Below are positions 1 to 64,000 of a stretch of DNA of 64,000 nt, piece after piece. Under the pieces are notes generated by a model, which made no database searches, was not told the origin of the DNA, and worked only from the letters and a program-made list of their open reading frames with translations. Made by a program: the position numbers and the translations under genes. The DNA is taken from the NCBI RefSeq assembly GCF_003815535.1, contig NZ_RPFZ01000001.1, positions 2,108,001 through 2,172,000 on the forward strand, given 5' to 3'. This DNA is from Aurantiacibacter spongiae (GTDB lineage Bacteria > Pseudomonadota > Alphaproteobacteria > Sphingomonadales > Sphingomonadaceae). Position 1 is the stretch's first letter; every line of letters begins with the position of its first letter.

Positions 1-966
1 GATAACGCCTACTTTGCCTTCCTTCCCGAACTCGAGATCATCGTCGATATCGGCAATCCACGGATCGAACCCGGTGGCATTGAAGCTGCCCGGTTCGTTC
101 GACCATTCGTCAGCACCGACGACCTGTGCGATCCGTTCGCCCCATTCGGCACGCGTGCCGATCCGGTCCGCAAGACCAGCGGCCAGTGCCGCTTCGGCCA
201 GATCGTTGTTCGATGCCGAAAGCCAGCTATCGATGTCGCTCGTCACGAGATCGATGTTCGCTTCGGGACGCGCGCGGTTCACCCCCGCGCGCCATTCCTG
301 CCACAGGGTCGCGTAGAGCTGCGACAGGTTCTCCCGCGCCGGTTCGGACATGTTCGTCTCGGTAAACGGTTCGACCGCACTCTTGTACGTACCCACGCGA
401 TAGACGTTGGCCTTCACGTTGAAGCGATCGAGAGCGCCCTTGTAATAGAGGTTCTCGCCGCCCGGCCCCGTAACGGCGACCCCGCCGAACGGATCGATCC
501 AGATCTCGTCAGCATGGGCGGCGAGCGCCATGGCATCGTCGCTATAGGCTATACCGTAGGTATAAACGGGCTTCCCGGTTTCGCGGAACCGATCGATGGC
601 ATCGGCAATTTCCGCCATGTGGACGGCGCCGCCGCCCAGAAAGGTCGACAGGTCAAGCGCCAAAGCGCCGATCCGGTCGTCGCTCGCGCCAGCATCGATG
701 GCATGCACCAGGTCACGCGCCGCGTACTCGCGCACCGGCACCGATTGCGACAGGATCGCGGAAAGGGGATCGATGGGCGCGACTTCTTCCACCACCGTGC
801 CGTTGAGGTCGAGGAGAAGCGCGCCTTCTCGCACTATGCCGGGATTGGGACGCGCGCTCAGCACCGTGAACAACGCGGTGAAGAACAGCAACAGCAGTAT
901 CAGCGCCAGCGCATCCTTGATGCCGACCAGCAAACGCCAGACCTTGCGAGCGAAACCCATATTCAT
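1..966 (-). CDS. sppA: Signal peptide peptidase SppA, N-terminal part (runs off window)
   Basis: This is the N-terminal 320 or so residues of an S49-family membrane protease that degrades cleaved signal peptides in the inner membrane. A hydrophobic segment lies at about residues 17-35, rich in Leu and Phe. The catalytic lysine of the family is recognisable near residue 193 in YKSAVEPF. The nucleophilic serine sits in the C-terminal half, which is outside the window. The start is ATG at 966 or at 960 (MNMGF or MGF); neither has a strong ribosome binding site. It diverges from pyrB with about 110 bp between the starts. Family assignment is firm; the long 67K-type architecture is inferred from the N-terminal repeat being present. 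Confidence 0.9.
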
Positions 967-1073
967 ATCCCGAGAGTGTAGCCGTGCGGTTTCCCGCTTA
1001 CGGCCTCGCTGCTTCAAGCGAAAGAGATAAGCGCTTGAGCGATGATCGGTGGTCCGTTAGTGGCGTGGCTTTA

Positions 1074-2105
1074 ATGACATCGGCGCAAGACCCCTCATCG
1101 AGTGGCCGCTATCCGGCGGGCAAGCGTGCCTTTCCGCACCGCGACCTCATCGCTATCAGCGAACTCGAGCGACACGAGATCCTCTATCTTCTCGACGAGG
1201 CCGAACAGTATGTAGCCTTCAACCGGCAGGCGGCCAAGCATTCGGACAGCCTTGCTGGCCTCACGATCATCAACGCCTTTTTCGAAAATTCGACGCGCAC
1301 CCTGCTCAGTTTCGAGATCGCCGGAAAAAGGCTCGGGGCCGATGTGATCAACATGCACGCAGCGCAGTCCAGCGTGAAGAAGGGCGAAACGCTCATCGAC
1401 ACGGCGATGACGCTCAACGCCATGCGCGCCGATGCCATCGTCATCCGCCACGGATCCAGCGGGGCGGTGGGCCTTATAGCGGGGAAGGTCTATTGTCCTG
1501 TTCTCAATGCCGGAGACGGCAGTCACGAGCATCCGACGCAGGCGTTGCTGGACGCCCTGGCTCTGCGGTCCAGATTGCGGGAGCAGGGGAACGCGGCAGA
1601 CGATTTCACCGGGCTGAAGGTGGTGATTTGCGGCGACATCCTGCACAGCCGTGTTGCCCGGTCCAATATCCTGTGTCTGCATGCGCTCGGTGCCAGCGTT
1701 CGGCTGTGCGCTCCTCCCTCGCTGATGCCTTCGGGGATCGATCGCATGGAAGTCGAACTCCATCATCGCTTCGACGACGCTCTCTGCGGTGCGGACGTGG
1801 TCATGATGCTGCGTCTTCAGAACGAACGGATGGACGGGCAATTCATTCCCTCGCCCCGCGAATATCACCACCTCTACGGTCTGACGCCCGAACGTCTGAC
1901 GCTTGCTGCGCCTGGGGCGATCGTTATGCATCCCGGGCCGATGAACCGCGGGGTCGAGATCGACAGTGCTGTGGCCGACATGGAGGACCGTGCCATCATC
2001 ACCCGGCAGGTCGAGATGGGCGTAGCCGTTCGCATGGCCTGCCTCGACATTCTGACGCGGCGAGCTCGCGGAATCTCCGGATGGGGCGATGCGGAATGGG
2101 TTTGA
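1074..2105 (+). CDS. pyrB: Aspartate carbamoyltransferase catalytic chain
   Basis: Catalyses carbamoyl phosphate + aspartate to N-carbamoyl-aspartate, the first committed step of pyrimidine synthesis. The carbamoyl-phosphate loop STRT is at residues 73-76, the SVKKGE loop at about 100-105 and HPTQALLD at 153-160. At 343 residues it is longer than the minimal ~310-residue chain because of about 25 extra N-terminal residues. The ATG at 1074 is chosen because an in-frame ATG at 984 would add 30 residues unlike the family. Its last 10 bp overlap the next gene, a dihydroorotase homologue lacking catalytic residues. That pairing is known for dodecameric PyrB-PyrC' complexes in Pseudomonas, where an N-terminal extension of PyrB also occurs; a similar complex here is inference. 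Confidence 0.95.
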
Positions 2106-3337
2106 CCGCCGAGCCCACGCTGTCGATTGTCAATGCGCAGGTCGTTACCCCGGCCGGCATTGTCGAGGGGGCGCTCCGTTGTGCGGGAGACGGCATCGAG
2201 GATTTCGGCGCTTCCACAGGCCCCCTGGACGGCGACAGGATCGTCGACGCGCGCGGTCGGTTGCTTGCACCGGGTCTCGTCGATCTCGGGGTGTTCGCTA
2301 TCGACAAGCCGGCGTTTCATTTTGGCGGAATTACCCGTGCTGGCCTGATGCCCGACATGACCCCGCCGCTCGATCATCCGGCTCGCGTGCGGTTCGAAGC
2401 ACAAAGCGGCAAGCCGGGTCTCTGGGTTCATCCACTCGCGGCGGCCAGCGTTGGGCTCGAAGGACGTCAACTGGCCGAACTGGCTCTGATGCAGGATGCC
2501 GGCGCTCGCGCAGTCGCCACGGGACGGCATTGGATCGCCGACAGCGGCGTCATGCTGCGGCTGCTGCAATATGCCGCGATGCTCGATCTGGTCGTGGTCA
2601 CCCATTCAGAGGATACAGGCCTTTCGGGCCGGGCGGCCGCTACTGCGGGAGAAATGGCGACCCGTCTCGGCTTGCCGAGTGCGCCGAGCGAGGCGGAAAG
2701 TCTTGCGCTCGCTCGGGATATCGCGCTGGCCGAAATGACCGGGGCCCGTATTCATGCAAGGCAGGTGACGACGCGCGGAGGCCTCGCTCTGGTGCGCGAA
2801 GCGAAGGCGCGAGGGGTCGCTATTACAGCAGGTGTCACACCCGCTCATTTCATGCTTTCTGACCTCGCCTTGCAGGATTTTCGCACCTTCGCACGGCTCT
2901 CGCCACCGCTTCGTTCCGAAGAGGACCGGCGCGCCGTGGTCGAAGCCATCGCCGATGCGACGATAGACGTCATCGCCTCGGGCCATGACCCCCGGGGGCC
3001 GGAGGACAAGAACCTCCCCTTCGCGGACGCCGCGCCGGGGATGGCGGGGGCCGAGACCCTGCTCGCCATGACGTTGACACTCGTGCGCGACGGCGTGATC
3101 GACATGGCTCGCGCCTTCGACCTTTTGGCGCGCAATCCCGCGGATCTTCTTGGAGTGAAGGCCGGCGAACTGCGCGGCGGGTTCGCGGCCGACTTTGCCT
3201 TGATCGACCCCGAGGAGCCTTGGGTCGTCGATTCGCGCAAGATGGAGGCGGCCGCCGGGAATACACCGTTCGATCGACAACCCGTTCAGGGCAGGGTGAA
3301 GGCGCTCTGGAAAGGTGGAGTGGAAATCGCCCTGTGA
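2096..3337 (+). CDS. Non-catalytic dihydroorotase homologue (PyrC'/PyrX type)
   Basis: A 413-residue amidohydrolase-fold protein with the overall sequence of type I dihydroorotase but without its active site. The metal-binding HxH after PGLVDL is replaced by GVF (residues 65-67). The histidine three residues after H220 is Q223. The catalytic Asp of the usual TDHAPH is Gly296 in SGHDPR. H170 of HSED is retained. It should therefore not cyclise carbamoyl-aspartate. It starts inside pyrB (ATG at 2096, 10-bp overlap), which implies translational coupling and assembly with PyrB, as in the PyrB-PyrC' complexes of pseudomonads. A catalytic PyrC must be encoded elsewhere. Standard pipelines would label it pyrC, which would be misleading. 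Confidence 0.88.
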
Positions 3338-4086
3338 GTTTCTCAGGGAAAACCTGCATCGTTACAGGCGCCGCTTTGGGCATCGGCGCGGCATGCACAC
3401 GACTGCTCGCCGAACGGGGCATCGAAAAGCTTATCCTGGTCGATCGGGAATCTGGAAGCCCCGGTCCGCTGACGACCGATTGCCATGTCGAATGGCTTGT
3501 CGGTGACGTAGCTGATCAGGGTTTGTGGCACGAACTGGAGAATTCGGGCGCGGGATCGCTCGACTATGCTTTGCGCGACGCGGGCGTTTCTACCGGCTCG
3601 CACATTGTTGACCTGTCTTTTGCAGACTGACGCGGAACACTACGCGCCAACCTGGATGGCATGTTCCTCTCGCTTCGCTCGGTCATGCGAATGGCTCGGG
3701 ACGGCGCGGCCAACGTCTGCACGGCCTCGGCAAGCGGGCTGAAGGCAGAAGCCGGTACTGCCGCTTACGGTGCGTCGAAAGCGGGCGTGATCCAGTTGGC
3801 GAAAGTTGCCGCGAAGGAGGGGGCGGGCCGTGGCATAAGGGTCAATGCCATTGCCCCGGGCGGTGTGGACACGCCCATATGGGAGCGAACGGCTTTCTTT
3901 CGCGATCTGGTCGCCGAATACGGGGGCGATCGCCAGGCGGCGTTCGCATCGTTGGCAGCGTCAACGCCCCTCGGGCGGTTCGGGACGGCGCAGGAAGTCG
4001 CTGCGCAAATCGCGTTTCTGCTTTCCGATGACGCGGCTACGATAACCGGTACGGTTCTCGTCAGCGATGGCGGATACACGTTGTAG
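3334..4086 (+). pseudogene. Short-chain dehydrogenase/reductase interrupted by in-frame TGA
   Basis: The reading frame encodes a Rossmann-fold SDR of about 250 residues. It opens with GTG at 3334, overlapping the preceding stop as GTGA. The first part has the cofactor motif TGAALGIG. The second part has the catalytic YGASK and the typical NAIAPGGVDTPIW segment. A TGA at 3628-3630 separates them, with no frameshift: SFAD-stop-RGTLRANLDG. Relatives commonly have Trp at this place, so a TGG to TGA change is the simple explanation. The NNAG region is also weak (RDAGV). Neither half alone can be an SDR. Readthrough or a sequencing error cannot be excluded. The substrate is unknown. Confidence 0.85.
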
Positions 4087-4124
4087 TGCCCCGGGCCTGA
4101 AGACGCAGACCCCCATCCAAAGCC

Positions 4125-5573
4125 TTAGCGCCGGGCGAGACGCACGCCGGTGTCCACCGCCCCCGGCAGGGGATTTGCCGCCGCCCAGGAGATGCAACCG
4201 TCGCCTTCGCGCGATGATACGGCGCTGCACATGGCGCGCGCGGAAGCGTTATCGAAGCCACCGGCTGACACGCGCCAGTAGCGTTTGCCCCTGACGATGG
4301 CCTGTGTGATCACCATTTCGCGATTGGCGAGTTCGGGATAGCGCCCGACATAAATACCCCAAGCGCGCTGCGCAGCTTGCTGGCTGGCAAAGCTTCCAAG
4401 CTGCACGAGATGGGTCGCATTCTCGACAGGCGCACCGATTGTCGTTGTACGGCGAACGGGGCGAGCCGGTTCGGTGCGCGCTGCGGAGTGTGCCGAAGCA
4501 AGGCGAGCCGACGAGCGCGCGGCTGGTTCCGCTCGGGCGCGTTCGACCGCGTTCTGCCCGGATTGCGCGCTGCGGCGGGCGGAAACATCCTGCACGACGG
4601 GAGAATCGACGAACCGTGTCGAATCGGTAGCGACAGCGTCCAGCGCTCCGTTTGCAGATGATTGGCCGACGAAAGCCGCGGCGAAGGTAACGGGCGAAGG
4701 CTCTCGCGGTTCGCCGTAGGTGTCGAGGCCGGGCTCGGGATTAGTCACGGCCGGCAGTTCGCCCTCTACGTCACGGGGCGCTTCGGCCATCGTCGCTGCG
4801 GCAGCGAACGCGGCGTCTGCGTTGACGGCCATATGGTCAAGACCCGGATCATTCCCGAGTGCCAGCTGCGCCGGTTGTCCGTTATCACGCACGTTCGCGG
4901 GCACGTCGAGCAGCTGCGCCACGCGGGCCCGATAGGCTTCGGCATGGGTGAGCTGCGCCCAGGCAGCCATGCGCTGACCGACCTGATCGGCGGGCACGTC
5001 CTGCGCCACCATCAGCCTCGATTCGCGCCAGCGACCCGCCACGGCATAGGCATAGGCCAGGTTCTGACGCATCTTGACCGTATTTTGTCCGGCGCGAATG
5101 GCGTTGGAAAGGATTTGAATGCCACGTTCCGGCTCGCCCGAGAGGGCCAGGGCCAGACCAAGGTCGGAAGCGGCGATCTCTCCCTCCCGATCATTCAGCA
5201 GCGTGGCGGCTTCCCGGAAGCGGCCTTCGCCGTTCAGGGCGAGTGCCAGGCTGAGCGCTGCGCGGGGGCTGTTGTCGCCCAGCGTCATGGCGTCGGAAAA
5301 TGCGTCGGCCGCCGATGCGAAGCGTCCCGCGTCAAGATAGGCATTTCCGAGAACCAAGCGGTACGCCGCGTTGCGCGGTTCGCCAAGTACGGCGGCTTCG
5401 GCAAGCCGGATGGCGCGGGAAGTCTGGCCTTCCTGCAATTCGTCCTGTGCCATTGCGGCGGCGACGTCCGCGCGGGGCGCCGGGTGGCCGGCACAGCCGC
5501 TGAGCATGGCGGCGGCCATGGCTGTACCCAGCCCAAGGCGCAGCATCGGGTTGACGGTGTGCGATCCACTCAT
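4125..5573 (-). CDS. SPOR-domain, TPR-like lipoprotein
   Basis: A 482-residue predicted outer-envelope lipoprotein. The signal peptide ends in the lipobox LSGC within the first 27 residues. Alpha-helical TPR-like repeats (for example GNAYLDAGRFASAADAF) fill roughly residues 40-210. A long Ala/Arg/Ser-rich linker follows. The C-terminal part is a SPOR domain (VQLGSFASQQAAQRAW onward), which binds denuded peptidoglycan at division sites. The ATG at 5573 is chosen because it starts the signal peptide. The gene lies 14 bp downstream of the RHH-like gene and the ParA gene, apparently in one operon. A role in septum or pole localisation is inferred from SPOR and ParA. Confidence 0.85.
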   Translation of the reverse strand: MSGSHTVNPMLRLGLGTAMAAAMLSGCAGHPAPRADVAAAMAQDELQEGQTSRAIRLAEAAVLGEPRNAAYRLVLGNAYLDAGRFASAADAFSDAMTLGDNSPRAALSLALALNGEGRFREAATLLNDREGEIAASDLGLALALSGEPERGIQILSNAIRAGQNTVKMRQNLAYAYAVAGRWRESRLMVAQDVPADQVGQRMAAWAQLTHAEAYRARVAQLLDVPANVRDNGQPAQLALGNDPGLDHMAVNADAAFAAAATMAEAPRDVEGELPAVTNPEPGLDTYGEPREPSPVTFAAAFVGQSSANGALDAVATDSTRFVDSPVVQDVSARRSAQSGQNAVERARAEPAARSSARLASAHSAARTEPARPVRRTTTIGAPVENATHLVQLGSFASQQAAQRAWGIYVGRYPELANREMVITQAIVRGKRYWRVSAGGFDNASARAMCSAVSSREGDGCISWAAANPLPGAVDTGVRLARR

Positions 5574-5587
5574 GGTGCGAAACCCCC

Positions 5588-6046
5588 TCAGGATTTGTTG
5601 GATTTGCCGGCGACGTGCGCCGCGATCGAATCGAGTTCGGGTATGTCGCCGAGCAGCTTGTCGAGCGCCTCGGTAACAAGCGTCTGCGCACTGCAATCGC
5701 GGATCGTGGCAGCGAGGCGCAGCTTGAGATGGCGTTCCGCATCGAGACGCAGCGTGAAGGCCGCGCGGCGACCGCTGTCCTTCGCTCGGTTTCGTGGCCG
5801 AACCGGGATGGGCGTGACATTGGCATCGTTCGCGACGGGTCGGAGGCAGGTTTGTTCGTCCTCGCCCATGTCGTTCCAGCCGAGCGCGGACTGGCTGTCG
5901 GCCAGATCGTCGAACTCGTCGCCCAGTTCGGCGGTACGGTCGTTCTGCGTCAGCTGGGCACGCATCGCTGGCTTTGCCGTACCTTTGCGGGCCAGCAGCA
6001 TCGGACCCAATGAGGCAAAGCTCGGACCGTTCATCGCGGAGCCCAT
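5588..6046 (-). CDS. Ribbon-helix-helix-like partner of ParA
   Basis: A 152-residue protein. The C-terminal 60 residues look like a ribbon-helix-helix unit: a short basic strand (AAFTLRLDAERHLKLRL) followed by two helices (SAQTLVTEALDKLLGDI). The N-terminus has the motif FASLGPMLLARKGTAKPAMR, then an acidic linker. The ATG at 6046 overlaps the ParA stop as TGATG, so translation is probably coupled. The likely job is a DNA- or cargo-binding partner of the orphan ParA upstream, analogous to the small CopG/ParG-type partners of plasmid ParA proteins. That role is inferred; no family name is certain. Confidence 0.65.
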   Translation of the reverse strand: MGSAMNGPSFASLGPMLLARKGTAKPAMRAQLTQNDRTAELGDEFDDLADSQSALGWNDMGEDEQTCLRPVANDANVTPIPVRPRNRAKDSGRRAAFTLRLDAERHLKLRLAATIRDCSAQTLVTEALDKLLGDIPELDSIAAHVAGKSNKS

Positions 6047-6765
6047 CACTGCGCCACCCGGCGGCCGAAATTGCCCTGAGCGCGATGTGCGCCCGCGGCA
6101 GCGGCAGCCTTGCTGTTCGGCGCCGCGAATACAGTGCGGCGGAAGTTTTTCTCCAGTCGATCGGCGACGTAGTGCCACAGCGCGGTCACTTCCTGCGCGC
6201 TGCGCCCTTCGGGATCGACTTCCATAACCGTGCGCCCGTCGATCATCGAGGCGGCAAAATCGGTGCGGTGATGAATGGTAATGGGCGCCACGGTGCCGTG
6301 CTGCGAGAGGGCAACAGCGGCTTCCGAGGTTATCTTGGCCTTGGGCGTCGCCGCGTTGACCACGAAGATCAGGGGCTTGCCGGCGCGCTCGCACAAATCG
6401 ACGGTAGCGCCCACGGCGCGAAGGTCATGCGGAGAGGGACGGGTCGGTACGACCATCAGTTCGGCGACCGAAATCACCGACTGGATAGCCATGGTAATAG
6501 CCGGCGGGGTGTCGATGACGGCCAGTTTGAACCCCTGCTGGCGCAGGATTGCCAGATCGTTTGCAAGCCGGGCGACCGTCGTCTGGGCGAAGGCCGGAAA
6601 CTCGGCTTCGCGCTCGTTCCACCAATCGGCGAGGGACCCCTGCGGGTCGATATCGATCAGGACGACCGGGCCGGCGCCCGCACGCTGGGCCTGCACGGCC
6701 AGGTGCCCCGACAAGGTGGTCTTGCCGGATCCACCCTTCTGCGATGCCAATGCCAATACGCGCAA
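6046..6765 (-). CDS. ParA-family ATPase (orphan)
   Basis: A 239-residue ParA/MinD-type ATPase. The deviant Walker A KGGSGKTT is at residues 10-17, IDIDPQGS at about 37-44 and DTPP at about 85-88. These proteins dimerise on ATP and bind nucleoid DNA or membrane to position cargo. It is not the chromosomal ParA: there is no ParB, gid or parS in sight. The C-terminal tail (about residues 215-239) is Ala- and Gly-rich. It heads an operon with the RHH-like protein and a SPOR lipoprotein, and diverges from a second SPOR protein. This points to positioning of envelope or division factors, an inference from context. Confidence 0.88.
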   Translation of the reverse strand: MRVLALASQKGGSGKTTLSGHLAVQAQRAGAGPVVLIDIDPQGSLADWWNEREAEFPAFAQTTVARLANDLAILRQQGFKLAVIDTPPAITMAIQSVISVAELMVVPTRPSPHDLRAVGATVDLCERAGKPLIFVVNAATPKAKITSEAAVALSQHGTVAPITIHHRTDFAASMIDGRTVMEVDPEGRSAQEVTALWHYVADRLEKNFRRTVFAAPNSKAAAAAGAHRAQGNFGRRVAQ

Positions 6766-7011
6766 GGCGATTCCCCCTAAAGTCCATGGCCCGCAACACG
6801 TCGCTGAACGGGCCTTCCTCGAAGGGAGATCGCAGACTACCGTTTATTTTGAGTTAATTCGGATCGGCATCTCCTGCACTGGCAATCTCCACTCGCCGTG
6901 AAGGTGTCCCCGTGACGGAAGGATCGTTCCTGCCCGCATAAAGACTTTGCTAAGCCATCGTTTACTATGGCATTCCGCAAGCGGGCGTCCGCAAACGGGG
7001 AATTTGTCACG
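6766..7011. promoter_or_regulatory. Divergent promoter region with a CtrA-like half-site pair
   Basis: The 246 bp between the ParA gene and the Sel1-SPOR gene must hold promoters for both. At 6950-6964 the sequence CTAA-(7 nt)-TTTA resembles the CtrA consensus TTAA-N7-TTAA, with one mismatch per half-site. No other element is clear. The match is weak and offered only because both flanking transcripts look cell-cycle related. Confidence 0.25.
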
Positions 7012-8175
7012 ATGGACCAGTCGTATTCGACTCCGCTACGGCGGCGCGGTGGTTTGATCGGTGCCGGTTTCGCACTGGCATTCTCAATGTCGCTTGCCGC
7101 CCCGCTCCATGCCGACGTTCGCGCCGGGGTCGACGCCTGGAGCCGGGGGGACTACGCTGCGGCCATCGCCGAATGGGAAGGGCCGGCGGCGGCCGGCGAT
7201 CCCGACGCGATGTTCAATCTCGCGCAGGCTTATCGCCTGGGGCGGGGCGTCGCGCGGGACGAAGGTCGCGCACTGTCGCTTTACCGCCGCGCGGCGGAAG
7301 CCGGCCATCCGCAGGCCGCCGATACCTACGGCCTGATGATGTTCCAGGACGGACAACGCGCCGAGGCGCTGCCCTATGTGCAATCCGCCGCGCGGCGGGG
7401 CGACCCGCGTGCCCAGTATCTCCTTGGCATCGCACATTTCAACGGAGACCTGGTCGAACGGGACTGGGAACGTGCCTATGCACTGCTGACGCTCGCCAAT
7501 GCCACCGGATTGCCACAGGCGAGCACCGCGATCGCCCAGATGGATCGCTATATTCCGCTGGACCAGCGCCAGCGCGGCGCGGCCCTAGCGCGCCGGCTCG
7601 AATCAGAGGCGGTCGATGCGCGTTCGGTCGAATTGACGGCTGCCGACCTTTCGGTGCAGGGGGCGCCGGTATCCATGCCTTCCCCGTCCCCGACCCGCGC
7701 CGACGCCTCGCCTTCGGTCGCGGCTGCACGTGACGCGGTGATGCAGGCGCGCATCGCAACCGGCACGGCAAGTCCCGCGGATGCCGGGGTCAGTTACGCT
7801 CTTCGCGACAGCGGGCGCGCGGCCCCCTCCACAACGACCGTGGCGGCAGCGAGCCATCCCGTGTCTTCCCAGAACCCTGATGCGAACACGTCTCCCGAAC
7901 GCATGTCCCGGCTCGAGGTGTCTCCTGCCAACGCTGCCCGACAAAGCGGTCCGTGGAGAATCCAACTGGGTGCCTTCTCGGTGGACGGCAATGCCGAGCG
8001 ATTGTGGAACAGGCTTTCCAACCGTGCCGAAATTGCTGGCCGAGAGCGACGTCTGATACCCGCCGGGCGCTTAACGAAGCTGCAGGCGGTCGGGTATGCG
8101 AGCCGCGCCGATGCGCAAGACGCGTGCAACTCGCTGCGGCGCTCTGGTTACGACTGCCTTGTGACGCGGGACTGA
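7012..8175 (+). CDS. Secreted Sel1-repeat and SPOR-domain protein
   Basis: A 387-residue exported protein. A twin-arginine-like cluster (RRR) precedes a hydrophobic signal ending near APLHA-D. Sel1-like repeats follow at about residues 45-180 (AMFNLAQAYRLGRGV, ADTYGLMMFQDG, AQYLLGIAHFNG). Next is a low-complexity Ser/Ala/Pro linker. A SPOR domain sits at the C-terminus (WRIQLGAFSVDGNAERLW to the end). Start at ATG 7012 is preferred over 6967 because it leaves a normal signal peptide. The gene diverges from the ParA operon, whose last gene also ends in SPOR, so two SPOR proteins frame the ParA unit. A periplasmic scaffold at septal peptidoglycan is the inferred role. Confidence 0.85.
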   Translation: MDQSYSTPLRRRGGLIGAGFALAFSMSLAAPLHADVRAGVDAWSRGDYAAAIAEWEGPAAAGDPDAMFNLAQAYRLGRGVARDEGRALSLYRRAAEAGHPQAADTYGLMMFQDGQRAEALPYVQSAARRGDPRAQYLLGIAHFNGDLVERDWERAYALLTLANATGLPQASTAIAQMDRYIPLDQRQRGAALARRLESEAVDARSVELTAADLSVQGAPVSMPSPSPTRADASPSVAAARDAVMQARIATGTASPADAGVSYALRDSGRAAPSTTTVAAASHPVSSQNPDANTSPERMSRLEVSPANAARQSGPWRIQLGAFSVDGNAERLWNRLSNRAEIAGRERRLIPAGRLTKLQAVGYASRADAQDACNSLRRSGYDCLVTRD

Positions 8176-8213
8176 TCGGCTAAACGCGAGCTTTCCGGCA
8201 GAGGAAACGCGCC

Positions 8214-9500
8214 ATCAGTACTCACGATCCGGCTTCGGACGACAACCTGCCGACCGCGCGGGCAACGCCGGTCGTTAAGGGTGAGCGAATTCACGCACTG
8301 GATTTCATCCGCGGCGTGGCGATACTCGGCATTCTCGTCGCCAACATCACCGCGTTTTCGCACAACCAGCTCGCCTATTACTGGCCCCCGGCGCTACCGG
8401 GCGGAGCGACAGCCGGAGATGACTGGATCTGGGTTGTCCAGTTCACGCTGATCGACGGCAAGATGCGCGGAATCTTCGCGATACTTTTCGGCGCGGGGCT
8501 GGTTCTGTTCGCCCGGAAGGCCGGAGAGATAGAGGTTGCGACGCAATTGCAGGCGCGGCGTCTCTTCTGGTTGGCCCTGTTCGGCTTCGCTCATTTCGCT
8601 CTTCTGTTCGGGGGCGACATCCTGTTCACATACGCCATTGCGGGCATGTTCGCGTTACTCGCCTTGCCGTATGGTGCGCGCGGATTGTTCGTTACCGGAG
8701 TGCTCTGGGCGGCGGTCGCGGCGTTGCTGCGAGCTGGGGACTTCGCGCCCTACGCGATCATGGAACTGCAGGCGATGGCCGGTCATGCGCCAGATCAGTA
8801 TCCGGCGCTCGAAGCATACTGGCAGGGCCGGGTTGCCGACATCATGAACGATGCGCGCGTACTGGCATCGGGCAGTTATCTCGATGTAGTCGCGCAGCGC
8901 ATCTCGACCGGAGCGGATGAAGCGGGTCTGGCCGTAAGGCTGAACTTCTATGAAACGATACCGCAGATGCTGATCGGCATGGGTCTTTTCAAAGCTGGCC
9001 TGTTCACCGACCCCGCCCTGCGCCGCCGATGGCGCGGCTGGGCATGGGGTGGTGCGATCATCGGCGCGGCGCTGCTGCTGGCGACTGCCATCACCCTGAT
9101 GCGGATGGGCTTTCCGCCCTACCTGACCCAGTTCGCCTACTTCGCGCTAGCGTTGCTGTTCAACCTGCCATTGCTGCTCGGAGGTATCCTCCTCCTGACG
9201 CAATGGGCTGATCGTTCAGACGCAACCTGGCTTGGTGAGCGTTTGCGACTGGCGGGGCGCATGGCATTCACCAATTACATACTCACATCCTTCGTGATGA
9301 TGCTGATATTTCAGGGGTGGGCCGGCGGGCTGTTCGGCACGCTTCACCGCATCGAGTTGCTACCGGTCGTCGCGCTGGGTTGGGCGATCATGCTTACCGT
9401 ATCGCGGTTCTGGCTGTCGAGATTCCGGTACGGACCTCTGGAATGGCTCTGGCGATGCCTGACTTACTGGCGGATTTTCGACATCCGGCGCACGCATTAA
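8214..9500 (+). CDS. DUF418 family membrane protein, apparent ATC start
   Basis: A polytopic inner-membrane protein of about 428 residues. The N-terminal family motif is present (RIHALDFIRGVAILGI), as is the C-terminal region (GRMAFTNYILTS, then GPLEWLWRCLTYW). DUF418 proteins have no settled function. In this frame a stop lies at 8181, and no ATG, GTG or TTG occurs before the conserved first segment. The first GTG (8316) would delete most of it. A good ribosome binding site, AGAGGAA at 8200-8206, stands eight bases before an ATC at 8214, so ATC is the likely start codon, or a former ATG. The family call is firm; the start is tentative. Confidence 0.8.
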   Translation: MSTHDPASDDNLPTARATPVVKGERIHALDFIRGVAILGILVANITAFSHNQLAYYWPPALPGGATAGDDWIWVVQFTLIDGKMRGIFAILFGAGLVLFARKAGEIEVATQLQARRLFWLALFGFAHFALLFGGDILFTYAIAGMFALLALPYGARGLFVTGVLWAAVAALLRAGDFAPYAIMELQAMAGHAPDQYPALEAYWQGRVADIMNDARVLASGSYLDVVAQRISTGADEAGLAVRLNFYETIPQMLIGMGLFKAGLFTDPALRRRWRGWAWGGAIIGAALLLATAITLMRMGFPPYLTQFAYFALALLFNLPLLLGGILLLTQWADRSDATWLGERLRLAGRMAFTNYILTSFVMMLIFQGWAGGLFGTLHRIELLPVVALGWAIMLTVSRFWLSRFRYGPLEWLWRCLTYWRIFDIRRTH

Positions 9501-9511
9501 GCAGCGCCCTA

Positions 9512-9727
9512 TCAGCATACTTCCCACAGACCGGCCTTGCCCACCAGCGAGCGGCGAATGCTTGCCACCCGCCGATCGCCTTCGAGTATTTCCGCGCCAT
9601 CATGGCGATCATGGTCGAGATTGATATCGGCAACGATCAAGGCCGCATTGATCGACGGGGCTTCGAGTTCCCAAGCTTTGGTATCGATGCGGTTTCCCGG
9701 AATACTGATGACGCGATAGCGGCCCAT
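9512..9727 (-). CDS. Small conserved-looking protein, 71 aa
   Basis: A short soluble protein without signal or membrane segment. I do not recognise a family. The first half is a compact mixed segment (MGRYRVISIPGNRIDTKAWELEAPS). The second half is rich in charged residues. ATG at 9727 is chosen over an upstream ATG at 9778 because GAGAGGA stands just before it. It lies tail to tail with the DUF418 gene (11 bp between stops). The good ribosome binding site and normal codon use argue that it is real. Confidence 0.6.
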   Translation of the reverse strand: MGRYRVISIPGNRIDTKAWELEAPSINAALIVADINLDHDRHDGAEILEGDRRVASIRRSLVGKAGLWEVC

Positions 9728-9838
9728 GTCGAGTTCCTCTCCGATACCTCCATACACGAACCGCGTACATTTTGGCATAACAATTGCTTAATGCTTAACC
9801 CGTCATCGTCTCGCAAATCTCTCGAGGCATCGGGTTCG

Positions 9839-10384
9839 CTACAAGGCGGTGTCGTCGAGATCGTCGTCGATCCGCGCCATCTCACCGCGGCGTTCGAGGA
9901 TGGCGCGACTGCGACGCCGACGCTCTCGCGCACTGGCGGTGGCGAGCCGCGTTTCGAGCAGGAACAGAACCAGTGCTGCGACGAGTTGCGCCATGGTCAC
10001 CACCCACGCCACGGCGACAAAGGTACCGATCTGCGGGCGGATGAATGCGCTGATGAACAGTGCCGCGATGACCAGGCAGATCGTCAGCGCACCCGAGGTG
10101 ACGAGGTTGACTGCCCATTGGGCATATTGCTGACGTTGGCGAAGTGCGGGCATCTCCTCCCCCTCGCGGCCGCCGAGCCCCTTGTCGGTACGCCGCTCGA
10201 CGAACTCTATCCGGTCGGTCAGCCAGGACAAGCGGGCGTTCATGACGTTCAGGACCGCACCGATCGCCGCCAGCAGGAACACCGGTGCGAGGCTGAGCTG
10301 GACGATGTTCTGCACGCGCAGCGTGCTCGAAGTGCGCTCGATCAGATCGCCGGCGAGGGAAAGATAGTCGATCAACCGCAGCAC
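9839..10384 (-). CDS. DUF2721 family membrane protein
   Basis: A 181-residue inner-membrane protein with three hydrophobic stretches (about residues 28-48, 90-110 and 118-140). Between the first and second is a charged loop (DRIEFVERRTDKGLGG), typical of DUF2721. The C-terminal 40 residues are highly charged and arginine-rich. Function is unknown. It starts with GTG at 10384, immediately after the der stop (TGA-GTG), so it is co-translated with der. Confidence 0.75.
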   Translation of the reverse strand: MLRLIDYLSLAGDLIERTSSTLRVQNIVQLSLAPVFLLAAIGAVLNVMNARLSWLTDRIEFVERRTDKGLGGREGEEMPALRQRQQYAQWAVNLVTSGALTICLVIAALFISAFIRPQIGTFVAVAWVVTMAQLVAALVLFLLETRLATASARERRRRSRAILERRGEMARIDDDLDDTAL

Positions 10385-11779
10385 TCAGGACTGGTATGGA
10401 TTTTTCGGGCTCTTGAGGTTCAGCCGGACGGGAACCGCGCCGAATCCCAGCTCGCGGCGGATGCCGTTCAGCAGGTAGCGCTCGTAGCTTTTCGGCAGAT
10501 CACTCAGGCGAGTCCCGAAAACGACGAAGCGAGGCGGTCTGGTACCGACCTGGGTGATGTAGCGTAGCTTGATCCGCTTTCCGCCGGGCGCGGGCGGCGG
10601 ATTGGCGGCCAGCGCATCGTCGAACCACCGGTTGAGCGCGGCGGTCGGCACGCGGCGCGACCACGCTGCCCGCAGATCGAACGCAGCAGCGAGCATCGGA
10701 TCGAGACCCTTGCCGGTCATCGCGGAGACGGCGAAAAGCGGAACACCTTTCAACTGTGCCAGCCCCTCGTCCAGGGCCATGCGCACACCGTTGAACAGGG
10801 CGCTGGCATTCTCCGCGACGTCCCACTTGTTGATCGCGATCATCAGCGCCCGCCCTTCCTCGATCACGGCGTTGGCGATCTTCAGATCCTGCACCTCCAG
10901 ACCGCGCGTCGCATCGAGCAGCAGGACGACCACTTCAGCATAATCGACCGCGCGAAGACCGTCGGCGACGGACAATTTCTCCAGCTTGTCCGTCACCTTG
11001 GCACGCTTACGCATCCCGGCCGTGTCGATCAGCTTGATCGTCCGTTCGTCTCCGTCACCGGGATGAGTCCAGCGCCAGTCGATCGCGATCGAATCGCGGG
11101 TGATTCCGGCTTCCGGCCCGGTCAGCATCCGGTCTTCACCCAGCAAGCGGTTTATCAGCGTGGACTTGCCGGCGTTCGGCCGCCCGACAATGGCGAGTTG
11201 CAGCGGGCGCGTTTCGTCGTGTTCCGCTTCCTCTTCCGTCGGATCGGCAAGATTTGCCGTCGTCGGCTGGCGATCTGCGATATGCGGTGACAGGGCATTG
11301 TAGATGTCGGCGACGCCCTCGCCATGCTCGGCACTGATCGGGACGGGATCGCCGAGCCCGAGCGCGTATCCTTCAAGAATGCCGCTTTGCCCCGCATTCC
11401 CCTCGGCCTTGTTGGCAATGAGAACGACCGGCACCTGCTGTTCGCGCAGCCATTGCGCGATTTCCTCGTCAAGCGGGGTCAGCCCCGCCCGGCTGTCATA
11501 GACGAACAGGGCCGCGTCAGCATCCTTCAACGAAACCTGCGTCTGCGCGCGCATCCGCCCGGGCAGCGAGGCATCGTCCTCATTCTCCCAGCCGGCGGTA
11601 TCTACCGCCTCGAATTCGAGTCCTCGCAAGCCGGCTTCGCCCATCCGCCGGTCGCGGGTCACGCCGGGCTGATCGTCGACGAGCGCCAGCCGCTTGCCGA
11701 CCAGTCGGTTGAACAATGTCGATTTGCCGACATTCGGACGGCCAATGATGACCACCTTGGGGAGTTTGCGTTGCGCCAT
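10385..11779 (-). CDS. der: Ribosome biogenesis GTPase Der (EngA)
   Basis: A 464-residue protein with two tandem GTPase domains and a C-terminal KH-like domain, essential for 50S subunit maturation. P-loops are GRPNVGKST at about 13-21 and GRPNAGKST near 205. DTAGWENE and DTAGMRKR are the two switch regions. NKAE and NKWD are the guanine-specificity motifs. The C-terminus (RYITQVGTRPPRFVVFGT) matches the KH-like part. Length is normal. It is followed directly by the DUF2721 gene. Confidence 0.96.
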   Translation of the reverse strand: MAQRKLPKVVIIGRPNVGKSTLFNRLVGKRLALVDDQPGVTRDRRMGEAGLRGLEFEAVDTAGWENEDDASLPGRMRAQTQVSLKDADAALFVYDSRAGLTPLDEEIAQWLREQQVPVVLIANKAEGNAGQSGILEGYALGLGDPVPISAEHGEGVADIYNALSPHIADRQPTTANLADPTEEEAEHDETRPLQLAIVGRPNAGKSTLINRLLGEDRMLTGPEAGITRDSIAIDWRWTHPGDGDERTIKLIDTAGMRKRAKVTDKLEKLSVADGLRAVDYAEVVVLLLDATRGLEVQDLKIANAVIEEGRALMIAINKWDVAENASALFNGVRMALDEGLAQLKGVPLFAVSAMTGKGLDPMLAAAFDLRAAWSRRVPTAALNRWFDDALAANPPPAPGGKRIKLRYITQVGTRPPRFVVFGTRLSDLPKSYERYLLNGIRRELGFGAVPVRLNLKSPKNPYQS

Positions 11780-11844
11780 GAGGTCGCTCAGGTGGCTTGG
11801 ACGGGACCGGTTGGCAAGAGCCTAGGACAGGTGAAAGTTGCGCA

Positions 11845-12285
11845 TTACCAGCTTCCGGTGTTCTTCATGCTCGCCCACGGCTCCTGCGGTTCGCGGGCGC
11901 CCCCGGCGTTGAGCAATTCGACGGAAATACCATCGGGGGTCTTCACGAACGCCATCCGTCCGTCGCGCGGTGGGCGGTTTATCGTGACGCCGGCATCGGC
12001 GAGCCGCTCGCAGGTCTCGTAGATATTCTCGACGGCGTAGGCGAGGTGACCGAAATTGCGGCCACCTGTGTACTCCTCGGGTTTCCTGCCATCCTCGGGC
12101 GGCCAGTTGTAGGTGAGTTCGACTTCCGCCTGCCTTTCCTGACCGGGTGCAGCCATGAAGATCAACGTGAAACGACCGCCTTCGCTGTCCTTGCGGCGCA
12201 CTTCCTCCAGACCGAGGAGCTTGAAGAACTCGACCGTCGCCTCCGGATCGGCGACGCGGATCATCGTGTGCAGATACTGTACCAT
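11845..12285 (-). CDS. gloA: Lactoylglutathione lyase (glyoxalase I)
   Basis: A 146-residue vicinal-oxygen-chelate enzyme that isomerises the methylglyoxal-glutathione hemithioacetal to lactoylglutathione. The four metal ligands of the family fit His6 (YLHTMIRV), Glu in VELTYNW, His in NFGHLAY and Glu in SVELLNA. The start at 12285 (MVQYLHTM) is the family's normal one; the open frame upstream is unrelated. It sits between der and the porin gene, separated from the porin by a strong hairpin. Cytoplasmic detoxification. Confidence 0.92.
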   Translation of the reverse strand: MVQYLHTMIRVADPEATVEFFKLLGLEEVRRKDSEGGRFTLIFMAAPGQERQAEVELTYNWPPEDGRKPEEYTGGRNFGHLAYAVENIYETCERLADAGVTINRPPRDGRMAFVKTPDGISVELLNAGGAREPQEPWASMKNTGSW

Positions 12286-12338
12286 CCGAACCTTCCGAAC
12301 ATTTTCATTCGGGTAGTCAGATAGGTTTCGGAATGGTG

Positions 12339-12382
12339 AAGCGGAAGGGTCCGCGCCGGTTTCGCCGCGAACCCTTCCGCTT
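12339..12382. terminator. Perfect 12-bp inverted repeat between porin gene and gloA
   Basis: AAGCGGAAGGGT (12339-12350) and its exact complement ACCCTTCCGCTT (12371-12382) flank a 20-nt loop. It lies 15 bp after the porin stop on the minus strand and before gloA. There is no T-run on either side. It is most likely a terminator or transcript-stabilising hairpin for the porin mRNA. Confidence 0.55.
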
Positions 12383-12397
12383 CGAACCGCTGTGCGA

Positions 12398-13165
12398 TCA
12401 GAAACTGGCGGACAGCGTCGCGACGATCGCGTCGTCGGTGAAGTTGTAATCGCCGGGCAGGTAGTCGCCATCTGCGCCGACATAGGCAACCCCTACGGAC
12501 ACCGGACCAGCTACCGCCATTTCGGCGCCGATGGACCAATCGAACGCGTTGCCGTCATCGGTGAAGGTGAGAAAGCCGTCGGTATATCCCAGGTGCCCGG
12601 TCAGCGAAAGCGGCGTTCCGGGAATCCCGGTGCCGAGATCCGTGTAGACGTAGAAATTGTCCGTACCACCCAGGGAATCCTGATCCGGGGCGTAAGCCAC
12701 ACCGACTGTCGCTTCGACCGGACCGACCTGCGTACCTACCGATCCGTAGAATTCGACGTAGTCGAAATCGCCGGGGCCGGCGTTGGGATAAACGTACATG
12801 ATGACGCCCACGTCGGTCGTGAAACTGCCGAACTCACCACCCCAGCCGCCATAGAGATCGAGCTCGGTGTGTCCGTAGCCGACCGTATCCTCGTCCAGCG
12901 AGGAGCCCCACGTGCCGACATAGAAGCCGGCGGGAAGCGCAGCGTCGATCCCGCCCTGGATAGCGATGTCGCCCCCTGACAGATCGACGCCGCGGAAACG
13001 ATACTCGCTGACGATCGCGGCGTTGGCTGACAGTTCGATACCAATGCCGGAATCGGTTTCGCTTTCTTCGGGCGGAAGCACCGTTTGCGCCATCGCCGGA
13101 CCAGCGAAACACGCGCTTGCGAAAAAAACGGAAGCGACCGAAAGGCCGCGGATGGACGTAAGCAT
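12398..13165 (-). CDS. TorF-family putative porin
   Basis: A 255-residue outer-membrane beta-barrel protein. The signal peptide is cleaved near AMAQ (about residues 25-26). The mature part begins with the family-like stretch SANAAIVSEYRFRGVDLS and is made of alternating aromatic/Gly strands (ELDLYGGWGGEFG, TDVGVIMYVYP). The C-terminus ends in Phe (TLSASF), the outer-membrane insertion signal. It is low in lysine and rich in Asp. Start at ATG 13165 gives the signal peptide. The family is often linked to nitrogen-responsive genes, but nothing here proves that. Confidence 0.85.
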   Translation of the reverse strand: MLTSIRGLSVASVFFASACFAGPAMAQTVLPPEESETDSGIGIELSANAAIVSEYRFRGVDLSGGDIAIQGGIDAALPAGFYVGTWGSSLDEDTVGYGHTELDLYGGWGGEFGSFTTDVGVIMYVYPNAGPGDFDYVEFYGSVGTQVGPVEATVGVAYAPDQDSLGGTDNFYVYTDLGTGIPGTPLSLTGHLGYTDGFLTFTDDGNAFDWSIGAEMAVAGPVSVGVAYVGADGDYLPGDYNFTDDAIVATLSASF

Positions 13166-13449
13166 GGGCAATTCCTTGATTGCTTGGAGGATTCTGCTTC
13201 GTCCCACCTGCGCTTTTGCGCGAACGACCTCATTTCGCGGACCGCTCTTCGCAAATGCACAACGAATATGCAGTTTTTCGCTGCAATGCACAAGGTTTAT
13301 TGCGCGATTGCCTGTAATGGCAGCGAGCTGTGGGTTTTCGGCACCACATTCAGCGTTCGCACAGCATGGCTTTGGCAGGTGTTCGATCGTCGCATCCGCG
13401 CAAGAGCGCACTTGCGAAAGACCAGCGGGACAGCAATTAGACAAGCGGC
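13166..13449. promoter_or_regulatory. Divergent intergenic region with direct repeat ATGCACAA
   Basis: 284 bp between the porin and phosphatase genes. It is visibly poorer in GC than its surroundings. ATGCACAA occurs at 13255-13262 and again at 13286-13293, with starts 31 bp apart (three helical turns). Both lie 90-130 bp upstream of the porin start, so they may be a paired operator. I see no RNA gene in it. Confidence 0.35.
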
Positions 13450-14283
13450 ATGATCAGGCTATTCAAGAATATATTCGGCGACGATGTTGCCGCGCGGCAG
13501 AGCGCGCGGGTGCCTGACGGGGAACGGGTCTACGCCGTTGGCGACATTCATGGCCGTGCGGACCTTCTCGAGACTTTGATCGCGGCGATCGAGGTGGACG
13601 ACGGCAACCGCCCGCGGGCGCAGACAACCGTGATCCTGCTCGGCGACCTCGTCGATCGGGGGCCGGAAAGCGCCCGGGTCATCGCCCTTGCGCGCGAATG
13701 GCAGGCGCAGCGCGATGTGCGCATCCTGCTCGGTAATCACGAGGAAATGTTTCTCGAAAGTTTCACCAGCCTCGACATGCTCCGCCATTTCCTGCGCCAC
13801 GGCGGACGCGATACGGTGCTGAGTTACGGCGTCGACAAACGCGAATTCACGTCCGCTTCCGTTTCCGCGATCCAGCAGATGATGAAGGACTGCGTGCCGG
13901 TTGCCGATCGAGATTTCATCTCCGGGTTCTCGGACATGGTGAGGATTGGCGACTACCTGTTCGTCCATGCCGGAATCGAACCGGGTGTGCCTCTGGAAGA
14001 CCAGCGTCGGGCCAACCTCCGCTGGATCCGCGAGCCGTTTCTAAGTCACACTTCATCGCACGGTGTGGTGGTCGTCCACGGCCACACGATCAGCGATGAG
14101 CCTGAGGACAATGGCAACCGGATAGGGATCGACACCGGCGCTTACGACACCGGTCGGCTGACGGCGCTCTTGCTCGAGGGGGAGAAGCGCTGCTATCTCG
14201 AAGCGGTGGACGATGGGGGACGACTGCGGACCCGCTATTCCCCGCCCGATGCCTCGCCCCTCGCCGCATGCGCCATCGCCTAG
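13450..14283 (+). CDS. PPP-family metallophosphatase (serine/threonine phosphatase-like)
   Basis: A 277-residue cytoplasmic phosphoesterase. The PPP signature motifs are in order: GDIHGR (31-36), GDLVDRG (about 65-71), GNHE (about 97-100), later HAG and HGHT. These carry the two-metal site. The fold is shared by bacterial protein phosphatases (PrpA-like) and diadenosine tetraphosphatases, and sequence alone does not separate them. The C-terminal 30 residues are family-variable. It lies head to head with the porin gene and ends 17 bp before the 3' end of the convergent RNase P RNA. Confidence 0.88.
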   Translation: MIRLFKNIFGDDVAARQSARVPDGERVYAVGDIHGRADLLETLIAAIEVDDGNRPRAQTTVILLGDLVDRGPESARVIALAREWQAQRDVRILLGNHEEMFLESFTSLDMLRHFLRHGGRDTVLSYGVDKREFTSASVSAIQQMMKDCVPVADRDFISGFSDMVRIGDYLFVHAGIEPGVPLEDQRRANLRWIREPFLSHTSSHGVVVVHGHTISDEPEDNGNRIGIDTGAYDTGRLTALLLEGEKRCYLEAVDDGGRLRTRYSPPDASPLAACAIA

Positions 14284-14300
14284 GATGGCGGTGACGTAAC

Positions 14301-14710
14301 GTGCCGGGGAGCCTGTAAGCCGGGTTCTGTCCCGCGATCGATATGCCGTTCGGCATCAGCGGCGCGGGGGCAGCCATTCATCTTACGCGGCGGATCGCTC
14401 CGACCGCTCCAGCGACCAACCCGGGTCTTCTCGGAGCGAAACGCTCCTGCCATTGCTGGCGCGAGACCCCTATGCGGTCTTGCTCCGGGTGGGGTTTGCC
14501 GTGCGAGGTCTGTTGCCAGACCCCCGGTGCGCTTTTGCCGCACCCTTTCACCCTTGCCTGTGTCCGCGAGCGGACCATCGGCGGACTGCTTTCTGTGGCA
14601 CTTTCCCTCGGCTCTCGCCGGGCGGGCGTTACCCGCCACCCTCGTTTCGTGGAGCCCGGACTTTCCTCGCACGCCCGTAACGGCGGCGCGGCTGCCCGGC
14701 TCCCCGGCAC
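14301..14710 (-). ncRNA. rnpB: RNase P RNA (class A)
   Basis: The minus strand has the conserved core of bacterial RNase P RNA. Near the 5' end are GAGGAAAGTCCGGGCTCC and then GGTAACGCCCG. The segment GAGGGAAAGTGCCACAGAAA, split here for length, follows. Near the 3' end is ACAGAACCCGGCTTACAG. The P1 stem is explicit: GTGCCGGGGAGCC at the 5' end (14698-14710) pairs perfectly with GGCTCCCCGGCAC at the 3' end (14301-14313), which sets the boundaries to within a few bases. The length of about 410 nt fits. It is the catalytic RNA that matures tRNA 5' ends. Open frames crossing this span are chance. Confidence 0.95.
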
Positions 14711-14716
14711 GGTGGC

Positions 14717-15463
14717 CTATCTAGTCTTCCCCCGGTCCCTGTCCAGCAGCAACTGGAACAGGATCGCGCGCACCTCTCCGTCGATCTCGCCATCAATCCG
14801 TTCGGGCCGCCATCGGCGCTGGAATGCCTCGACCGCGCTGTGACCATCGGTGATGTCGTAGCCGAACCGCTCCAGCGCGAGGTAGAACGCCGCATCGTTG
14901 GCGAACGGATCGCCGCGTTCGAGCTTGTCGGGGCGCGGGAGGCACAACCCGTATTCGGCAAGACGGTCCCAGGGGAAGAGCTCGCCGGGATCGATCTTGC
15001 GACCGGGGGCGACGTCGGAGTGGCCGACCACGTTGGCGCGGGGGATGTCGTAGCGCTTCACCATGCGCGCCACCAGCGGCACGAGCCGTTCGAACTGCGC
15101 CTCGTCGAAGTCGCGATAGCCGTATTTGTGTCCCGGATGATCGAGTTCGATGCCGATGCTGGCGGAGTTCACGTCCCTGTGTCCGCGCCAGTAGGAAACG
15201 CCGGCGTGCCAGGCGCGCTTCTCTTCGGGCACCAGCCGGACGACTTCGCCCTGTTCGCCGATGATGTAGTGGGCGGAAACCTTGGCCTCCGGATCGGTGA
15301 GGCGTTCGATGGCGAAGCCCTTGTCCTCCATCTCGGTGTAGTGGATCACTACCATCGAGATGGGCAGGCTCCGCTCGTCGAAGTTGGGCGAGAGGACTTC
15401 GCGGTCGACCAGCTCGTCGTCGCTGAGCGGCAGTTTGCGGCCGATATCGCCGAAATCCGACAC
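14717..15463 (-). CDS. N-acetylmuramoyl-L-alanine amidase (Amidase_2 type)
   Basis: A 248-residue zinc amidase of the AmpD/AmiD group that cleaves the muramic acid to L-alanine bond. Zinc ligands fit His41 (VVIHYTEM) and the histidine in VVGHSDVAPGRKIDPG. The C-terminal 60 residues (HSAVEAFQRRWRPERIDGEID) resemble a peptidoglycan-binding domain of AmiD-like enzymes. No signal peptide is visible, so a cytoplasmic, recycling-type (AmpD-like) role is possible. It starts with GTG at 15463, overlapping the chpT stop (TAGTG), and ends just before the RNase P RNA. Confidence 0.88.
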   Translation of the reverse strand: MSDFGDIGRKLPLSDDELVDREVLSPNFDERSLPISMVVIHYTEMEDKGFAIERLTDPEAKVSAHYIIGEQGEVVRLVPEEKRAWHAGVSYWRGHRDVNSASIGIELDHPGHKYGYRDFDEAQFERLVPLVARMVKRYDIPRANVVGHSDVAPGRKIDPGELFPWDRLAEYGLCLPRPDKLERGDPFANDAAFYLALERFGYDITDGHSAVEAFQRRWRPERIDGEIDGEVRAILFQLLLDRDRGKTR

Positions 15464-16116
15464 TAGCCGATCATCCCGTCGGCATCGGGAAGGACCGCGC
15501 CCAGAACCAGCGCGTCATCCCCGTGATGATACTGCACCCCGCCGTTTTCCGCCTCGGTGAGCAGATGGATCATGTGGGCGGGCGCCGTACGCCCGGAAAG
15601 CTCCTCCGCCGGCAGATCGCCGGTCAGCGCGAGACCGATGGTCTTGTCGAAGGCGATGCGTGGACCCGCGGCGCGGATGGCGATCTCGGTCGCGCCGTCA
15701 TTGCGCTCTGCACCCACGGACAGCGTGCCGCCGCGTACCAGCGAATCGAGACCCATTGCCGCCAAGTTGAGCAGCATCTTGACGGCTGGCTTCGATAGCG
15801 TGGCCTCGCTCACCGCCCATTCCAGCGTGACCCGCTCGTCCGCGCTGGTCAGCGCGGTAAGCAGCTCGTGCGGTTCCTCGGCGGGTACGTGTTCGCCGAA
15901 GCCGCCCGCGGCGCCGTATGCGAGGCGGAAGAACTTGAGCTTGTGCGCGCTGACCCGCGCGCTCTGTTCCAGCAGCTCTATGCAGCGCTGGCGCATGGCC
16001 GGGTCCTTCTCGTCGGCGAGCAGCTCCAGCCCGTTATTGAGCGCGCCCACCGGGCTCAGCATGTCGTGGCACAGGCGCGAGCAGAGCAGGGCGGCGAGGT
16101 CGAGTTGGGTGGTCAT
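15463..16116 (-). CDS. chpT: Histidine phosphotransferase ChpT
   Basis: A 217-residue dimeric phosphotransferase that passes phosphate from the CckA hybrid kinase to CtrA and CpdR in alphaproteobacterial cell-cycle control. The phospho-accepting histidine is His17 in SRLCHDMLSPVGALNNG, the most conserved stretch of the family. The C-terminal half is a degenerate ATPase-like fold (AVKMLLNLAAMGLDSL), as expected. The start is at ATG 16116. It is translationally coupled to the amidase. No receiver domain is attached, so it is not a histidine kinase. Confidence 0.9.
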   Translation of the reverse strand: MTTQLDLAALLCSRLCHDMLSPVGALNNGLELLADEKDPAMRQRCIELLEQSARVSAHKLKFFRLAYGAAGGFGEHVPAEEPHELLTALTSADERVTLEWAVSEATLSKPAVKMLLNLAAMGLDSLVRGGTLSVGAERNDGATEIAIRAAGPRIAFDKTIGLALTGDLPAEELSGRTAPAHMIHLLTEAENGGVQYHHGDDALVLGAVLPDADGMIG

Positions 16117-16254
16117 TGCGAAGGAAGGGGCCTTGGTGAGGGGAAGGGTGTGACAGGTGTGACAGTGTCCTAGGACAAAAACACCGCCATGCCACCACCT
16201 GCGGGAAAAGCGATCGGCAAGGGAGGGAGAAACCGTGTCGTCATGGGCGCCGCC

Positions 16255-16659
16255 TTACGCGCCCGTTACGATGTAGGGAAGCGCGAGGAAGCCGCTTTCG
16301 TCGTCTCTCCAGCACGTTACCTCGCCGCGGGTCGCGATCGCCCATATCCGCCCGTCGCCGGCCGCCATGCGCGCGTCGGTAGGCGACGGGCGCGCGGGGC
16401 CATGCGGATGCGAGTGGTAATAGCCCAGCACGTCCGGACCGCCGCTGCGTGTGGCCCGGTGAGCGTCGATCAGCGCCTGCGGGTCGATCTCGAAATGCGT
16501 CTCGGGCGAGGAATGGACGTTCCCGGCGGGCAGGGTGCCCGTTACGTCCATGCCGCTGCCGGTGAGGATGCCGCAGCATTCGCGCGGATGTTCGCGGGCG
16601 GCGTGCGCCGCGATTTTGTCGAGCACGCTGCGCGCAATATGCAACCCCGTCTGTCCCAT
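16255..16659 (-). CDS. JAMM/MPN metalloprotease (Mov34 family)
   Basis: A 134-residue stand-alone JAB1/MPN domain. The complete zinc site is present: Glu27 (HPRECCG) and HSHPHGPARPSPTD with His82, His84 and Asp95, spaced H-x-H-x10-D. Bacterial members cleave ubiquitin-like or sulfur-carrier proteins, as in cysteine synthesis, or remove thiocarboxylate tags. No ThiS/MoaD-like gene is adjacent, so the substrate is open. It diverges from rluD. Confidence 0.88.
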   Translation of the reverse strand: MGQTGLHIARSVLDKIAAHAAREHPRECCGILTGSGMDVTGTLPAGNVHSSPETHFEIDPQALIDAHRATRSGGPDVLGYYHSHPHGPARPSPTDARMAAGDGRIWAIATRGEVTCWRDDESGFLALPYIVTGA

Positions 16660-16774
16660 GCCCGGTCCCCTAGCGGCGATCCTGTGCCGGGCGTTAGCGC
16701 GAGGCCTTCGTTCCGGGCAAGCGACGACAAGGCAAAGGGTGTCGGTTTGCTCGCAACCGCTCTAGATGGGCGCC

Positions 16775-17728
16775 ATGTCCGACCCGCGCATCCTCGCCGG
16801 TACGCTGCCCGCCGCCCGGCGGCTCGACAAGGCGCTGGCCGACGCCACGGGCTTGTCGCGCGCCCGGGTACAGGCCCTGCTCGCCGATGGACAAATCGAC
16901 GTTGGCGGAAAGATCGCAGGCAGCGCCAAGGCATCGGTCGAGGCGGGGACGCCGTTCACGATCCACATGCCACCCCCCGACGATCCACAGGCCCGTCCAC
17001 AACCGATACCGCTCGATGTGGTGTTCGAGGATGCCGACCTGATCGTGGTGGACAAGCCGGCCGGCATGGTCGTCCACCCCGGGGCGGGCAATCCCGACGG
17101 AACGCTCGTCAATGCGCTGCTGCATCATTGCGCCGGCGCGCTGTCGGGAATCGGGGGCGTCGCGCGGCCGGGGATCGTCCACCGGATCGACAAGGATACG
17201 TCGGGACTGCTGGTGGTCGCCAAGTCCGACACGGCGCATGAGGGCCTGAGCCGGCAATTCGCGGACCACTCGCTCGAACGGGCCTATCTGGCGGTATGCG
17301 GCGGACATCCGCTGCCGGCCGCGGGTACCGTCGCGGGGCGGATCGGGCGGTCGGACGGCAACCGCAAGAAGATGGCCGTCCTGCCCGACGGATCGAAACG
17401 CGGGAAGCGGGCGGTCACGCATTACCGAACGATCGAAACGCTCGATGAATGCGCGCTGGTCGAGTGTCGGCTCGAAACCGGACGAACCCACCAGGTACGG
17501 GTTCACCTCGCGTCAATCGGTCATGCGCTATTGGGGGATCCTGTCTACGGTCGAACTCCCACGGCGCTCCGCTCATTGCTCAAACGGCTGGATTTCAGCC
17601 GGCAGGCGCTGCACGCGGCGCGGCTGGGCTTCATTCATCCCGTCACCGGCAACCGCCTGTCGTTTTCCAGCCAGTTGCCGGCGGACATGCGGGAACTGAT
17701 CGATGAAACCGGTCATTCCAATCGATGA
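16775..17728 (+). CDS. rluD: RluD-type 23S rRNA pseudouridine synthase
   Basis: A 317-residue enzyme with an N-terminal S4 RNA-binding domain (RLDKALADATGLSRARVQALL) and a RluA-type catalytic domain. The catalytic Asp139 lies in HRIDKDTSGLL. It isomerises uridines of 23S rRNA helix 69 (positions 1911, 1915 and 1917 in E. coli). ATG at 16775 is chosen; ATG at 16766 would add three residues and cannot be excluded. It is followed by rpoH 121 bp later. Assignment to RluD rather than RluC rests on the S4 domain and overall resemblance. Confidence 0.88.
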   Translation: MSDPRILAGTLPAARRLDKALADATGLSRARVQALLADGQIDVGGKIAGSAKASVEAGTPFTIHMPPPDDPQARPQPIPLDVVFEDADLIVVDKPAGMVVHPGAGNPDGTLVNALLHHCAGALSGIGGVARPGIVHRIDKDTSGLLVVAKSDTAHEGLSRQFADHSLERAYLAVCGGHPLPAAGTVAGRIGRSDGNRKKMAVLPDGSKRGKRAVTHYRTIETLDECALVECRLETGRTHQVRVHLASIGHALLGDPVYGRTPTALRSLLKRLDFSRQALHAARLGFIHPVTGNRLSFSSQLPADMRELIDETGHSNR

Positions 17729-17849
17729 AAGACGTCCACGAACGGACAAATCGACCCTATATGTAAGAGACCCGAAGTGGCCGACAAGGCGGGGTGCCCA
17801 TCAGGGGCCCCGAAGCGGCGGTCGACGCGAAGAAAGGTTAGGGACCGAA

Positions 17850-18752
17850 GTGAGCAATTCAAGACCAACAGTACCGGCCCTCGGCGGAGAGCAGAGCCTC
17901 AACCGCTATCTGTCGGAAATCAAGAAGTTTCCCGTGCTGACGCCGGAACAGGAATACATGCTGGCGACCCGTTATCGCGAGCATGACGATGCCGATGCCG
18001 CGGCGCAGCTCGTGACAAGTCACCTGCGACTCGTGGCGAAGATCGCCATGGGTTATCGCGGCTACGGCCTGCCGGTCAGCGACCTCATCTCCGAAGGCAA
18101 TGTCGGCCTGATGCAGGGCGTCAAGAAGTTCGAGCCGGAGCGCGGCTTCCGCCTGGCGACCTACGCCATGTGGTGGATCAAGGCGAGCATGCAGGAATTC
18201 ATCCTGCGCTCGTGGAGCCTGGTGAAGATGGGCACCACCGCGGCGCAGAAGAAGCTGTTCTTCAACCTTCGCCGGATGAAGAAGCAGCTCGAGGCATACG
18301 AGGATTCCGACCTGCATCCCGACGACGTGACCAAGATCGCCAGCGATCTGGGCGTGCCGGAGCAGGAAGTGATCAACATGAACCGGCGGATGATGATGGG
18401 CGGCGACGGTTCGCTCAACACGCCGATGCGCAATGGGGAGGAAGGCTCTGGCGAGTGGCTCGACTGGCTGACCGACGACCGCCCGTTGCAGGACACCATC
18501 GTCGCCGACGCGGAAGAGGCCGAAGTCCGGCGCGAGATGCTGGTGGAGGCGATGGAATCGCTCAATGATCGGGAAAAGCACATTCTCACCGAACGGCGTC
18601 TGACGGAAAACCCGCAGACGCTGGAGGAACTCAGCCAGGTCTACGACGTCAGCCGCGAACGCATCCGTCAGATCGAGGTGCGCGCCTTCGAGAAGATCCA
18701 GAAGGCCATGCAGCGCATCGCCGGCGAAAGGCTGATGCCCGCGGCGGCCTAG
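17850..18752 (+). CDS. rpoH: RNA polymerase heat-shock sigma factor RpoH (sigma-32)
   Basis: A 300-residue group 3-like sigma factor. Region 2 is typical (DLISEGNVGLMQGVKKFEP, then TYAMWWIKASMQEFILRSW). The diagnostic RpoH box QKKLFFNLRR is just after it, which separates sigma-32 from other sigmas. Region 4 has the helix-turn-helix (TLEELSQVYDVSRERIRQIE). It starts with GTG at 17850. An upstream frame remains open, but the family starts here. It directs transcription of heat-shock genes, and a sigma-32-like promoter precedes clpB in this window. Its TAG overlaps the stop of the opposite gene in a CTAG. Confidence 0.96.
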   Translation: MSNSRPTVPALGGEQSLNRYLSEIKKFPVLTPEQEYMLATRYREHDDADAAAQLVTSHLRLVAKIAMGYRGYGLPVSDLISEGNVGLMQGVKKFEPERGFRLATYAMWWIKASMQEFILRSWSLVKMGTTAAQKKLFFNLRRMKKQLEAYEDSDLHPDDVTKIASDLGVPEQEVINMNRRMMMGGDGSLNTPMRNGEEGSGEWLDWLTDDRPLQDTIVADAEEAEVRREMLVEAMESLNDREKHILTERRLTENPQTLEELSQVYDVSRERIRQIEVRAFEKIQKAMQRIAGERLMPAAA

Positions 18753-19468
18753 TCCGACATGACATCACCGGACATTTCGGCGGGGTCGGGAGAGCTGTCT
18801 TCCGGCCCCGCGTGCCATTCCAGCGTGCCCAGCGGCGGAAGGGCGGCCATCGCCCGCGCCAGCGCCAACAGATCGTCCTGCGAATTGATCGCGCAATAGC
18901 CCGTTCGCATTATGTCAAGGGCATCCGGGTCGGCAAGAGCGCGCCAGTGGCCGGGCGGACAGCGGAGTTGCAGGACATCGAAGCGGGTGACGATATCCGC
19001 GTCCGGTTTGCGGGCCAGCAGCAGGTAATCGCTGCCGGGAATAAAGCCTCTTTGTAGCGCCCAAAGTTCGCGCGATCCGTCAGCTGTCATTCCGATCAGG
19101 GCGAAGAACCCGGTGGAGGCATTCCCCTTTTCCAGCTCTTCCCGCTCATCGGCGAACACGATACCGGCGCTGCAATGGAAGGCTCCGTAATTCGTGAAGC
19201 GATACCATTCCGGACCGTCGGCATGTTCGTCGGCGGGGTTGGGCTGCATGATCCAGTCGCCGAAGCGCACGCGGCTTTCGCAGCCGGCGATGATATTCTC
19301 GCCCGTCATGCCGCGCGGCCACAATTGCTCCCAGTCGAAGGTGTAGAGCGGCAGGTCGGCGTGGACGCGCTCCGTTACGAATTCCTCGTCCGCCTCGTAT
19401 TCGCGCGTCCCTTGCGCCCATGCGGGCGTGGCGATCAGGAGTGACAGGAACAGGGCGGGGGCGCGCAT
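18749..19468 (-). CDS. Secreted protein of unknown function, 239 aa
   Basis: The N-terminus is a clean signal peptide ending at AWAQ (about residue 19). The mature protein of 220 residues has three cysteines and is rich in Trp, Asp and Glu (TFDWEQLWPRGM, HADGPEWYRF, PPGHWRAL). I do not recognise a family. It converges on rpoH; the two stop codons share CTAG at 18749-18752. A periplasmic location is likely. It lies back to back with mtgA, 85 bp apart. Confidence 0.7.
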   Translation of the reverse strand: MRAPALFLSLLIATPAWAQGTREYEADEEFVTERVHADLPLYTFDWEQLWPRGMTGENIIAGCESRVRFGDWIMQPNPADEHADGPEWYRFTNYGAFHCSAGIVFADEREELEKGNASTGFFALIGMTADGSRELWALQRGFIPGSDYLLLARKPDADIVTRFDVLQLRCPPGHWRALADPDALDIMRTGYCAINSQDDLLALARAMAALPPLGTLEWHAGPEDSSPDPAEMSGDVMSD

Positions 19469-19553
19469 CGCCGTATGCTATACCGCCATCGCCCGATCGC
19501 CAATCGCGAAGCCGTTTGCGACCCCGCCGCCCCTTGCCTATGCACGAGGTGCC

Positions 19554-20225
19554 ATGATCCTGAAGCTCATCAACATCGTCGCCCAGGTCGTCTTCGGCTT
19601 CGTGCTGCTGAGCCTGGCGCTGGTGATCGTCTATCGCTTCGTGCCGGTGCCCTACACCGCGACCATGGCGATGGACGAACACGCCATCGTCAAGGACTGG
19701 GAGCCGCTGAGCCGCATCGATCGCAACATGGTATCGGCCGTGATCGCGGCGGAGGACGGCAAGTTCTGTTCCCACGACGGCTTCGACCGCGAGGCGATCG
19801 AGCAGGCGATAGAGGAACGGCAGGCCGGAAAGCGCGAACGCGGTGCCTCCACCATCAGCCAGCAGACCGCCAAGAACGCCTTTCTTTGGCAGGGGGGCGG
19901 CTTCTTTCGCAAGGGACTGGAAGCGTGGTTCACCTTCCTCATCGAGAATTTGTGGACCAAGCGGCGGATCATGGAAGTCTATCTCAACGTCGCGGAAACG
20001 GGGCTGGGCACCTATGGCGCGCAGGCCGGGGCCCAGCGCTATTTCGGCCATTCCGCCGCACGCCTTTCTCCCGATGAGGCCAGTCGCATCGCCGCCGTGC
20101 TGCCCAGCCCGAAAACGCGCGAAGCGGTAAACCCGACCGGCTTCACGCGCCGTTACGGCAACACCATCGAGGCCCGCATCGGTCAGGTCAGGCGTGACGG
20201 ACTGGATGATTGCGTCTACGAGTAG
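19554..20225 (+). CDS. mtgA: Monofunctional peptidoglycan transglycosylase MtgA
   Basis: A 223-residue GT51 enzyme that polymerises lipid II into glycan strands at the outer face of the inner membrane. One N-terminal membrane anchor spans residues 6-28. The catalytic Glu67 is in AVIAAEDGKFCSHDGFD. The RGASTISQQTAKN and RRIMEVYLN motifs follow. There is no transpeptidase domain. ATG at 19554 is chosen because the anchor follows immediately. It precedes the cation transporter gene by 4 bp, so they are probably one transcript. Confidence 0.93.
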   Translation: MILKLINIVAQVVFGFVLLSLALVIVYRFVPVPYTATMAMDEHAIVKDWEPLSRIDRNMVSAVIAAEDGKFCSHDGFDREAIEQAIEERQAGKRERGASTISQQTAKNAFLWQGGGFFRKGLEAWFTFLIENLWTKRRIMEVYLNVAETGLGTYGAQAGAQRYFGHSAARLSPDEASRIAAVLPSPKTREAVNPTGFTRRYGNTIEARIGQVRRDGLDDCVYE

Positions 20226-20229
20226 GGCG

Positions 20230-21150
20230 ATGGGCGCGGGGCATTCTCATTCTCAGGCACGCGGCGAGGGGCACGGTCATGACCATGCGCCCGCCGATTT
20301 CGGCGGCGCATTCGCCATCGGCGTCCTGCTCAACACGGGCTTCGTCGCGGTGGAGGCGGCGTTCGGCTACATTTCCGGCTCGATGGCGCTGGTCGCCGAT
20401 GCCGGACACAATCTGTCAGACGTGCTCGGACTGCTGATCGCCTGGGGCGCCAGCGTGGCGGCGAAGAAGCCCGCCAGCGCGCGGTTCACCTATGGTCTGA
20501 AAAGCAGCACCATCCTGGCGGCGCTCGCGAACGCGATGCTGTTGCTTGTTGCGATCGGAGCGATCCTCTACGAGACGATCCACCGCCTGATCGAGCCGGT
20601 CCAGCCGGAGGGCTGGACGATGATCTGGGTGGCGGGCATCGGCATTCTCATCAACACCGCCACCGCGTTGCTGTTCATGCGCGGGCGCAAGAACGACATC
20701 AACATTCGCGGTGCGTTCCTGCACATGGCGGCGGACGCGCTGGTTTCGGTCGGCGTCGTCATCGCCGGCATCGCCATCCTGATGACGGGCGCGCTGCTGA
20801 TCGATCCGGTCGTCAGCCTCGTGATCGTGGCCGTCATCGCCTGGGGCACTTGGGGCCTTCTCAAGGATAGCGTGAAGATGAGCCTGCTGGCGGTTCCCGA
20901 AGGCATCGAGGAGGCGGAAGTCCGCGGCTTTCTGGAGGGTCTGGACGGCGTCGCGGCGGTCCACGACCTGCATATCTGGCCGATGAGCACGACCGAAACC
21001 GCGCTTACCGCGCATCTGGTCATGCCCGGCGGCCATCCCGGCGATGCGTTCCTGCGCGAGGTGCAGGAAGAGCTGGAACACCATCACGCCATCGGTCACG
21101 TGACGGTGCAGGTGGAAGTCACCCGCGAGGATTGCGAGGCCTGCGCCTAG
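20230..21150 (+). CDS. Cation diffusion facilitator (Zn/Co/Cd efflux)
   Basis: A 306-residue inner-membrane CDF antiporter. The N-terminus is histidine-rich (GHSHSQARGEGHGHDH). Six membrane segments follow. The metal site shows DAGHNLSDVLG in TM2 and HMAADALVSVGVV in TM5 (HxxxD pairs). The C-terminal cytoplasmic domain (about residues 215-306) ends in DCEACA, adding cysteines. The pattern fits zinc efflux of the CzcD/ZitB type. It starts 4 bp after mtgA. Its TAG overlaps the next convergent gene in CTAG. Confidence 0.92.
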   Translation: MGAGHSHSQARGEGHGHDHAPADFGGAFAIGVLLNTGFVAVEAAFGYISGSMALVADAGHNLSDVLGLLIAWGASVAAKKPASARFTYGLKSSTILAALANAMLLLVAIGAILYETIHRLIEPVQPEGWTMIWVAGIGILINTATALLFMRGRKNDINIRGAFLHMAADALVSVGVVIAGIAILMTGALLIDPVVSLVIVAVIAWGTWGLLKDSVKMSLLAVPEGIEEAEVRGFLEGLDGVAAVHDLHIWPMSTTETALTAHLVMPGGHPGDAFLREVQEELEHHHAIGHVTVQVEVTREDCEACA

Positions 21151-21692
21151 AGCGACTGGCCAGAGGCGTTGTCCGGGCCGGGGATGTGAATGGCGACCAG
21201 GCGCCAACCCAGGCCGTCGCGGGCGAACACGAGCGACGGCGGATTGCCCAGACCCTCGTCGTCGGGGGTCGCACTGAAGGTGTCGAGACCGCTTCGCGCG
21301 ATGTCCCAGTCGAGATCGGGCGCGTCGTCTCGCCGCTCGGCATCGCCGGTTCGCTCCACCTTGCCGCGCCGGATCGCCCGTCCGATGAATTCGGATGTCA
21401 GGAAGCCGTCGATCATCGGATCGATCATCGCCATGCCGAGCGCCGCCCCGAAGACGCCGAGACCCTCGCCATCCTCGGGCGCGGCCATCTCGCTCGCCAT
21501 GCGGGCACGCAAATCCCGCTTGAAGTTCTCCCGCAGCGCGGGAAAGTCCACTCGCTCCTCCAGGGCCGCGACGTCGCCGCTTCTCGCCGCGTCGCGCAAG
21601 TCCCGCAGGGCGAAGTAGGGACTGGCCCAGTACCACCCGGCGACCAGCGCCAGCGACACGGCAATCACCGCGAGCACAATCCTTTTCGACAT
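21147..21692 (-). CDS. DUF2939 family membrane-anchored protein
   Basis: A 181-residue protein with one N-terminal membrane anchor (residues 5-22). A DUF2939-like segment follows (YFALRDLRDAARSGDVAALEERVDFPALRENFK). The rest is soluble and probably periplasmic. Function is unknown. ATG at 21692 is preferred over GTG at 21698 because GAGGGGGG precedes it closely. It converges with the CDF gene, the two stops sharing CTAG. Confidence 0.7.
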   Translation of the reverse strand: MSKRIVLAVIAVSLALVAGWYWASPYFALRDLRDAARSGDVAALEERVDFPALRENFKRDLRARMASEMAAPEDGEGLGVFGAALGMAMIDPMIDGFLTSEFIGRAIRRGKVERTGDAERRDDAPDLDWDIARSGLDTFSATPDDEGLGNPPSLVFARDGLGWRLVAIHIPGPDNASGQSL

Positions 21693-21775
21693 TCTCACCC
21701 CCCTCGTGCTAGCAACCTAGAAAGCCTGCGGACCGCTGGCAATGCGGCAGGCGTGGGGAATGACGGGAGGGGCGG

Positions 21776-22063
21776 ATGAGAAAGACGGCGACAGCGACAA
21801 TGGCGACCATCGCCGCGCTGGCCCTGTCAGCCTGCGCGGCGCCTGAACACCGGGTGGCGGAGCGGGGCGATCTGCTACAATCGCCGCTTCCAGAAACGCT
21901 GGGCGAAACCATCGCGCGCGAGCAGCGCGAAGGGTGCCTGAAGGCAGGGCGCGCCGGCGACGGGGATTGCCGGGAAAGGCGGCGCGATCTGAGCGAGATC
22001 ATCCAGCCGCCGGACTTTCCCGACCCGCCCGCGAAGCCGCTACCACCGTCCGGCGACGACTAG
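21776..22063 (+). CDS. Small lipoprotein, 95 aa
   Basis: A short lipoprotein with signal peptide and lipobox LSAC (cysteine at about 20). The mature 75 residues are charged and end in a Pro/Asp-rich tail. Two further cysteines are present. No family is recognised. GGAGGGGCGG stands just before the ATG at 21776 and supports the start. Confidence 0.65.
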   Translation: MRKTATATMATIAALALSACAAPEHRVAERGDLLQSPLPETLGETIAREQREGCLKAGRAGDGDCRERRRDLSEIIQPPDFPDPPAKPLPPSGDD

Positions 22064-22107
22064 CCGCAAGGCTGCGCCCGCATTTGCGCCGCAGTGCGGG
22101 AACGTCC

Positions 22108-22308
22108 TCAGCCCGCGTTCTGGTCCGCGCCGTCCTGCGTGGGCAACTCGGCCAGCGGATCGGATTCGACCATCCCCGCGACCTGGTCGTAAACCTGCGC
22201 GTTCTGGTCCATCTGGTCCTTCACGTCGGGATTCTGTTCGCCGACATTGCGGAAGAACATGCCCGCGTCGCGAAGCAGCTTGGCGGCGAGTTCGTTGGTC
22301 CTGGCCAT
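22108..22308 (-). CDS. Small soluble protein, 66 aa
   Basis: A short acidic protein, MARTNELAAKLLRDAGMFFR at its start and rich in Asp, Gln and Asn after that (NPDVKDQMDQNAQVYDQVA). It looks helical with no membrane segment. AGGAGAAACCCC directly before the ATG at 22308 is a strong ribosome binding site. It lies 148 bp downstream of clpX on the same strand. Function is unknown; translation is likely from the site alone. Confidence 0.65.
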   Translation of the reverse strand: MARTNELAAKLLRDAGMFFRNVGEQNPDVKDQMDQNAQVYDQVAGMVESDPLAELPTQDGADQNAG

Positions 22309-22355
22309 GGGGTTTCTCCTGTTGACGTCGCGTGCGCACAGCGCGCGACAATGGA

Positions 22356-22384
22356 CGCGCGCCGGCGTCAGGAACGGGCGCGCG
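22356..22384. terminator. GC-rich hairpin after clpX
   Basis: CGCGCGCC (22356-22363) pairs with GGCGCGCG (22377-22384) across a 13-nt loop, about 70 bp after the clpX stop and before the 66-aa gene. No T-run follows. It may attenuate the clpX transcript. Confidence 0.35.
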
Positions 22385-22456
22385 GAAAGGGTGCCTGGCG
22401 CGGCACGATGAAAGTCCGACGATGGGGAGCCGGGGGGAAGGCGGAGCGGCAGGCGA

Positions 22457-23731
22457 TTACGCCGCCGCTTCCTTCTTGGTCTTGCCGTTGTCGTTGGCGA
22501 GCACGCGGATCGGTTCCTTGCGACCCTCCACCACGTCTGCATCGACGACGACTTCGGTGACGTTATCCATGCTCGGCAGATCGAACATCGTGTCGAGCAG
22601 CAGGCCTTCCACGATCGAGCGCAGACCGCGCGCACCGGTCTTGCGCTTGATCGCCTTCCGGGCGATCGCCGTGAGCGCATCGTCGGTGAAGGTCAGTTCC
22701 ACATCCTCTAGCTCGAACAGCTTGGCATACTGCTTGACCAGCGCGTTCCGCGGCTCCCTGAGGATCGTCACCAGCGCGTCGGCATCGAGATCGTGCAGCG
22801 TCGCGATGACCGGCAGACGCCCGACGAATTCGGGGATCAGCCCGAACTTCAGGAGGTCTTCCGGCTCGCACTTCTCCAGCATCTCGCCGATGCGGGCCTT
22901 GCTCGGATCGGCGACGTTCGCACCGAAACCGATGGAACGCTTCTGCAGGCGGTCGCCGATGATCTTGTCCAGACCGGCAAAGGCTCCGCCGCAGATGAAC
23001 AGGATATTGGTGGTGTCGACCTGCAGGAATTCCTGCTGCGGATGCTTGCGCCCGCCCTGTGGCGGAACGGAAGCCGTGGTGCCTTCCATCAGCTTGAGCA
23101 GCGCCTGCTGCACGCCTTCGCCCGACACGTCGCGCGTGATCGAAGGGTTCTCCGCCTTGCGCGTGATCTTGTCGATCTCGTCGATATAGACGATGCCGTG
23201 CTGCGCCTTCTCGACATTGTAGTCGGACGATTGCAGCAGCTTGAGGATGATGTTCTCGACGTCCTCGCCGACATAGCCCGCCTCCGTCAGCGTGGTGGCG
23301 TCGGCCATGGTGAAGGGCACGTCGAAGGTGCGCGCAAGCGTCTGCGCCAGCAGGGTCTTGCCGCTGCCGGTCGGGCCGACCAGAAGGATGTTGGACTTCG
23401 CCAGTTCGACGTCGCCCGACTTGCCCGAATGCTTCAGCCGCTTGTAGTGATTGTGCACCGCGACGCTGAGCACGCGCTTGGCGCGGTCCTGCCCGATCAC
23501 GTAATCGTTGAGCGTGCCGCAGATGTCCTGCGGCGTCGGAACGCCACCGTCCTTGCGTCCGCCAAGACCGCTCTTGGCTTCTTCCCGGATGATGTCGTTG
23601 CACAGTTCCACGCATTCGTCGCAGATGAACACGGTGGGACCGGCGATCAGCTTGCGGACCTCGTGCTGGCTCTTGCCGCAGAAGCTGCAATACAGGGTGC
23701 TCTTGCTATCGGATCCGCTCAACTTCGTCAT
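22457..23731 (-). CDS. clpX: ATP-dependent Clp protease ATPase subunit ClpX
   Basis: A 424-residue AAA+ unfoldase that feeds substrates to ClpP. The N-terminal C4 zinc-binding domain has Cys15, Cys18, Cys37 and Cys40 (CSFCGKS and CDECVEL). Walker A is GPTGSGKT near residue 120, Walker [11 protein letters not shown], and the GYVGEDVE pore loop is present. IGFGANV is the ClpP-docking IGF loop. Length is normal. In Caulobacter, ClpXP degrades CtrA, which the chpT pathway regulates. It lies 225 bp after clpP on the same strand. Confidence 0.97.
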
Positions 23732-23898
23732 AGTCCTTTCCTAGGCGCCAAATCTTGCCAATTCCCTGTCCGGGATGCCCCCCGCGGCGTGCGAGGGGCG
23801 TGGTCGCTGGCGCCAGAATCGTCTCGCCAATCTAAGGATCGTGGCGACAATATCAATCGCAACGCACCATAGCGTCCGGGCCTTGCGCCAGGGTGAAG

Positions 23899-23929
23899 CG
23901 GAGAAGCCGCCGAACCAGGCGGCTCCGCA
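23899..23929. terminator. Hairpin in the clpP-clpX spacer
   Basis: AGCCGCC (23905-23911) and GGCGGCT (23918-23924) pair around a 6-nt loop. The stem extends with a bulge to GCGG/CCGC outside. It lies 28 bp after the clpP stop. It may separate or process the clpP and clpX messages. No T-run is present. The rest of the 225-bp spacer shows nothing distinct. Confidence 0.4.
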
Positions 23930-23956
23930 CCGCCGCTTGCAGGTGCGAATGGCGAC

Positions 23957-24643
23957 CTATTCCTCGGGCGCTCCGCCAGAACCGGTGGCTTCGCCAGCCT
24001 CGTCGTCCTTGGGGCGATGGGCGAAAACCTTGTCGACGATGCCGAATTTCTGCGCCTCTTCCGCTTCGAGGAAGGTGTCGCGATCCATCGCCCTTTCGAT
24101 GTCGGTCAGGCTCTGTCCGGTATATTCGGCATAAAGATCGTTCATGCGCTTGCGAATGCGCAGGATTTCCTTGGCCTGAATCTCGATATCGGAGGCCATG
24201 CCGCGCGCACCGCCGCTGGGCTGGTGGACCATGATCCGCGCATTGGGGAGCGCGACACGCATGCCCGGCTCGCCCGCCGCCAGCAGGAAAGAGCCCATGC
24301 TGGCCGCCTGCCCGACGACCACGGTGCGCACCTTGGGCTTGATGTACTGCATCGTGTCGTGGATCGCCATGCCCGCCGTCACCACGCCGCCGGGCGAGTT
24401 GATGTACATCGAGATGTCCTGCGAGTTCTCGCTTTCCAAAAACAGCAGCTGGGCGACGATCAGCGAGGCCATGTTGTCTTCCACCTGGCCGGTCACGAAC
24501 ACGATCCGTTCGCGCAGCAGGCGCGAGAAGATGTCGAAGCTGCGCTCTCCGCGGCTGGTCGATTCGACGACGACGGGCACCAGGGCGCCGGTGACGGGGT
24601 CGGTGGTAAAACGGTCTTTGCTGTCGCCGAACAGGTCGAACAT
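23957..24643 (-). CDS. clpP: ATP-dependent Clp protease proteolytic subunit ClpP
   Basis: A 228-residue serine peptidase that forms the tetradecameric ClpP barrel. The triad is Ser115 (GQAASMGS), His140 (IMVHQPSGG) and Asp189 (MDRDTFLE). The N-terminal ~30 residues include a processed leader of normal size. An acidic Gly-rich tail (about 215-228) is slightly longer than in E. coli. ATG at 24643 starts at the usual place; the long open frame upstream is not homologous. It is followed by clpX on the same strand and diverges from a TonB-type receptor. Confidence 0.97.
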
Positions 24644-24872
24644 GGATGGTCCTCTCGTCTGAATGAGAGCGCCTATGTCGCGCCTCGGCGGTGCATGTTC
24701 AAGGGGCCGGTACGCCCGAACCGGGGGATTGCGGTTCGTCGGTGGGCGACGGCGGTTGGTCGATGGGGATCGACGAACGGGCAACTGCGGTCGATAGGGG
24801 CGCGCACGAATATGGTTTCGGCCGATACCGGCCCGGGAACCGATAAGATGTCGCAGGGACGAACCACGCAAT

Positions 24873-26972
24873 ATGAGATCGCAATTCTTCGCGGGCTCGG
24901 CGGCTCTCGCCCTGATGTTCGCAATGTCCGTCCCCGCCCGGGCGCAGGAAGCGTCCGTCGATCCGGGTGCAGACGAGGCCGCGCCGGTAGCGACGCGGGC
25001 GGCGAGCGGCGCCCGCGTCTTCACGCCCGCGGACTTCGAGCGCTTCGCACCCCGCAACGCGCTGGACATGCTGAACCGGGTGCCGGGCTTCACGCTGCGC
25101 GGCGAGGACGGTCAGCGCGGACTGGGACAGGCGAGCGCGAACGTCGTCATCGACGGGGAGCGGATCGCCAGCAAGTCCGACGGCGTGTTCGCCCAGTTGC
25201 AGCGCATTCCCACCGACCGGGTCGTGCGGATCGAGATCGTCGACGGGGCGAGCCTCGGCATACCCGGCCTGTCTGGCCAGGTCGCCAACGTCATCACCCG
25301 CGCCGGCGATATCAGCGGTCGCTTCGAATATCACGCCAGCGCCCGGCCGGAATACGGCGAACCGACATTCCTCGGCGCCGAGGTCTCGCTCACCGGATCG
25401 AACGACCGTTTCGAATGGACGGTCGCGGCAGGCAACGGAACCGGCACCGGCGGAGCGGGCGGGGGCGAGGCCTTCCTCTACGACGGCGACGGCGTCCTGC
25501 TGGAGCAGCGCTATCCGGAAAGTCTGTACAAGGGCAATTTTCCACGGGTGTCCGGGACGGCGAAATACACGACGGGCGGCGGAACGCTCATCAACGCCAA
25601 CGCCAGTTACGACCGGGAATATTCCGACTTCACCGAGGAGGAATACCGCGATCTGGTAACCGGCATCGACCGGCTGCGCCTGTTCCACAACCGCTATCGC
25701 GCCTGGAGTTACGAACTGGGCGGCGACATCGATTTCGCGCTGGCCGGCGGTCGGCTCAAGCTGATCGGGCTGGAACGCTACACGCGCGGCCGCTCCACCA
25801 ACGATTCGACGCTCGATTTCGATGACGGGTCGCCCGATACCGGCAATCGCTTCGTCACGCGCGCCGAAACGGGAGAGCGGATCGGACGCGCGGAATATCG
25901 CTGGGACATGCTCGGCGGCGGCTGGCAGATCGACGCCGAAGCCGCCTTCAACCGCTATTCGCGCAAGGCGCAGCTGTTCGATCTCGATGCGGGCGGCGAC
26001 TATGTGGACGTGCCCTTTCCCGGCGCATCGGGCGGCGTGACGGAGGACCGGTACGAGACGATCCTCACCCACAACCGCTCGCTGGCAGGCAACCTCACCC
26101 TCCAGATCGGTGCCGGTCTCGAACATTCCACGCTGTCGCAATCGGGGCCGCAGGGCCTCACTCGCAGTTTCCTGCGCCCCAAGGGTTCGGTCAACCTTGC
26201 CTGGAAGGTGAACGATCGCCTCGACCTGTCGCTGGAGATCGCGCGGCGCGTCGGGCAGTTGTCGTTCGGCGATTTCCTCGCCAGCGTTTCGCTTCAGCAG
26301 GGTCAGCAGAATGCGGGCAATGTCGAACTCGTGCCGCAGCAGAGCTGGGAGGCCCAGGTGGAGGCGGCCCGGGATCTGGGGCGCTGGGGCAGCACGAACC
26401 TGCGACTCTATGCCCGGTTGATCGAGGACTACATCGAACTGATCCCCGTCGAGGGCGGGCTGGAAACGCGCGGCAACATCGACAGGGCTACGCTTTACGG
26501 CCTGCGCTGGAACACGACGCTCAACCTCGATCCGCTGGGGTTTGCGGGCGCCAAGCTCGACATTCTCGCCCAGGCGGAGGAAAGCTCGCTCGACGATCCG
26601 CTGACCGGGCTGCCGCGCGCGTTCAGCAGCATCGAGGACCGCGAGCTGGACGTGACCTTGCGGCACGACATTCCGGGCAGCGACTGGGCGTGGACCGCAG
26701 GTTTCCAGTACAACCACACGCTGCCCTATTACCGGCTCGGCGAATTCGGGCGCGAGTACGAGGGGCCGACCTACACCTTCGCCTCGATCGAGAACAAGGA
26801 CGTGTTCGGCATGACCGCCAAGCTGACCGTGTTCAACCTGACGGACGGCAGGGCGCGCTCCGAACGGCTGATCTACGGCGGCTATCGCGACCGCACCGGG
26901 CTGCTGCTGCGCGAGGTGCGCAACCAGGCGGTCGGGCCGATCTTCATGTTCGAGTTGAGCGGAGACTTCTGA
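24873..26972 (+). CDS. TonB-dependent receptor-like outer-membrane protein
   Basis: A 699-residue protein with signal peptide (cleaved near RAQE, residues 24-26). A plug domain follows at about residues 45-150 ([40 protein letters not shown]). A long barrel of aromatic-girdled strands ends in Phe (FELSGDF). It is short for the family, and I see no clear TonB box or secretin domain. It lacks the CarboxypepD N-domain of SusC-like receptors. The ligand is unknown. A secreted amidase follows 40 bp downstream on the same strand, suggesting uptake of something that amidase releases. Confidence 0.85.
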
Positions 26973-27012
26973 ACAGGTTGCCAGCGTGCCCTGCGGACGG
27001 CATCAGGGGGGC

Positions 27013-28617
27013 ATGAAAACCCGCCTCGCGCTCATCCTCACCGCCGCCCAACTCGCCCTAGCCGGTCACGCGCTCGCGCGGGAACGCGGTCAGGGCGAGG
27101 AGCCGGTGCCCGCGCCGGAAATCCTCGCCGACGAGGTGCGCGAACAGACCTCCAGAGAGGCGGTGGCGGCGTCGTCGGCCTCGCCGGCGGCGCAGGCTCG
27201 CATGACAGAGGCGATGGAGCAGCTCGACCGGATCGCCGCCTACGACGATGCCGGCCCGATGCTCAACGCCGTGATCGCGGTGAACGGCAACGCCTTCGCC
27301 GAGGCCGGCGCCCGGGCCGATGGCGGATCCCTGCTGGCCGGCCGCACGGTGCTGGTGAAGGACAATATCGAGACGCGCGAATGGCCGACCACCGCGGGCA
27401 GCCTGGCGCTGGAAGACAACCGCACCGGCCGCGACGCGCCTCTCATCGCCCGGCTGCGCGCCAATGGTGGCGTCGTGCTGGGCAAGACAAACCTTTCCGA
27501 ATGGGCCAATATCCGCAGCTCGAACTCCACCAGCGGATGGAGCGCGGTGGGCGGGCAGACGCGCAATCCGCACGCGATCGACCGCAATACCTGCGGATCG
27601 TCGTCGGGCAGCGGCGCGGCGGTTGCGGCGGGCTTCGCGTGGGCCGCGATCGGCACCGAGACGGACGGTTCGATCACCTGCCCGGCCAGCGTCAACGGTG
27701 TGGTCGGCTTCAAGCCGACGGTCGGCCTCGTCAGCCGCACCCACGTCGTTCCGATCAGCGTCAGCCAGGATACCGCGGGACCGATGGCGAGGAGCGTCGC
27801 CGACGCCGCGCTGCTGCTTTCCGCCATTGCCGGCAGCGATCCCCTCGATCCGGCGACCGCCGACGCCGATGCGCACAAGGGCGACTACATGAGCGGTCTC
27901 GATACCGCATCGCTCGACGGGGTGCGGATCGGTGTTCTGCGCAACCAGATCGGCAGCCAGGCCGCAACCGCACAGATTTTCGAGCAGGCCCTGGTCGATC
28001 TGGCGGAAGCGGGCGCGGTGCTGGTCGATATCGAATACGATCCGCAAGGGGAGATGTACCGCGACGAATTCACCGTGCTGCTCTACGAAACGCGCGAGGG
28101 GCTGGACGAGTACCTGACCGGTTCGCCCGCGGACATCCCGGTGCGCTCGCTCGCCGACCTGATCGACTTCAACGCCGTCCACGCGTTGAGCGAACTGCGC
28201 TGGTTCGGACAGGACATCTTCGAACAGGCCATGCAGACGACCGACGAGCACGCCTATCTCGCCGCTCGGGAGAACGCCCTGCGCCTGGCCGGCGACCAAG
28301 GCATCGATCGTTTGCTGGCCGAAAACGACGTGGCTTTCCTGATCGCGCCGACGCAGGGACCGGCCTGGACCACCGACCTCGTGCTGGGAGATCACATCAC
28401 CGGCGGCGTGGGCGCGGGATCGCTCGCGGCCATTGCCGGCTATCCGCACCTGACCGTTCCCATGGGGCACGTTGAAGGACTGCCGGTGGGTCTGTCCTTC
28501 ATCGGCGCGAAATGGAACGATCACGCGGTGCTGGAAGCGGGCGCCGCCTATGAACGCGCGCGCAGCGTGGAACTGCCCGAGCCCAGCCTCGAAGCCTGGA
28601 AACCCGCGACCCGCTAG
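27013..28617 (+). CDS. Secreted amidase-signature-family hydrolase
   Basis: A 534-residue amidase with a signal peptide (residues 1-22, ending HALA). The Ser-cisSer-Lys triad is complete: Lys116 (VLVKDNIE), the serines of CGSSSGSGAAVAAG (194-207) and Ser220 (GTETDGSITCP). It is therefore an exported relative of GatA and peptide or aryl-acyl amidases. The substrate cannot be read from sequence. ATG at 27013 gives the signal peptide. It probably shares a transcript with the receptor gene upstream and ends at a clear terminator. Confidence 0.9.
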   Translation: MKTRLALILTAAQLALAGHALARERGQGEEPVPAPEILADEVREQTSREAVAASSASPAAQARMTEAMEQLDRIAAYDDAGPMLNAVIAVNGNAFAEAGARADGGSLLAGRTVLVKDNIETREWPTTAGSLALEDNRTGRDAPLIARLRANGGVVLGKTNLSEWANIRSSNSTSGWSAVGGQTRNPHAIDRNTCGSSSGSGAAVAAGFAWAAIGTETDGSITCPASVNGVVGFKPTVGLVSRTHVVPISVSQDTAGPMARSVADAALLLSAIAGSDPLDPATADADAHKGDYMSGLDTASLDGVRIGVLRNQIGSQAATAQIFEQALVDLAEAGAVLVDIEYDPQGEMYRDEFTVLLYETREGLDEYLTGSPADIPVRSLADLIDFNAVHALSELRWFGQDIFEQAMQTTDEHAYLAARENALRLAGDQGIDRLLAENDVAFLIAPTQGPAWTTDLVLGDHITGGVGAGSLAAIAGYPHLTVPMGHVEGLPVGLSFIGAKWNDHAVLEAGAAYERARSVELPEPSLEAWKPATR

Positions 28618-28639
28618 GCCGGACCGCGCCGCGCATATG

Positions 28640-28669
28640 AAAAGGCCGGACCAAACGGCCCGGCCTTTT
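28640..28669. terminator. Bidirectional intrinsic terminator
   Basis: AAAAGGCCGG (28640-28649) pairs perfectly with CCGGCCTTTT (28660-28669) across a 10-nt loop. It lies between the convergent secreted amidase (+) and trigger factor (-) genes. A-run and T-run flank the stem, so it can serve both strands. Confidence 0.85.
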
Positions 28670-28691
28670 CGTTCGATCGGTCAGCCGATGA

Positions 28692-30374
28692 TCAGTCCTT
28701 CTTCGCCGCGGACTTCTTGGCCGGAGCCTTCTTGGCGGCCGGCTTCCTGGCAGCCGTTTTCCTGGCCGTAGCCTTTTCGCCGTCTTCCTTGGCGGCAGTC
28801 TTCTTCGCCGGCGCTTTCTTCGCCGCGGGCTTCTTCGCCGCCGGCTTGGATTCGTCCGGCTTGGCGTCGTCCGGCTTGGCTTCGTCCGGCTTCGCGGCGG
28901 TCTTCTTGGCGGGAGCCTTCGTCTTGGGTGCGGCCTTTGCCTCGTCGGCATTCGCCTTCTTGCCGGCCGTCCCGGCGGCAGGCTTCTTCTTCGCCGGAGC
29001 CTTCTTCTTGGCGGGCGCCTTCTTGGCGGCCTCGGCCTCGGCTTCCTCGTCCGCCTCGATCGCGGCTTCCAGTTCCTCGCGCGTGACTTCGCGCTCGGTC
29101 ACTTCGGCCTTGTCGAACAGGAAGTCGACGACCTTGTCCTCGTACAGCGGAGCGCGAAGCTGGGCCTGCGCCATGGGTTCGTTGCGAACGTATTCGACGA
29201 ACCGCTCACGGTCCTCGGGGCGGTACTGCTGGGCCGCCTGCTGGATCAGCATCTGCATTTCCTGTGCGCTGATCTCGACACCGTTCGCCTGACCGATCTC
29301 ACTCAGCAGCAGTCCGAGCCGAACGCGGCGTTCGGCGATGCGGCGATAGTCGTCCTTCTCGCCCTCGATCTCCTTGAGGGCAGCTTCGGAATCCTCTTCC
29401 TTCGCCGCTTCGGCCTCCAGCTGCCGCCAGATCTGCTCGAACTCGGCATCGACCATCGAGGGGGGTACGGGGAAGTCGTGATCAGCCGCCAGCTTGTCGA
29501 GCAGCTGCCGCTTCATCTGCGTACGGGTAAGACCAGCCGATTCCTGCTCGATCTGGCCGCGCATCAGTTCCTTGAGCTTGTCGAGGCTCTCGAGACCGAG
29601 ACCCTTGGCGAACTCGTCGTCGATCTTCGTTTCGCCTTCGACCTTCACCTGCTTCACGGTGACGTCGAATTCGGCCTGCTTGCCGGCCAGGTGTTCGGCC
29701 GGGTAATCTTCGGGAAAGGTGACGGTGATGGTCTTTTCATCGCCGGTTTTCGCGCCCGCGAGCTGGTCCTCGAAGCCGGGAATGAACTGGCCGGAACCCA
29801 GCACCAGCGGCGCGTCCTCGGCCTTGCCGCCCTCGAACTCCTCGCCGTCGACGCGGCCGACGAAATCGATGATGAGCTGGTCGCCATCGGCGGCCTTCTT
29901 CGTCTTCGGCGCGTCCTTGTAGCTCTTCTGGCTCTCGGCGATGCGACCGAGCGCCTCGTCCATCTGTTCGTCCGATACGGGAACGGTCAGCTTTTCCAGC
30001 TTGAGCCCCTCGACGGACGGCGCCTCGATGTCGGGCAGGATCTCCAGCTCGACATCGACCTTCGCATCCTTGCCCTGCTCGTACCCCTCGCCCATCGCGA
30101 CCTGCGGCTGGAGGGCGGGGCGCAGCTTCTTCTCGCGGATCAGCTCGTCCACCGATTCGCGTACCGTCGCATTGAGAATGTCGGCGTGCAGCGCCTCGCC
30201 GTGCATCTTGCGAACCAGGTTGGCGGGCACCTTGCCGGGCCGGAAGCCGGGCATGCGGACCTGCGGCGCAACGCGCTTCACCTCGCTGTCGATCTTCGCC
30301 TCGATGTCGGAAGCCGGAATGGTCAGCGTGTAGGCGCGCTTGAGGCCTTCATTGGTGTTTTCGACGATCTGCAT
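28692..30374 (-). CDS. tig: Trigger factor with a histone-H1-like C-terminal tail
   Basis: The ribosome-associated chaperone and prolyl isomerase. The ribosome-binding loop GFRPGKVP is at residues 43-50, as in E. coli. The FKBP-type domain (DGDQLIIDFVGRVDGEEFEGG) is at about 155-245, and the substrate-binding C-domain ends near residue 440. Length is 560 residues against about 430 in E. coli. The extra ~112 residues (449-560) are almost only Lys, Ala and Pro (AAKKAPAKKKAPAKKK and similar), with a KPDEAKPDDAKPDES repeat. ATG at 30374 is chosen (AAGG seven bases upstream); ATG at 30389 would add five residues. Confidence 0.95.
   Translation of the reverse strand: MQIVENTNEGLKRAYTLTIPASDIEAKIDSEVKRVAPQVRMPGFRPGKVPANLVRKMHGEALHADILNATVRESVDELIREKKLRPALQPQVAMGEGYEQGKDAKVDVELEILPDIEAPSVEGLKLEKLTVPVSDEQMDEALGRIAESQKSYKDAPKTKKAADGDQLIIDFVGRVDGEEFEGGKAEDAPLVLGSGQFIPGFEDQLAGAKTGDEKTITVTFPEDYPAEHLAGKQAEFDVTVKQVKVEGETKIDDEFAKGLGLESLDKLKELMRGQIEQESAGLTRTQMKRQLLDKLAADHDFPVPPSMVDAEFEQIWRQLEAEAAKEEDSEAALKEIEGEKDDYRRIAERRVRLGLLLSEIGQANGVEISAQEMQMLIQQAAQQYRPEDRERFVEYVRNEPMAQAQLRAPLYEDKVVDFLFDKAEVTEREVTREELEAAIEADEEAEAEAAKKAPAKKKAPAKKKPAAGTAGKKANADEAKAAPKTKAPAKKTAAKPDEAKPDDAKPDESKPAAKKPAAKKAPAKKTAAKEDGEKATARKTAARKPAAKKAPAKKSAAKKD
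28849..28893. repeat. Three 15-bp repeats in the trigger-factor tail
   Basis: Three tandem units close to TCGTCCGGCTTGGCG encode the KPDEA/KPDDA/KPDES series. They interrupt the otherwise K/A/P-rich tail with an acidic patch and are a likely site of length variation between strains. Confidence 0.7.
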
Positions 30375-30436
30375 TTCAAGCCTTTTCATGGTCTAACGAA
30401 GGCTCGCCGCGAGCGGCGCTCGCATCGCGGCGAAAC

Positions 30437-30521
30437 TGGTGCGGGCGAAGGGACTCGAACCCCCACATCTTGCGATACCTGGACCTAAACCAGGCGCGTC
30501 TACCAATTCCGCCACGCCCGC
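30437..30521 (-). tRNA. tRNA-Leu (anticodon UAG)
   Basis: The minus strand reads GCGGGCGTGGCGGAATTGGT at the 5' end, with the D-loop GGTAGACGC typical of class II Leu tRNA. The anticodon arm CTGG-TTTAGGT-CCAG carries UAG. A variable arm follows, then GGTTCGAGTCC and the acceptor GCCCGC with A and an encoded CCA. The acceptor stem pairs GCGGGCG with CGCCCGC. It decodes CUA and related CUN codons. It lies 63 bp upstream of tig on the same strand. Confidence 0.96.
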
Positions 30522-30680
30522 GGCCCGACGAACCCTTTGCAGGCGATGCCTGCGAAAACGAAGCGCCGCCCTTAGAGGGGCGGGGCCAAAAGGGCAAGCC
30601 GTGCGGCAAGGCGATGCGGCGGGCCGGAACGGGCCCGCGGCGTGGATGGTTTTCCCTCCATGTCACGAAAGGAAAGCGCC

Positions 30681-31019
30681 ATGACGAGCGTGCAGATCGA
30701 TCCCCAAGCAACGCCCCTGCGAGCCGGGGAACTTGCGCAGGATGCCGGAACGGACGAACCCTTCACCGCCAGCGATGCCCGCGACCCCGGGCGCATGGCG
30801 GAGGGAAGATCCGAGGTGGCGGAAATCGACATAGAGCGCGGCGGCGATACCGATCACCCGGGAAAGGGCGGCGACACCGACCATCCCGGGCGCGGCGGAG
30901 ACGTCGACCGGCCTGGGAAGGATGGCGGCCTCGACCGGCCCGACCGCGGCGGGGACATCGACAATCCCGGCCGCGCTCCCGCCGAGATCCCGCCGGAAAT
31001 CACCACCCCGCCCGATTGA
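30681..31019 (+). CDS. Small hydrophilic Gly/Asp repeat protein, 112 aa
   Basis: A low-complexity soluble protein with no signal or membrane segment. Residues 54-98 are five imperfect copies of a 9-residue unit, GGDxDxPG(K/R). The last part is rich in Pro. The repeated acidic Asp ladder could bind cations, but that is inference. AAAGGAAAGCGCC just before ATG 30681 is a good ribosome binding site, better than those of ATGs at 30642 and 30660. No family is recognised. It lies between tRNA-Leu and the DUF3297 gene. Confidence 0.65.
   Translation: MTSVQIDPQATPLRAGELAQDAGTDEPFTASDARDPGRMAEGRSEVAEIDIERGGDTDHPGKGGDTDHPGRGGDVDRPGKDGGLDRPDRGGDIDNPGRAPAEIPPEITTPPD
30840..30974 (+). repeat. Five ~27-bp tandem repeats
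   Basis: Degenerate tandem units beginning GGCGGCGA(T/C)A(C)CGA encode the GGDxDxPG series. Units one and two are nearly identical; unit four is one codon short. Some divergence between units suggests the array is not brand new. Confidence 0.7.
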
Positions 31020-31063
31020 TGCGCGATTGCAATTCGCCGGCGCGGCGCTAGGGGCCCTTGGCC

Positions 31064-31348
31064 ATGAGCGACAACGATAACCAGGATACGCCGCCCGAGC
31101 GTCTTTCCATCGACCCGCGTAGCGAGCATTTCGACGCGGACGTGCTGCAACGCGGCGTCGGCATTCGCTTCAAGGATCGCGTCCGCACGGACATCGAGGA
31201 ATACTCGATACCCGAAGGCTGGGTCAGGGTGCAGGCGGGCAAGACGGTGGACCGCAAGGGTCGCCCGCTGACGATCAGGCTGAACGGCCCGGTCGAGGCC
31301 TGGTTCGAGGATCTGGGCGAGAACGCGCCGGTGGCGAAGGCCGGCTAG
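31064..31348 (+). CDS. DUF3297 family protein
   Basis: A 94-residue soluble protein matching the DUF3297 pattern: PPERLSIDPRSEHFDADVL, GVGIRF, then EYSIPEGWVRVQAGKTVDRK and GRPLTIRLNGPVE. The family is common in proteobacteria and short throughout; its function is unknown. ATG at 31064 is chosen over TTG at 31058. It is followed by the convergent nhaA gene 21 bp away. Confidence 0.88.
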   Translation: MSDNDNQDTPPERLSIDPRSEHFDADVLQRGVGIRFKDRVRTDIEEYSIPEGWVRVQAGKTVDRKGRPLTIRLNGPVEAWFEDLGENAPVAKAG

Positions 31349-31369
31349 CCGACCGGGGGGCGTCGCCCC

Positions 31370-32578
31370 TCAGACCACCGGGCTGTTCGGATCGTCCTGC
31401 TCGTCCGGATGCGTCGTCGTCAACCGCAGAACGACATAGCCGATTACCGCGGAAATCGCCGAGCCGGTAAGAATGCCGATCTTCGCTTCCTCGCGCAGCA
31501 ATTCGTTGCTGAACGCGAGTTCGCCGATGAACAGGCTCATGGTGAACCCGATGCCGCACAGGATGGATACGCCCCAGATCTCCGGCCAGGTGCAGCCCGG
31601 CGGCTTGGGCACGATCTTCAGCTTCACCGCCGCCACGATGCAGGAGAAGATCCCCAGCTGCTTGCCGATGACGAGACCGGCGGCAACGGCGAGCGGCAGC
31701 GGGTCGAACAGGTTCGACAGGCCCAGCCCGGACAGGTTGACCCCGGCATTGGCGAAGCCGAATATCGGCACCACGACATAGGCATTCCAGCCGACCAGCC
31801 CGTGCTCCATCTTCTCGAGCATGGAATTGCCGTCCCTGCTGTGCATCGGGATGGTCAGCGCCGCCAGCACGCCGGCAATGGTCGCGTGGACGCCGGAATA
31901 CAGCACGCAGTACCACAGCAGCGCGGTGGCGAGAACGAACGGGATCATCGACTTCACCCGCATCCGGTTCATCGCCAGCATCACCCCCAGCACGACGACC
32001 GCGGCGATCAGGAACTGCATCTTGATCGACGCCGTGTAGGCGAGCGCGATGATGGCGACCGCGCCGATGTCGTCGACGATGGCGACCGTCAGCAGCAGCA
32101 GCCGCAGGGACGAGGGGACGCGCGTTCCCAGCAGGCCGACGACCCCCATGGCGAAGGCGATGTCGGTCGCGGCGGGAATTGCCCATCCGTGCGACAGGCC
32201 GGATTCGCCGCTCGACACCAGCAGATAGACCAGCGCAGGGGCCGCCATGCCCGCCGCCGCAGCCATGATCGGCAGGGTGCGCGCGTTGGGATCGGACAGG
32301 TTTCCGCTGATGATCTCGCGCTTCACCTCCAGCCCGACGACGAAGAAGAAAATCACCATCAACCCATCGTTCACCCACAGGTGCAGCGTGTTGAGGTAGA
32401 ACACGTCCTTGTCCCACAGCGGGCCGTAGAACAGTTCGCGATAGGCGTCGTGTACCGCCGAATTGGCCACGATCATGGCGATGGCGGCGACGAAGATCAG
32501 CAGCAGGCCGGCAAAGGCATCCGCCTTGAACAGCGTCTTGAAGTTGCGAACGGCCTTGGCGATGATCGGTTCGGACAT
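31370..32578 (-). CDS. nhaA: Na+/H+ antiporter NhaA
   Basis: A 402-residue electrogenic antiporter (2 H+ in per Na+ out) with about 12 membrane segments. The transport site is intact: TDIAFAMGVVG and AIVDDIGAVAIIA carry the conserved aspartates (Asp133, Asp163 and Asp164 in E. coli). Start ATG 32578 matches the family. Useful for salt and pH homeostasis, consistent with marine or brackish relatives. It diverges from the glycosyltransferase gene by 138 bp. Confidence 0.96.
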   Translation of the reverse strand: MSEPIIAKAVRNFKTLFKADAFAGLLLIFVAAIAMIVANSAVHDAYRELFYGPLWDKDVFYLNTLHLWVNDGLMVIFFFVVGLEVKREIISGNLSDPNARTLPIMAAAAGMAAPALVYLLVSSGESGLSHGWAIPAATDIAFAMGVVGLLGTRVPSSLRLLLLTVAIVDDIGAVAIIALAYTASIKMQFLIAAVVVLGVMLAMNRMRVKSMIPFVLATALLWYCVLYSGVHATIAGVLAALTIPMHSRDGNSMLEKMEHGLVGWNAYVVVPIFGFANAGVNLSGLGLSNLFDPLPLAVAAGLVIGKQLGIFSCIVAAVKLKIVPKPPGCTWPEIWGVSILCGIGFTMSLFIGELAFSNELLREEAKIGILTGSAISAVIGYVVLRLTTTHPDEQDDPNSPVV

Positions 32579-32716
32579 GGCGCTGCCTATTTGCGAATAG
32601 CGCCCAAGATGCAACCCCGCCGCGCGTCCCGCATCGAAGCTGTTCTGGATTGGCGTTGCCTTTTCCCGCCCAGGCTATAACGATTAAGGTCAAGTACTTG
32701 GGTCGGGGGTCGCATC

Positions 32717-34123
32717 ATGGGTTCGGGGGGCTGGACCGCGCTGCAATGGCTGGCGCTGGTGGAAAACGAAATGCTGCTTTTCGCCGGTGCGTTCTTTCTG
32801 CTGGGCGCTCTCGACGAGTTCGCGGTGGACCTATGCTGGGCATGGCTCAGGATCACGGGGAAGGCATCGACGCCCCGCGTGGACAGGAACCGGCTCGCAA
32901 GCTGCCGCCTGTCCGGGGCGGCCGCCGTGTTCATACCGGCCTGGCAGGAAGCAAGCGTGATCGGCCAGACCGTATCCCATGCCCTGCGCGCCTGGCCCCA
33001 GCCGGACCTCAGAATCTATGTCGGCTGCTACGCCAACGATGCGAACACCTGCGAGGCTGCCCGGGCGGGGGCCTGCGGCGACGACCGTCTGCGGATCGTC
33101 AGGCTCGATGTACCGGGCCCGACGACCAAGGCGGACTGCCTCAACCATCTCTACCGGCAGATGAAGGCGGACGAGACGTCCGAGGGGAAGCGGTTTCGTC
33201 TGGTCCTGCTGCACGATGCGGAGGACATGGTCGACGCCGCCGCGCTGGCGCTGATCGACGGTGCGATGGACGGTGCGGATTTCGTCCAGATTCCCGTCCT
33301 GCCCATGCCGCAGGCCCGGTCGAAATGGGTGGGAAGCCACTACCTGGACGAGTTCTGCGATGCGCATGGACGCACCATGGTGGTGCGCGCCGCGCTGGGG
33401 GCGGCGCTGCCGGCCGCGGGGGTCGGCTGCGCGTTCTCGCGCGGCATGCTCGCCCGTTTCGAACGGCATGCTGACGGTGGCGGTCCCTTCTCTACGGATA
33501 CGCTGACGGAGGATTACGAGCTCGGTCTCAGGGTGTCTGCCGAGGGTGGCCGCTCGCGTTTCCTGCGGGTGCGCGGAAACGACGGCAGGCTCGTGGCGAC
33601 CCGTGCCTATTTCCCGGAGACACTGGCCGGGGCGGTGCGCCAGAAGTCGCGCTGGATTCACGGCATCGCGTTCCAGGGCTGGAACCGCATGGGCTGGACC
33701 GCGGGACCGGCGGAATGGTGGATGCGGCTGCGCGACCGGCGCGGACCGCTCGCCGCGGTCGTGCTGGCGACAGGATACAGCCTGCTCGCCCTCTCCACCG
33801 CTCTTTTCGCGTGGCAGATCTTCGGACACGAACCTGCGCTGCGACTGTCGCCGCTGGTGCGGGCGATGATCGTCATCACCCTTATCAGCTTCGCCTGGCG
33901 ATCGTTCGTGCGCTTCGCTTTCGCGGCACGGGAGTTCGGTTGGCGGGAAGGCGTGCGTGCCATCCTGCGTATTCCTGTGACCAACGTCATCTCGATCATG
34001 GCCGGTCGCCGCGCGCTGTCCTCCTATGTCCGCAGCCTGCGCGGGGAGATCCCGCCATGGGAGAAGACGGCGCATGACCTGCATCCCGCGGACGCAGGGC
34101 TTTGCGCGCCCGCGCGACCATGA
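32717..34123 (+). CDS. NfrB-like membrane glycosyltransferase (GT2)
   Basis: A 468-residue processive GT2 enzyme. One membrane segment (about 15-40) precedes the GT-A domain with HDAED (166-170), TEDYELG (264-270) and QKSRW (309-313). These correspond to the UDP/metal-binding aspartates, catalytic TED and QxxRW of cellulose-synthase-like enzymes. Two or three membrane segments follow (about 345-400). It resembles the GT part of E. coli NfrB but lacks the C-terminal c-di-GMP-binding MshEN-type domain of that protein. Its stop overlaps the next gene's ATG (ATGA), which encodes a putative outer-membrane barrel. A secreted polysaccharide is the inferred product. Confidence 0.82.
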   Translation: MGSGGWTALQWLALVENEMLLFAGAFFLLGALDEFAVDLCWAWLRITGKASTPRVDRNRLASCRLSGAAAVFIPAWQEASVIGQTVSHALRAWPQPDLRIYVGCYANDANTCEAARAGACGDDRLRIVRLDVPGPTTKADCLNHLYRQMKADETSEGKRFRLVLLHDAEDMVDAAALALIDGAMDGADFVQIPVLPMPQARSKWVGSHYLDEFCDAHGRTMVVRAALGAALPAAGVGCAFSRGMLARFERHADGGGPFSTDTLTEDYELGLRVSAEGGRSRFLRVRGNDGRLVATRAYFPETLAGAVRQKSRWIHGIAFQGWNRMGWTAGPAEWWMRLRDRRGPLAAVVLATGYSLLALSTALFAWQIFGHEPALRLSPLVRAMIVITLISFAWRSFVRFAFAAREFGWREGVRAILRIPVTNVISIMAGRRALSSYVRSLRGEIPPWEKTAHDLHPADAGLCAPARP

Positions 34124-35259
34124 CGGGAGCGAAACGCCTCCTGCCAAACAGGGGCGGCCCCCTGTCCTCGCTGCTTCTCGTGCTGGGCGCGTGGGTCGCG
34201 GTGCGCACTCTCGTCTGGGAAGCGCCCTTCGCGATCGCCGAGGATGCGCCTATAATATCGCTCTCCCCGTCGCCGGCCTCCGCCAACGCATCGCGGCGCG
34301 GCGGAGCGAGGCCGCCTGCCGCCTCGGCGCCCGGCGGCGCGGCGGGAACGCGGTCAAACAGGGTTATCGCCGCCGACGGTTGGCCTTTCGCTTCACCGCG
34401 CGGCGCGCGACATCAAGAAGCGCTGCCCCCCGGGGCGGTCCGTTCCGCCGCGCCGACACCACCGACAATGCGGTCGGACAGCGGGGAAAGAATCGAGGCG
34501 CGGCCGCGGGTGGCGGCCAGCCCCCGCCAACCGCCCTTCGCCAGCGTGGCTCGTCCCGTGGGCGTCGAGGGCGGCGGCGGTGCGCTGCGCCTGTCCCCCG
34601 CGCCCCCGGGAAGCCGCTGGAGCATGGATGGGTGGGCGCTGCTGCGCCGCAGCGAGGCGCGCTCCTTCGCGGCTGGCACCCCCGGATATGGCGGCAGCCA
34701 GCTCGGTGCGGTGCTGCGTTACCGGCTCTCCCCATCCAGTCGGCACGCGCCGCAGATCCATCTGCGCGGATCGCAAGCCTTGGTGGGCGAACGGGAGAGC
34801 GAGGTCGCGCTCGGTCTTTCGGCGCGCCCGATCGCGACGGTGCCCGTGCGCGTCGCTGCCGAAATGCGTGCAACGGCCGATGGTCGCGGCTTGCGACCGC
34901 GGGCCGCCTTCTATGCGGTCAGCGAGCTTGCGCCCCTGGCCCTGCCCGCCGGGGCGGTTGGCGAGGCCTATCTGCAGGCAGGCTATGTCAGCGGCGATTT
35001 CGCCACCGCCTTTGTCGACGGGCAGGCGCGAGTGACGCGTGCGATCGTTTCGTTCGAGGGCGCCGCGCTCGAAGTCGGGGGCGGGGCATGGGGCGGGGCG
35101 CAGGAGGATGCCGCGCGCCTCGATATCGGTCCAACGGCGGTGGCGCGGCTGAGCATCGGGCAGGTAAGGGCTCGCCTCGCAATGGACTATCGCCTGCGCG
35201 TTGCGGGCGATGCCACGCCCGCGAGTGGCCCGGCGCTCACACTTTCCGCCGGATTTTAG
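34120..35259 (+). CDS. Putative outer-membrane beta-barrel partner of the glycosyltransferase
   Basis: A 379-residue exported protein. An N-terminal hydrophobic segment spans about residues 15-40. A long disordered Ala/Pro/Arg/Ser linker runs to about 155. Alternating hydrophobic strands (GAVLRYRL, AYLQAGYVSGDFATAFVDG, MDYRLRVAG) follow and end in Phe (TLSAGF). The C-terminal half resembles the barrel part of NfrA, the outer-membrane partner of NfrB, but there is no TPR region. It starts inside the stop of the glycosyltransferase gene (4-bp overlap). The linker is very GC-rich. Role inferred: export of the glycan made by the neighbour. Confidence 0.65.
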   Translation: MTGAKRLLPNRGGPLSSLLLVLGAWVAVRTLVWEAPFAIAEDAPIISLSPSPASANASRRGGARPPAASAPGGAAGTRSNRVIAADGWPFASPRGARHQEALPPGAVRSAAPTPPTMRSDSGERIEARPRVAASPRQPPFASVARPVGVEGGGGALRLSPAPPGSRWSMDGWALLRRSEARSFAAGTPGYGGSQLGAVLRYRLSPSSRHAPQIHLRGSQALVGERESEVALGLSARPIATVPVRVAAEMRATADGRGLRPRAAFYAVSELAPLALPAGAVGEAYLQAGYVSGDFATAFVDGQARVTRAIVSFEGAALEVGGGAWGGAQEDAARLDIGPTAVARLSIGQVRARLAMDYRLRVAGDATPASGPALTLSAGF

Positions 35260-35313
35260 CCGACCGCCACCATACGCCTTTGATCGACCGCCAGCATGGG
35301 TTAGGCGCGGGCG

Positions 35314-36228
35314 ATGGACGTCTACCTCCCCATTGCCAATCTGGCGGTCAACGGACTGGTCATCGTGGCGCTGGGCGCGGTGACGGGCATGTTGTCGGGG
35401 GTATTCGGCGTGGGCGGCGGCTTCCTGACGACGCCGCTGCTGATCTTCTACGGTATCCCCCCCACCGTTGCCGCAGCCTCCGCCGCGACGCAGGTGACGG
35501 GCGCGAGCGTTTCGGGCGTCTTCGCCCACAGCCGCAACCAGGGCGTCGACTACCAGATCGGCGGCGTGATCGTGGCTGGCGGCATGATGGGCGCGCTGGT
35601 GGGCGCCGGCCTGTTCACCCTCCTGCGCTCGCTCGGCCAGATCGATACGGTCATCAACATTCTCTACGTCGTGCTGCTGGGAACGATCGGCACGCTGATG
35701 GGGCGCGAGGCGCTGACCGTGCTGTTCGACAGGGAGGGGCAGGGCACGGGCCGCGCGGCGAAACGGCGGCACCACCCGATGATCGCGGCGCTGCCCTATC
35801 GTTGGCGCTTCTATCGCTCGGGCCTCTACATCTCTCCCATCGCGCCGCTCATCCTGGGCCTGGTGGTGGGAATGCTGACCATGCTGATGGGCGTGGGCGG
35901 GGGCTTCATCATGGTTCCCGCCATGCTCTACATCCTCGGAATGAGCGCCAAGGTCGTGGTCGGGACGAGCCTGTTCAACATCCTGTTCATCACCATGCTG
36001 GTGACGATGGTTCATGCCTTCACCACCCGCGCGGTGGACATCGTGCTGGCCGGTCTGCTGCTGGTCGGCTCCGTCACCGGGGCGCAGATCGGCACGCGCA
36101 TCGCCGGGTTCGCGAAGCCCGAGCACCTGCGTCTCGCGCTCGCCATGATCGTTCTCGCCGTCGCCCTGCGGATGGCCTACGGCCTCGGCGTCACGCCGGA
36201 CGAGGTCTATACGGTGGTGCCGCTGTGA
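35314..36228 (+). CDS. TauE/SafE family permease
   Basis: A 304-residue inner-membrane protein with two homologous halves, each with the Gly-rich family motif (GVFGVGGGFLTTPLL at about 28-42 and MGVGGGFIMVPAML near 192-205). Members export sulfite, sulfoacetate or related organic anions. A cytoplasmic basic loop (GRAAKRRHHPM) is near the middle. It overlaps the next gene (GTGA), a pairing that recurs in alphaproteobacteria. Confidence 0.9.
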   Translation: MDVYLPIANLAVNGLVIVALGAVTGMLSGVFGVGGGFLTTPLLIFYGIPPTVAAASAATQVTGASVSGVFAHSRNQGVDYQIGGVIVAGGMMGALVGAGLFTLLRSLGQIDTVINILYVVLLGTIGTLMGREALTVLFDREGQGTGRAAKRRHHPMIAALPYRWRFYRSGLYISPIAPLILGLVVGMLTMLMGVGGGFIMVPAMLYILGMSAKVVVGTSLFNILFITMLVTMVHAFTTRAVDIVLAGLLLVGSVTGAQIGTRIAGFAKPEHLRLALAMIVLAVALRMAYGLGVTPDEVYTVVPL

Positions 36229-36998
36229 TACGCTGGCTGCTCCTCGTCCTCGCCGCAGCGCTCGCGATGCCGGCGGCGGCACAGCAGCGCGAACCGATTC
36301 TCGTGCCCGACATATCGGAACACACCATCGTGCTGCGTCAGGGCTTCACCGGTTCCGACGTGCTGCTGTTCGGGGCGATCCTGCCCCCCGACGGGGTGCG
36401 CAGCGATACGGAATACGGCGTCGTCATCGTCCTCAAGGGGCCGACCGAACCGATCCGCATTCGCGAGAAGCAGCGGCTGAGCTGGCTCGGCATCTGGGTC
36501 AACGCCGATTCCACCGAATATCGTTCGGTCCCCAGCTTCTACGCCATGGCCAGTTCGCGGCCGGTGCTCGACATGGTCGACGAGCGGACCGCGGCGATCT
36601 ACGAACTGGGGCTCGACTACCTGCAGCTTTCGCCGACCGGGCAGATCAATCCCGAAGAGCAGGCGCGCTTTTCCACCGGGCTGGTCGATCTGCGCCGGCG
36701 GCAGAACCTCTACACCCAGGACGAGCACGGCGTTCGCCTGACCGAGGACGTGCTGTATCGTGCCCGGCTGTTCATCCCCTCCAACGTCATCGCCGGCGAA
36801 TATGTCGCGGAAACCTTCGCCATCGCCGATGGCCGGGTCATCACCTCGGCGACTTCGGTCATCGCAGTGCGCAAGGAAGGTTTCGAACTGACCGTCGAGG
36901 AGGAATCGCGCGACAACGCCTTCTTCTACGGCCTGTTTGCGGTAGGCCTGTCGGTGTTCATGGGCTGGGGGGCCGGCCGCCTGTTCTCGCTGGTGTGA
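36225..36998 (+). CDS. TIGR02186 family membrane-anchored periplasmic protein
   Basis: A 257-residue protein with signal peptide (residues 1-19, PAAAQ), a periplasmic beta-rich domain (HTIVLRQGFTGSDVLLFGAI, VVIVLKGPTEPIRIREKQ) and one C-terminal membrane anchor (FFYGLFAVGLSVFMGWGAG). This fits TIGR02186, a family of unknown function found next to TauE-type permeases. It starts with GTG at 36225 within the permease stop, so the two are translated together, and probably acts as a periplasmic partner of the exporter. Confidence 0.85.
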   Translation: MIRWLLLVLAAALAMPAAAQQREPILVPDISEHTIVLRQGFTGSDVLLFGAILPPDGVRSDTEYGVVIVLKGPTEPIRIREKQRLSWLGIWVNADSTEYRSVPSFYAMASSRPVLDMVDERTAAIYELGLDYLQLSPTGQINPEEQARFSTGLVDLRRRQNLYTQDEHGVRLTEDVLYRARLFIPSNVIAGEYVAETFAIADGRVITSATSVIAVRKEGFELTVEEESRDNAFFYGLFAVGLSVFMGWGAGRLFSLV

Positions 36999-37085
36999 AC
37001 CGGCGGCGGCCGGCCATTGACGCGTTCTTAACCGCGTTCGCCGTAAATCCCAGTGCGTCCAGAACAATGCGAGCTTGCGACGACC

Positions 37086-38786
37086 ATGAACGACATGCCG
37101 AGGCAGACCTTCGATCCCGCCAACCCGGCGAACAGCCCGGTGGCGGCGCCCCCGCGGGCGGAATGCGGCGCCGACGACGATTGCGCGCGCCAGCCGATCG
37201 GCGTGGTCCTCGACATCGCCGGCTCGGGCTCGCAGATCGCGCTCGACCTGCAACGGCTGAACGAGTGCATGGATCACGACGATCCCTCGATCGGGCTGGC
37301 CGGGCAGGTCGGCAGCCAGATCAAGATCAAGACCAATGACGGCTGGCTGCTCGCCTCGGTCCGCAACCAGAAGCAGGACCGGCGCGGCGAGGGCAATTCG
37401 GTCGTCGCCAATATCGACTTCCTGGGCGAGGGCATGGAGGAGAAGCTGACGGGCAAGATCCACAGCTTCCGCCGCGGCGTGACCCGCTACCCGGTGCCCG
37501 GCGCGCTCATCTACCCGTCGACCACGGAAGACCTGCGGCAGATCTATGCGTCCGACGGGCGCAGTTCGATCCAGATCGGCACCGTCTATCCGACCAAGGA
37601 CATCCGCGCCGGCATGTATATCGACGCCATGCTGGGCAAGCATTTCGCCCTGCTCGGCTCGACCGGTACGGGCAAATCGACCAGCGCGGCGCTGATCCTT
37701 CACCGCATCTGCCAGGCCGCGCCCGAGGGCCACATCCTGATGATCGACCCGCACGGCGAATATTCGGCGGCGTTCCGCAACACCGGGATGATCTTCGACG
37801 TCACGAACCTGCAGATGCCGTACTGGCTGATGAATTTCGAGGAGCACTGCGAGGTGCTGCTGAAATCCTCCGGCAACGACCTGCAGAACGACCGGGACAT
37901 CCTCGCCAAGTGCCTGCTGGCGGCGCGGGCGAAGAACCGGCTGGCGCAGCAGATGGGCAAGATCACCGTCGATTCGCCGATCCCCTATCTCCTGTCCGAC
38001 CTCACCAACCTGATCCAGGACGAGATGGGCAAGCTCGACAAGGCCACCAACACCGCGCCCTACATGCGGATCAAGACCAAGATCGAGGAGCTGAAGGCCG
38101 ATCCGCGCTACCAGTTCATGTTCTCCGGCATGCTGGTGGGCGACACCATGGCGGAATTTCTCGGCAAGATCTTCCGCATGCCCAGCTCCGGCAAGCCCAT
38201 TTCCATCGTCGACGTCTCGGGCGTTCCCTCCGACATCACCTCCACCGTTGTCGCGGTGCTCAGCCGGCTGACCTTCGATTTCGCCATCTGGGGCCGGGGG
38301 GAGAAGACCAACCCCATCCTGCTGGTGTGCGAGGAAGCCCACCGCTACGTGCCGAACGAGAAGAATTCGGACGGCAATTCGGTCGGCACCATCCTCTCGC
38401 GCATCGCCAAGGAAGGGCGCAAGTACGGCATCAGCCTGGGCCTCATCACGCAGCGTCCGTCGGACCTTGCCGAGGGCGTGCTGTCGCAATGCGGCACGAT
38501 CATCTCGATGCGCCTCAACAACGACCGGGACCAGGCCTTCGTGAAGGCGGCCATGCCCGAAGGCGCGCGCGGCTTCCTCGATTCGATCCCGGCGCTGCGC
38601 AACCGCGAATGCATCATCTGCGGCGAGGGCGTGTCGATCCCCATCCGCGTGGCGTTCGACAATCTGGAGGAAGCCAAGCGCCCGGCCTCGGAAGACCCCA
38701 GCTTCGTCGACCTGTGGAACCAGAGCGGGGGCGAGGAGGAAGTCGTCTTCCGCACCGTGCAGCGCTGGCGGGCGCAGGGAAGCTGA
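37086..38786 (+). CDS. herA: HerA-like hexameric ATPase (DUF87)
   Basis: A 566-residue ATPase of the HerA/FtsK class. An N-terminal beta-barrel HAS domain covers about residues 38-170. Walker A GSTGTGKST is at 191-199, Walker B is ILLVCEEAHRYVP and the arginine-bearing helix ITQRPSDLAEG follows. HerA with nuclease NurA resects DNA ends in archaea and some bacteria. No NurA or nuclease gene is adjacent, so the partner is missing or elsewhere. ATG at 37086 is chosen; an upstream ATG at 37053 adds 11 residues. It converges on queE across a structured spacer. Confidence 0.88.
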   Translation: MNDMPRQTFDPANPANSPVAAPPRAECGADDDCARQPIGVVLDIAGSGSQIALDLQRLNECMDHDDPSIGLAGQVGSQIKIKTNDGWLLASVRNQKQDRRGEGNSVVANIDFLGEGMEEKLTGKIHSFRRGVTRYPVPGALIYPSTTEDLRQIYASDGRSSIQIGTVYPTKDIRAGMYIDAMLGKHFALLGSTGTGKSTSAALILHRICQAAPEGHILMIDPHGEYSAAFRNTGMIFDVTNLQMPYWLMNFEEHCEVLLKSSGNDLQNDRDILAKCLLAARAKNRLAQQMGKITVDSPIPYLLSDLTNLIQDEMGKLDKATNTAPYMRIKTKIEELKADPRYQFMFSGMLVGDTMAEFLGKIFRMPSSGKPISIVDVSGVPSDITSTVVAVLSRLTFDFAIWGRGEKTNPILLVCEEAHRYVPNEKNSDGNSVGTILSRIAKEGRKYGISLGLITQRPSDLAEGVLSQCGTIISMRLNNDRDQAFVKAAMPEGARGFLDSIPALRNRECIICGEGVSIPIRVAFDNLEEAKRPASEDPSFVDLWNQSGGEEEVVFRTVQRWRAQGS

Positions 38787-38840
38787 CACTTCCTTGCGTT
38801 TTTTGTTCGAGAACCCGCATCCGCGGGTCCGTCCTCCCGG

Positions 38841-39031
38841 CTGTTCCCTTTGCTCGGCTTCGCCTTCGCTGCGGGGCCGGTCCGGGCGGGCAGTCGCCCT
38901 AGCGGTCGGCTGGTCGCCGACCGGTTTCGTGCAACCCCGGAGCTGCCCGGAATGGTTCGGGGCGCGACGCAAGCGCGCCGCAAGCACGACCGTGCGCCCC
39001 CAGGTGCCCCGCAGCGGAGCGAAGGGAACAG
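38841..39031. repeat. Structured 191-bp inverted-repeat element between herA and queE
   Basis: Outer arms CTGTTCCCTT (38841-38850) and AAGGGAACAG (39022-39031) are perfect complements. A second pair, CGCTGCGGGGC (38867-38877) and GCCCCGCAGCG (39006-39016), is nested inside. In between are a perfect 8-bp stem-loop, CGGTCGGC/GCCGACCG (38903-38923), and the partial pair GGGGCGCG/CGTGCGCCCC (38959-39000). It fills most of the 287-bp spacer of two convergent genes. It could be a long terminator, a structured RNA or a palindromic repeat element. No protein frame in it looks real. Confidence 0.55.
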
Positions 39032-39073
39032 CGCCGGGGATGCTCGCCCGGATGGGTGAGCGTAACACGCTGA

Positions 39074-39808
39074 TCACGTCCCCCGCGTGTCGCCGAACAG
39101 GTGGATGTGCAGGCGGTCGCTGAGGCGGAAAGAGTGGCGGATGCAGAGCGGGACGAGCCATTCCATGCGGGCGCGCAGGGTGGCGCTGTCGGTCCCTTCG
39201 GGCATCAGGAAGACGCGGCGCGGCGCGATTTCGTGCGTGCGCACCAGTGCCAGCACCTCCTCCACATCGCTCGGCGAGGCGATCACGAACTTGACATACG
39301 CGCGCTCCTCGCCCGCCCAGTGCGCGAGCATCGCGGGCTTCAGCGCCAGCTCGGCCGGATTGCCCGAATGGGAAAGCTTGGGACTGACATTGTACTGCGC
39401 CACGCGCGCGTCGAGCGCGGGCGGCGGCATGATGGTGCCGTTGGTCTCCACCTCAACCGCGACGCCGGGAAGATGACCCAGCATCGCGGCGAGCGCGCTC
39501 GCCTGGAGCAGAGGTTCCCCGCCGGTGACGACGAGCCGTTCCGCACCCGTCGCCGTCACCGCCCGCGCGGCCTCGGCCTCCGACATCCTCACCTGATTGG
39601 CGCGACGGTCGAACGTCGCGCCCGACCGGTGCGGTCGCTCGTCCCCGTCGAAATGCCAGGTGTAGGCGGTATCGCACCACACGCAGGCGAGGTTGCAGCG
39701 CGACAGGCGCAGGAAGGCGACCGGCATTCCCGCGCTCGGCCCCTCTCCCTGGACAGAGGCGAAGATTTCCGGCCCGCCGGTATCGTCGGTGGCGAGAACC
39801 AGGGTCAT
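39074..39808 (-). CDS. queE: 7-carboxy-7-deazaguanine synthase QueE
   Basis: A 244-residue radical SAM enzyme that contracts 6-carboxytetrahydropterin to 7-carboxy-7-deazaguanine in queuosine synthesis. The cluster ligands are Cys38, Cys42 and Cys45 (CNLACVWC). The SAM-binding VTGGEPLLQ and ETNGT motifs are present. Other queuosine genes are not in the window. The ATG at 39808 overlaps the stop of a possible 47-codon leader frame as ATGA. Convergent with herA. Confidence 0.95.
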   Translation of the reverse strand: MTLVLATDDTGGPEIFASVQGEGPSAGMPVAFLRLSRCNLACVWCDTAYTWHFDGDERPHRSGATFDRRANQVRMSEAEAARAVTATGAERLVVTGGEPLLQASALAAMLGHLPGVAVEVETNGTIMPPPALDARVAQYNVSPKLSHSGNPAELALKPAMLAHWAGEERAYVKFVIASPSDVEEVLALVRTHEIAPRRVFLMPEGTDSATLRARMEWLVPLCIRHSFRLSDRLHIHLFGDTRGT

Positions 39809-40071
39809 GCGGTTTGCGAAGCTGACGAAGTTGACACCGTGTCAGCCGGGATCTGACGGAATGAACCTTTGAAAACCAGGCAGTTAGGCGCGATCAGCGA
39901 AGTTGACACTGCTGCGGACGGAAATGCGGGACGGTTGATCGGATCCATGCCCGCCCCCTGCCACAGCGCCGCCCTTGTAGGGAAGCGGCAAGCGTGATCG
40001 GGCCGTGAACCCGTATCGCCGGCGGGCCCGCCTGCCGCCTTCGGGCCGCCCCGCCCGGGGGCGGCCCGCAC
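39809..40071. promoter_or_regulatory. queE leader region: palindrome, direct repeat, possible leader frame
   Basis: 263 bp between valS and queE. TGACAC-C-GTGTCA at 39832-39844 is a perfect palindrome, 24 bp before the queE start. GCGAAGTTGACAC-like sequence recurs about 70 bp upstream (around 39898-39912), a direct repeat. A 47-codon frame (39948 down to 39805) begins behind AGGGGGCGGG and stops on the queE ATG. A GC hairpin close to valS (40042-40067) is listed separately. I find no known queuosine riboswitch. Confidence 0.4.
40042..40067 (-). terminator. GC-rich hairpin downstream of valS
   Basis: CGGGCCGCCCC (40042-40052) and GGGGCGGCCCG (40057-40067) form a perfect 11-bp stem with a 4-nt loop, starting 5 bp after the valS stop. 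No T-run follows, so it is a terminator-like hairpin rather than a canonical intrinsic terminator. Confidence 0.6.
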
Positions 40072-42783
40072 TTACCCGAGCCGCGCCAGCGCCGCGTCCA
40101 GCCGCTCGACCTCCGCCGCGTGGTGGGCATGGTCGGCGCGCGCCTTCTCGACCGCTTCGGGCCTGGCCTTTTCCACGAAGTTGGGATTGTCGAGCCGGCG
40201 GGCGAGATTGAACGCCTCCTTTTCCGACGCGTCGCGGGCCTTTGTCAGGCGGGCGCGTTCGGCGTCGAGGTCGATCACCCCTTCCAGCGGCACGACGAAC
40301 ACGTCCTCCCCCGCCGCGATCTGCATGGCCGCCCCGCCGGGCGCTTCGCCCAGCTGAACCGGGGTCAGGCGCGCGAGCCGTTCTATGGCCGCCGCGCTGC
40401 GATCCACCACGCGCCGCGCGGTGTCGGATGGGTCGGGGCAGAAGGCGGGCAGCTTCGCCCCCGGCGCGATGCCCAGTTCGCTGCGCGCCGCGCGCGTCGC
40501 GGTGGTGAGCGCGATCACCCAGTCGATCGCAGCCACCGCCTGCTGGCTGATTTCCGCCTGTGGCTCGGGCCAGCGCGCCAGGATCAGGTCGTAGGGGCGC
40601 GGATCGTCCCCGGCCGCCATCGCGTGCCACAATTCCTCGGTCACGAAGGGCATGAAGGGATGCAGCATCACGAGGATCTGGTCGAGCGCCCAGCCGGCCA
40701 CGAGGCGCGTCTCGGCGGCGGCATCCTCGCCCGCGCCGTTTGCGAAGACGGGCTTGATGAGCTCCAGATACCAGTCGCAGAACCGGTCCCAGACGAAATG
40801 GTAGATCGTGTTCGCCGCCGCGTCGAAGCGCAGATCGGCAAGCGCGGCGTCCAGCGCCTCGACCGTCTGCATCACCTCGCCCACAATCCACTGGTTCGCC
40901 GCCAGCCGCGCGGGCGGGGCGGCGATGGTGCCGGACGCGCCGATGCCGTTCGCCTGGCAGAAGCGCGCTGCGTTCCACAGCTTGGTGGCGAAGTTGCGAT
41001 ACCCTTCCACCCGGCTTTCATCCATCTTGATGTCGCGGCCCTGGCTTTCCATCGCCGCCATGAAGAAGCGCAGCGCATCGGCGCCGTAGCGATCGATGAG
41101 GCCGAGCGGATCGACCACGTTTCCCTTGGATTTCGACATCTTCGCCCCGTCGGGCGCGCGCACGAGGCCGTGGAGATAGAGGCGCGGCCAGGGATTCCGG
41201 CCCGTCAGCGCCTGCCCCATCATCATCATCCGCGCATCCCAGAAGAACAGGATGTCGAAGCCCGAGACGAGCAGGTCGTTGGGATAGTGTTTTTCCAGCA
41301 GATCGGTGCTCTCGGGCCAGCCGAGCGTGGCGAAGGGCCACAGGGCGGAGGAGAACCAGGTGTCGAGGACGTCCTCGTCGCGGGTGAGCGGGATACCCTC
41401 GCCGGCCTGGGCCCGGGCATCTTCCTCGGTCTCGGCGACATAGACATTGCCGTTCCCGTCATACCAGGCCGGAATACGGTGCCCCCACCATAGCTGGCGG
41501 CTGACGCACCAGGGCTGGATGTTCTCCATCCAGTTGAAGAAGGTCTTTTCCCAGCTCTTGGGCACGATCTCGACCTCGCCCTTGCGAACCGCCTCGATCG
41601 GGGCCTTCGCCAGTTCTTCGGCGTTCACGTACCACTGATCGGTCAGCCAGGGTTCGATGACCACGCCGCCGCGATCGCCGAACGGCGTGGCGATGGTGCG
41701 CGGTTCGGCGTCGGCCTGCGTTTCCTCGCCGTCCTTGTCCTTCGTCACGTGGGGGACAAGGTGGCCGCTATCCTTCAGCATCGCGACCACGCGCGCGCGC
41801 GCATCGAACCGGTCGAGGCCGACCAGCTCTTCGGGCACCAGTCCGTCCGCCGTCTGGCAGACCGCCGCATCGGCATCGAGCATGTTGAGCATGTCGGCGG
41901 GCGCGATGCCGGCGCGTTTTCCCACCTCGAAATCGTTGAAATCGTGCCCCGGCGTGATCTTCACCGCGCCGCTGCCCAGTTCCGGATCGGCGTGTTCGTC
42001 CGCCACGATGGGTATCTCGCGGCCCGTGAGCGGCAGGCGCACCTTGGCCCCGCGCGCCACCAGTTCCGTGTAACGCTCGTCCTCCGGATGAACCGCGACG
42101 GCCATGTCGGCCAGCATGGTTTCGGGCCGGGTGGTGGACACGCGGATGTCGCCGCTGCCATCGGCGAGCGGATAGCGGAACGTCCAGAAATGGCCCCGCA
42201 CCTCGCGCGTTTCCACCTCCAGGTCCGAAATCGCGGTCTTCAGCCGGGGATCCCAGTTCACCAGCCGCTTGTCGCGGTAGATCAGCCCCTTGTCGTAAAG
42301 GTCGACGAACACCCTGGTGACGGCGCGGGTGAAATGCGGATCCATCGTGAACTGCTCGCGGCTCCAATCCATCGAACAGCCCAGGCGGCGCAGCTGGCGG
42401 GTGATGGTGCCGCCGCTTTCCTCCTTCCACTCCCACACCTTCTGCACGAAGTCCTCGCGCGAATGGTTGGTGCGCTTGTCCTGCCGCGCTTCTAGCTGGC
42501 GTTCCACCACCATCTGCGTGGCGATACCGGCATGGTCGGTGCCGACCACCCACAGCGCATCCTTGCCGCGCATCCGTTCGTAGCGGATGACGATGTCCTG
42601 CAAGGTGTTGTCGAGCGCGTGGCCGATGTGCAGCGAACCGGTCACGTTGGGTGGCGGGTTGACGATGGTGAAGGGCGCTGCGCCGGGCCGCTCCGGCCGG
42701 AAGCAGCCATTGTCCTCCCAGTGCGCGTACCATCTGGCTTCCAGCTCGGCGGGGTCGAATGTCTTGGGCAGCTCGCGTGTCAT
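40072..42783 (-). CDS. valS: Valyl-tRNA synthetase
   Basis: A 903-residue class I synthetase. HIGH is at residues 52-55 ([12 protein letters not shown]) and KMSKS (AKMSKSKGN) near 545. The editing domain lies between them. The C-terminal arm is a coiled coil rich in Ala, Glu and Arg (residues ~840-903, [20 protein letters not shown]). Length is in the normal range. ATG at 42783 starts the usual [11 protein letters not shown]; the upstream open frame is not homologous. It diverges from the lipid-transport operon by 109 bp. Confidence 0.96.
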
Positions 42784-42892
42784 GCGCCGCGCTTTGCCAG
42801 CGCCCCCGCGCAAGGGCAATGGCTTCGCTGGCGCGTGCGGCAGGTGCCACGGCGCTTGCGGGGCGCCGGATTTCCTCGCATAGCGACCGGCG

Positions 42893-44005
42893 ATGCGCGA
42901 ATGGGCACAACACAGCGTCGACGAAGCGGGGGGCAGGGCGACGGTGACGATCACCGGGCCGCTGACCGTCGCGTCGGTCGGCAAGCTCGATCCCGCCCTG
43001 CGCGAGATGGACGACGAATCGGTTCAGTTCGTCGATCTGTCGGGCGCCGGGCGGGTCGATACCGTCGGCGCGTGGATCGTCTATCGCTTCGCCCGCGATC
43101 ACCATGCCGAGATCATCGGCGGAAGCGAGCAGGCCGAGGTGCTGCTCGACGCGGTGGAGCGGGCCGAAAGCAGCGCCCGGATCAAGCCCGAACGGCCCAG
43201 GACGGTCAAGCGCGTGGTCGAGCATGTCGGCGAGCTGGTCGTCCAGTTCGTGATGGGCGTGCGCCGGAACATCGGCTTTCTCGGCATGGTCATGATGGCG
43301 ATGGGCAATCTGCTCATGCATCCGCGCCGCTTCCGCATGAAGGCGCTGGTCCGGCAGATGGAGCTGGTGGGCGTGTCGTCGCTGCCGATCATCGGGTTGA
43401 TGAGCTTTCTCATCGGCATCGTGATCGCGCAGCAGGGCGCGGTCCAGTTGCAGCAGTTCGGGGCCGAGACGCTGACCATCAACCTGGTCGGCCGGATCAC
43501 CCTGCGCGAACTGGGCGTGCTGATGACGGCGATCATGGTGGCGGGCCGCTCGGGCAGCGCCTTTGCCGCGCAGCTCGGCACCATGAACCTGACCGAGGAG
43601 ATCGACGCGATGCGCACCATCGGCGTCTCCCCGGCCGAGGCGCTGATCATCCCGCGCATCCTGGCGGCGGTGCTGATGATGCCGCTGCTTGGCTTCTACG
43701 CCTGCGTGATGGCGGTGATCGGCGGCGCCGTGGTGGGCGACATCCTGCTCGACATTCCCTTCCTCACCTTCCTCGCGCGCATCCAGGAAGTGGTGCCGAC
43801 CTACGATTTCTGGGTCGGGACGGTGAAAGCGCCGGTGTTCGGCATCATCATCGCCATGTCGGGCTGCTACCAGGGGATGCAGGTCAAGGGCAATGCGGAG
43901 GAGGTGGGCCTGCGCACCACGATGGCGGTGGTGCAGGCAATCTTCCTCGTGATCGTGCTCGACGCGTTCTTCGCGGTGTTCTTCACCCAGGTGGGCTGGG
44001 CATGA
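42893..44005 (+). CDS. mlaE: MlaE-type lipid ABC transporter permease with N-terminal STAS-like domain
   Basis: A 370-residue protein. Residues 1-95 look like a STAS-type domain ([40 protein letters not shown]), fused to a MlaE permease of five membrane segments ([23 protein letters not shown], then [21 protein letters not shown]). In E. coli the STAS protein MlaB is separate. Together with the next three genes it forms a complete MCE transporter for phospholipid traffic between the membranes. The stop overlaps the next ATG (ATGA). Confidence 0.92.
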
Positions 44006-44955
44006 GCGAGACCGGACCCGATCCCCGCGAGACCGACGCGCTGCGCTCTGCCGCCGGCGTTCCCGACCGGCACGACGACGGCGGCATCTTCCAGCATGGC
44101 GACCGGGTGGACGACCAGGCGCACGGCGACGCGCCCGAGCGCTTCGAGGGCGAATTTCCCATCCGCATCGAGGGGCTGCGCAACAGTTTCGGCGACACCG
44201 TCATCCACGATAACCTGGACCTCGACGTCAGGAGCGGGGAAATCCTGGGCGTGGTCGGCGGATCGGGCACGGGCAAGTCGGTCCTGATGCGTTCCATCAT
44301 CGGTCTGCAGGAGCCGGACGAAGGCTGCATCGAGGTGTTCGGCAGGGACATCACCGAGGCCGAACCCGACGAGGAGATAGGCGTTCGCAACCGCTGGGGC
44401 GTGCTGTTCCAGGGCGGCGCGCTGTTCTCGACGCTGACGGTGGCGGAAAACGTGCAGGTGCCGCTCAAGCAGTTCTATCCCGAGCTGGAGCAGCAGCTGC
44501 TCGACGAGATCGCCCGCTACAAAGTGGTGCTGACCGGTCTGCCCGAGGAAGCGGCGAGCAAGTATCCCTCGGAGCTTTCCGGCGGCATGAAGAAGCGCGC
44601 CGGTCTCGCCCGCGCGCTGGCGCTCGATCCGGAGCTGCTGTTCCTGGACGAGCCGACCGCCGGCCTCGACCCCATCGGCGCGGCCAAGTTCGACGACCTG
44701 ACCCGCGAGCTGGCCGATACCCTGGGGCTGACCGTGTTCCTCATCACCCACGACCTCGATACGCTCTACGCCATCTGCGACCGGGTGGCGGTACTGGCGG
44801 ACCGGAAGGTGATCGCGGTCGGCACCATCCCCGAACTGCTCGAGACAGAGCATCCGTGGATACAGGAATATTTCAACGGACCGCGATCGCGCGCCGCCGC
44901 CGAGACGAACGCGCGGGGGAAAGCGTTGGACAACGGCGCGGACAGGAAGGCATAG
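44002..44955 (+). CDS. mlaF: MlaF-type ABC transporter ATPase
   Basis: A 317-residue ATPase. Walker A is GGSGTGKS (86-93), the signature LSGGMKKR (192-199, with the Mla-typical MKKR) and Walker B LLFLDEP (212-218). It has about 50 extra residues at the N-terminus, rich in Asp, His and Gly (RHDDGGIFQHGDRVDDQAHGD), which E. coli MlaF lacks. A ~25-residue tail follows HPWIQEYF. It starts inside the mlaE stop (4-bp overlap). It powers lipid movement with MlaE and MlaD. Confidence 0.94.
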   Translation: MSETGPDPRETDALRSAAGVPDRHDDGGIFQHGDRVDDQAHGDAPERFEGEFPIRIEGLRNSFGDTVIHDNLDLDVRSGEILGVVGGSGTGKSVLMRSIIGLQEPDEGCIEVFGRDITEAEPDEEIGVRNRWGVLFQGGALFSTLTVAENVQVPLKQFYPELEQQLLDEIARYKVVLTGLPEEAASKYPSELSGGMKKRAGLARALALDPELLFLDEPTAGLDPIGAAKFDDLTRELADTLGLTVFLITHDLDTLYAICDRVAVLADRKVIAVGTIPELLETEHPWIQEYFNGPRSRAAAETNARGKALDNGADRKA

Positions 44956-44965
44956 GGCCGGATAA

Positions 44966-45916
44966 ATGGAAACACGTGCCAATTACGTCTGGGTCGGGGC
45001 CATAACCCTGCTGCTGCTGGCCGCGGCCGCCGTGTTCTTCGTGTGGCTGGCGCAGCTGGGCAACCGCGACAACAAGGAATACGACATCTTCTACGAACAG
45101 TCCGTGGGGGGCGTCGCGAAGGGCTCGACCGTCACCTATTCGGGCGTGCCCATCGGCCAGGTGACGAACATCGCCATCTGGGACAAGGATCCCGAATTCG
45201 TGCGCGTTCGTATCGAGGTGGACGGCGATGCCCCGATCCTGGTCGGCACCACCGCCAGCGTTTCGGCTAGCTTCACCGGCACATCCAACATCAGCCTGTC
45301 GGGCGGGCGCAGCGACCAGCCGCCGATCAGTTGCGAGACGACCGACTGCCCCGAAGGCGTGCCCGTCATACCGCCGGCGCCGGGCGCGGTGGGCGAGATC
45401 CTGGCGAGCGCGCCGCTGCTGCTGGAGCGGCTGGCGACGCTGACCGACCGGCTGACCCGCGTGCTGGACGACGACAACCAGGCGTCCATCGCCGGCATCC
45501 TGCGCAACACCGACCAGATCAGCCGCGACCTCACCTCCACCGCGCCGCAGATCGACGCGACGCTGGTGGAACTGCAATCCACGCTGGCGCAATCCACCCA
45601 GACGCTCGCCGCGTTCGAGGATACGCTCGATTCGACCGACGGCCTGCTCGAGAACGAGGGCCAGGCCATCGCCGCCGACCTGCGCGAGACGCTGGCCTCC
45701 GCGCGGCAGGCCGCCGCCTCGCTCGAAGACGCGATGGGCAACGTGGAGCCGGTGACGCGGCAATTGTCGCAGGACACGCTGCCCGCGGCCAACGCCACGC
45801 TGCGCGACCTTCGCCGCACCAGCGAGAACCTGCGCATGGTGACGGAGCGGATCGAGACCGAGGGCGCGACATCCTTGCTGGGCGGACCGCCGCTGCCCGA
45901 TTACGAGCCGGAATGA
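44966..45916 (+). CDS. mlaD: MlaD-type MCE protein
   Basis: A 316-residue inner-membrane anchored MCE protein. One membrane segment is at about 11-30. The MCE domain (about 35-120) contains YEQSVGGVAKGSTVTYSGVPIGQV. A long helical/coiled C-terminal part (about 135-300) is rich in Thr, Leu and Gln. It would form the hexameric lipid channel in the periplasm. It starts 10 bp after mlaF. The C-terminal helices are longer than in E. coli MlaD and may span more of the periplasm. Confidence 0.93.
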   Translation: METRANYVWVGAITLLLLAAAAVFFVWLAQLGNRDNKEYDIFYEQSVGGVAKGSTVTYSGVPIGQVTNIAIWDKDPEFVRVRIEVDGDAPILVGTTASVSASFTGTSNISLSGGRSDQPPISCETTDCPEGVPVIPPAPGAVGEILASAPLLLERLATLTDRLTRVLDDDNQASIAGILRNTDQISRDLTSTAPQIDATLVELQSTLAQSTQTLAAFEDTLDSTDGLLENEGQAIAADLRETLASARQAAASLEDAMGNVEPVTRQLSQDTLPAANATLRDLRRTSENLRMVTERIETEGATSLLGGPPLPDYEPE

Positions 45917-45933
45917 GGCGGGGAGCACACGCA

Positions 45934-46521
45934 ATGACGATACGCACATCCATCCTCGGCGCGCTGGCCGCCTGCGCCGCCCTGTCGGGTTGCATCAGCT
46001 TCGGCCCCGACGCGCCCGACCAGCTGCTGACGCTGACGCCGAACGCGACCATTCCCGCCGGCGCATCCGCCGATGGCAGCGCGGAAAGCGCGCTCGCGGT
46101 GCAGACGCCCGCCGTTTCCCAGCGGCTGAACGTCACCCGCGTCCCGGTGATGACCAGCGACAGCTCGCTCGCCTATCTGCAGGATGCGGTATGGGTGGAA
46201 AAGCCGGCCGAACTGTTCCGCGATCTGCTGTCCGACACCATCCGCGCCAAGGGCAACCGCATGGTCATCGGCGGTGGAGAGCTGGACTACGTAGCGCAGA
46301 CGCAATTGTCGGGCGAACTGGTCGATATGGGCTACGATGCCGTCACCGGCAGCGTCGTCGTCCGCTACGACGCGATCCTGCGGCTGGAGGGCGGGCGCAT
46401 CATCACCCGCCGGTTCGAAGCCAGCGTTCCGGGTATCGCGCCCGAAGCCGTGCCGGTCGGCGCGGCGTTGAACGAGGCAGCCAACTCGGTCGCCGACCAG
46501 GTTGCCGAATGGGTCGGCTGA
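45934..46521 (+). CDS. ABC-type transport auxiliary lipoprotein (PqiC/MlaD partner type)
   Basis: A 195-residue lipoprotein with lipobox LSGC (cysteine at about 19). The mature domain resembles the auxiliary lipoprotein family found with MCE transporters (LLTLTPNATIPAG, VTRVPVMTSDSSLAYLQDAVW, FRDLLSDTIRAKG). Such proteins sit on the outer membrane and contact the MCE tunnel. ATG at 45934 is chosen for its ribosome binding site; ATG at 45913 overlaps the mlaD stop as ATGA and would add seven residues. Last gene of the operon. Confidence 0.85.
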   Translation: MTIRTSILGALAACAALSGCISFGPDAPDQLLTLTPNATIPAGASADGSAESALAVQTPAVSQRLNVTRVPVMTSDSSLAYLQDAVWVEKPAELFRDLLSDTIRAKGNRMVIGGGELDYVAQTQLSGELVDMGYDAVTGSVVVRYDAILRLEGGRIITRRFEASVPGIAPEAVPVGAALNEAANSVADQVAEWVG

Positions 46522-46533
46522 GGCGGCCCTGAC

Positions 46534-47229
46534 CTAGCTTCGCACGGCGCGGGCGAAGGCCATCGCCCGGGCGAAGGCTTCCTCCCGCGCGGACCGCGCC
46601 CTGTCCGCTTCGGCATCCCGGCCCCAAAGCTGGGCCTGCCAGTCTTCCTCGCAATTCGCGGCGGCGAACAGCGCCTGCGCATCGGCATCGTCCTCCAGCG
46701 CCGCCAGCGCCACGATCAGCGATGCCGCGAGCGAGGCGAGGGTCAGCAGCGCGGCGAGGGTGAAGTCGTCCTCCTGCTCCAGCCGGGCGCGCAGGCGGGC
46801 GATGCTCGCTTCGGGCTGGGCACGATGAACGATGCCGCTGACCCGCTCCATCCGCACGCCGTGCGCGTCCTCGAACGCGGCGACGAGCGGCTCCCACACC
46901 TCCTCCTGCCGCGCCCAGAGCGCATCGCCCGGATCGGCGCGGTAGCACAGCGTGTCGGTGCCGGCGTAGGACAGCAGCTTGTCGATCGCCGCGCCGCGAT
47001 CGGCGCGCACCACGTCGATTGCGTAGTCGGTCAGGTCGCGATGGACGAAGGTTTTCGGGTCGATCTCCTCACCCTGCGCGCGCCATTCGCCGGCCAGCAA
47101 CTCCGCCGCCGCGCGGGTCGGCACGATCTGCGCCGAGCCCATCTGCGTCCTGATCGCTCGCCCATCCAGCATGACGCGCCAGCCATCTCCCGCCGCCTCG
47201 AGTGCGACTTCGGTGTAGAAGCGCCTCAC
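46534..47229 (-). CDS. ATP12-family chaperone
   Basis: A 231-residue protein of the ATP12 family, which in mitochondria helps assemble the F1 alpha subunit. Alphaproteobacteria carry homologues. Family features are the start MRRFYTEV, then VMLDGRAIRTQ, LLAGEWRAQGEEIDP and DTLCYRADPGDALWARQEE, with the acidic glutamate region after. It is the last gene of a six-gene overlapping set; its ATG overlaps the preceding stop (ATGA). ATP synthase genes are not in the window. Confidence 0.9.
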   Translation of the reverse strand: MRRFYTEVALEAAGDGWRVMLDGRAIRTQMGSAQIVPTRAAAELLAGEWRAQGEEIDPKTFVHRDLTDYAIDVVRADRGAAIDKLLSYAGTDTLCYRADPGDALWARQEEVWEPLVAAFEDAHGVRMERVSGIVHRAQPEASIARLRARLEQEDDFTLAALLTLASLAASLIVALAALEDDADAQALFAAANCEEDWQAQLWGRDAEADRARSAREEAFARAMAFARAVRS

Positions 47230-47441
47230 CCGCGCGGTGTCCGCCAGCGCCGCGCCATCATCAGCGGCACGACGAGAAAGGCGAGGACGCCGGCGACCAG
47301 GGCGATCCAGCCGAGCGCGGCGGGGACCGCCAGCTTGCCGTTCAGCGCCAGCAGTCCGAATATCGCCAGCATCGCCCCGCCGAGCCGGGTCATGACCAAC
47401 GCCAGGAAGCGATTGCGCGCTCTCGTATCGGGATCAGCCAT
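47226..47441 (-). CDS. Small membrane protein, 71 aa
   Basis: Two hydrophobic segments (about residues 17-35 and 40-62) with a positively charged start (ARNRFLALVMTRLGG) and end (RRWRTPRG). Family unknown. ATG at 47441 overlaps the HAD phosphatase stop by eight bases, and its stop overlaps the ATP12 ATG. The tight coupling supports it as a real gene. Confidence 0.75.
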   Translation of the reverse strand: MADPDTRARNRFLALVMTRLGGAMLAIFGLLALNGKLAVPAALGWIALVAGVLAFLVVPLMMARRWRTPRG

Positions 47442-48093
47442 GCAGGATGTCCTCCAGTTCGCGCACGCTCCCGGCCACGATTTCGGCGCCCGCTTCGAGC
47501 AGTTCGGCCGGTTCGTGATACCCCCAGGCGACGCCGATGGCGCGCACCTCGGCATTGCGGGCCATCTCGATATCGTAGGCGGTATCGCCGATCATCACCG
47601 TCTGCCAGGGCGCGGCGAGCACGTCCTCCATCGCGGCGTCGAGCATGCCGGGATCGGGCTTGGAGGGGTGGCGGTCGGCGGTTTGCAGCGTCGCGAACAG
47701 ATCGGTGAGGCCATGCGCGGCGAGCGTGCTGGCGAGGCCGCGGTCCGACTTGCCGGTGGCGACGCCGAGCGTCCACTCGCTCGCCCGCAGGCGCTCTAGC
47801 AGCGGCGCGATCCCTTCGAACAGCGGTTCGCGCAGGCTGCCGTCCTCGCGCGACCGGCGAAAGGCGCGTTTGTAGGCCTCGACCGCCTCGCGCTGGCTCT
47901 CGGAGGTGGCGTCGGGGGCGAGCAGGCGGATCGCCTGCGGCAGGCTCAGCCCCACGATGCGGCGGATTTGATGCCGTCCGGGCGCGGGCAGGCCGGTTTC
48001 GGCGAAGGCGGTCTCCATCGCCGCGACCACGCCCGCCTGCCCGTCGCACAACGTGCCGTCGCAATCGAACACGGCGAGGCGCAGCGCGTTCAC
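47434..48093 (-). CDS. HAD-family phosphatase, phosphoglycolate phosphatase-like
   Basis: A 219-residue haloacid dehalogenase phosphatase. Motif I is FDCDGTL (Asp10 and Asp12), motif II VATGKS, and motif III/IV KPDP and GDTAYDIEMA. A helical cap lies between. It resembles Gph (phosphoglycolate to glycolate) but the family is broad. GTG start at 48093 overlaps the stop of the FMN-binding gene (GTGA). Confidence 0.86.
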   Translation of the reverse strand: MNALRLAVFDCDGTLCDGQAGVVAAMETAFAETGLPAPGRHQIRRIVGLSLPQAIRLLAPDATSESQREAVEAYKRAFRRSREDGSLREPLFEGIAPLLERLRASEWTLGVATGKSDRGLASTLAAHGLTDLFATLQTADRHPSKPDPGMLDAAMEDVLAAPWQTVMIGDTAYDIEMARNAEVRAIGVAWGYHEPAELLEAGAEIVAGSVRELEDILHG

Positions 48094-48698
48094 GCCGGCA
48101 GTCCCTCGCGCATCAGGCGGGCCATCGCGTGACGGCCCTCGGCCTCTACCCCGCTGGCAAGGCGCGCCACTTCGCCGGGGGACTTGTGCTGCGCGAGTTT
48201 GACCGTCTCGCGCCGATCCTCGACGGTAAGCGCGAAACCGGCGATGGCGCGCATCATCCCGCGCAGCACCGGGGCCGCCACCGTGTCCATCGACCACGGC
48301 CTGCCGCCCGATGCGACGCGGTTCTCCTCGCGCGTGGCGATATCGTGCAGCACGGCCATGAGGCCGGCATCGTCCAGCCGTCGCACCGGACCTTCGTATT
48401 CCAGCGCGACGTAGTTCCACGTCGGCACTTCGCCTGGCGACGCATACCAGCGCGCCGAGACATAGGCATCGGGTCCGTTGATGCAGGCCAGCGCCCGCGC
48501 ACCGTCCAGATGGGGGGTAACGGCGTTGGCCCGCGCCAGGTGGAAGCGGATCGTGCCATCGTCGTCGAGCAACAGCGGCGTGTGCGCGACGCGCGGCCCG
48601 TCCGGCGTGGTCAGGAAGATCATGCCAAAGCCGATGGATCGTGCCACCGCGTCGAGCGCCGCGGCGTCCCCGGAGCGGAAATGCGGGTTGGGGTGCAT
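48090..48698 (-). CDS. FMN-binding PaiB-type protein
   Basis: A 202-residue protein of the PaiB/flavin-reductase-like split barrel fold (MHPNPHFRSGDAAAL, FLTTPDGPRVAHTPLLLD, HLARANAVTPHL, YVSARWYASPGEVPTWNYV). PaiB in Bacillus was described as a negative regulator, but most members are simply flavin or heme binders. The C-terminal part (KLAQHKSPGEVARLASGVE) matches. ATG at 48698 overlaps the preceding stop (TGATG). Confidence 0.85.
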   Translation of the reverse strand: MHPNPHFRSGDAAALDAVARSIGFGMIFLTTPDGPRVAHTPLLLDDDGTIRFHLARANAVTPHLDGARALACINGPDAYVSARWYASPGEVPTWNYVALEYEGPVRRLDDAGLMAVLHDIATREENRVASGGRPWSMDTVAAPVLRGMMRAIAGFALTVEDRRETVKLAQHKSPGEVARLASGVEAEGRHAMARLMREGLPA

Positions 48699-49843
48699 CA
48701 GCGCCCCTTGCGCGCGGCGGGCTTCTTCGAACCGCGCTTCTTGCCGCCAGGCTTGCCGCGATCCTTGCGTTCGCCGCGCCGGGCCTTGCGATATTGTTTG
48801 GCGTGGGCCTTCGCCGCCTGCTTCTTCTCGCCTTTCGTGCGTTCGGGCGGAGGCGCGGCGATCGGGCCGGCGTCGCTGAGCGCAGGGTCGAACCCGAGCT
48901 GTTCCATGCTGGCGGCGAAATGTTCGGGCAGGTCGGCGGTGACGTCCAGCGTCTGCCCCTTGGGCGCGTCGATGATGAGGCGGCGGGCATGGAGGTGCAT
49001 CTTGCGACTGATCGAGCCGGTCAGGAAGGCGCCGGATCCGCCGTATTTCCCGTCGCCGACGATGGGGTGGCCGATCGCCGCCAGGTGGACGCGCAGCTGG
49101 TGGGTGCGCCCGGTGAAGGGTTGCAGTTCGACCCAGGCGGCGGCGTTGCCGGCCCGTTCCACCACCCGGTACACGGTGCGCGCCGGCTGGCCGCCCTCCA
49201 TGTCGACATGCATCTTCTCGCCGCCCGAGCCGGGCTGCTTGGCGAGCGGCGCGTCGATCGTGCCCTCGTGCACGTCGGGTACGCCGACCACCAGCGCCCA
49301 GTAGATCTTCCTCGCGCTGCGTCCCGAAAACCGCTTCGAGAAGAACGCCGCGCTGCCCGGCGTACGGGCGATCAGCAGCACGCCCGACGTATCCTTGTCG
49401 AGCCGGTGGACGAGGCGCGGGCGGGAATCGTCCTCGCCGGCATAGGCATCGAGCAGGCCGTCGACATGGCGATTGGTCCTGGTCCCGCCCTGGGTGGCGA
49501 GGCCGGGGGGCTTGTTCAGCACCAGCGCGGCATCGGTGCGCCTGACGAGCATCGCCTCGGCCAGCGCTTCCTCCTCCGCCGTCAGTTCGCGGCGCTGGCG
49601 CGGGGCCTTGCCCGTCTCCTCTCCGCCCGGCGGCACGCGCAGGACCTGTCCGGCGGCGAGGCGATCCTCGGGCCGGGCGCGCTTGCCGTCCACCCGCAAC
49701 TGCCCGGTGCGCGCCCAGCGCGAGACGGTGCCGAAGCCGATCTTGGGCAGGTGCCGCTTGAACCAGCGATCGAGCCGCACGCCCTCGTCGTCGGCCGCGA
49801 CGGTGAACTGGCGCACATCGTCGGAGGCCCCGGTCCTGCTCAT
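48698..49843 (-). CDS. RluC-type pseudouridine synthase with basic tail
   Basis: A 381-residue enzyme: N-terminal S4 domain (RLDRWFKRHLPKIGFGTVSRW) and RluA-type catalytic domain with Asp149 in HRLDKDTSGVLL. It is like RluC, which modifies 23S rRNA at 955, 2504 and 2580 in E. coli. The C-terminal ~45 residues are extremely Lys/Arg-rich (KGEKKQAAKAHAKQYRKAR), a likely RNA-binding tail. The ATG at 49843 overlaps the crcB stop (ATGA). Confidence 0.88.
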   Translation of the reverse strand: MSRTGASDDVRQFTVAADDEGVRLDRWFKRHLPKIGFGTVSRWARTGQLRVDGKRARPEDRLAAGQVLRVPPGGEETGKAPRQRRELTAEEEALAEAMLVRRTDAALVLNKPPGLATQGGTRTNRHVDGLLDAYAGEDDSRPRLVHRLDKDTSGVLLIARTPGSAAFFSKRFSGRSARKIYWALVVGVPDVHEGTIDAPLAKQPGSGGEKMHVDMEGGQPARTVYRVVERAGNAAAWVELQPFTGRTHQLRVHLAAIGHPIVGDGKYGGSGAFLTGSISRKMHLHARRLIIDAPKGQTLDVTADLPEHFAASMEQLGFDPALSDAGPIAAPPPERTKGEKKQAAKAHAKQYRKARRGERKDRGKPGGKKRGSKKPAARKGR

Positions 49844-50253
49844 GAGAACAGGCGCGTCAGCGACAGGCCGAAGATCAGCCCGGTAACGCCCAGTCCGATG
49901 GAGAGCATGACGTAGAGCGCCGCGATCAGCACCTGCCCGCGCTGGATCAGCAGCGCCATTTCCAGGCTGAAGGCGGAAAAGGTGGTGAAGCCGCCCAGCA
50001 GACCGACGCCCAGCAGCAGCCGCAGCTGATCCGAATTGGCGCCGCCGCTCCGCACCAGCCAGCCGGCGAGCACGCCCATGAGCACGCTGCCCACGGTATT
50101 CACGGTCAGCGTCGCCCAGGGGAAGAAGGTGACGGCCGGCGCCCCCAGCCAGGCAGTCACCGCGCGGCCGGCCTGGTAGCGCAGGAACGCGCCGAGGCCG
50201 CCGCCCAGCGCCACCGAGAGCGAGGCGTAGAATTGAGGTGTGGCTTGCGACAT
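49840..50253 (-). CDS. crcB: Fluoride channel CrcB/Fluc
   Basis: A 137-residue four-helix membrane protein that exports fluoride as a dual-topology dimer. It has [14 protein letters not shown], the TLTVNTVGS (Asn of the pore) motif and [12 protein letters not shown] (Phe-box and Thr/Ser track). ATG at 50253 (MSQATPQ) is preferred over one 12 bases upstream. First gene of the six-gene overlapping set. No fluoride riboswitch precedes it. Confidence 0.93.
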
Positions 50254-50464
50254 GGCGCCCCACATAGCGACCGGGATGCGGCTGCGGAACCCGCAAAGGC
50301 GCTTCGCGCTTGCTTTTGTGCCGCGATTCGCTTATCCGCCGCTCCGAACAGCCGATCCGGAACGGATTCGGCGCGTTTTTCGTTATATTCACATCCGGTG
50401 CACCGCGCGCGCCTGCAGGGCGGGCCAGATACGCACTTTCGATCAGAACAGGTGGCTTAAGTTT

Positions 50465-50665
50465 ATGCAGATCATCGTCCGCGATAACAACGTCGAACAG
50501 GCCCTGCGCGCGCTCAAGAAGAAGCTGCAGCGCGAGGGCGTCTATCGCGAGATGAAGCTGCGCCGCCATTACGAGAAGCCGAGCGAGAAGCGCGCCCGGG
50601 AAAAGGCCGCCGCCGTGCGCCGCGCCCGCAAGCTCGAGCGCAAGCGCGCCGAACGCGACGGCTGA
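50465..50665 (+). CDS. rpsU: 30S ribosomal protein S21
   Basis: A 66-residue small-subunit protein: [20 protein letters not shown], then [21 protein letters not shown] and a basic tail. Complete and normal in length for alphaproteobacteria. ATG at 50465 is the family's start; the open frame upstream is chance. It is closed by a good terminator. The AGGTGG 13 bases upstream is the only visible ribosome binding site. It diverges from crcB. Confidence 0.97.
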
Positions 50666-50708
50666 CGCGAAGGCGCCGCCGCGCTTGAAAGCCGCAGACA
50701 GCTAAGCC

Positions 50709-50740
50709 AAAGGGGCGTGGAGACAACTCCGCGCCCTTTT
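50709..50740 (+). terminator. Intrinsic terminator after rpsU
   Basis: AAAGGGGCGTGGAG (50709-50722) pairs with CTCCGCGCCCTTTT (50727-50740) with a 4-nt loop and one mismatched pair. A T-run ends the second arm. It lies 44 bp after rpsU and before the FKBP gene. Confidence 0.85.
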
Positions 50741-50760
50741 CGTATTGGGATCGACACCAC

Positions 50761-51375
50761 ATGACCGAAGTTACCCGCGTACCTCTTCAGCCGATTGCCA
50801 AGGGCTCGCTCACGAAGCTGTGGCTGGCCGTGATCGCCGCCCTGCTGCTGGCCGGCGGCGCGGCCTGGGCGGCCATGCCCGAGGGCGTGACGGTGGATGT
50901 GGTGCGGGAGGGGCAGGGCCCGCATCCCGCAGCGGACGACGTGGTGTTCGTGAAATATACCGGGAAGCTGGCCGACGGCACCGTGTTCGATCAATCGCAG
51001 CCGCTGCCGATCCCTGTTCAGGGTATCTTCCCGGAAGGCACGCCGCTGCCGCTGTCCGACATGATACCCGGCTTCCGCGAGGCGCTGGTGCAGACGCGCG
51101 AGGGCGGCCAGTACGAGATCTTCATCCCGTCCGAATCCGGCTATGGCGACCAGGTGCCGCCGGGCGGCCCGATCCCGCCCGATGCCGATCTCAGCTTCGA
51201 TGTCGAGGTCATGGGGTTCATGTCCCGCCCCGAATTCGAGCAGCGTGTGCAATTGCTGCAACAGCGGGTGCAGCAGATGGGCGGCTTCCCCGGTGCGCCG
51301 GGCGGGGCCGGCGGCGCGGGCGACCCGGATGCAGCGGGCGCGCAGGATCTGCCCGAGGGCGTGCCTCCGCAATAG
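50761..51375 (+). CDS. Membrane-anchored FKBP-type peptidyl-prolyl isomerase
   Basis: A 204-residue protein. An N-terminal membrane anchor (about 20-38) is followed by an FKBP domain (about 60-155: VFVKYTGKLADGTVFDQS, MIPGFREAL, GYGDQVPPGGPIPPDADLSFDVEV), so the isomerase faces the periplasm. The C-terminal 45 residues are a Gln-, Gly- and Pro-rich tail. ATG at 50761. It is separated from rpsU by a terminator. Confidence 0.92.
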   Translation: MTEVTRVPLQPIAKGSLTKLWLAVIAALLLAGGAAWAAMPEGVTVDVVREGQGPHPAADDVVFVKYTGKLADGTVFDQSQPLPIPVQGIFPEGTPLPLSDMIPGFREALVQTREGGQYEIFIPSESGYGDQVPPGGPIPPDADLSFDVEVMGFMSRPEFEQRVQLLQQRVQQMGGFPGAPGGAGGAGDPDAAGAQDLPEGVPPQ

Positions 51376-51447
51376 GCGTGCAAGGGCGGGCGAAAAGCCG
51401 CTCGCGCCCGCTTGAAGCGGTGCGCGAGCGTCGCTAACGCAGGCGCC

Positions 51448-51750
51448 ATGTCAGTTTCTCGAGAACAAGTGGCCAAGATCGCCTCGCTGGCGCGCATCGA
51501 CATGGACGATGCCGCGCTCGATCGCATGGTGCCCGAATTGAACAACATCCTCGCCTGGGTCGAGCAGCTGGGCGAGGTGGATACCTCCACGGTCGAGCCG
51601 ATGACGGCGGTGATCCCGCAGGCGCTGCGCCTGCGCGAAGACGTGGTCGATGCCGACCCGCTGACCGGCGGCGGCCGGCGCGAGGCGATCCTCGCCAACG
51701 CGCCGGTGGCGGAGCACGGCTTCTTCGGCGTTCCCAAGGTGATCGAGTGA
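51448..51750 (+). CDS. gatC: Aspartyl/glutamyl-tRNA amidotransferase subunit C
   Basis: A 100-residue subunit that stabilises Gat[40 protein letters not shown], then LREDVVDAD and [10 protein letters not shown]. Complete. It overlaps gatA by one base (TGATG). GatCAB amidates misacylated Glu-tRNA(Gln) and Asp-tRNA(Asn). Confidence 0.95.
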
Positions 51751-53234
51751 TGATAGGCGATCTTACGCAGCTGGGCGTGCGCGCCATTCGCGACGGCGTG
51801 GCCGGCGGCGATTTCACCGCGCGCGAAGTGGCCGAGGCGTTCAACGCCGCGGTCGAGGGGGCGAGCGCGCTCAACGCCTTCATCACGCCGACGCCCGAAC
51901 TGGCGCTGCGGCACGCCGATCTTGTCGATGCCGATCGCGCCGCCGGCAGGGATCTGCCGGCGATGGCCGGCGTGCCCATCGGGATGAAGGATCTGTTCTG
52001 CACGCGCGGCGTCCAGTCCAGCGCGGCCAGCCACATCCTCGAAGGCTTCGTGCCCGAATACGAAAGCACCGTGTCGCAGAACCTGTGGAATGCGGGTTGC
52101 GGAATGCTGGGCAAGCTCAACATGGACCAGTTCGCCATGGGCTCGTCCAACGAGACGAGCTATTTCGGCGACGTGAAGAGCCCGTGGCGCAAGGACGGCA
52201 GCAATGCCGCGCTGACGCCGGGTGGTTCGTCGGGCGGATCGTCCGCCGCCGTCGCCGCGCGGTTGTGCCCGGCGGCGACCGGCACCGATACCGGCGGCTC
52301 CATCCGCCAGCCCGCCGCCGTGACGGGCATCACCGGCATCAAGCCGACCTATGGCCGCTGCTCGCGCTGGGGCGTGGTGGCGTTCGCCAGCAGCCTCGAC
52401 CAGGCCGGGCCGATGGCGCGCAGCGTGGACGATTGCGCGATCATGCTGGGCGCGATGGCGGGCTTCGATCCCAAGGATTCGACCAGCCTCGACGCGCCGG
52501 TCCCCGACTGGGCGGGGTCGCTGAACGCTGACCTGAAAGGCAAGCGCGTGGGAATCCCGCGCGAATACCGGATGGAGGGGACCGACCAGTCGATCCTCGA
52601 CAGCTGGGAACGCGGCAAGGAATGGCTGCGCGATGCGGGCGCGGAGATCGTCGACGTGTCGCTGCCGCACACGAAATACGCGCTGCCCGCCTATTACATC
52701 ATCGCGCCTGCCGAAGCCTCCAGCAACCTCGCGCGCTATGACGGCGTGCGCTACGGCCTGCGCGATCTGCCCGAGGGCGCGGGATTGCAGGACATGTACG
52801 CCGCCACGCGCGCCGAGGGGTTCGGCGACGAGGTGAAGCGGCGCATCCTGATCGGCACCTACGTGCTCAGCGCAGGCTTCTACGACGCCTATTACACGCA
52901 GGCGCAAAAGGTCCGCACGCTGGTGCAGCGCGATTTCACCGATGCCTTCGGCCAGTGCGACATGATCCTGGCGCCGACATCGCCCAACGCCGCCTTCCCG
53001 CTGGGCGAGATGCAGGCCGATCCGCTGGCCATGTATCTGAACGACGTGTTCGCCGTCCCCGCTTCGCTGGCGGGGCTGCCGGCGATGAGCGTGCCCGCCA
53101 TGCTCAACGGCGACGGTCTGCCGCTGGGCCTCCAGATCGTCGGCAAGCCGATGGACGAGCAGGGCGTGCTGGACGCAGGACTGGCGATAGAACAGCGCAG
53201 CGGCTTCGACGCCGTGCCGGAGCGGTGGTGGTGA
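51750..53234 (+). CDS. gatA: Aspartyl/glutamyl-tRNA amidotransferase subunit A
   Basis: A 494-residue glutaminase/amidase subunit. The triad is complete: Lys80 (IGMKDLF), the serine of [11 protein letters not shown] (158-168) and Ser184 ([11 protein letters not shown]). ATG at 51750 is preferred to GTG at 51747. The stop overlaps the GTG of a 46-codon membrane peptide (GTGA) that sits between gatA and gatB. Confidence 0.96.
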
Positions 53235-53371
53235 GCATCGCGGTCATCGACCTGATCGCCGGTGTGGCGGTTGCCGCCGTTCTCCTGATACCCGCGCTGA
53301 TCCGTCGCCGCGTGAAGCATGGCGAGGCGCGTTTCGACAGCAAGACCGGCAAGGTGATCGACGATGAGTGA
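53231..53371 (+). CDS. 46-aa single-span membrane peptide inside gatCAB
   Basis: GTG at 53231 overlaps the gatA stop (GTGA), and the stop at 53371 lies eight bases inside gatB. The product has one membrane segment ([20 protein letters not shown]), then a basic stretch ([11 protein letters not shown]) and an acidic end (GKVIDDE). The overlaps at both ends suggest translation in the operon. No family is recognised. Function unknown; if real, it could tether something of the complex to the membrane. Confidence 0.55.
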
Positions 53372-54860
53372 CTATCGCATTCAGGGCGCGACGGGTGAGT
53401 GGGAGGTCGTGATCGGCCTCGAGGTCCATGCGCAGGTCACCAGCAACGCCAAGCTGTTCTCCGGCGCCAGCACCGCCTTCGGGGCGGAGCCGAACACGCA
53501 GGTTTCCCTGATCGACGCGGCGATGCCCGGCATGCTGCCCGTGCCCAACCGCGAATGCCTGCGCCAGGCGGTGCGGACCGGCATGGCGATCGACGCGCAG
53601 ATCAACGCGTGGAGCCGCTTCGACCGCAAGAACTACTTCTACGCCGACCTGCCGCAGGGCTACCAGATAAGCCAGCTCTACCACCCCATCGTGGGCGAGG
53701 GTCAGCTTACGATCGAGGCGGACGAGAAGGCGGGCATCCCCGAGGACAAGATCATCGGGGTCGAGCGCATCCATGTCGAGCAGGATGCGGGCAAGCTGAT
53801 GCACGACCAGCATCCCACCATGTCCTATGTCGATCTGAACCGCACGGGCGTCGCGCTGATGGAGATCGTCAGCCGGCCCGACATGCGCAGCCCCGCCGAA
53901 GCGGGCGCCTATGTGCGCAAGCTGCGGAGCATCCTGCGCTATGTCGGAAGCTGCGATGGCAATATGGAGGAAGGCTCGATGCGCGCGGACGTCAACGTCA
54001 GCGTGCGCCGTCCGGGCGAGGAGTTCGGCACGCGGACCGAGACGAAGAACGTCAATTCCGTGCGCTTCGTCATGCAGGTGATCGAGTTCGAGGCGAACCG
54101 GCAGGTGGACGTGCTGGAATCGGGCGGCACGGTAAACCAGGAAACCCGCCTGTTCGATCCCGGCACCGGCACCACGCGCACCATGCGATCGAAGGAAGAC
54201 GCGCACGATTACCGCTATTTCCCCGATCCCGACCTGCTGCCGGTGGAACTGGACCAGGCGTTCCTCGACGAATGCCGCGCCAGCCTTCCGGAACTGCCCG
54301 ACGCCAAGCGCGCGCGCTATACCGGAGAGCTGGGCCTTAGCGACTACAACGCGCGCGAGCTGACGGCGGAGGTGGAAACCTTCGCCCGGTTCGAGACGCT
54401 GCTGGCCGAAACCGCCGGTGCGCTGGGCAAGGCGGAAAGGGATGTCGCGACGCAGGTCGCCAACTGGTCGCTCTCCGTCGCACCGGGGGTCATGAAGGCG
54501 CTGGGCGACGAGGCCGATCCCGCCCACGCCACCGCCGCGCGGCAGGCGGCGATCCTCAGGATGCAGGATGCCGGCGAGATCAGCGGCGGGCAGGCCAAGG
54601 AAATCTACGAGATCGTGCTGAAGGAAGGCCGCGAGCCGGACGAGATCGCCGGGACCGAGGGGCTGAAGCAGGTCAGCGACACCGGCGCGATCGAAGCCGA
54701 GGTCGACGCCATCCTCGCCGCGAATGCGGACAAGGTGGAACAGTATCGCGGCGGCAAGGACAAGCTGTTCGGATTCTTCGTGGGTCAGACGATGAAGGCG
54801 ATGCAGGGTAAGGCCAACCCGGCGGTGGTGAACCAAATCCTGAAGGCAAAGCTGGCCTAA
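53364..54860 (+). CDS. gatB: Aspartyl/glutamyl-tRNA amidotransferase subunit B
   Basis: A 498-residue kinase/transferase subunit that activates the misacylated tRNA. Family features: [57 protein letters not shown] and [10 protein letters not shown]. The C-terminal tail domain ([20 protein letters not shown] to the end) is complete. ATG at 53364 overlaps the preceding small gene by eight bases. Confidence 0.96.
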
Positions 54861-54929
54861 TTCGCTTGTCGCTGGTTGCGGGCGGGAGTAAATCACGCGC
54901 GTCGCAACTTCGCGAAAAAGGGATGCGGG

Positions 54930-55493
54930 ATGAAAGCTTTGCTGGTGGCCGTGGCCGCGCTTGCCTGGCCTGCATGCGCTTGGGCACAGGCCGAACGGTC
55001 GGATGAGGAATGGCGCGCCTGGCAGCCCGACCCTGCCGAGATCGCGCTCGTCGACGTGGCTGGCGGCACACGTCCCGACGAAGCCGACGATTTCGACAAG
55101 TATTTCTACTTCCACCGCGCCGATACCGGTTTCGCCCAAGCATTGACCGACATTCGCGAATGCGATGCGCGGGCGCGCGGATTTTGGCGGGTCGCTTCGG
55201 CGGCGGCTTCGAACGACGAGAATTTCTCAACGCCCTACGGCCTCGTGGGGGGCGCGGCGCAGGCGCTGATCTTCGGTCCGGCGCAGGACCGACTTGCCCG
55301 CCGTGCAACGCTTAGACGCTGCATGTTCTTCAAGGGCTATGGTCGGTACGGGGTCGGCAAGGATATGTGGGAGAGCTTCAACTTCGCGCGCGACGGCGGC
55401 GATCTGGGCGAAGAGGCGATGCAGAGGATGCTGGCGCAACAGGCGCGGCTCGCCTCCGGGCCGCAACCGGCAGGCGCGGAGCTGGGGCTGTGA
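54930..55493 (+). CDS. Secreted protein of unknown function, 187 aa
   Basis: Signal peptide cleaved near AWAQ (about residues 20-21). The mature protein is soluble and rich in Asp, Ala and Phe (DEADDFDKYFYFHRADTGF, RARGFWRVASAAASNDENF). Two cysteines in the mature part (ECDARA, RRCMFFKGYG) may form a disulfide. No family is recognised. ATG at 54930 is chosen to give the signal. The stop overlaps the GTG of the next gene (GTGA), another secreted unknown. Confidence 0.7.
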   Translation: MKALLVAVAALAWPACAWAQAERSDEEWRAWQPDPAEIALVDVAGGTRPDEADDFDKYFYFHRADTGFAQALTDIRECDARARGFWRVASAAASNDENFSTPYGLVGGAAQALIFGPAQDRLARRATLRRCMFFKGYGRYGVGKDMWESFNFARDGGDLGEEAMQRMLAQQARLASGPQPAGAELGL

Positions 55494-56203
55494 AGTCGTG
55501 GGCGATCCTCCCCGCTCTCGCGCTGGGCATCGTTTCGCACGCTGTGCCCGCGCAGGATCGGCTGGAAGAGCTGTCGATGGAGCGTATTTCGCCGCGCGGC
55601 CTGTTCGTACCGGAAGCGGGCAAGGCTTACCTCCTGGTGGAATCGCGCAACCGTCGCCCGCTCATCACCTTCGTGCGTGCGGGAAGCGCCACGCCATTCG
55701 CGGCCAGCGGCTATATCGAGATTCCGCGCGAGAACCGGCTCGCGAACGAAGGCGATGTCTCGCTCTGGCTCTACGAGATTCCGGCGGGCGAATATTTCGT
55801 GTCGAACATCACGTGGCTCTACACGCCCAACGATATCGATTGCGCCTGCATGGGGTCGGTCAGCTTCGCGGTGGAACCCGGCACCGTGACGGCAGTGCGC
55901 GTCGAAACCGCCGTGCTCGACAGGAACGGCGACACCGTCGCGATCGGCAACAGGCTGAACGAAGTGCCGCGTGGACGCAGCGAGACGGACCATTTCGCCT
56001 TTCGCGCCATCGAGGTCGGGCACCCGACAAGCGATCTGTGGCGCACGAAGATCGCAGCCGGTGGGGTGACGATGGCGCAATTCACTCCGGTCGCGGACTT
56101 GCCGAACTGGCGCGCTGCCATTCCGACGCGCGTTACCGCGATGGATGGCGTGTTCGGTTATGATGCGCAGGGCGGGCAAATCGATCTTCGCGCCGGTCGC
56201 TGA
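55490..56203 (+). CDS. Secreted protein of unknown function, 237 aa
   Basis: GTG start at 55490, in the stop of the preceding gene. Signal peptide ends near VPAQ (about residue 22). The mature protein looks beta-rich (GLFVPEAGKAYLLVESRNRR, VSLWLYEIPAGEYFVSNITW), with a Cys-Ala-Cys motif (DIDCACMGSV) near residue 122. It resembles the beta-sandwich carrier of several periplasmic DUFs but no family is certain. The pair with the previous gene is tightly coupled and probably acts together. Confidence 0.7.
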   Translation: MKSWAILPALALGIVSHAVPAQDRLEELSMERISPRGLFVPEAGKAYLLVESRNRRPLITFVRAGSATPFAASGYIEIPRENRLANEGDVSLWLYEIPAGEYFVSNITWLYTPNDIDCACMGSVSFAVEPGTVTAVRVETAVLDRNGDTVAIGNRLNEVPRGRSETDHFAFRAIEVGHPTSDLWRTKIAAGGVTMAQFTPVADLPNWRAAIPTRVTAMDGVFGYDAQGGQIDLRAGR

Positions 56204-56218
56204 ACCGCGCCGCGACAG

Positions 56219-56680
56219 GTGACCGCCATCGTACTCGTCCACCCGGAAATCCCGCACAATACCGGCGCCATCGGGCGCACCTGCGTGGCGCTGGACATGG
56301 AACTGGTGCTGATCCGGCCCTACGGTTTCGTGCTGTCGGACAAGCTGCTGAAGCGCGCCGGGCTGGATTACTGGCAGCACGTGCGGCTGGCCGAGTTCGA
56401 CAGCTGGGATGCCTTTCTGGGCGAGCGGCAACCGCGCCGCGAACAGGTGTTCGCTTTCGAGGAATACGGCGCGCGGTCCTTCTACGACGCCGAGTATCCG
56501 GCCGATGCCTATCTGGTCTTCGGGCGCGAGACGGCGGGATTGCCGCACGCCATCGCCGCCGCTCTCGATGACCGGATGTTCCACCTGCCGATGCGCTCGG
56601 AGCATGTGCGCTCGCTCAATCTGGCGAACACCGTCACGGCGGTGGCCTATCAGGCGCTGCGCGGGTCATCCGCGACATAG
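56219..56680 (+). CDS. trmL: tRNA (cytidine34-2'-O)-methyltransferase TrmL
   Basis: A 153-residue SPOUT methyltransferase that methylates the wobble base of tRNA-Leu isoacceptors. It has the family start (IVLVHPEIPHNTGAIGRTC), the LVFGRETAGLP loop and the knot segment MRSEHVRSLNLANTVTAVAY. GTG start at 56219. Its last 31 bp overlap the convergent ABC1 kinase gene. Complete for the family. Confidence 0.93.
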   Translation: MTAIVLVHPEIPHNTGAIGRTCVALDMELVLIRPYGFVLSDKLLKRAGLDYWQHVRLAEFDSWDAFLGERQPRREQVFAFEEYGARSFYDAEYPADAYLVFGRETAGLPHAIAAALDDRMFHLPMRSEHVRSLNLANTVTAVAYQALRGSSAT

Positions 56681-58002
56681 GGCGCCACCAGCGCGCGCAC
56701 GTCCACCTTCGCCCTCAGCCGCGCGCCGAGCAGGGCCGTTCCGCTGATCTTGCGCTGGACGAACAGCGTCTCGACCGGGGGAATGTGCCAGGTGGCACGG
56801 TCCTGCGCCATCTCCAGCCCTTCGTCGCGGAGCACGGCAACAAAGGCGCGGTCGCCGAAATCGAAGGGGCCGTCGCGGTGCATCTCGGCGATGATGATGT
56901 CGATCATCCGGTCGAACCGTTCGCCGTGCCCGGCCAGGACGCCGTCTCCGACGAACCCGGCGCCCAGCGCCGCCTGCCGCACCCCATCGCGATCTTTGGC
57001 CATGCCGGCGGCCAGCAGCCTGCGATAACTCTCCGCCACGTCCGCATCGACCGCGCGCGTGGCCCCGAAATCGAGCAGCACCAACCTGCCGCTGTCGGGC
57101 TGATAGCGATAATTGGCGAAATTGGGATCGGTCTGCATCACCCCGAACTCGAACAGTTCGCGCAGCACCAGCGCGATGATGGCGCGCGTCACCCGGTCGC
57201 GTTCGTCCTGCGGGGCGCTCTCCAGCTCCTCTATCGGGCGACCGGGCACGAAGTCCATCGCCAGCACGCGCGCGGTGGAGAAATCGGCGGCGACGGCGGG
57301 CACGACGAAGGCCTCCTCGCCCGCCAGCCGTTCGCGATAGCGCATCAGCTGTTCGCCCTCGCGCACGTAGTCGGCCTCCTCGTGCAACTGGCGCTTGGCC
57401 TCGGCCAGCAGCGGGGAAATGTCGAGTTCGCGCGGCAGCAGGTTCGACACGCGCAGCAGCGTGGCGACATTGTCGACGTCGGCGTCGATACTCTCCCGCA
57501 CGCCCGGATACTGCACCTTGATCGCCAGTTCGCGCCCATCCTTCGTCACCGCGCGGTGGACCTGGCCGATGCTTGCGGCGGCGATGGGGCGCACGTCGAA
57601 ACGCTCGAAGCGGCCGAGCCAGCCCTTGCCCCATTCGGCATCGAGAACGTCGCGCAGCTGTCCCGGCGGCATCCTGTCGGCCTGCTCCCGCACGCGGGCG
57701 AGGATCGCGGCGAGGTCGGGGGGCAGCATGTCACCGGCATCCATGCTGATCATCTGCCCCAGCTTCATCGCCGCGCCGCGCAGATGCGATAGCCGGTCCG
57801 CCAGTCGCATGGCGTTTGCGGGCGTCAGGATCGCGTCGCGCAGCCGCGGGCGTTCGCCGCGTGCCACACGCCGCGCGCCCTCGGCCAGCATGCCGCCCGC
57901 GACGCCGCCCGCCAGCCGCCCGAACGCGCCGAGGCGACCGGCGCGGCTGCTCGGCACGCGGCGTTCGCGCCGGTCCGGCCGATCGTCATCGTCGTCGTTC
58001 AT
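56650..58002 (-). CDS. ABC1/UbiB-family atypical kinase
   Basis: A 450-residue protein of the ADCK/ABC1 family with KLGQ at residues 80-83, the Ala-rich loop AAASIGQVH at 141-149, IKVQYPG (VAIK-like lysine) near 161-167 and LLDFGATRA (DFG). Members support ubiquinone synthesis or lipid homeostasis. UbiB-type membrane segments at the C-terminus are absent, so it is nearer to the soluble ABC1 proteins. The N-terminus is Arg/Asp-rich. Convergent overlap with trmL. Confidence 0.9.
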   Translation of the reverse strand: MNDDDDDRPDRRERRVPSSRAGRLGAFGRLAGGVAGGMLAEGARRVARGERPRLRDAILTPANAMRLADRLSHLRGAAMKLGQMISMDAGDMLPPDLAAILARVREQADRMPPGQLRDVLDAEWGKGWLGRFERFDVRPIAAASIGQVHRAVTKDGRELAIKVQYPGVRESIDADVDNVATLLRVSNLLPRELDISPLLAEAKRQLHEEADYVREGEQLMRYRERLAGEEAFVVPAVAADFSTARVLAMDFVPGRPIEELESAPQDERDRVTRAIIALVLRELFEFGVMQTDPNFANYRYQPDSGRLVLLDFGATRAVDADVAESYRRLLAAGMAKDRDGVRQAALGAGFVGDGVLAGHGERFDRMIDIIIAEMHRDGPFDFGDRAFVAVLRDEGLEMAQDRATWHIPPVETLFVQRKISGTALLGARLRAKVDVRALVAPYVADDPRSA

Positions 58003-58075
58003 GGCGCGAAGGGGTCCGGCATGGGGTCTGCCGGGGAAAGCGGGCCGCGCGCCGCTTCGTTCCCGTGGCGCGCGA

Positions 58076-58381
58076 TCAGGCCTGCCGCTCGGCGGTGAAG
58101 GGCATGGTCCCCATCATGCCCGCCTTGATCGTGCCGCTGACCGTATCCCCGGCGATTACCGCCTCGCCTTCCAGCGTCATCGGCATCGGCATGCCCATCT
58201 TCATGGTCCAGCGCAGGACGTCGCCGTCTATGGTGCCGTCCTCCACGTCCATCGAACCCATGCCGCCTTCCAGCGATCCGGTGAAGCTTTCCCCGTCATC
58301 GCCGGGCACGACGGTAAAGGTGCCGCTCTGCTCGCCCATCGGGGTGGAGGCGACGAAATCGTATTTGCCGGCGACTGCCAT
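58076..58381 (-). CDS. Small beta-rich protein of unknown function, 101 aa
   Basis: A soluble protein with repeated Gly-X-turns (KYDFVASTPMGEQSGTFTV, SFTGSLEGGMGSMDVEDGTIDG) that looks like a small beta-barrel. Methionine-rich centre (MKMGMPMPMT). AGGAGAATCCAG before ATG 58381 is a strong ribosome binding site. No family is certain. It lies between the ABC1 kinase and rluE. Confidence 0.7.
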   Translation of the reverse strand: MAVAGKYDFVASTPMGEQSGTFTVVPGDDGESFTGSLEGGMGSMDVEDGTIDGDVLRWTMKMGMPMPMTLEGEAVIAGDTVSGTIKAGMMGTMPFTAERQA

Positions 58382-58445
58382 CTGGATTCTCCTGCGATTG
58401 CCAAGCTGCCCTGCTAGCGGTTTGGCAGCGCAGGGCAACGGGCCG

Positions 58446-58994
58446 TCAGTACGAAATGGCGCGCCACTCGCCGCTCGGCAAGCCGTCGAGCGTCCAGTCG
58501 CCGACGGACCAGCGCACCAGCCGGAGCGTCGGATGGCCCACGGCGGCGGTCATCCGGCGCACCTGCCGGTTGCGCCCTTCCCGGATCGTGAGCCGCAGCC
58601 AGCTGTCGGGTACGCTCTTGCGGAAACGGACCGGCGGATCGCGCGGCCAGAGGTCGGGCGGCGCGATCCGTTCGACGAGGGCGGGGCGGGTGGGACCATC
58701 CTTCAGCGTCACCCCGCCACGCAATTCGCCGAGCGCGCGGGCACCGGGTTCGCCTTCCACCTGCACCAGATAGGTCTTGGGCAGCTTGAAGCGCGGATCG
58801 GCAATGCGCGCCTGCAACCGGCCGTCGTCGGTCAGCAGCAACAACCCCTCGCTGTCACGGTCGAGCCGGCCGGCCGGATAGACGCCGGGGCAGGCGATGA
58901 AATCCGACAGCGTCGCGCGCGTGGTGGGAGAGCCGCGGTCGGTGAACTGCGACAGCACACCCATCGGCTTGTTGAAGGCGATCAGGCGGGGCAC
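58446..58994 (-). CDS. rluE: RluE-type (RsuA family) pseudouridine synthase
   Basis: A 182-residue enzyme without an S4 domain, as expected for RluE, which modifies U2457 of 23S rRNA in E. coli. The catalytic Asp45 is in [31 protein letters not shown] is the usual RsuA-family C-terminal motif. ATG at 58994. It lies 13 bp after the M16 protease on the same strand. Confidence 0.9.
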
Positions 58995-59007
58995 GCACGC
59001 CCCGCCG

Positions 59008-61899
59008 TCAGAGATCGTCGGGCGAGAGCCAGGTGATCGGCATGTCGAGCGTTTCGAGCTGCGGCTCGATCGTATCGCGATCGCCCACCACCACGATGGT
59101 GAAGTTCTCTGGGCTCAGATACTCGCGCGCCGCCGCGTCGATCTGGGCCGCGTCGATGCCGCGATAGATTTGCGGCAGGCGCGCCTGGTAGCGGTCGTCG
59201 CGGCCGAGCAGGCGGTTCTGCAACAGCGCCCCGAGAACCTGTCCGTTGGTCTCGAACTCGTTGGGCAGGCCACGCACATTGCCATCAGTCACGCGCCGCA
59301 CCTCTTCCGCCGTCACCGGCCGGGCCGACGGGAAGGCACGCATCTGATCGAGGATCGCGCGGATCGAATCGGCGGTCCGGTCGGCCTGTACCTGCGTCTG
59401 CACGCGGAAGAAGCGCTGGCCCTGCAAGGTCGCGATCCCCGAGCCGATCCCGTAGGTCCAGCCCTTCGTCTCGCGCAGGTCCTGCATCAGCCGCGACAGG
59501 AAGCCGCTGCCGATGACCTCATTGGCGAGGTCGATGCGTTCCATGCCCGGCTCGTACCCCTTTAGCGGGGTGAGGCGACCGAGCATGAGGTAGCTCGACG
59601 GCGAGTTCGGGCGATCGACCACCACGAGCCGGGGGCGCGGAGCGGGCGTGACCCTGTCGATATCGCGCGCGGGTGCGGGCGTGGCCGGTGCCTGCCAGTC
59701 GCCGAAGGTCCGCTCCAGCGCGGGCAGCAGATCGTCCATCGACACGTCCCCCACGACGGTGATGGCGGCGAGGTCGGGGCGTATCCATTCATCGTGTTCG
59801 GCCGCCATGTCCGCCGGCGTGAGGCTGGCGACCACATCGGCATCGCCCGCCGTCATCGCGTGGGCGTAGGGGTGGCTTTCGCCATAGACGAGCTGGCCGA
59901 AGGCGCGGCTCGCCAGCCCGCCGGGCGAGGTCAGCTGGTTGGCGATCTCACTGGCGCGCTGGCTCTTCACCCGCGCCACCGCGTCGGGCGCGAAGGAGGG
60001 GTTGCGAACCACGTCGGCGAACAGCTCGAGCGAGGGAACGAGATTTTCCGTCAGCGCCGTGACGTAGGCGGTGGTGACTTCGGTTCCCGCGCTCGTGTTG
60101 ATCGAGGCGCCCAGCTTTTCCTGCTGGGTGGCGATGTCGAGCGCGCTGCGCGAGGTCGTCCCCTCCGTCAGCAGGTCGACCATCGTCTCGTGCGTTCCGG
60201 CCCGGTCAGCCGGATCGACGACGGAACCGGCATCGAAGGTCATCGCGACCGAAACCTTGGGAATGGCCTCGCGCCGCGCCAGTCGCACCTCGATGCCGTT
60301 GGACAGGGTCGCGGTCTGGACGGCGGGGAAGGTCAGGTCGCCGACCGGGGCGACATCGGGCAGCGGGCGTTCCGGCCCGTCGCGCGGCGCGGCGGTGGCC
60401 TGTGCGGGACCGCCCGCATCGGGTTGCGGAGAGGCGACGCTTGCCTCGTCCCCCCAGCCACCCATGGTGCCGCCGTCCAGCGTGCGTTCCCCCGGCTCGA
60501 CCACCAGCGTGAAGGCCGGGCGACCCAGCCAGCGCCGCATCGCCGCCTGCACGTCTGCCGGCGTCAGGGCGGCCATGCGCTCCAGTTCCTCGCGGTAGTA
60601 GTCGGCATCGCCGGTATAGAGCAGCCCTTCGGCCAGGATCATGCCCTTGCCGCCGAATCCGCCGACCCGCTCCAGCGAGCCGATGGTGCCCGACGCGATC
60701 TGCGTGGTGGCGCGGTCCAGCTCGTCCTGCGTCGGCCCTTCGGCCAGCAGGCGTGCGGTTTCGCGTTCGAGCAGCGCGCGCGCCTCGGCGACGTCGCCAT
60801 CGGGCTTCACGCTGACCTGGCTCTGCAGGAAGCTGATCTGCTCCTGCTGGTTGGAATAGGCCGATACGCTGGTCGCCACCTCTTCGCCGCGCACCAGTTC
60901 GTTGTCGAGCCGGCTACTGGCAAGGCCGCCGAGGATGTACATGCCGACCTGCAGCGCGGTGGCGTCGGGATGGGTCATGCCCGGTCCGGTCCACGCCTGG
61001 TAGATCACCGTCTGCGGCACCTGGTCGGTCATCACCTGCGTCACCGGCGCGGCCAGCGTCACCGGATCGGCTTCGTACTGTTCCACGTCCGGCCCGCGCG
61101 GAATGTCGCCGAACCAGCGCTGCACCTTTTCGCGCGCGGTGGCGACGTCGATGTCGCCGGCGAGCGCCAGCACCACGTTGTTGGGCCCGTAATTGTCGGC
61201 GAACCAGCTGCGCACGTCGGCCAGCGAGGCGGCGTCGAGATCGGCCATCGAACCGATCGTGGAATGGCGGTAGGGATGGCCGACGGGCAGCAGCCCTTCG
61301 GCGATGGCGTAGCGCGTCAGGCCGTAGGGCTGGTTGTCGCCCTGCCGTTTCTCGTTCTGGACGACGGAGCGCTGGTTATCCAGCCCCTCCTGCGTGACCG
61401 CGCCGAGCAGGTGTCCCATGCGGTCGCTTTCCATCATCAGCGCCAGGTCGAGCGCGCCGGTCGGCACCGTCTCCACGTAATTGGTGCGGTCGTAATAGGT
61501 GGAGCCGTTGGTGGGCGTGGACCCGGCATTGACGAGCGGCTTGTCGAAATTGTCGACATTCTCGCTGCCGCCGAACATCAGGTGTTCGAACAGGTGAGCA
61601 AAGCCGGTGCGGCCGCGCGGCTCGTTCTTCGACCCGACGCGGTAGTAGACGGTGACGCCCACGATCGGAGCCTTGCGATCGGTATGGACGATGGTGGTCA
61701 GGCCGTTGTCGAGCGTGAACGTCTCGTACGGAATGTCGACCGCGTCGATCAGTTCGGCAAGCGGCGCGGGCTCTGCCGCGGCCGGGAGCGGAGTGGCGGT
61801 CGCCGAGATCGGCTCCATCGTCCGGGTCGACGCACACGCGGCGAGCGACAGGGCGGCGGCGGACAGGAAGAGCGAACGAAGCGCGACTTTTGTTTTCAT
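59008..61899 (-). CDS. Double M16-domain zinc protease lipoprotein
   Basis: A 963-residue protein: lipobox LAAC (cysteine 22), then two tandem M16 units of about 430 residues. The first is active in form: HLFEH at 102-106 with the downstream glutamate of NEKRQG near 185. The second has THETMVDL where HxxEH is expected, so it is a structural partner domain. This matches the pitrilysin/PqqL-like periplasmic processing peptidases. ATG at 61899 is the only suitable start. Divergent from clpB. Confidence 0.92.
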
Positions 61900-62035
61900 A
61901 TGCAACCGATAGCACGCTTTGCCGCGGACGAAAGCCGTTTCGTCCATGGCGCGGGGCGAAATCGGGAGGTGAACCGCTCCTGCCCGGTTGCATCGTTGCA
62001 TTCGACAGGCGCATGAAAATTTCGGTCCGGCGACG

Positions 62036-62063
62036 CTTGTGTTGCCCATGTGCAACACTATCT
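62036..62063 (+). promoter_or_regulatory. Sigma-32-like promoter of clpB
   Basis: CTTGTG (62036-62041), a 14-bp spacer and CACTATCT (62056-62063) match the sigma-32 consensus CTTGAA-N14-CCCCATNT moderately. The -10 end lies 31 bp before the clpB ATG. rpoH is encoded in this window. The spacer contains GTTGC/GCAAC inverted half-sites (62041-62056). Confidence 0.5.
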
Positions 62064-62094
62064 GACAACGGATTTCGACAGACGAGGTCACGAC

Positions 62095-64000
<1,906 letters not shown>

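Follow-up and report, generated by a model that had tools for sequence, protein, structure and literature searches.

The block described here lies in a 64,000-nucleotide stretch of DNA (the window, meaning the whole stretch analyzed). With moderate confidence, we explain it as a domesticated pair of plasmid type, a ParA ATPase and its ribbon-helix-helix (RHH) adaptor, which is now a chromosomal module of the Sphingomonadales beside two probably exported SPOR proteins and has been recruited to septum- or envelope-linked work. The original prediction had placed a ParA, an RHH-like protein and a TPR-SPOR lipoprotein in one direction, with a Sel1-SPOR protein diverging from them. The coordinates confirm this layout, and re-examination of the open reading frames, Pfam profiles and the TGATG overlap bear out the positions and content of all four genes.

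4125-5573, minus strand: TPR-SPOR lipoprotein, 482 aa, with lipobox LSGC and a SPOR domain at 4194-4418
5588-6046, minus strand: small RHH-like adaptor, 152 aa; its ATG overlaps the ParA TGA as TGATG
5597-5764, minus strand: adaptor segment predicted to form the RHH, roughly residues 95-150 (AlphaFold2 and weak Foldseek matches)
5969-6016, minus strand: codons of the conserved adaptor N-terminal peptide, a putative ParA binder, ASLGPMLLARKGTAKP
6046-6765, minus strand: ParA ATPase, 239 aa, with a TTG start behind AGGGGG
6843-6857, minus strand: degenerate window copy of a TTAAC-N6-TTAG element upstream of parA, TTAACTCAAAATAAA
6967-8175, plus strand: Sel1-repeat SPOR protein, 402 aa, with a SPOR domain at 7945-8166

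The lipoprotein gene starts 14 bases past the RHH stop codon. For the Sel1-SPOR gene, an in-frame ATG at 7012 (387 aa) is the probable start and gives a better signal peptide; signal peptide and lipobox calls in the window SPOR proteins were judged by eye. Both SPOR domains score above the Pfam cut-off of 21 (31.7 and 53.1 bits), and the TPR and Sel1 repeats also exceed their curated cut-offs. Lipobox and signal peptide suggest export of both proteins, which makes it unlikely that either touches ParA directly. The FtsN-type bitopic layout, a single transmembrane helix with a periplasmic SPOR domain, is absent from these two proteins, which have a lipobox or signal peptide instead.

The ParA ATPase and its small partner

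The window ParA is short and has no N-terminal helix-turn-helix, in line with the Ib type of plasmid partition systems. It carries an N-terminal deviant Walker A motif, QKGGSGKTT, with the signature lysine, and its C-terminal tail ends in FGRRVAQ. Its match to AAA_31/CbiA, of ParA type, is above the curated Pfam cut-off, its best solved-structure matches are 5u1g and 4dzz, and plasmid partition ParAs are up to 65% identical to it. It misses the NCBIfam NF041546 ParA_partition threshold (163.7 bits versus 180) and does not match the MipZ profile at full length, where a score of 32.4 against the Pfam cut-off of 20.7 covers only residues 3-54 of the 262-position profile. A ParA with at least 57% identity is found in 123 of 147 Sphingomonadales genomes, 4 of these matches being fragments. 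The original prediction called this ParA an orphan. It is one insofar as no CTPase-type ParB adjoins it: the best of three ParB-family matches in the genome, at C1:1445826, adjoins a different ParA-like match at C1:1447136. By homology to plasmid pairs, however, the RHH neighbor is its partner.

This partner begins with a conserved motif, continues through a low-confidence middle with an EDLGWNDMG-like element, and ends in a predicted RHH. In the AlphaFold2 monomer, block means are 87-97 for residues 101-150 and the preceding stretch has a mean pLDDT of 69; the middle region is probably disordered. Three confident helices lie within residues 103-148, with no ribbon strand assigned. The Antitox_RHH match is weak (E 0.007, below the Pfam cut-off) and no Foldseek match reaches an E of 0.001 or less; many of the weak Foldseek matches are to what we take to be RHH proteins (Arc, CopG, AtaR, CdbA, TacA, MatP and AmrZ). 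A weak profile match, a predicted monomer and weak Foldseek matches are the basis for predicting an RHH fold at the C terminus. A role as an antitoxin was rejected, the neighbors being ParA and a lipoprotein gene, with no toxin.

The N-terminal peptide of the RHH partner has the consensus ASLxxxLLARKGxAxP, drawn from 80 partners. Adaptor residues A11, S12, L13, L17, L18, A19, R20, K21, G22, A24 and P26 are invariant in 41 aligned sequences, the window's included. The peptide is conserved among order, class and plasmid partners: variants occur in all 18 plasmid partners examined (from 121 records), and it is cut off, degenerate or unrecognizable in 9 of 40 class partners outside the Sphingomonadales. 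In the window's own genome, one strict DNA pattern, which variants could escape, gave 7 matches (11 for the reversed-pattern control), and the window gene was the only plausible gene with the peptide at its N terminus. Two of the three other SPOR proteins of this genome lack it, and the N terminus of the third is cut in the fetched stretch. In published work, N-terminal motifs of ParB and ParG bind ParA and stimulate its ATPase. By analogy, the adaptor peptide should bind and activate ParA. Neither the plasmid-type partition identity of the ParA/RHH pair nor the common peptide figured in the original prediction.

Linkage to SPOR genes and exchange of the partner's C terminus

Linkage of the four genes in Sphingomonadales relatives, the check proposed with the original prediction, was found, and the proposal withstands this check. 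A SPOR gene lies within about 3.5 kb of ParA (at least 57% identity) in 54 of 55 fetched order loci from seven families, and 42 of the 55 have both SPOR genes beside ParA at the threshold used. None of five distant ParA paralogs has a SPOR neighbor. Of 19 fetched loci in family f5, 14 have the Sel1-SPOR gene at a different place, yet linkage to ParA is kept. The ParA-SPOR linkage is thus old and persists despite differing gene order, and because it is conserved, chance grouping of the four genes is very unlikely. In the window's lineage, genome context ties the SPOR proteins to ParA. Matches to the two SPOR proteins occur in 142 and 145 of 147 order genomes, but generic TPR or Sel1 matches inflate these tallies, so we relied on adjacency. 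The lipoprotein has matches in 60 of 240 class genomes (3 from the order), but mostly in the TPR part only, and these were not taken for orthologs.

Eight genomes of other Alphaproteobacteria have a different partner. Directly after ParA, a single protein combines the peptide with a SPOR domain and a helix that resembles a transmembrane segment, and these two replace the RHH (loci L107, L120, L122, L127, L128 and L132; also L251 and L252). Hydropathy supports the helix in 8/8, and the ParAs of these loci nest within the tree of RHH-partnered ParAs. The peptide is missing from three bitopic SPOR proteins (L253, L256 and L257) whose fetched 3.6-3.7 kb contain no ParA.

These results bear on the proposal, made in the original prediction, of a system linking ParA to two envelope scaffolds. 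Conserved linkage and the ParA-peptide-helix-SPOR arrangement elsewhere favor it. Against it, both window SPOR proteins look exported, the SPOR pair stands side by side without ParA in seven genomes, implying that the SPOR proteins can work alone, and in genome G034 the ParA and SPOR modules are unlinked, about 84 kb apart. Literature searches for a ParA-SPOR module turned up no listed paper describing one.

Proposed mechanism and alternatives

In the domesticated-pair explanation, ParA-ATP dimers would coat the nucleoid, and the RHH protein, presumably a dimer, would present its flexible N-terminal peptide. Docking of the peptide on the ParA dimer would trigger ATP hydrolysis, as with ParG and ParB N termini, and in this way the adaptor and its cargo would be placed relative to the nucleoid. 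The module's task would have drifted away from partitioning replicons and closer to a process linked to the septum or envelope; such a shift is suggested by the lack of centromere-like repeats beside the module, the co-encoded SPOR proteins, and the swap of the RHH end for helix-SPOR elsewhere. A bolder form, which we put forward tentatively, is that a plasmid partition machine took on a new role, linking the nucleoid with the cell wall at the division site. The peptide would be a portable tag that moved from a DNA-binding RHH domain to a transmembrane SPOR protein, while Sphingomonadales would have kept the ancestral RHH adaptor, working with two co-encoded SPOR proteins.

It is possible, though we doubt it, that the pair is instead a second chromosomal partition system. 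The RHH protein, which may bind chromosomal DNA sites elsewhere, would mark a region that ParA segregates or anchors, in the manner of MatP or ParG, and the SPOR genes would be conserved neighbors sharing no mechanism with it. The closest non-chromosomal kin are indeed plasmid partition pairs with RHH-like partners, the SPOR pair persists without ParA, and outside the order no SPOR neighbor was seen at the threshold used in 34 of 40 ParA loci, some of which are cut by contig ends. The DNA upstream of parA argues the other way. Plasmid parA copies are preceded by 15.9 repeated 7-mers versus 8.6 expected (7 of 18 in the top 5%), whereas the regions upstream of order copies have 10.3 versus 9.8 expected, with 1 of 55 in the top 5%. 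Upstream of the window parA there are no centromere-like repeats beyond chance; downstream of 12 plasmid pairs, too, repeats are not abundant. Survival of the linkage in f5 and the membrane-helix SPOR partner in another branch also count against this alternative.

Expression coupling alone, with the RHH protein acting as repressor of the divergent promoter region, ParA tuning that repressor and the SPOR proteins simply being regulated, is improbable. Plasmid RHH partners commonly autoregulate, and a short intergenic stretch common to both, 201 bases long (246 if the later start is used), separates the window's divergent genes. In relatives a conserved element sits 63-126 bases before parA; strict TTAAC-N6-TTAG occurs in 63 of 75 regions upstream of parA (0.06 expected), the window not among the 63. 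This element, however, has the look of TTAA-N7-TTAA and not of a set of repeated operators, the 14 rearranged f5 loci have no promoter region common to Sel1-SPOR and parA, and motif-helix-SPOR partners lack the RHH end. The element resembles a CtrA site, in resemblance only. CtrA control of parA was set aside: the window copy is degenerate, the element is not enriched in its own genome (3 matches versus 11 for the control), and TTAAC-N6-TTAR occurs in 0 of 37 class loci.

Hitch-hiking through slow rearrangement is very unlikely, for although flanking pyrB and pyrC also remain close in many f1 loci, the window flanks (pyrB, pyrC, DUF418 and Der) were found near ParA in f1 only, whereas ParA and SPOR genes are linked in seven families.

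Comparison with known systems

Plasmid ParA/RHH pairs (TP228 ParF/ParG; NF041546) have the same short ParA and adjacent small RHH-type partner with a presumably flexible N-terminal basic-aliphatic peptide; pSM19035 delta/omega is another pair of this kind. The window system differs in being chromosomal, order-wide and SPOR-linked, with no upstream repeat excess, and its FGRR-like ParA tail is absent from six plasmid ParAs compared. A C-terminal SPOR domain is held in common with the septal proteins FtsN and RgsS; DamX and RlpA are further members of this class, which is marked by septal localization through denuded glycan. In layout the motif-helix-SPOR proteins look FtsN-like, whereas one window protein is a TPR lipoprotein and the other a Sel1 protein bearing a signal peptide. 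What sets motif-helix-SPOR apart from the three bitopic SPOR proteins that have no ParA nearby is the ParA-partner peptide.

McdAB, PpfA-TlpT and PomXYZ are ParA/MinD-type cargo positioners. Like them, the window pair would combine a nucleoid ATPase with an adaptor that could position non-DNA cargo, but its cargo would be linked to the septal wall and its adaptor descends from plasmid centromere binders. MatP, a chromosomal RHH protein that links the chromosome terminus to the divisome, is comparable as a chromosomal protein of that fold with a tie to division, but it has a different N terminus and is not known to have a ParA partner.

The coupling of chromosome segregation with envelope constriction is understood in only a few bacterial models. 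The block offers an order-wide ParA-adaptor-SPOR set, and in related lineages one protein strings together the ParA-partner peptide, a membrane helix and a SPOR domain. Keeping the peptide while exchanging the adaptor end is a plausible path from plasmid partition parts to cell-biology parts. If the coupling is real, ParA would time or place septal-wall binding with respect to where the chromosome lies, and this link from nucleoid to periplasm would differ from Min, MipZ, Noc and MatP.

The ParA-SPOR block and its linkage in Sphingomonadales

The block in the window consists of four genes:

6046-6765, minus strand: ParA-type ATPase, by profile
5588-6046, minus strand: 152-aa adaptor, a small protein with a predicted C-terminal ribbon-helix-helix (RHH), its gene in TGATG overlap with that of ParA
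4125-5573, minus strand: TPR-SPOR lipoprotein (TPR and SPOR by profile, lipobox by eye)
6967-8175 (likelier start 7012), plus strand: Sel1-SPOR protein (Sel1 and SPOR by profile, signal peptide by eye)

Given the lipobox and signal peptide, both judged by eye, the two SPOR proteins are apparently exported. The genome has one close copy of the window ParA and five SPOR profile matches, two of them in this block. It also has three ParB-family matches, the best of which (C1:1445826) adjoins another ParA-like match away from the block. Separately, downstream of pyrC, an in-frame TGA at 3628-3630 interrupts a gene resembling short-chain dehydrogenases (3220-4086, plus strand). Its two halves share one frame, and a pseudogene or an error in the sequence may explain the split.

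The original prediction was of a ParA-based positioning system coordinated with two SPOR envelope proteins. Of 147 genomes drawn evenly from the order, 125 matched ParA at E <= 1e-20. Two of these, G121 and G085, had a distant paralog alone, leaving 123 genomes with a ParA of at least 57% identity (four of the matches are fragments). We fetched 55 ParA loci picked for spread, covering seven families (f1, f2, f4-f8), together with five low-identity paralogs, and searched them at E <= 1e-3 with a SPOR profile made from ten sequences of the set. Of the 55 loci, 54 have one or more SPOR genes within about 3.5 kb of ParA, and 42 have the two; none was found near the five paralogs. The genes are thus linked in relatives, as predicted. 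The sole exception is L090, where the SPOR pair is about 84 kb from ParA. The window's flanking genes occur near ParA only in f1 among the fetched order loci. The order of genes also varies: the lipoprotein gene and RHH-ParA flank the Sel1-SPOR gene in 14 of the 19 f5 loci fetched, with the block still together. In f3, outside the 55 loci, ParA and a Sel1-SPOR match share a short contig (G002:C215). Two genomes, G030 and G135, have ParA and the lipoprotein with no Sel1-SPOR match genome-wide at E <= 1e-15.

A ParA ortholog is absent from 24 of the 147 genomes, and we fetched stretches from 15 of these, one of which is filler. In eight, the lipoprotein gene neighbors the Sel1-SPOR gene and is transcribed away from it. 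In seven of the eight, the expected position of ParA is covered yet empty (G132, G001, G006, G036, G058, and the drafts G085 and G102, with completeness given as 93% and 76%, respectively); in the eighth, G090, a contig end is too close to judge. The rest comprise two stretches with a lipoprotein gene near a contig end and four with a Sel1-SPOR-like gene only. Since the SPOR pair stays adjacent without ParA in seven genomes, it is a separate unit that usually, but not always, accompanies ParA-RHH. Linkage is long-standing, but the seven genomes count against an obligate four-part machine.

The adaptor and its N-terminal peptide

Small proteins encoded next to ParA usually, though not universally, start with A-S-L-[TS]-[AS]-x-L-L-A-R-K-G-x-A-x-P. 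This consensus fits 80 of 82 partners, a figure that is a description rather than a test, since they were collected by a loose motif-like pattern. In 41 aligned adaptors, A11, S12, L13, L17, L18, A19, R20, K21, G22, A24, and P26 are invariant. Read by eye, the peptide or a near variant is present in 53 of the 55 order loci; L055 has no partner, and in L090 the peptide is degenerate.

Among 240 genomes of the class, 47, including three from the order, matched ParA at E <= 1e-30. We fetched 40 loci from 33 of the genomes outside the order, and 31 of these have the peptide by eye. Of the other nine, three are cut by contig ends (L121, L123, L126), four have a degenerate copy (L129, L131, L133, L134), and two, L135 and L136, gave no recognizable copy by eye.

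In the AlphaFold2 model of the window adaptor, the first 90 residues have low confidence and residues 103-148 form three confident helices, with no ribbon strand assigned. Foldseek matches to the model were weak; many of them are RHH proteins.

Several other features of these partners were seen. An EDLGWNDMG-like element, at residues 54-61 in the low-confidence middle of the window adaptor, is kept in the window's family. Outside Sphingomonadaceae, adaptors often end, after the RHH part, in a CxC pair (CICG, CLCG, CSCM, CNCL; for example, L078, L084, L098, L111) that is seldom found in f1 and could possibly bind metal. The L110 partner keeps the N-terminal motif with a C-terminus unlike RHH, which may reflect another swap of the adaptor's C-terminal part. 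In L124, about 560-1030 bases past the ParA match, a third gene after ParA and motif-RHH encodes a protein that has two stretches resembling the motif and a hydrophobic helix at the C-terminus; it may be a ParA partner anchored by its tail. In class loci L109, L111, and L113, the gene after the ParA/RHH pair looks PAS-domain-like, judged by eye alone.

Helix-SPOR partners of ParA outside the order

No SPOR gene was found at E <= 1e-3 in the fetched stretch of 34 of the 40 class loci, several of which are cut by contig ends. In the other six (L107, L120, L122, L127, L128, L132), a single protein encoded directly after parA joins the N-terminal peptide to a C-terminal SPOR domain. A search of 385 class genomes with five such proteins matched 17, from which we fetched 12 loci. 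Seven of the matches, namely the five queries plus the newly found L251 and L252, have the peptide and are encoded immediately downstream of parA. The remaining five, with no ParA in the fetched stretch, comprise three bitopic SPOR proteins lacking the peptide (L253, L256, L257), a Sel1-SPOR protein, and a match truncated by a contig end. L107, whose start codon is unsure, was not recovered by this search, and the total is eight genomes. All eight proteins have one strong candidate helix between peptide and SPOR (hydropathy, 19-residue mean of 1.96 to 2.71).

Both kinds of pair coexist in G268, G371, and G352, where one ParA goes with RHH and another with helix-SPOR. G155 and G288 also have a second ParA, whose RHH-type partner bears a degenerate motif. 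A 69-member ParA tree places those paired with helix-SPOR in a single cluster, counting labelled groups only, with two RHH-paired rows inside. The cluster is nested among RHH-paired ParAs, with bootstrap not settled. The simplest reading is that the RHH adaptor came first and helix-SPOR later, with the peptide retained. By a loose pattern, a variable linker and then an FGRR-like motif are found in the C-terminal part of all 22 order ParAs of the tree set, the window's included, and of 21 of 28 class ParAs without helix-SPOR pairing; the motif is found in none of the eight helix-SPOR-paired, six plasmid, or five outgroup ParAs. The predicted coordination is partly supported, most strongly by these peptide-helix-SPOR proteins from outside the order.

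Plasmid kinship, upstream regions, and a possible mechanism

Searching 72,556 plasmid records with the window ParA (tblastn) found 121 records matching at E <= 1e-30, with 65% identity for the top match. In all 18 loci examined of the 121, a small protein with a peptide variant is encoded after parA (13 by pattern, five by eye; the L229 and L282 partners are identical), and all 18 have an RHH-like end segment by eye. Seen as a group, the chromosomal copies have no repeat-rich stretch upstream such as the plasmid copies have. Repeated 7-mers in the 250 bases before parA were counted and compared with first-order random sequences: plasmid loci (18) gave 15.9 versus 8.6 expected, with seven in the top 5%; order loci (55) showed no excess at 10.3 versus 9.8 (one); and 37 class loci gave 9.3 versus 8.3 (three). 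A run with six plasmids and fewer shuffles went in the same direction (top 5%: 3/55 order, 4/37 class).

Upstream of parA, TTAAC-N6-TTAG is present in 63 of 75 regions versus 0.06 expected, the regions being 74 named relatives, which are not independent, and the window, whose copy is degenerate. It sits 63-126 bases before the start and is not enriched in the window's own genome. The looser TTAA-N7-TTAR occurs in 14 of 55 diverse order loci versus 2.4 expected, mostly in f1. The element resembles TTAA-N7-TTAA, a string that co-occurs with CtrA in the literature text available, and we regard possible cell-cycle control as a lead, not a finding.

The best solved structures by sequence are 5u1g (ParA) and 4dzz (ParF). 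In TP228, the RHH partner binds ParA through its disordered N-terminus, where an arginine stimulates ATP hydrolysis (PMC5393062). By this analogy, we infer that the peptide would contact and activate ParA, which may in turn position its partner on the nucleoid. A septal role would fit SPOR domains, which bind peptide-stripped glycan enriched at septa (PMC6895207). Given the apparent export of both SPOR proteins, coupling in the window's lineage would be indirect, via shared timing, a further membrane partner, or nucleoid position.

Titles and abstract starts among the literature matches listed, a coverage mostly without subscription papers and preprints, do not describe a ParA-SPOR module. A likeness occurs in Sinorhizobium: the portion of the source seen has no ParA link, and it presents RgsS (bitopic SPOR) and RgsF (Sel1/TPR) as growth and division proteins, similar in make-up to the SPOR proteins of this block (PMC7327166).
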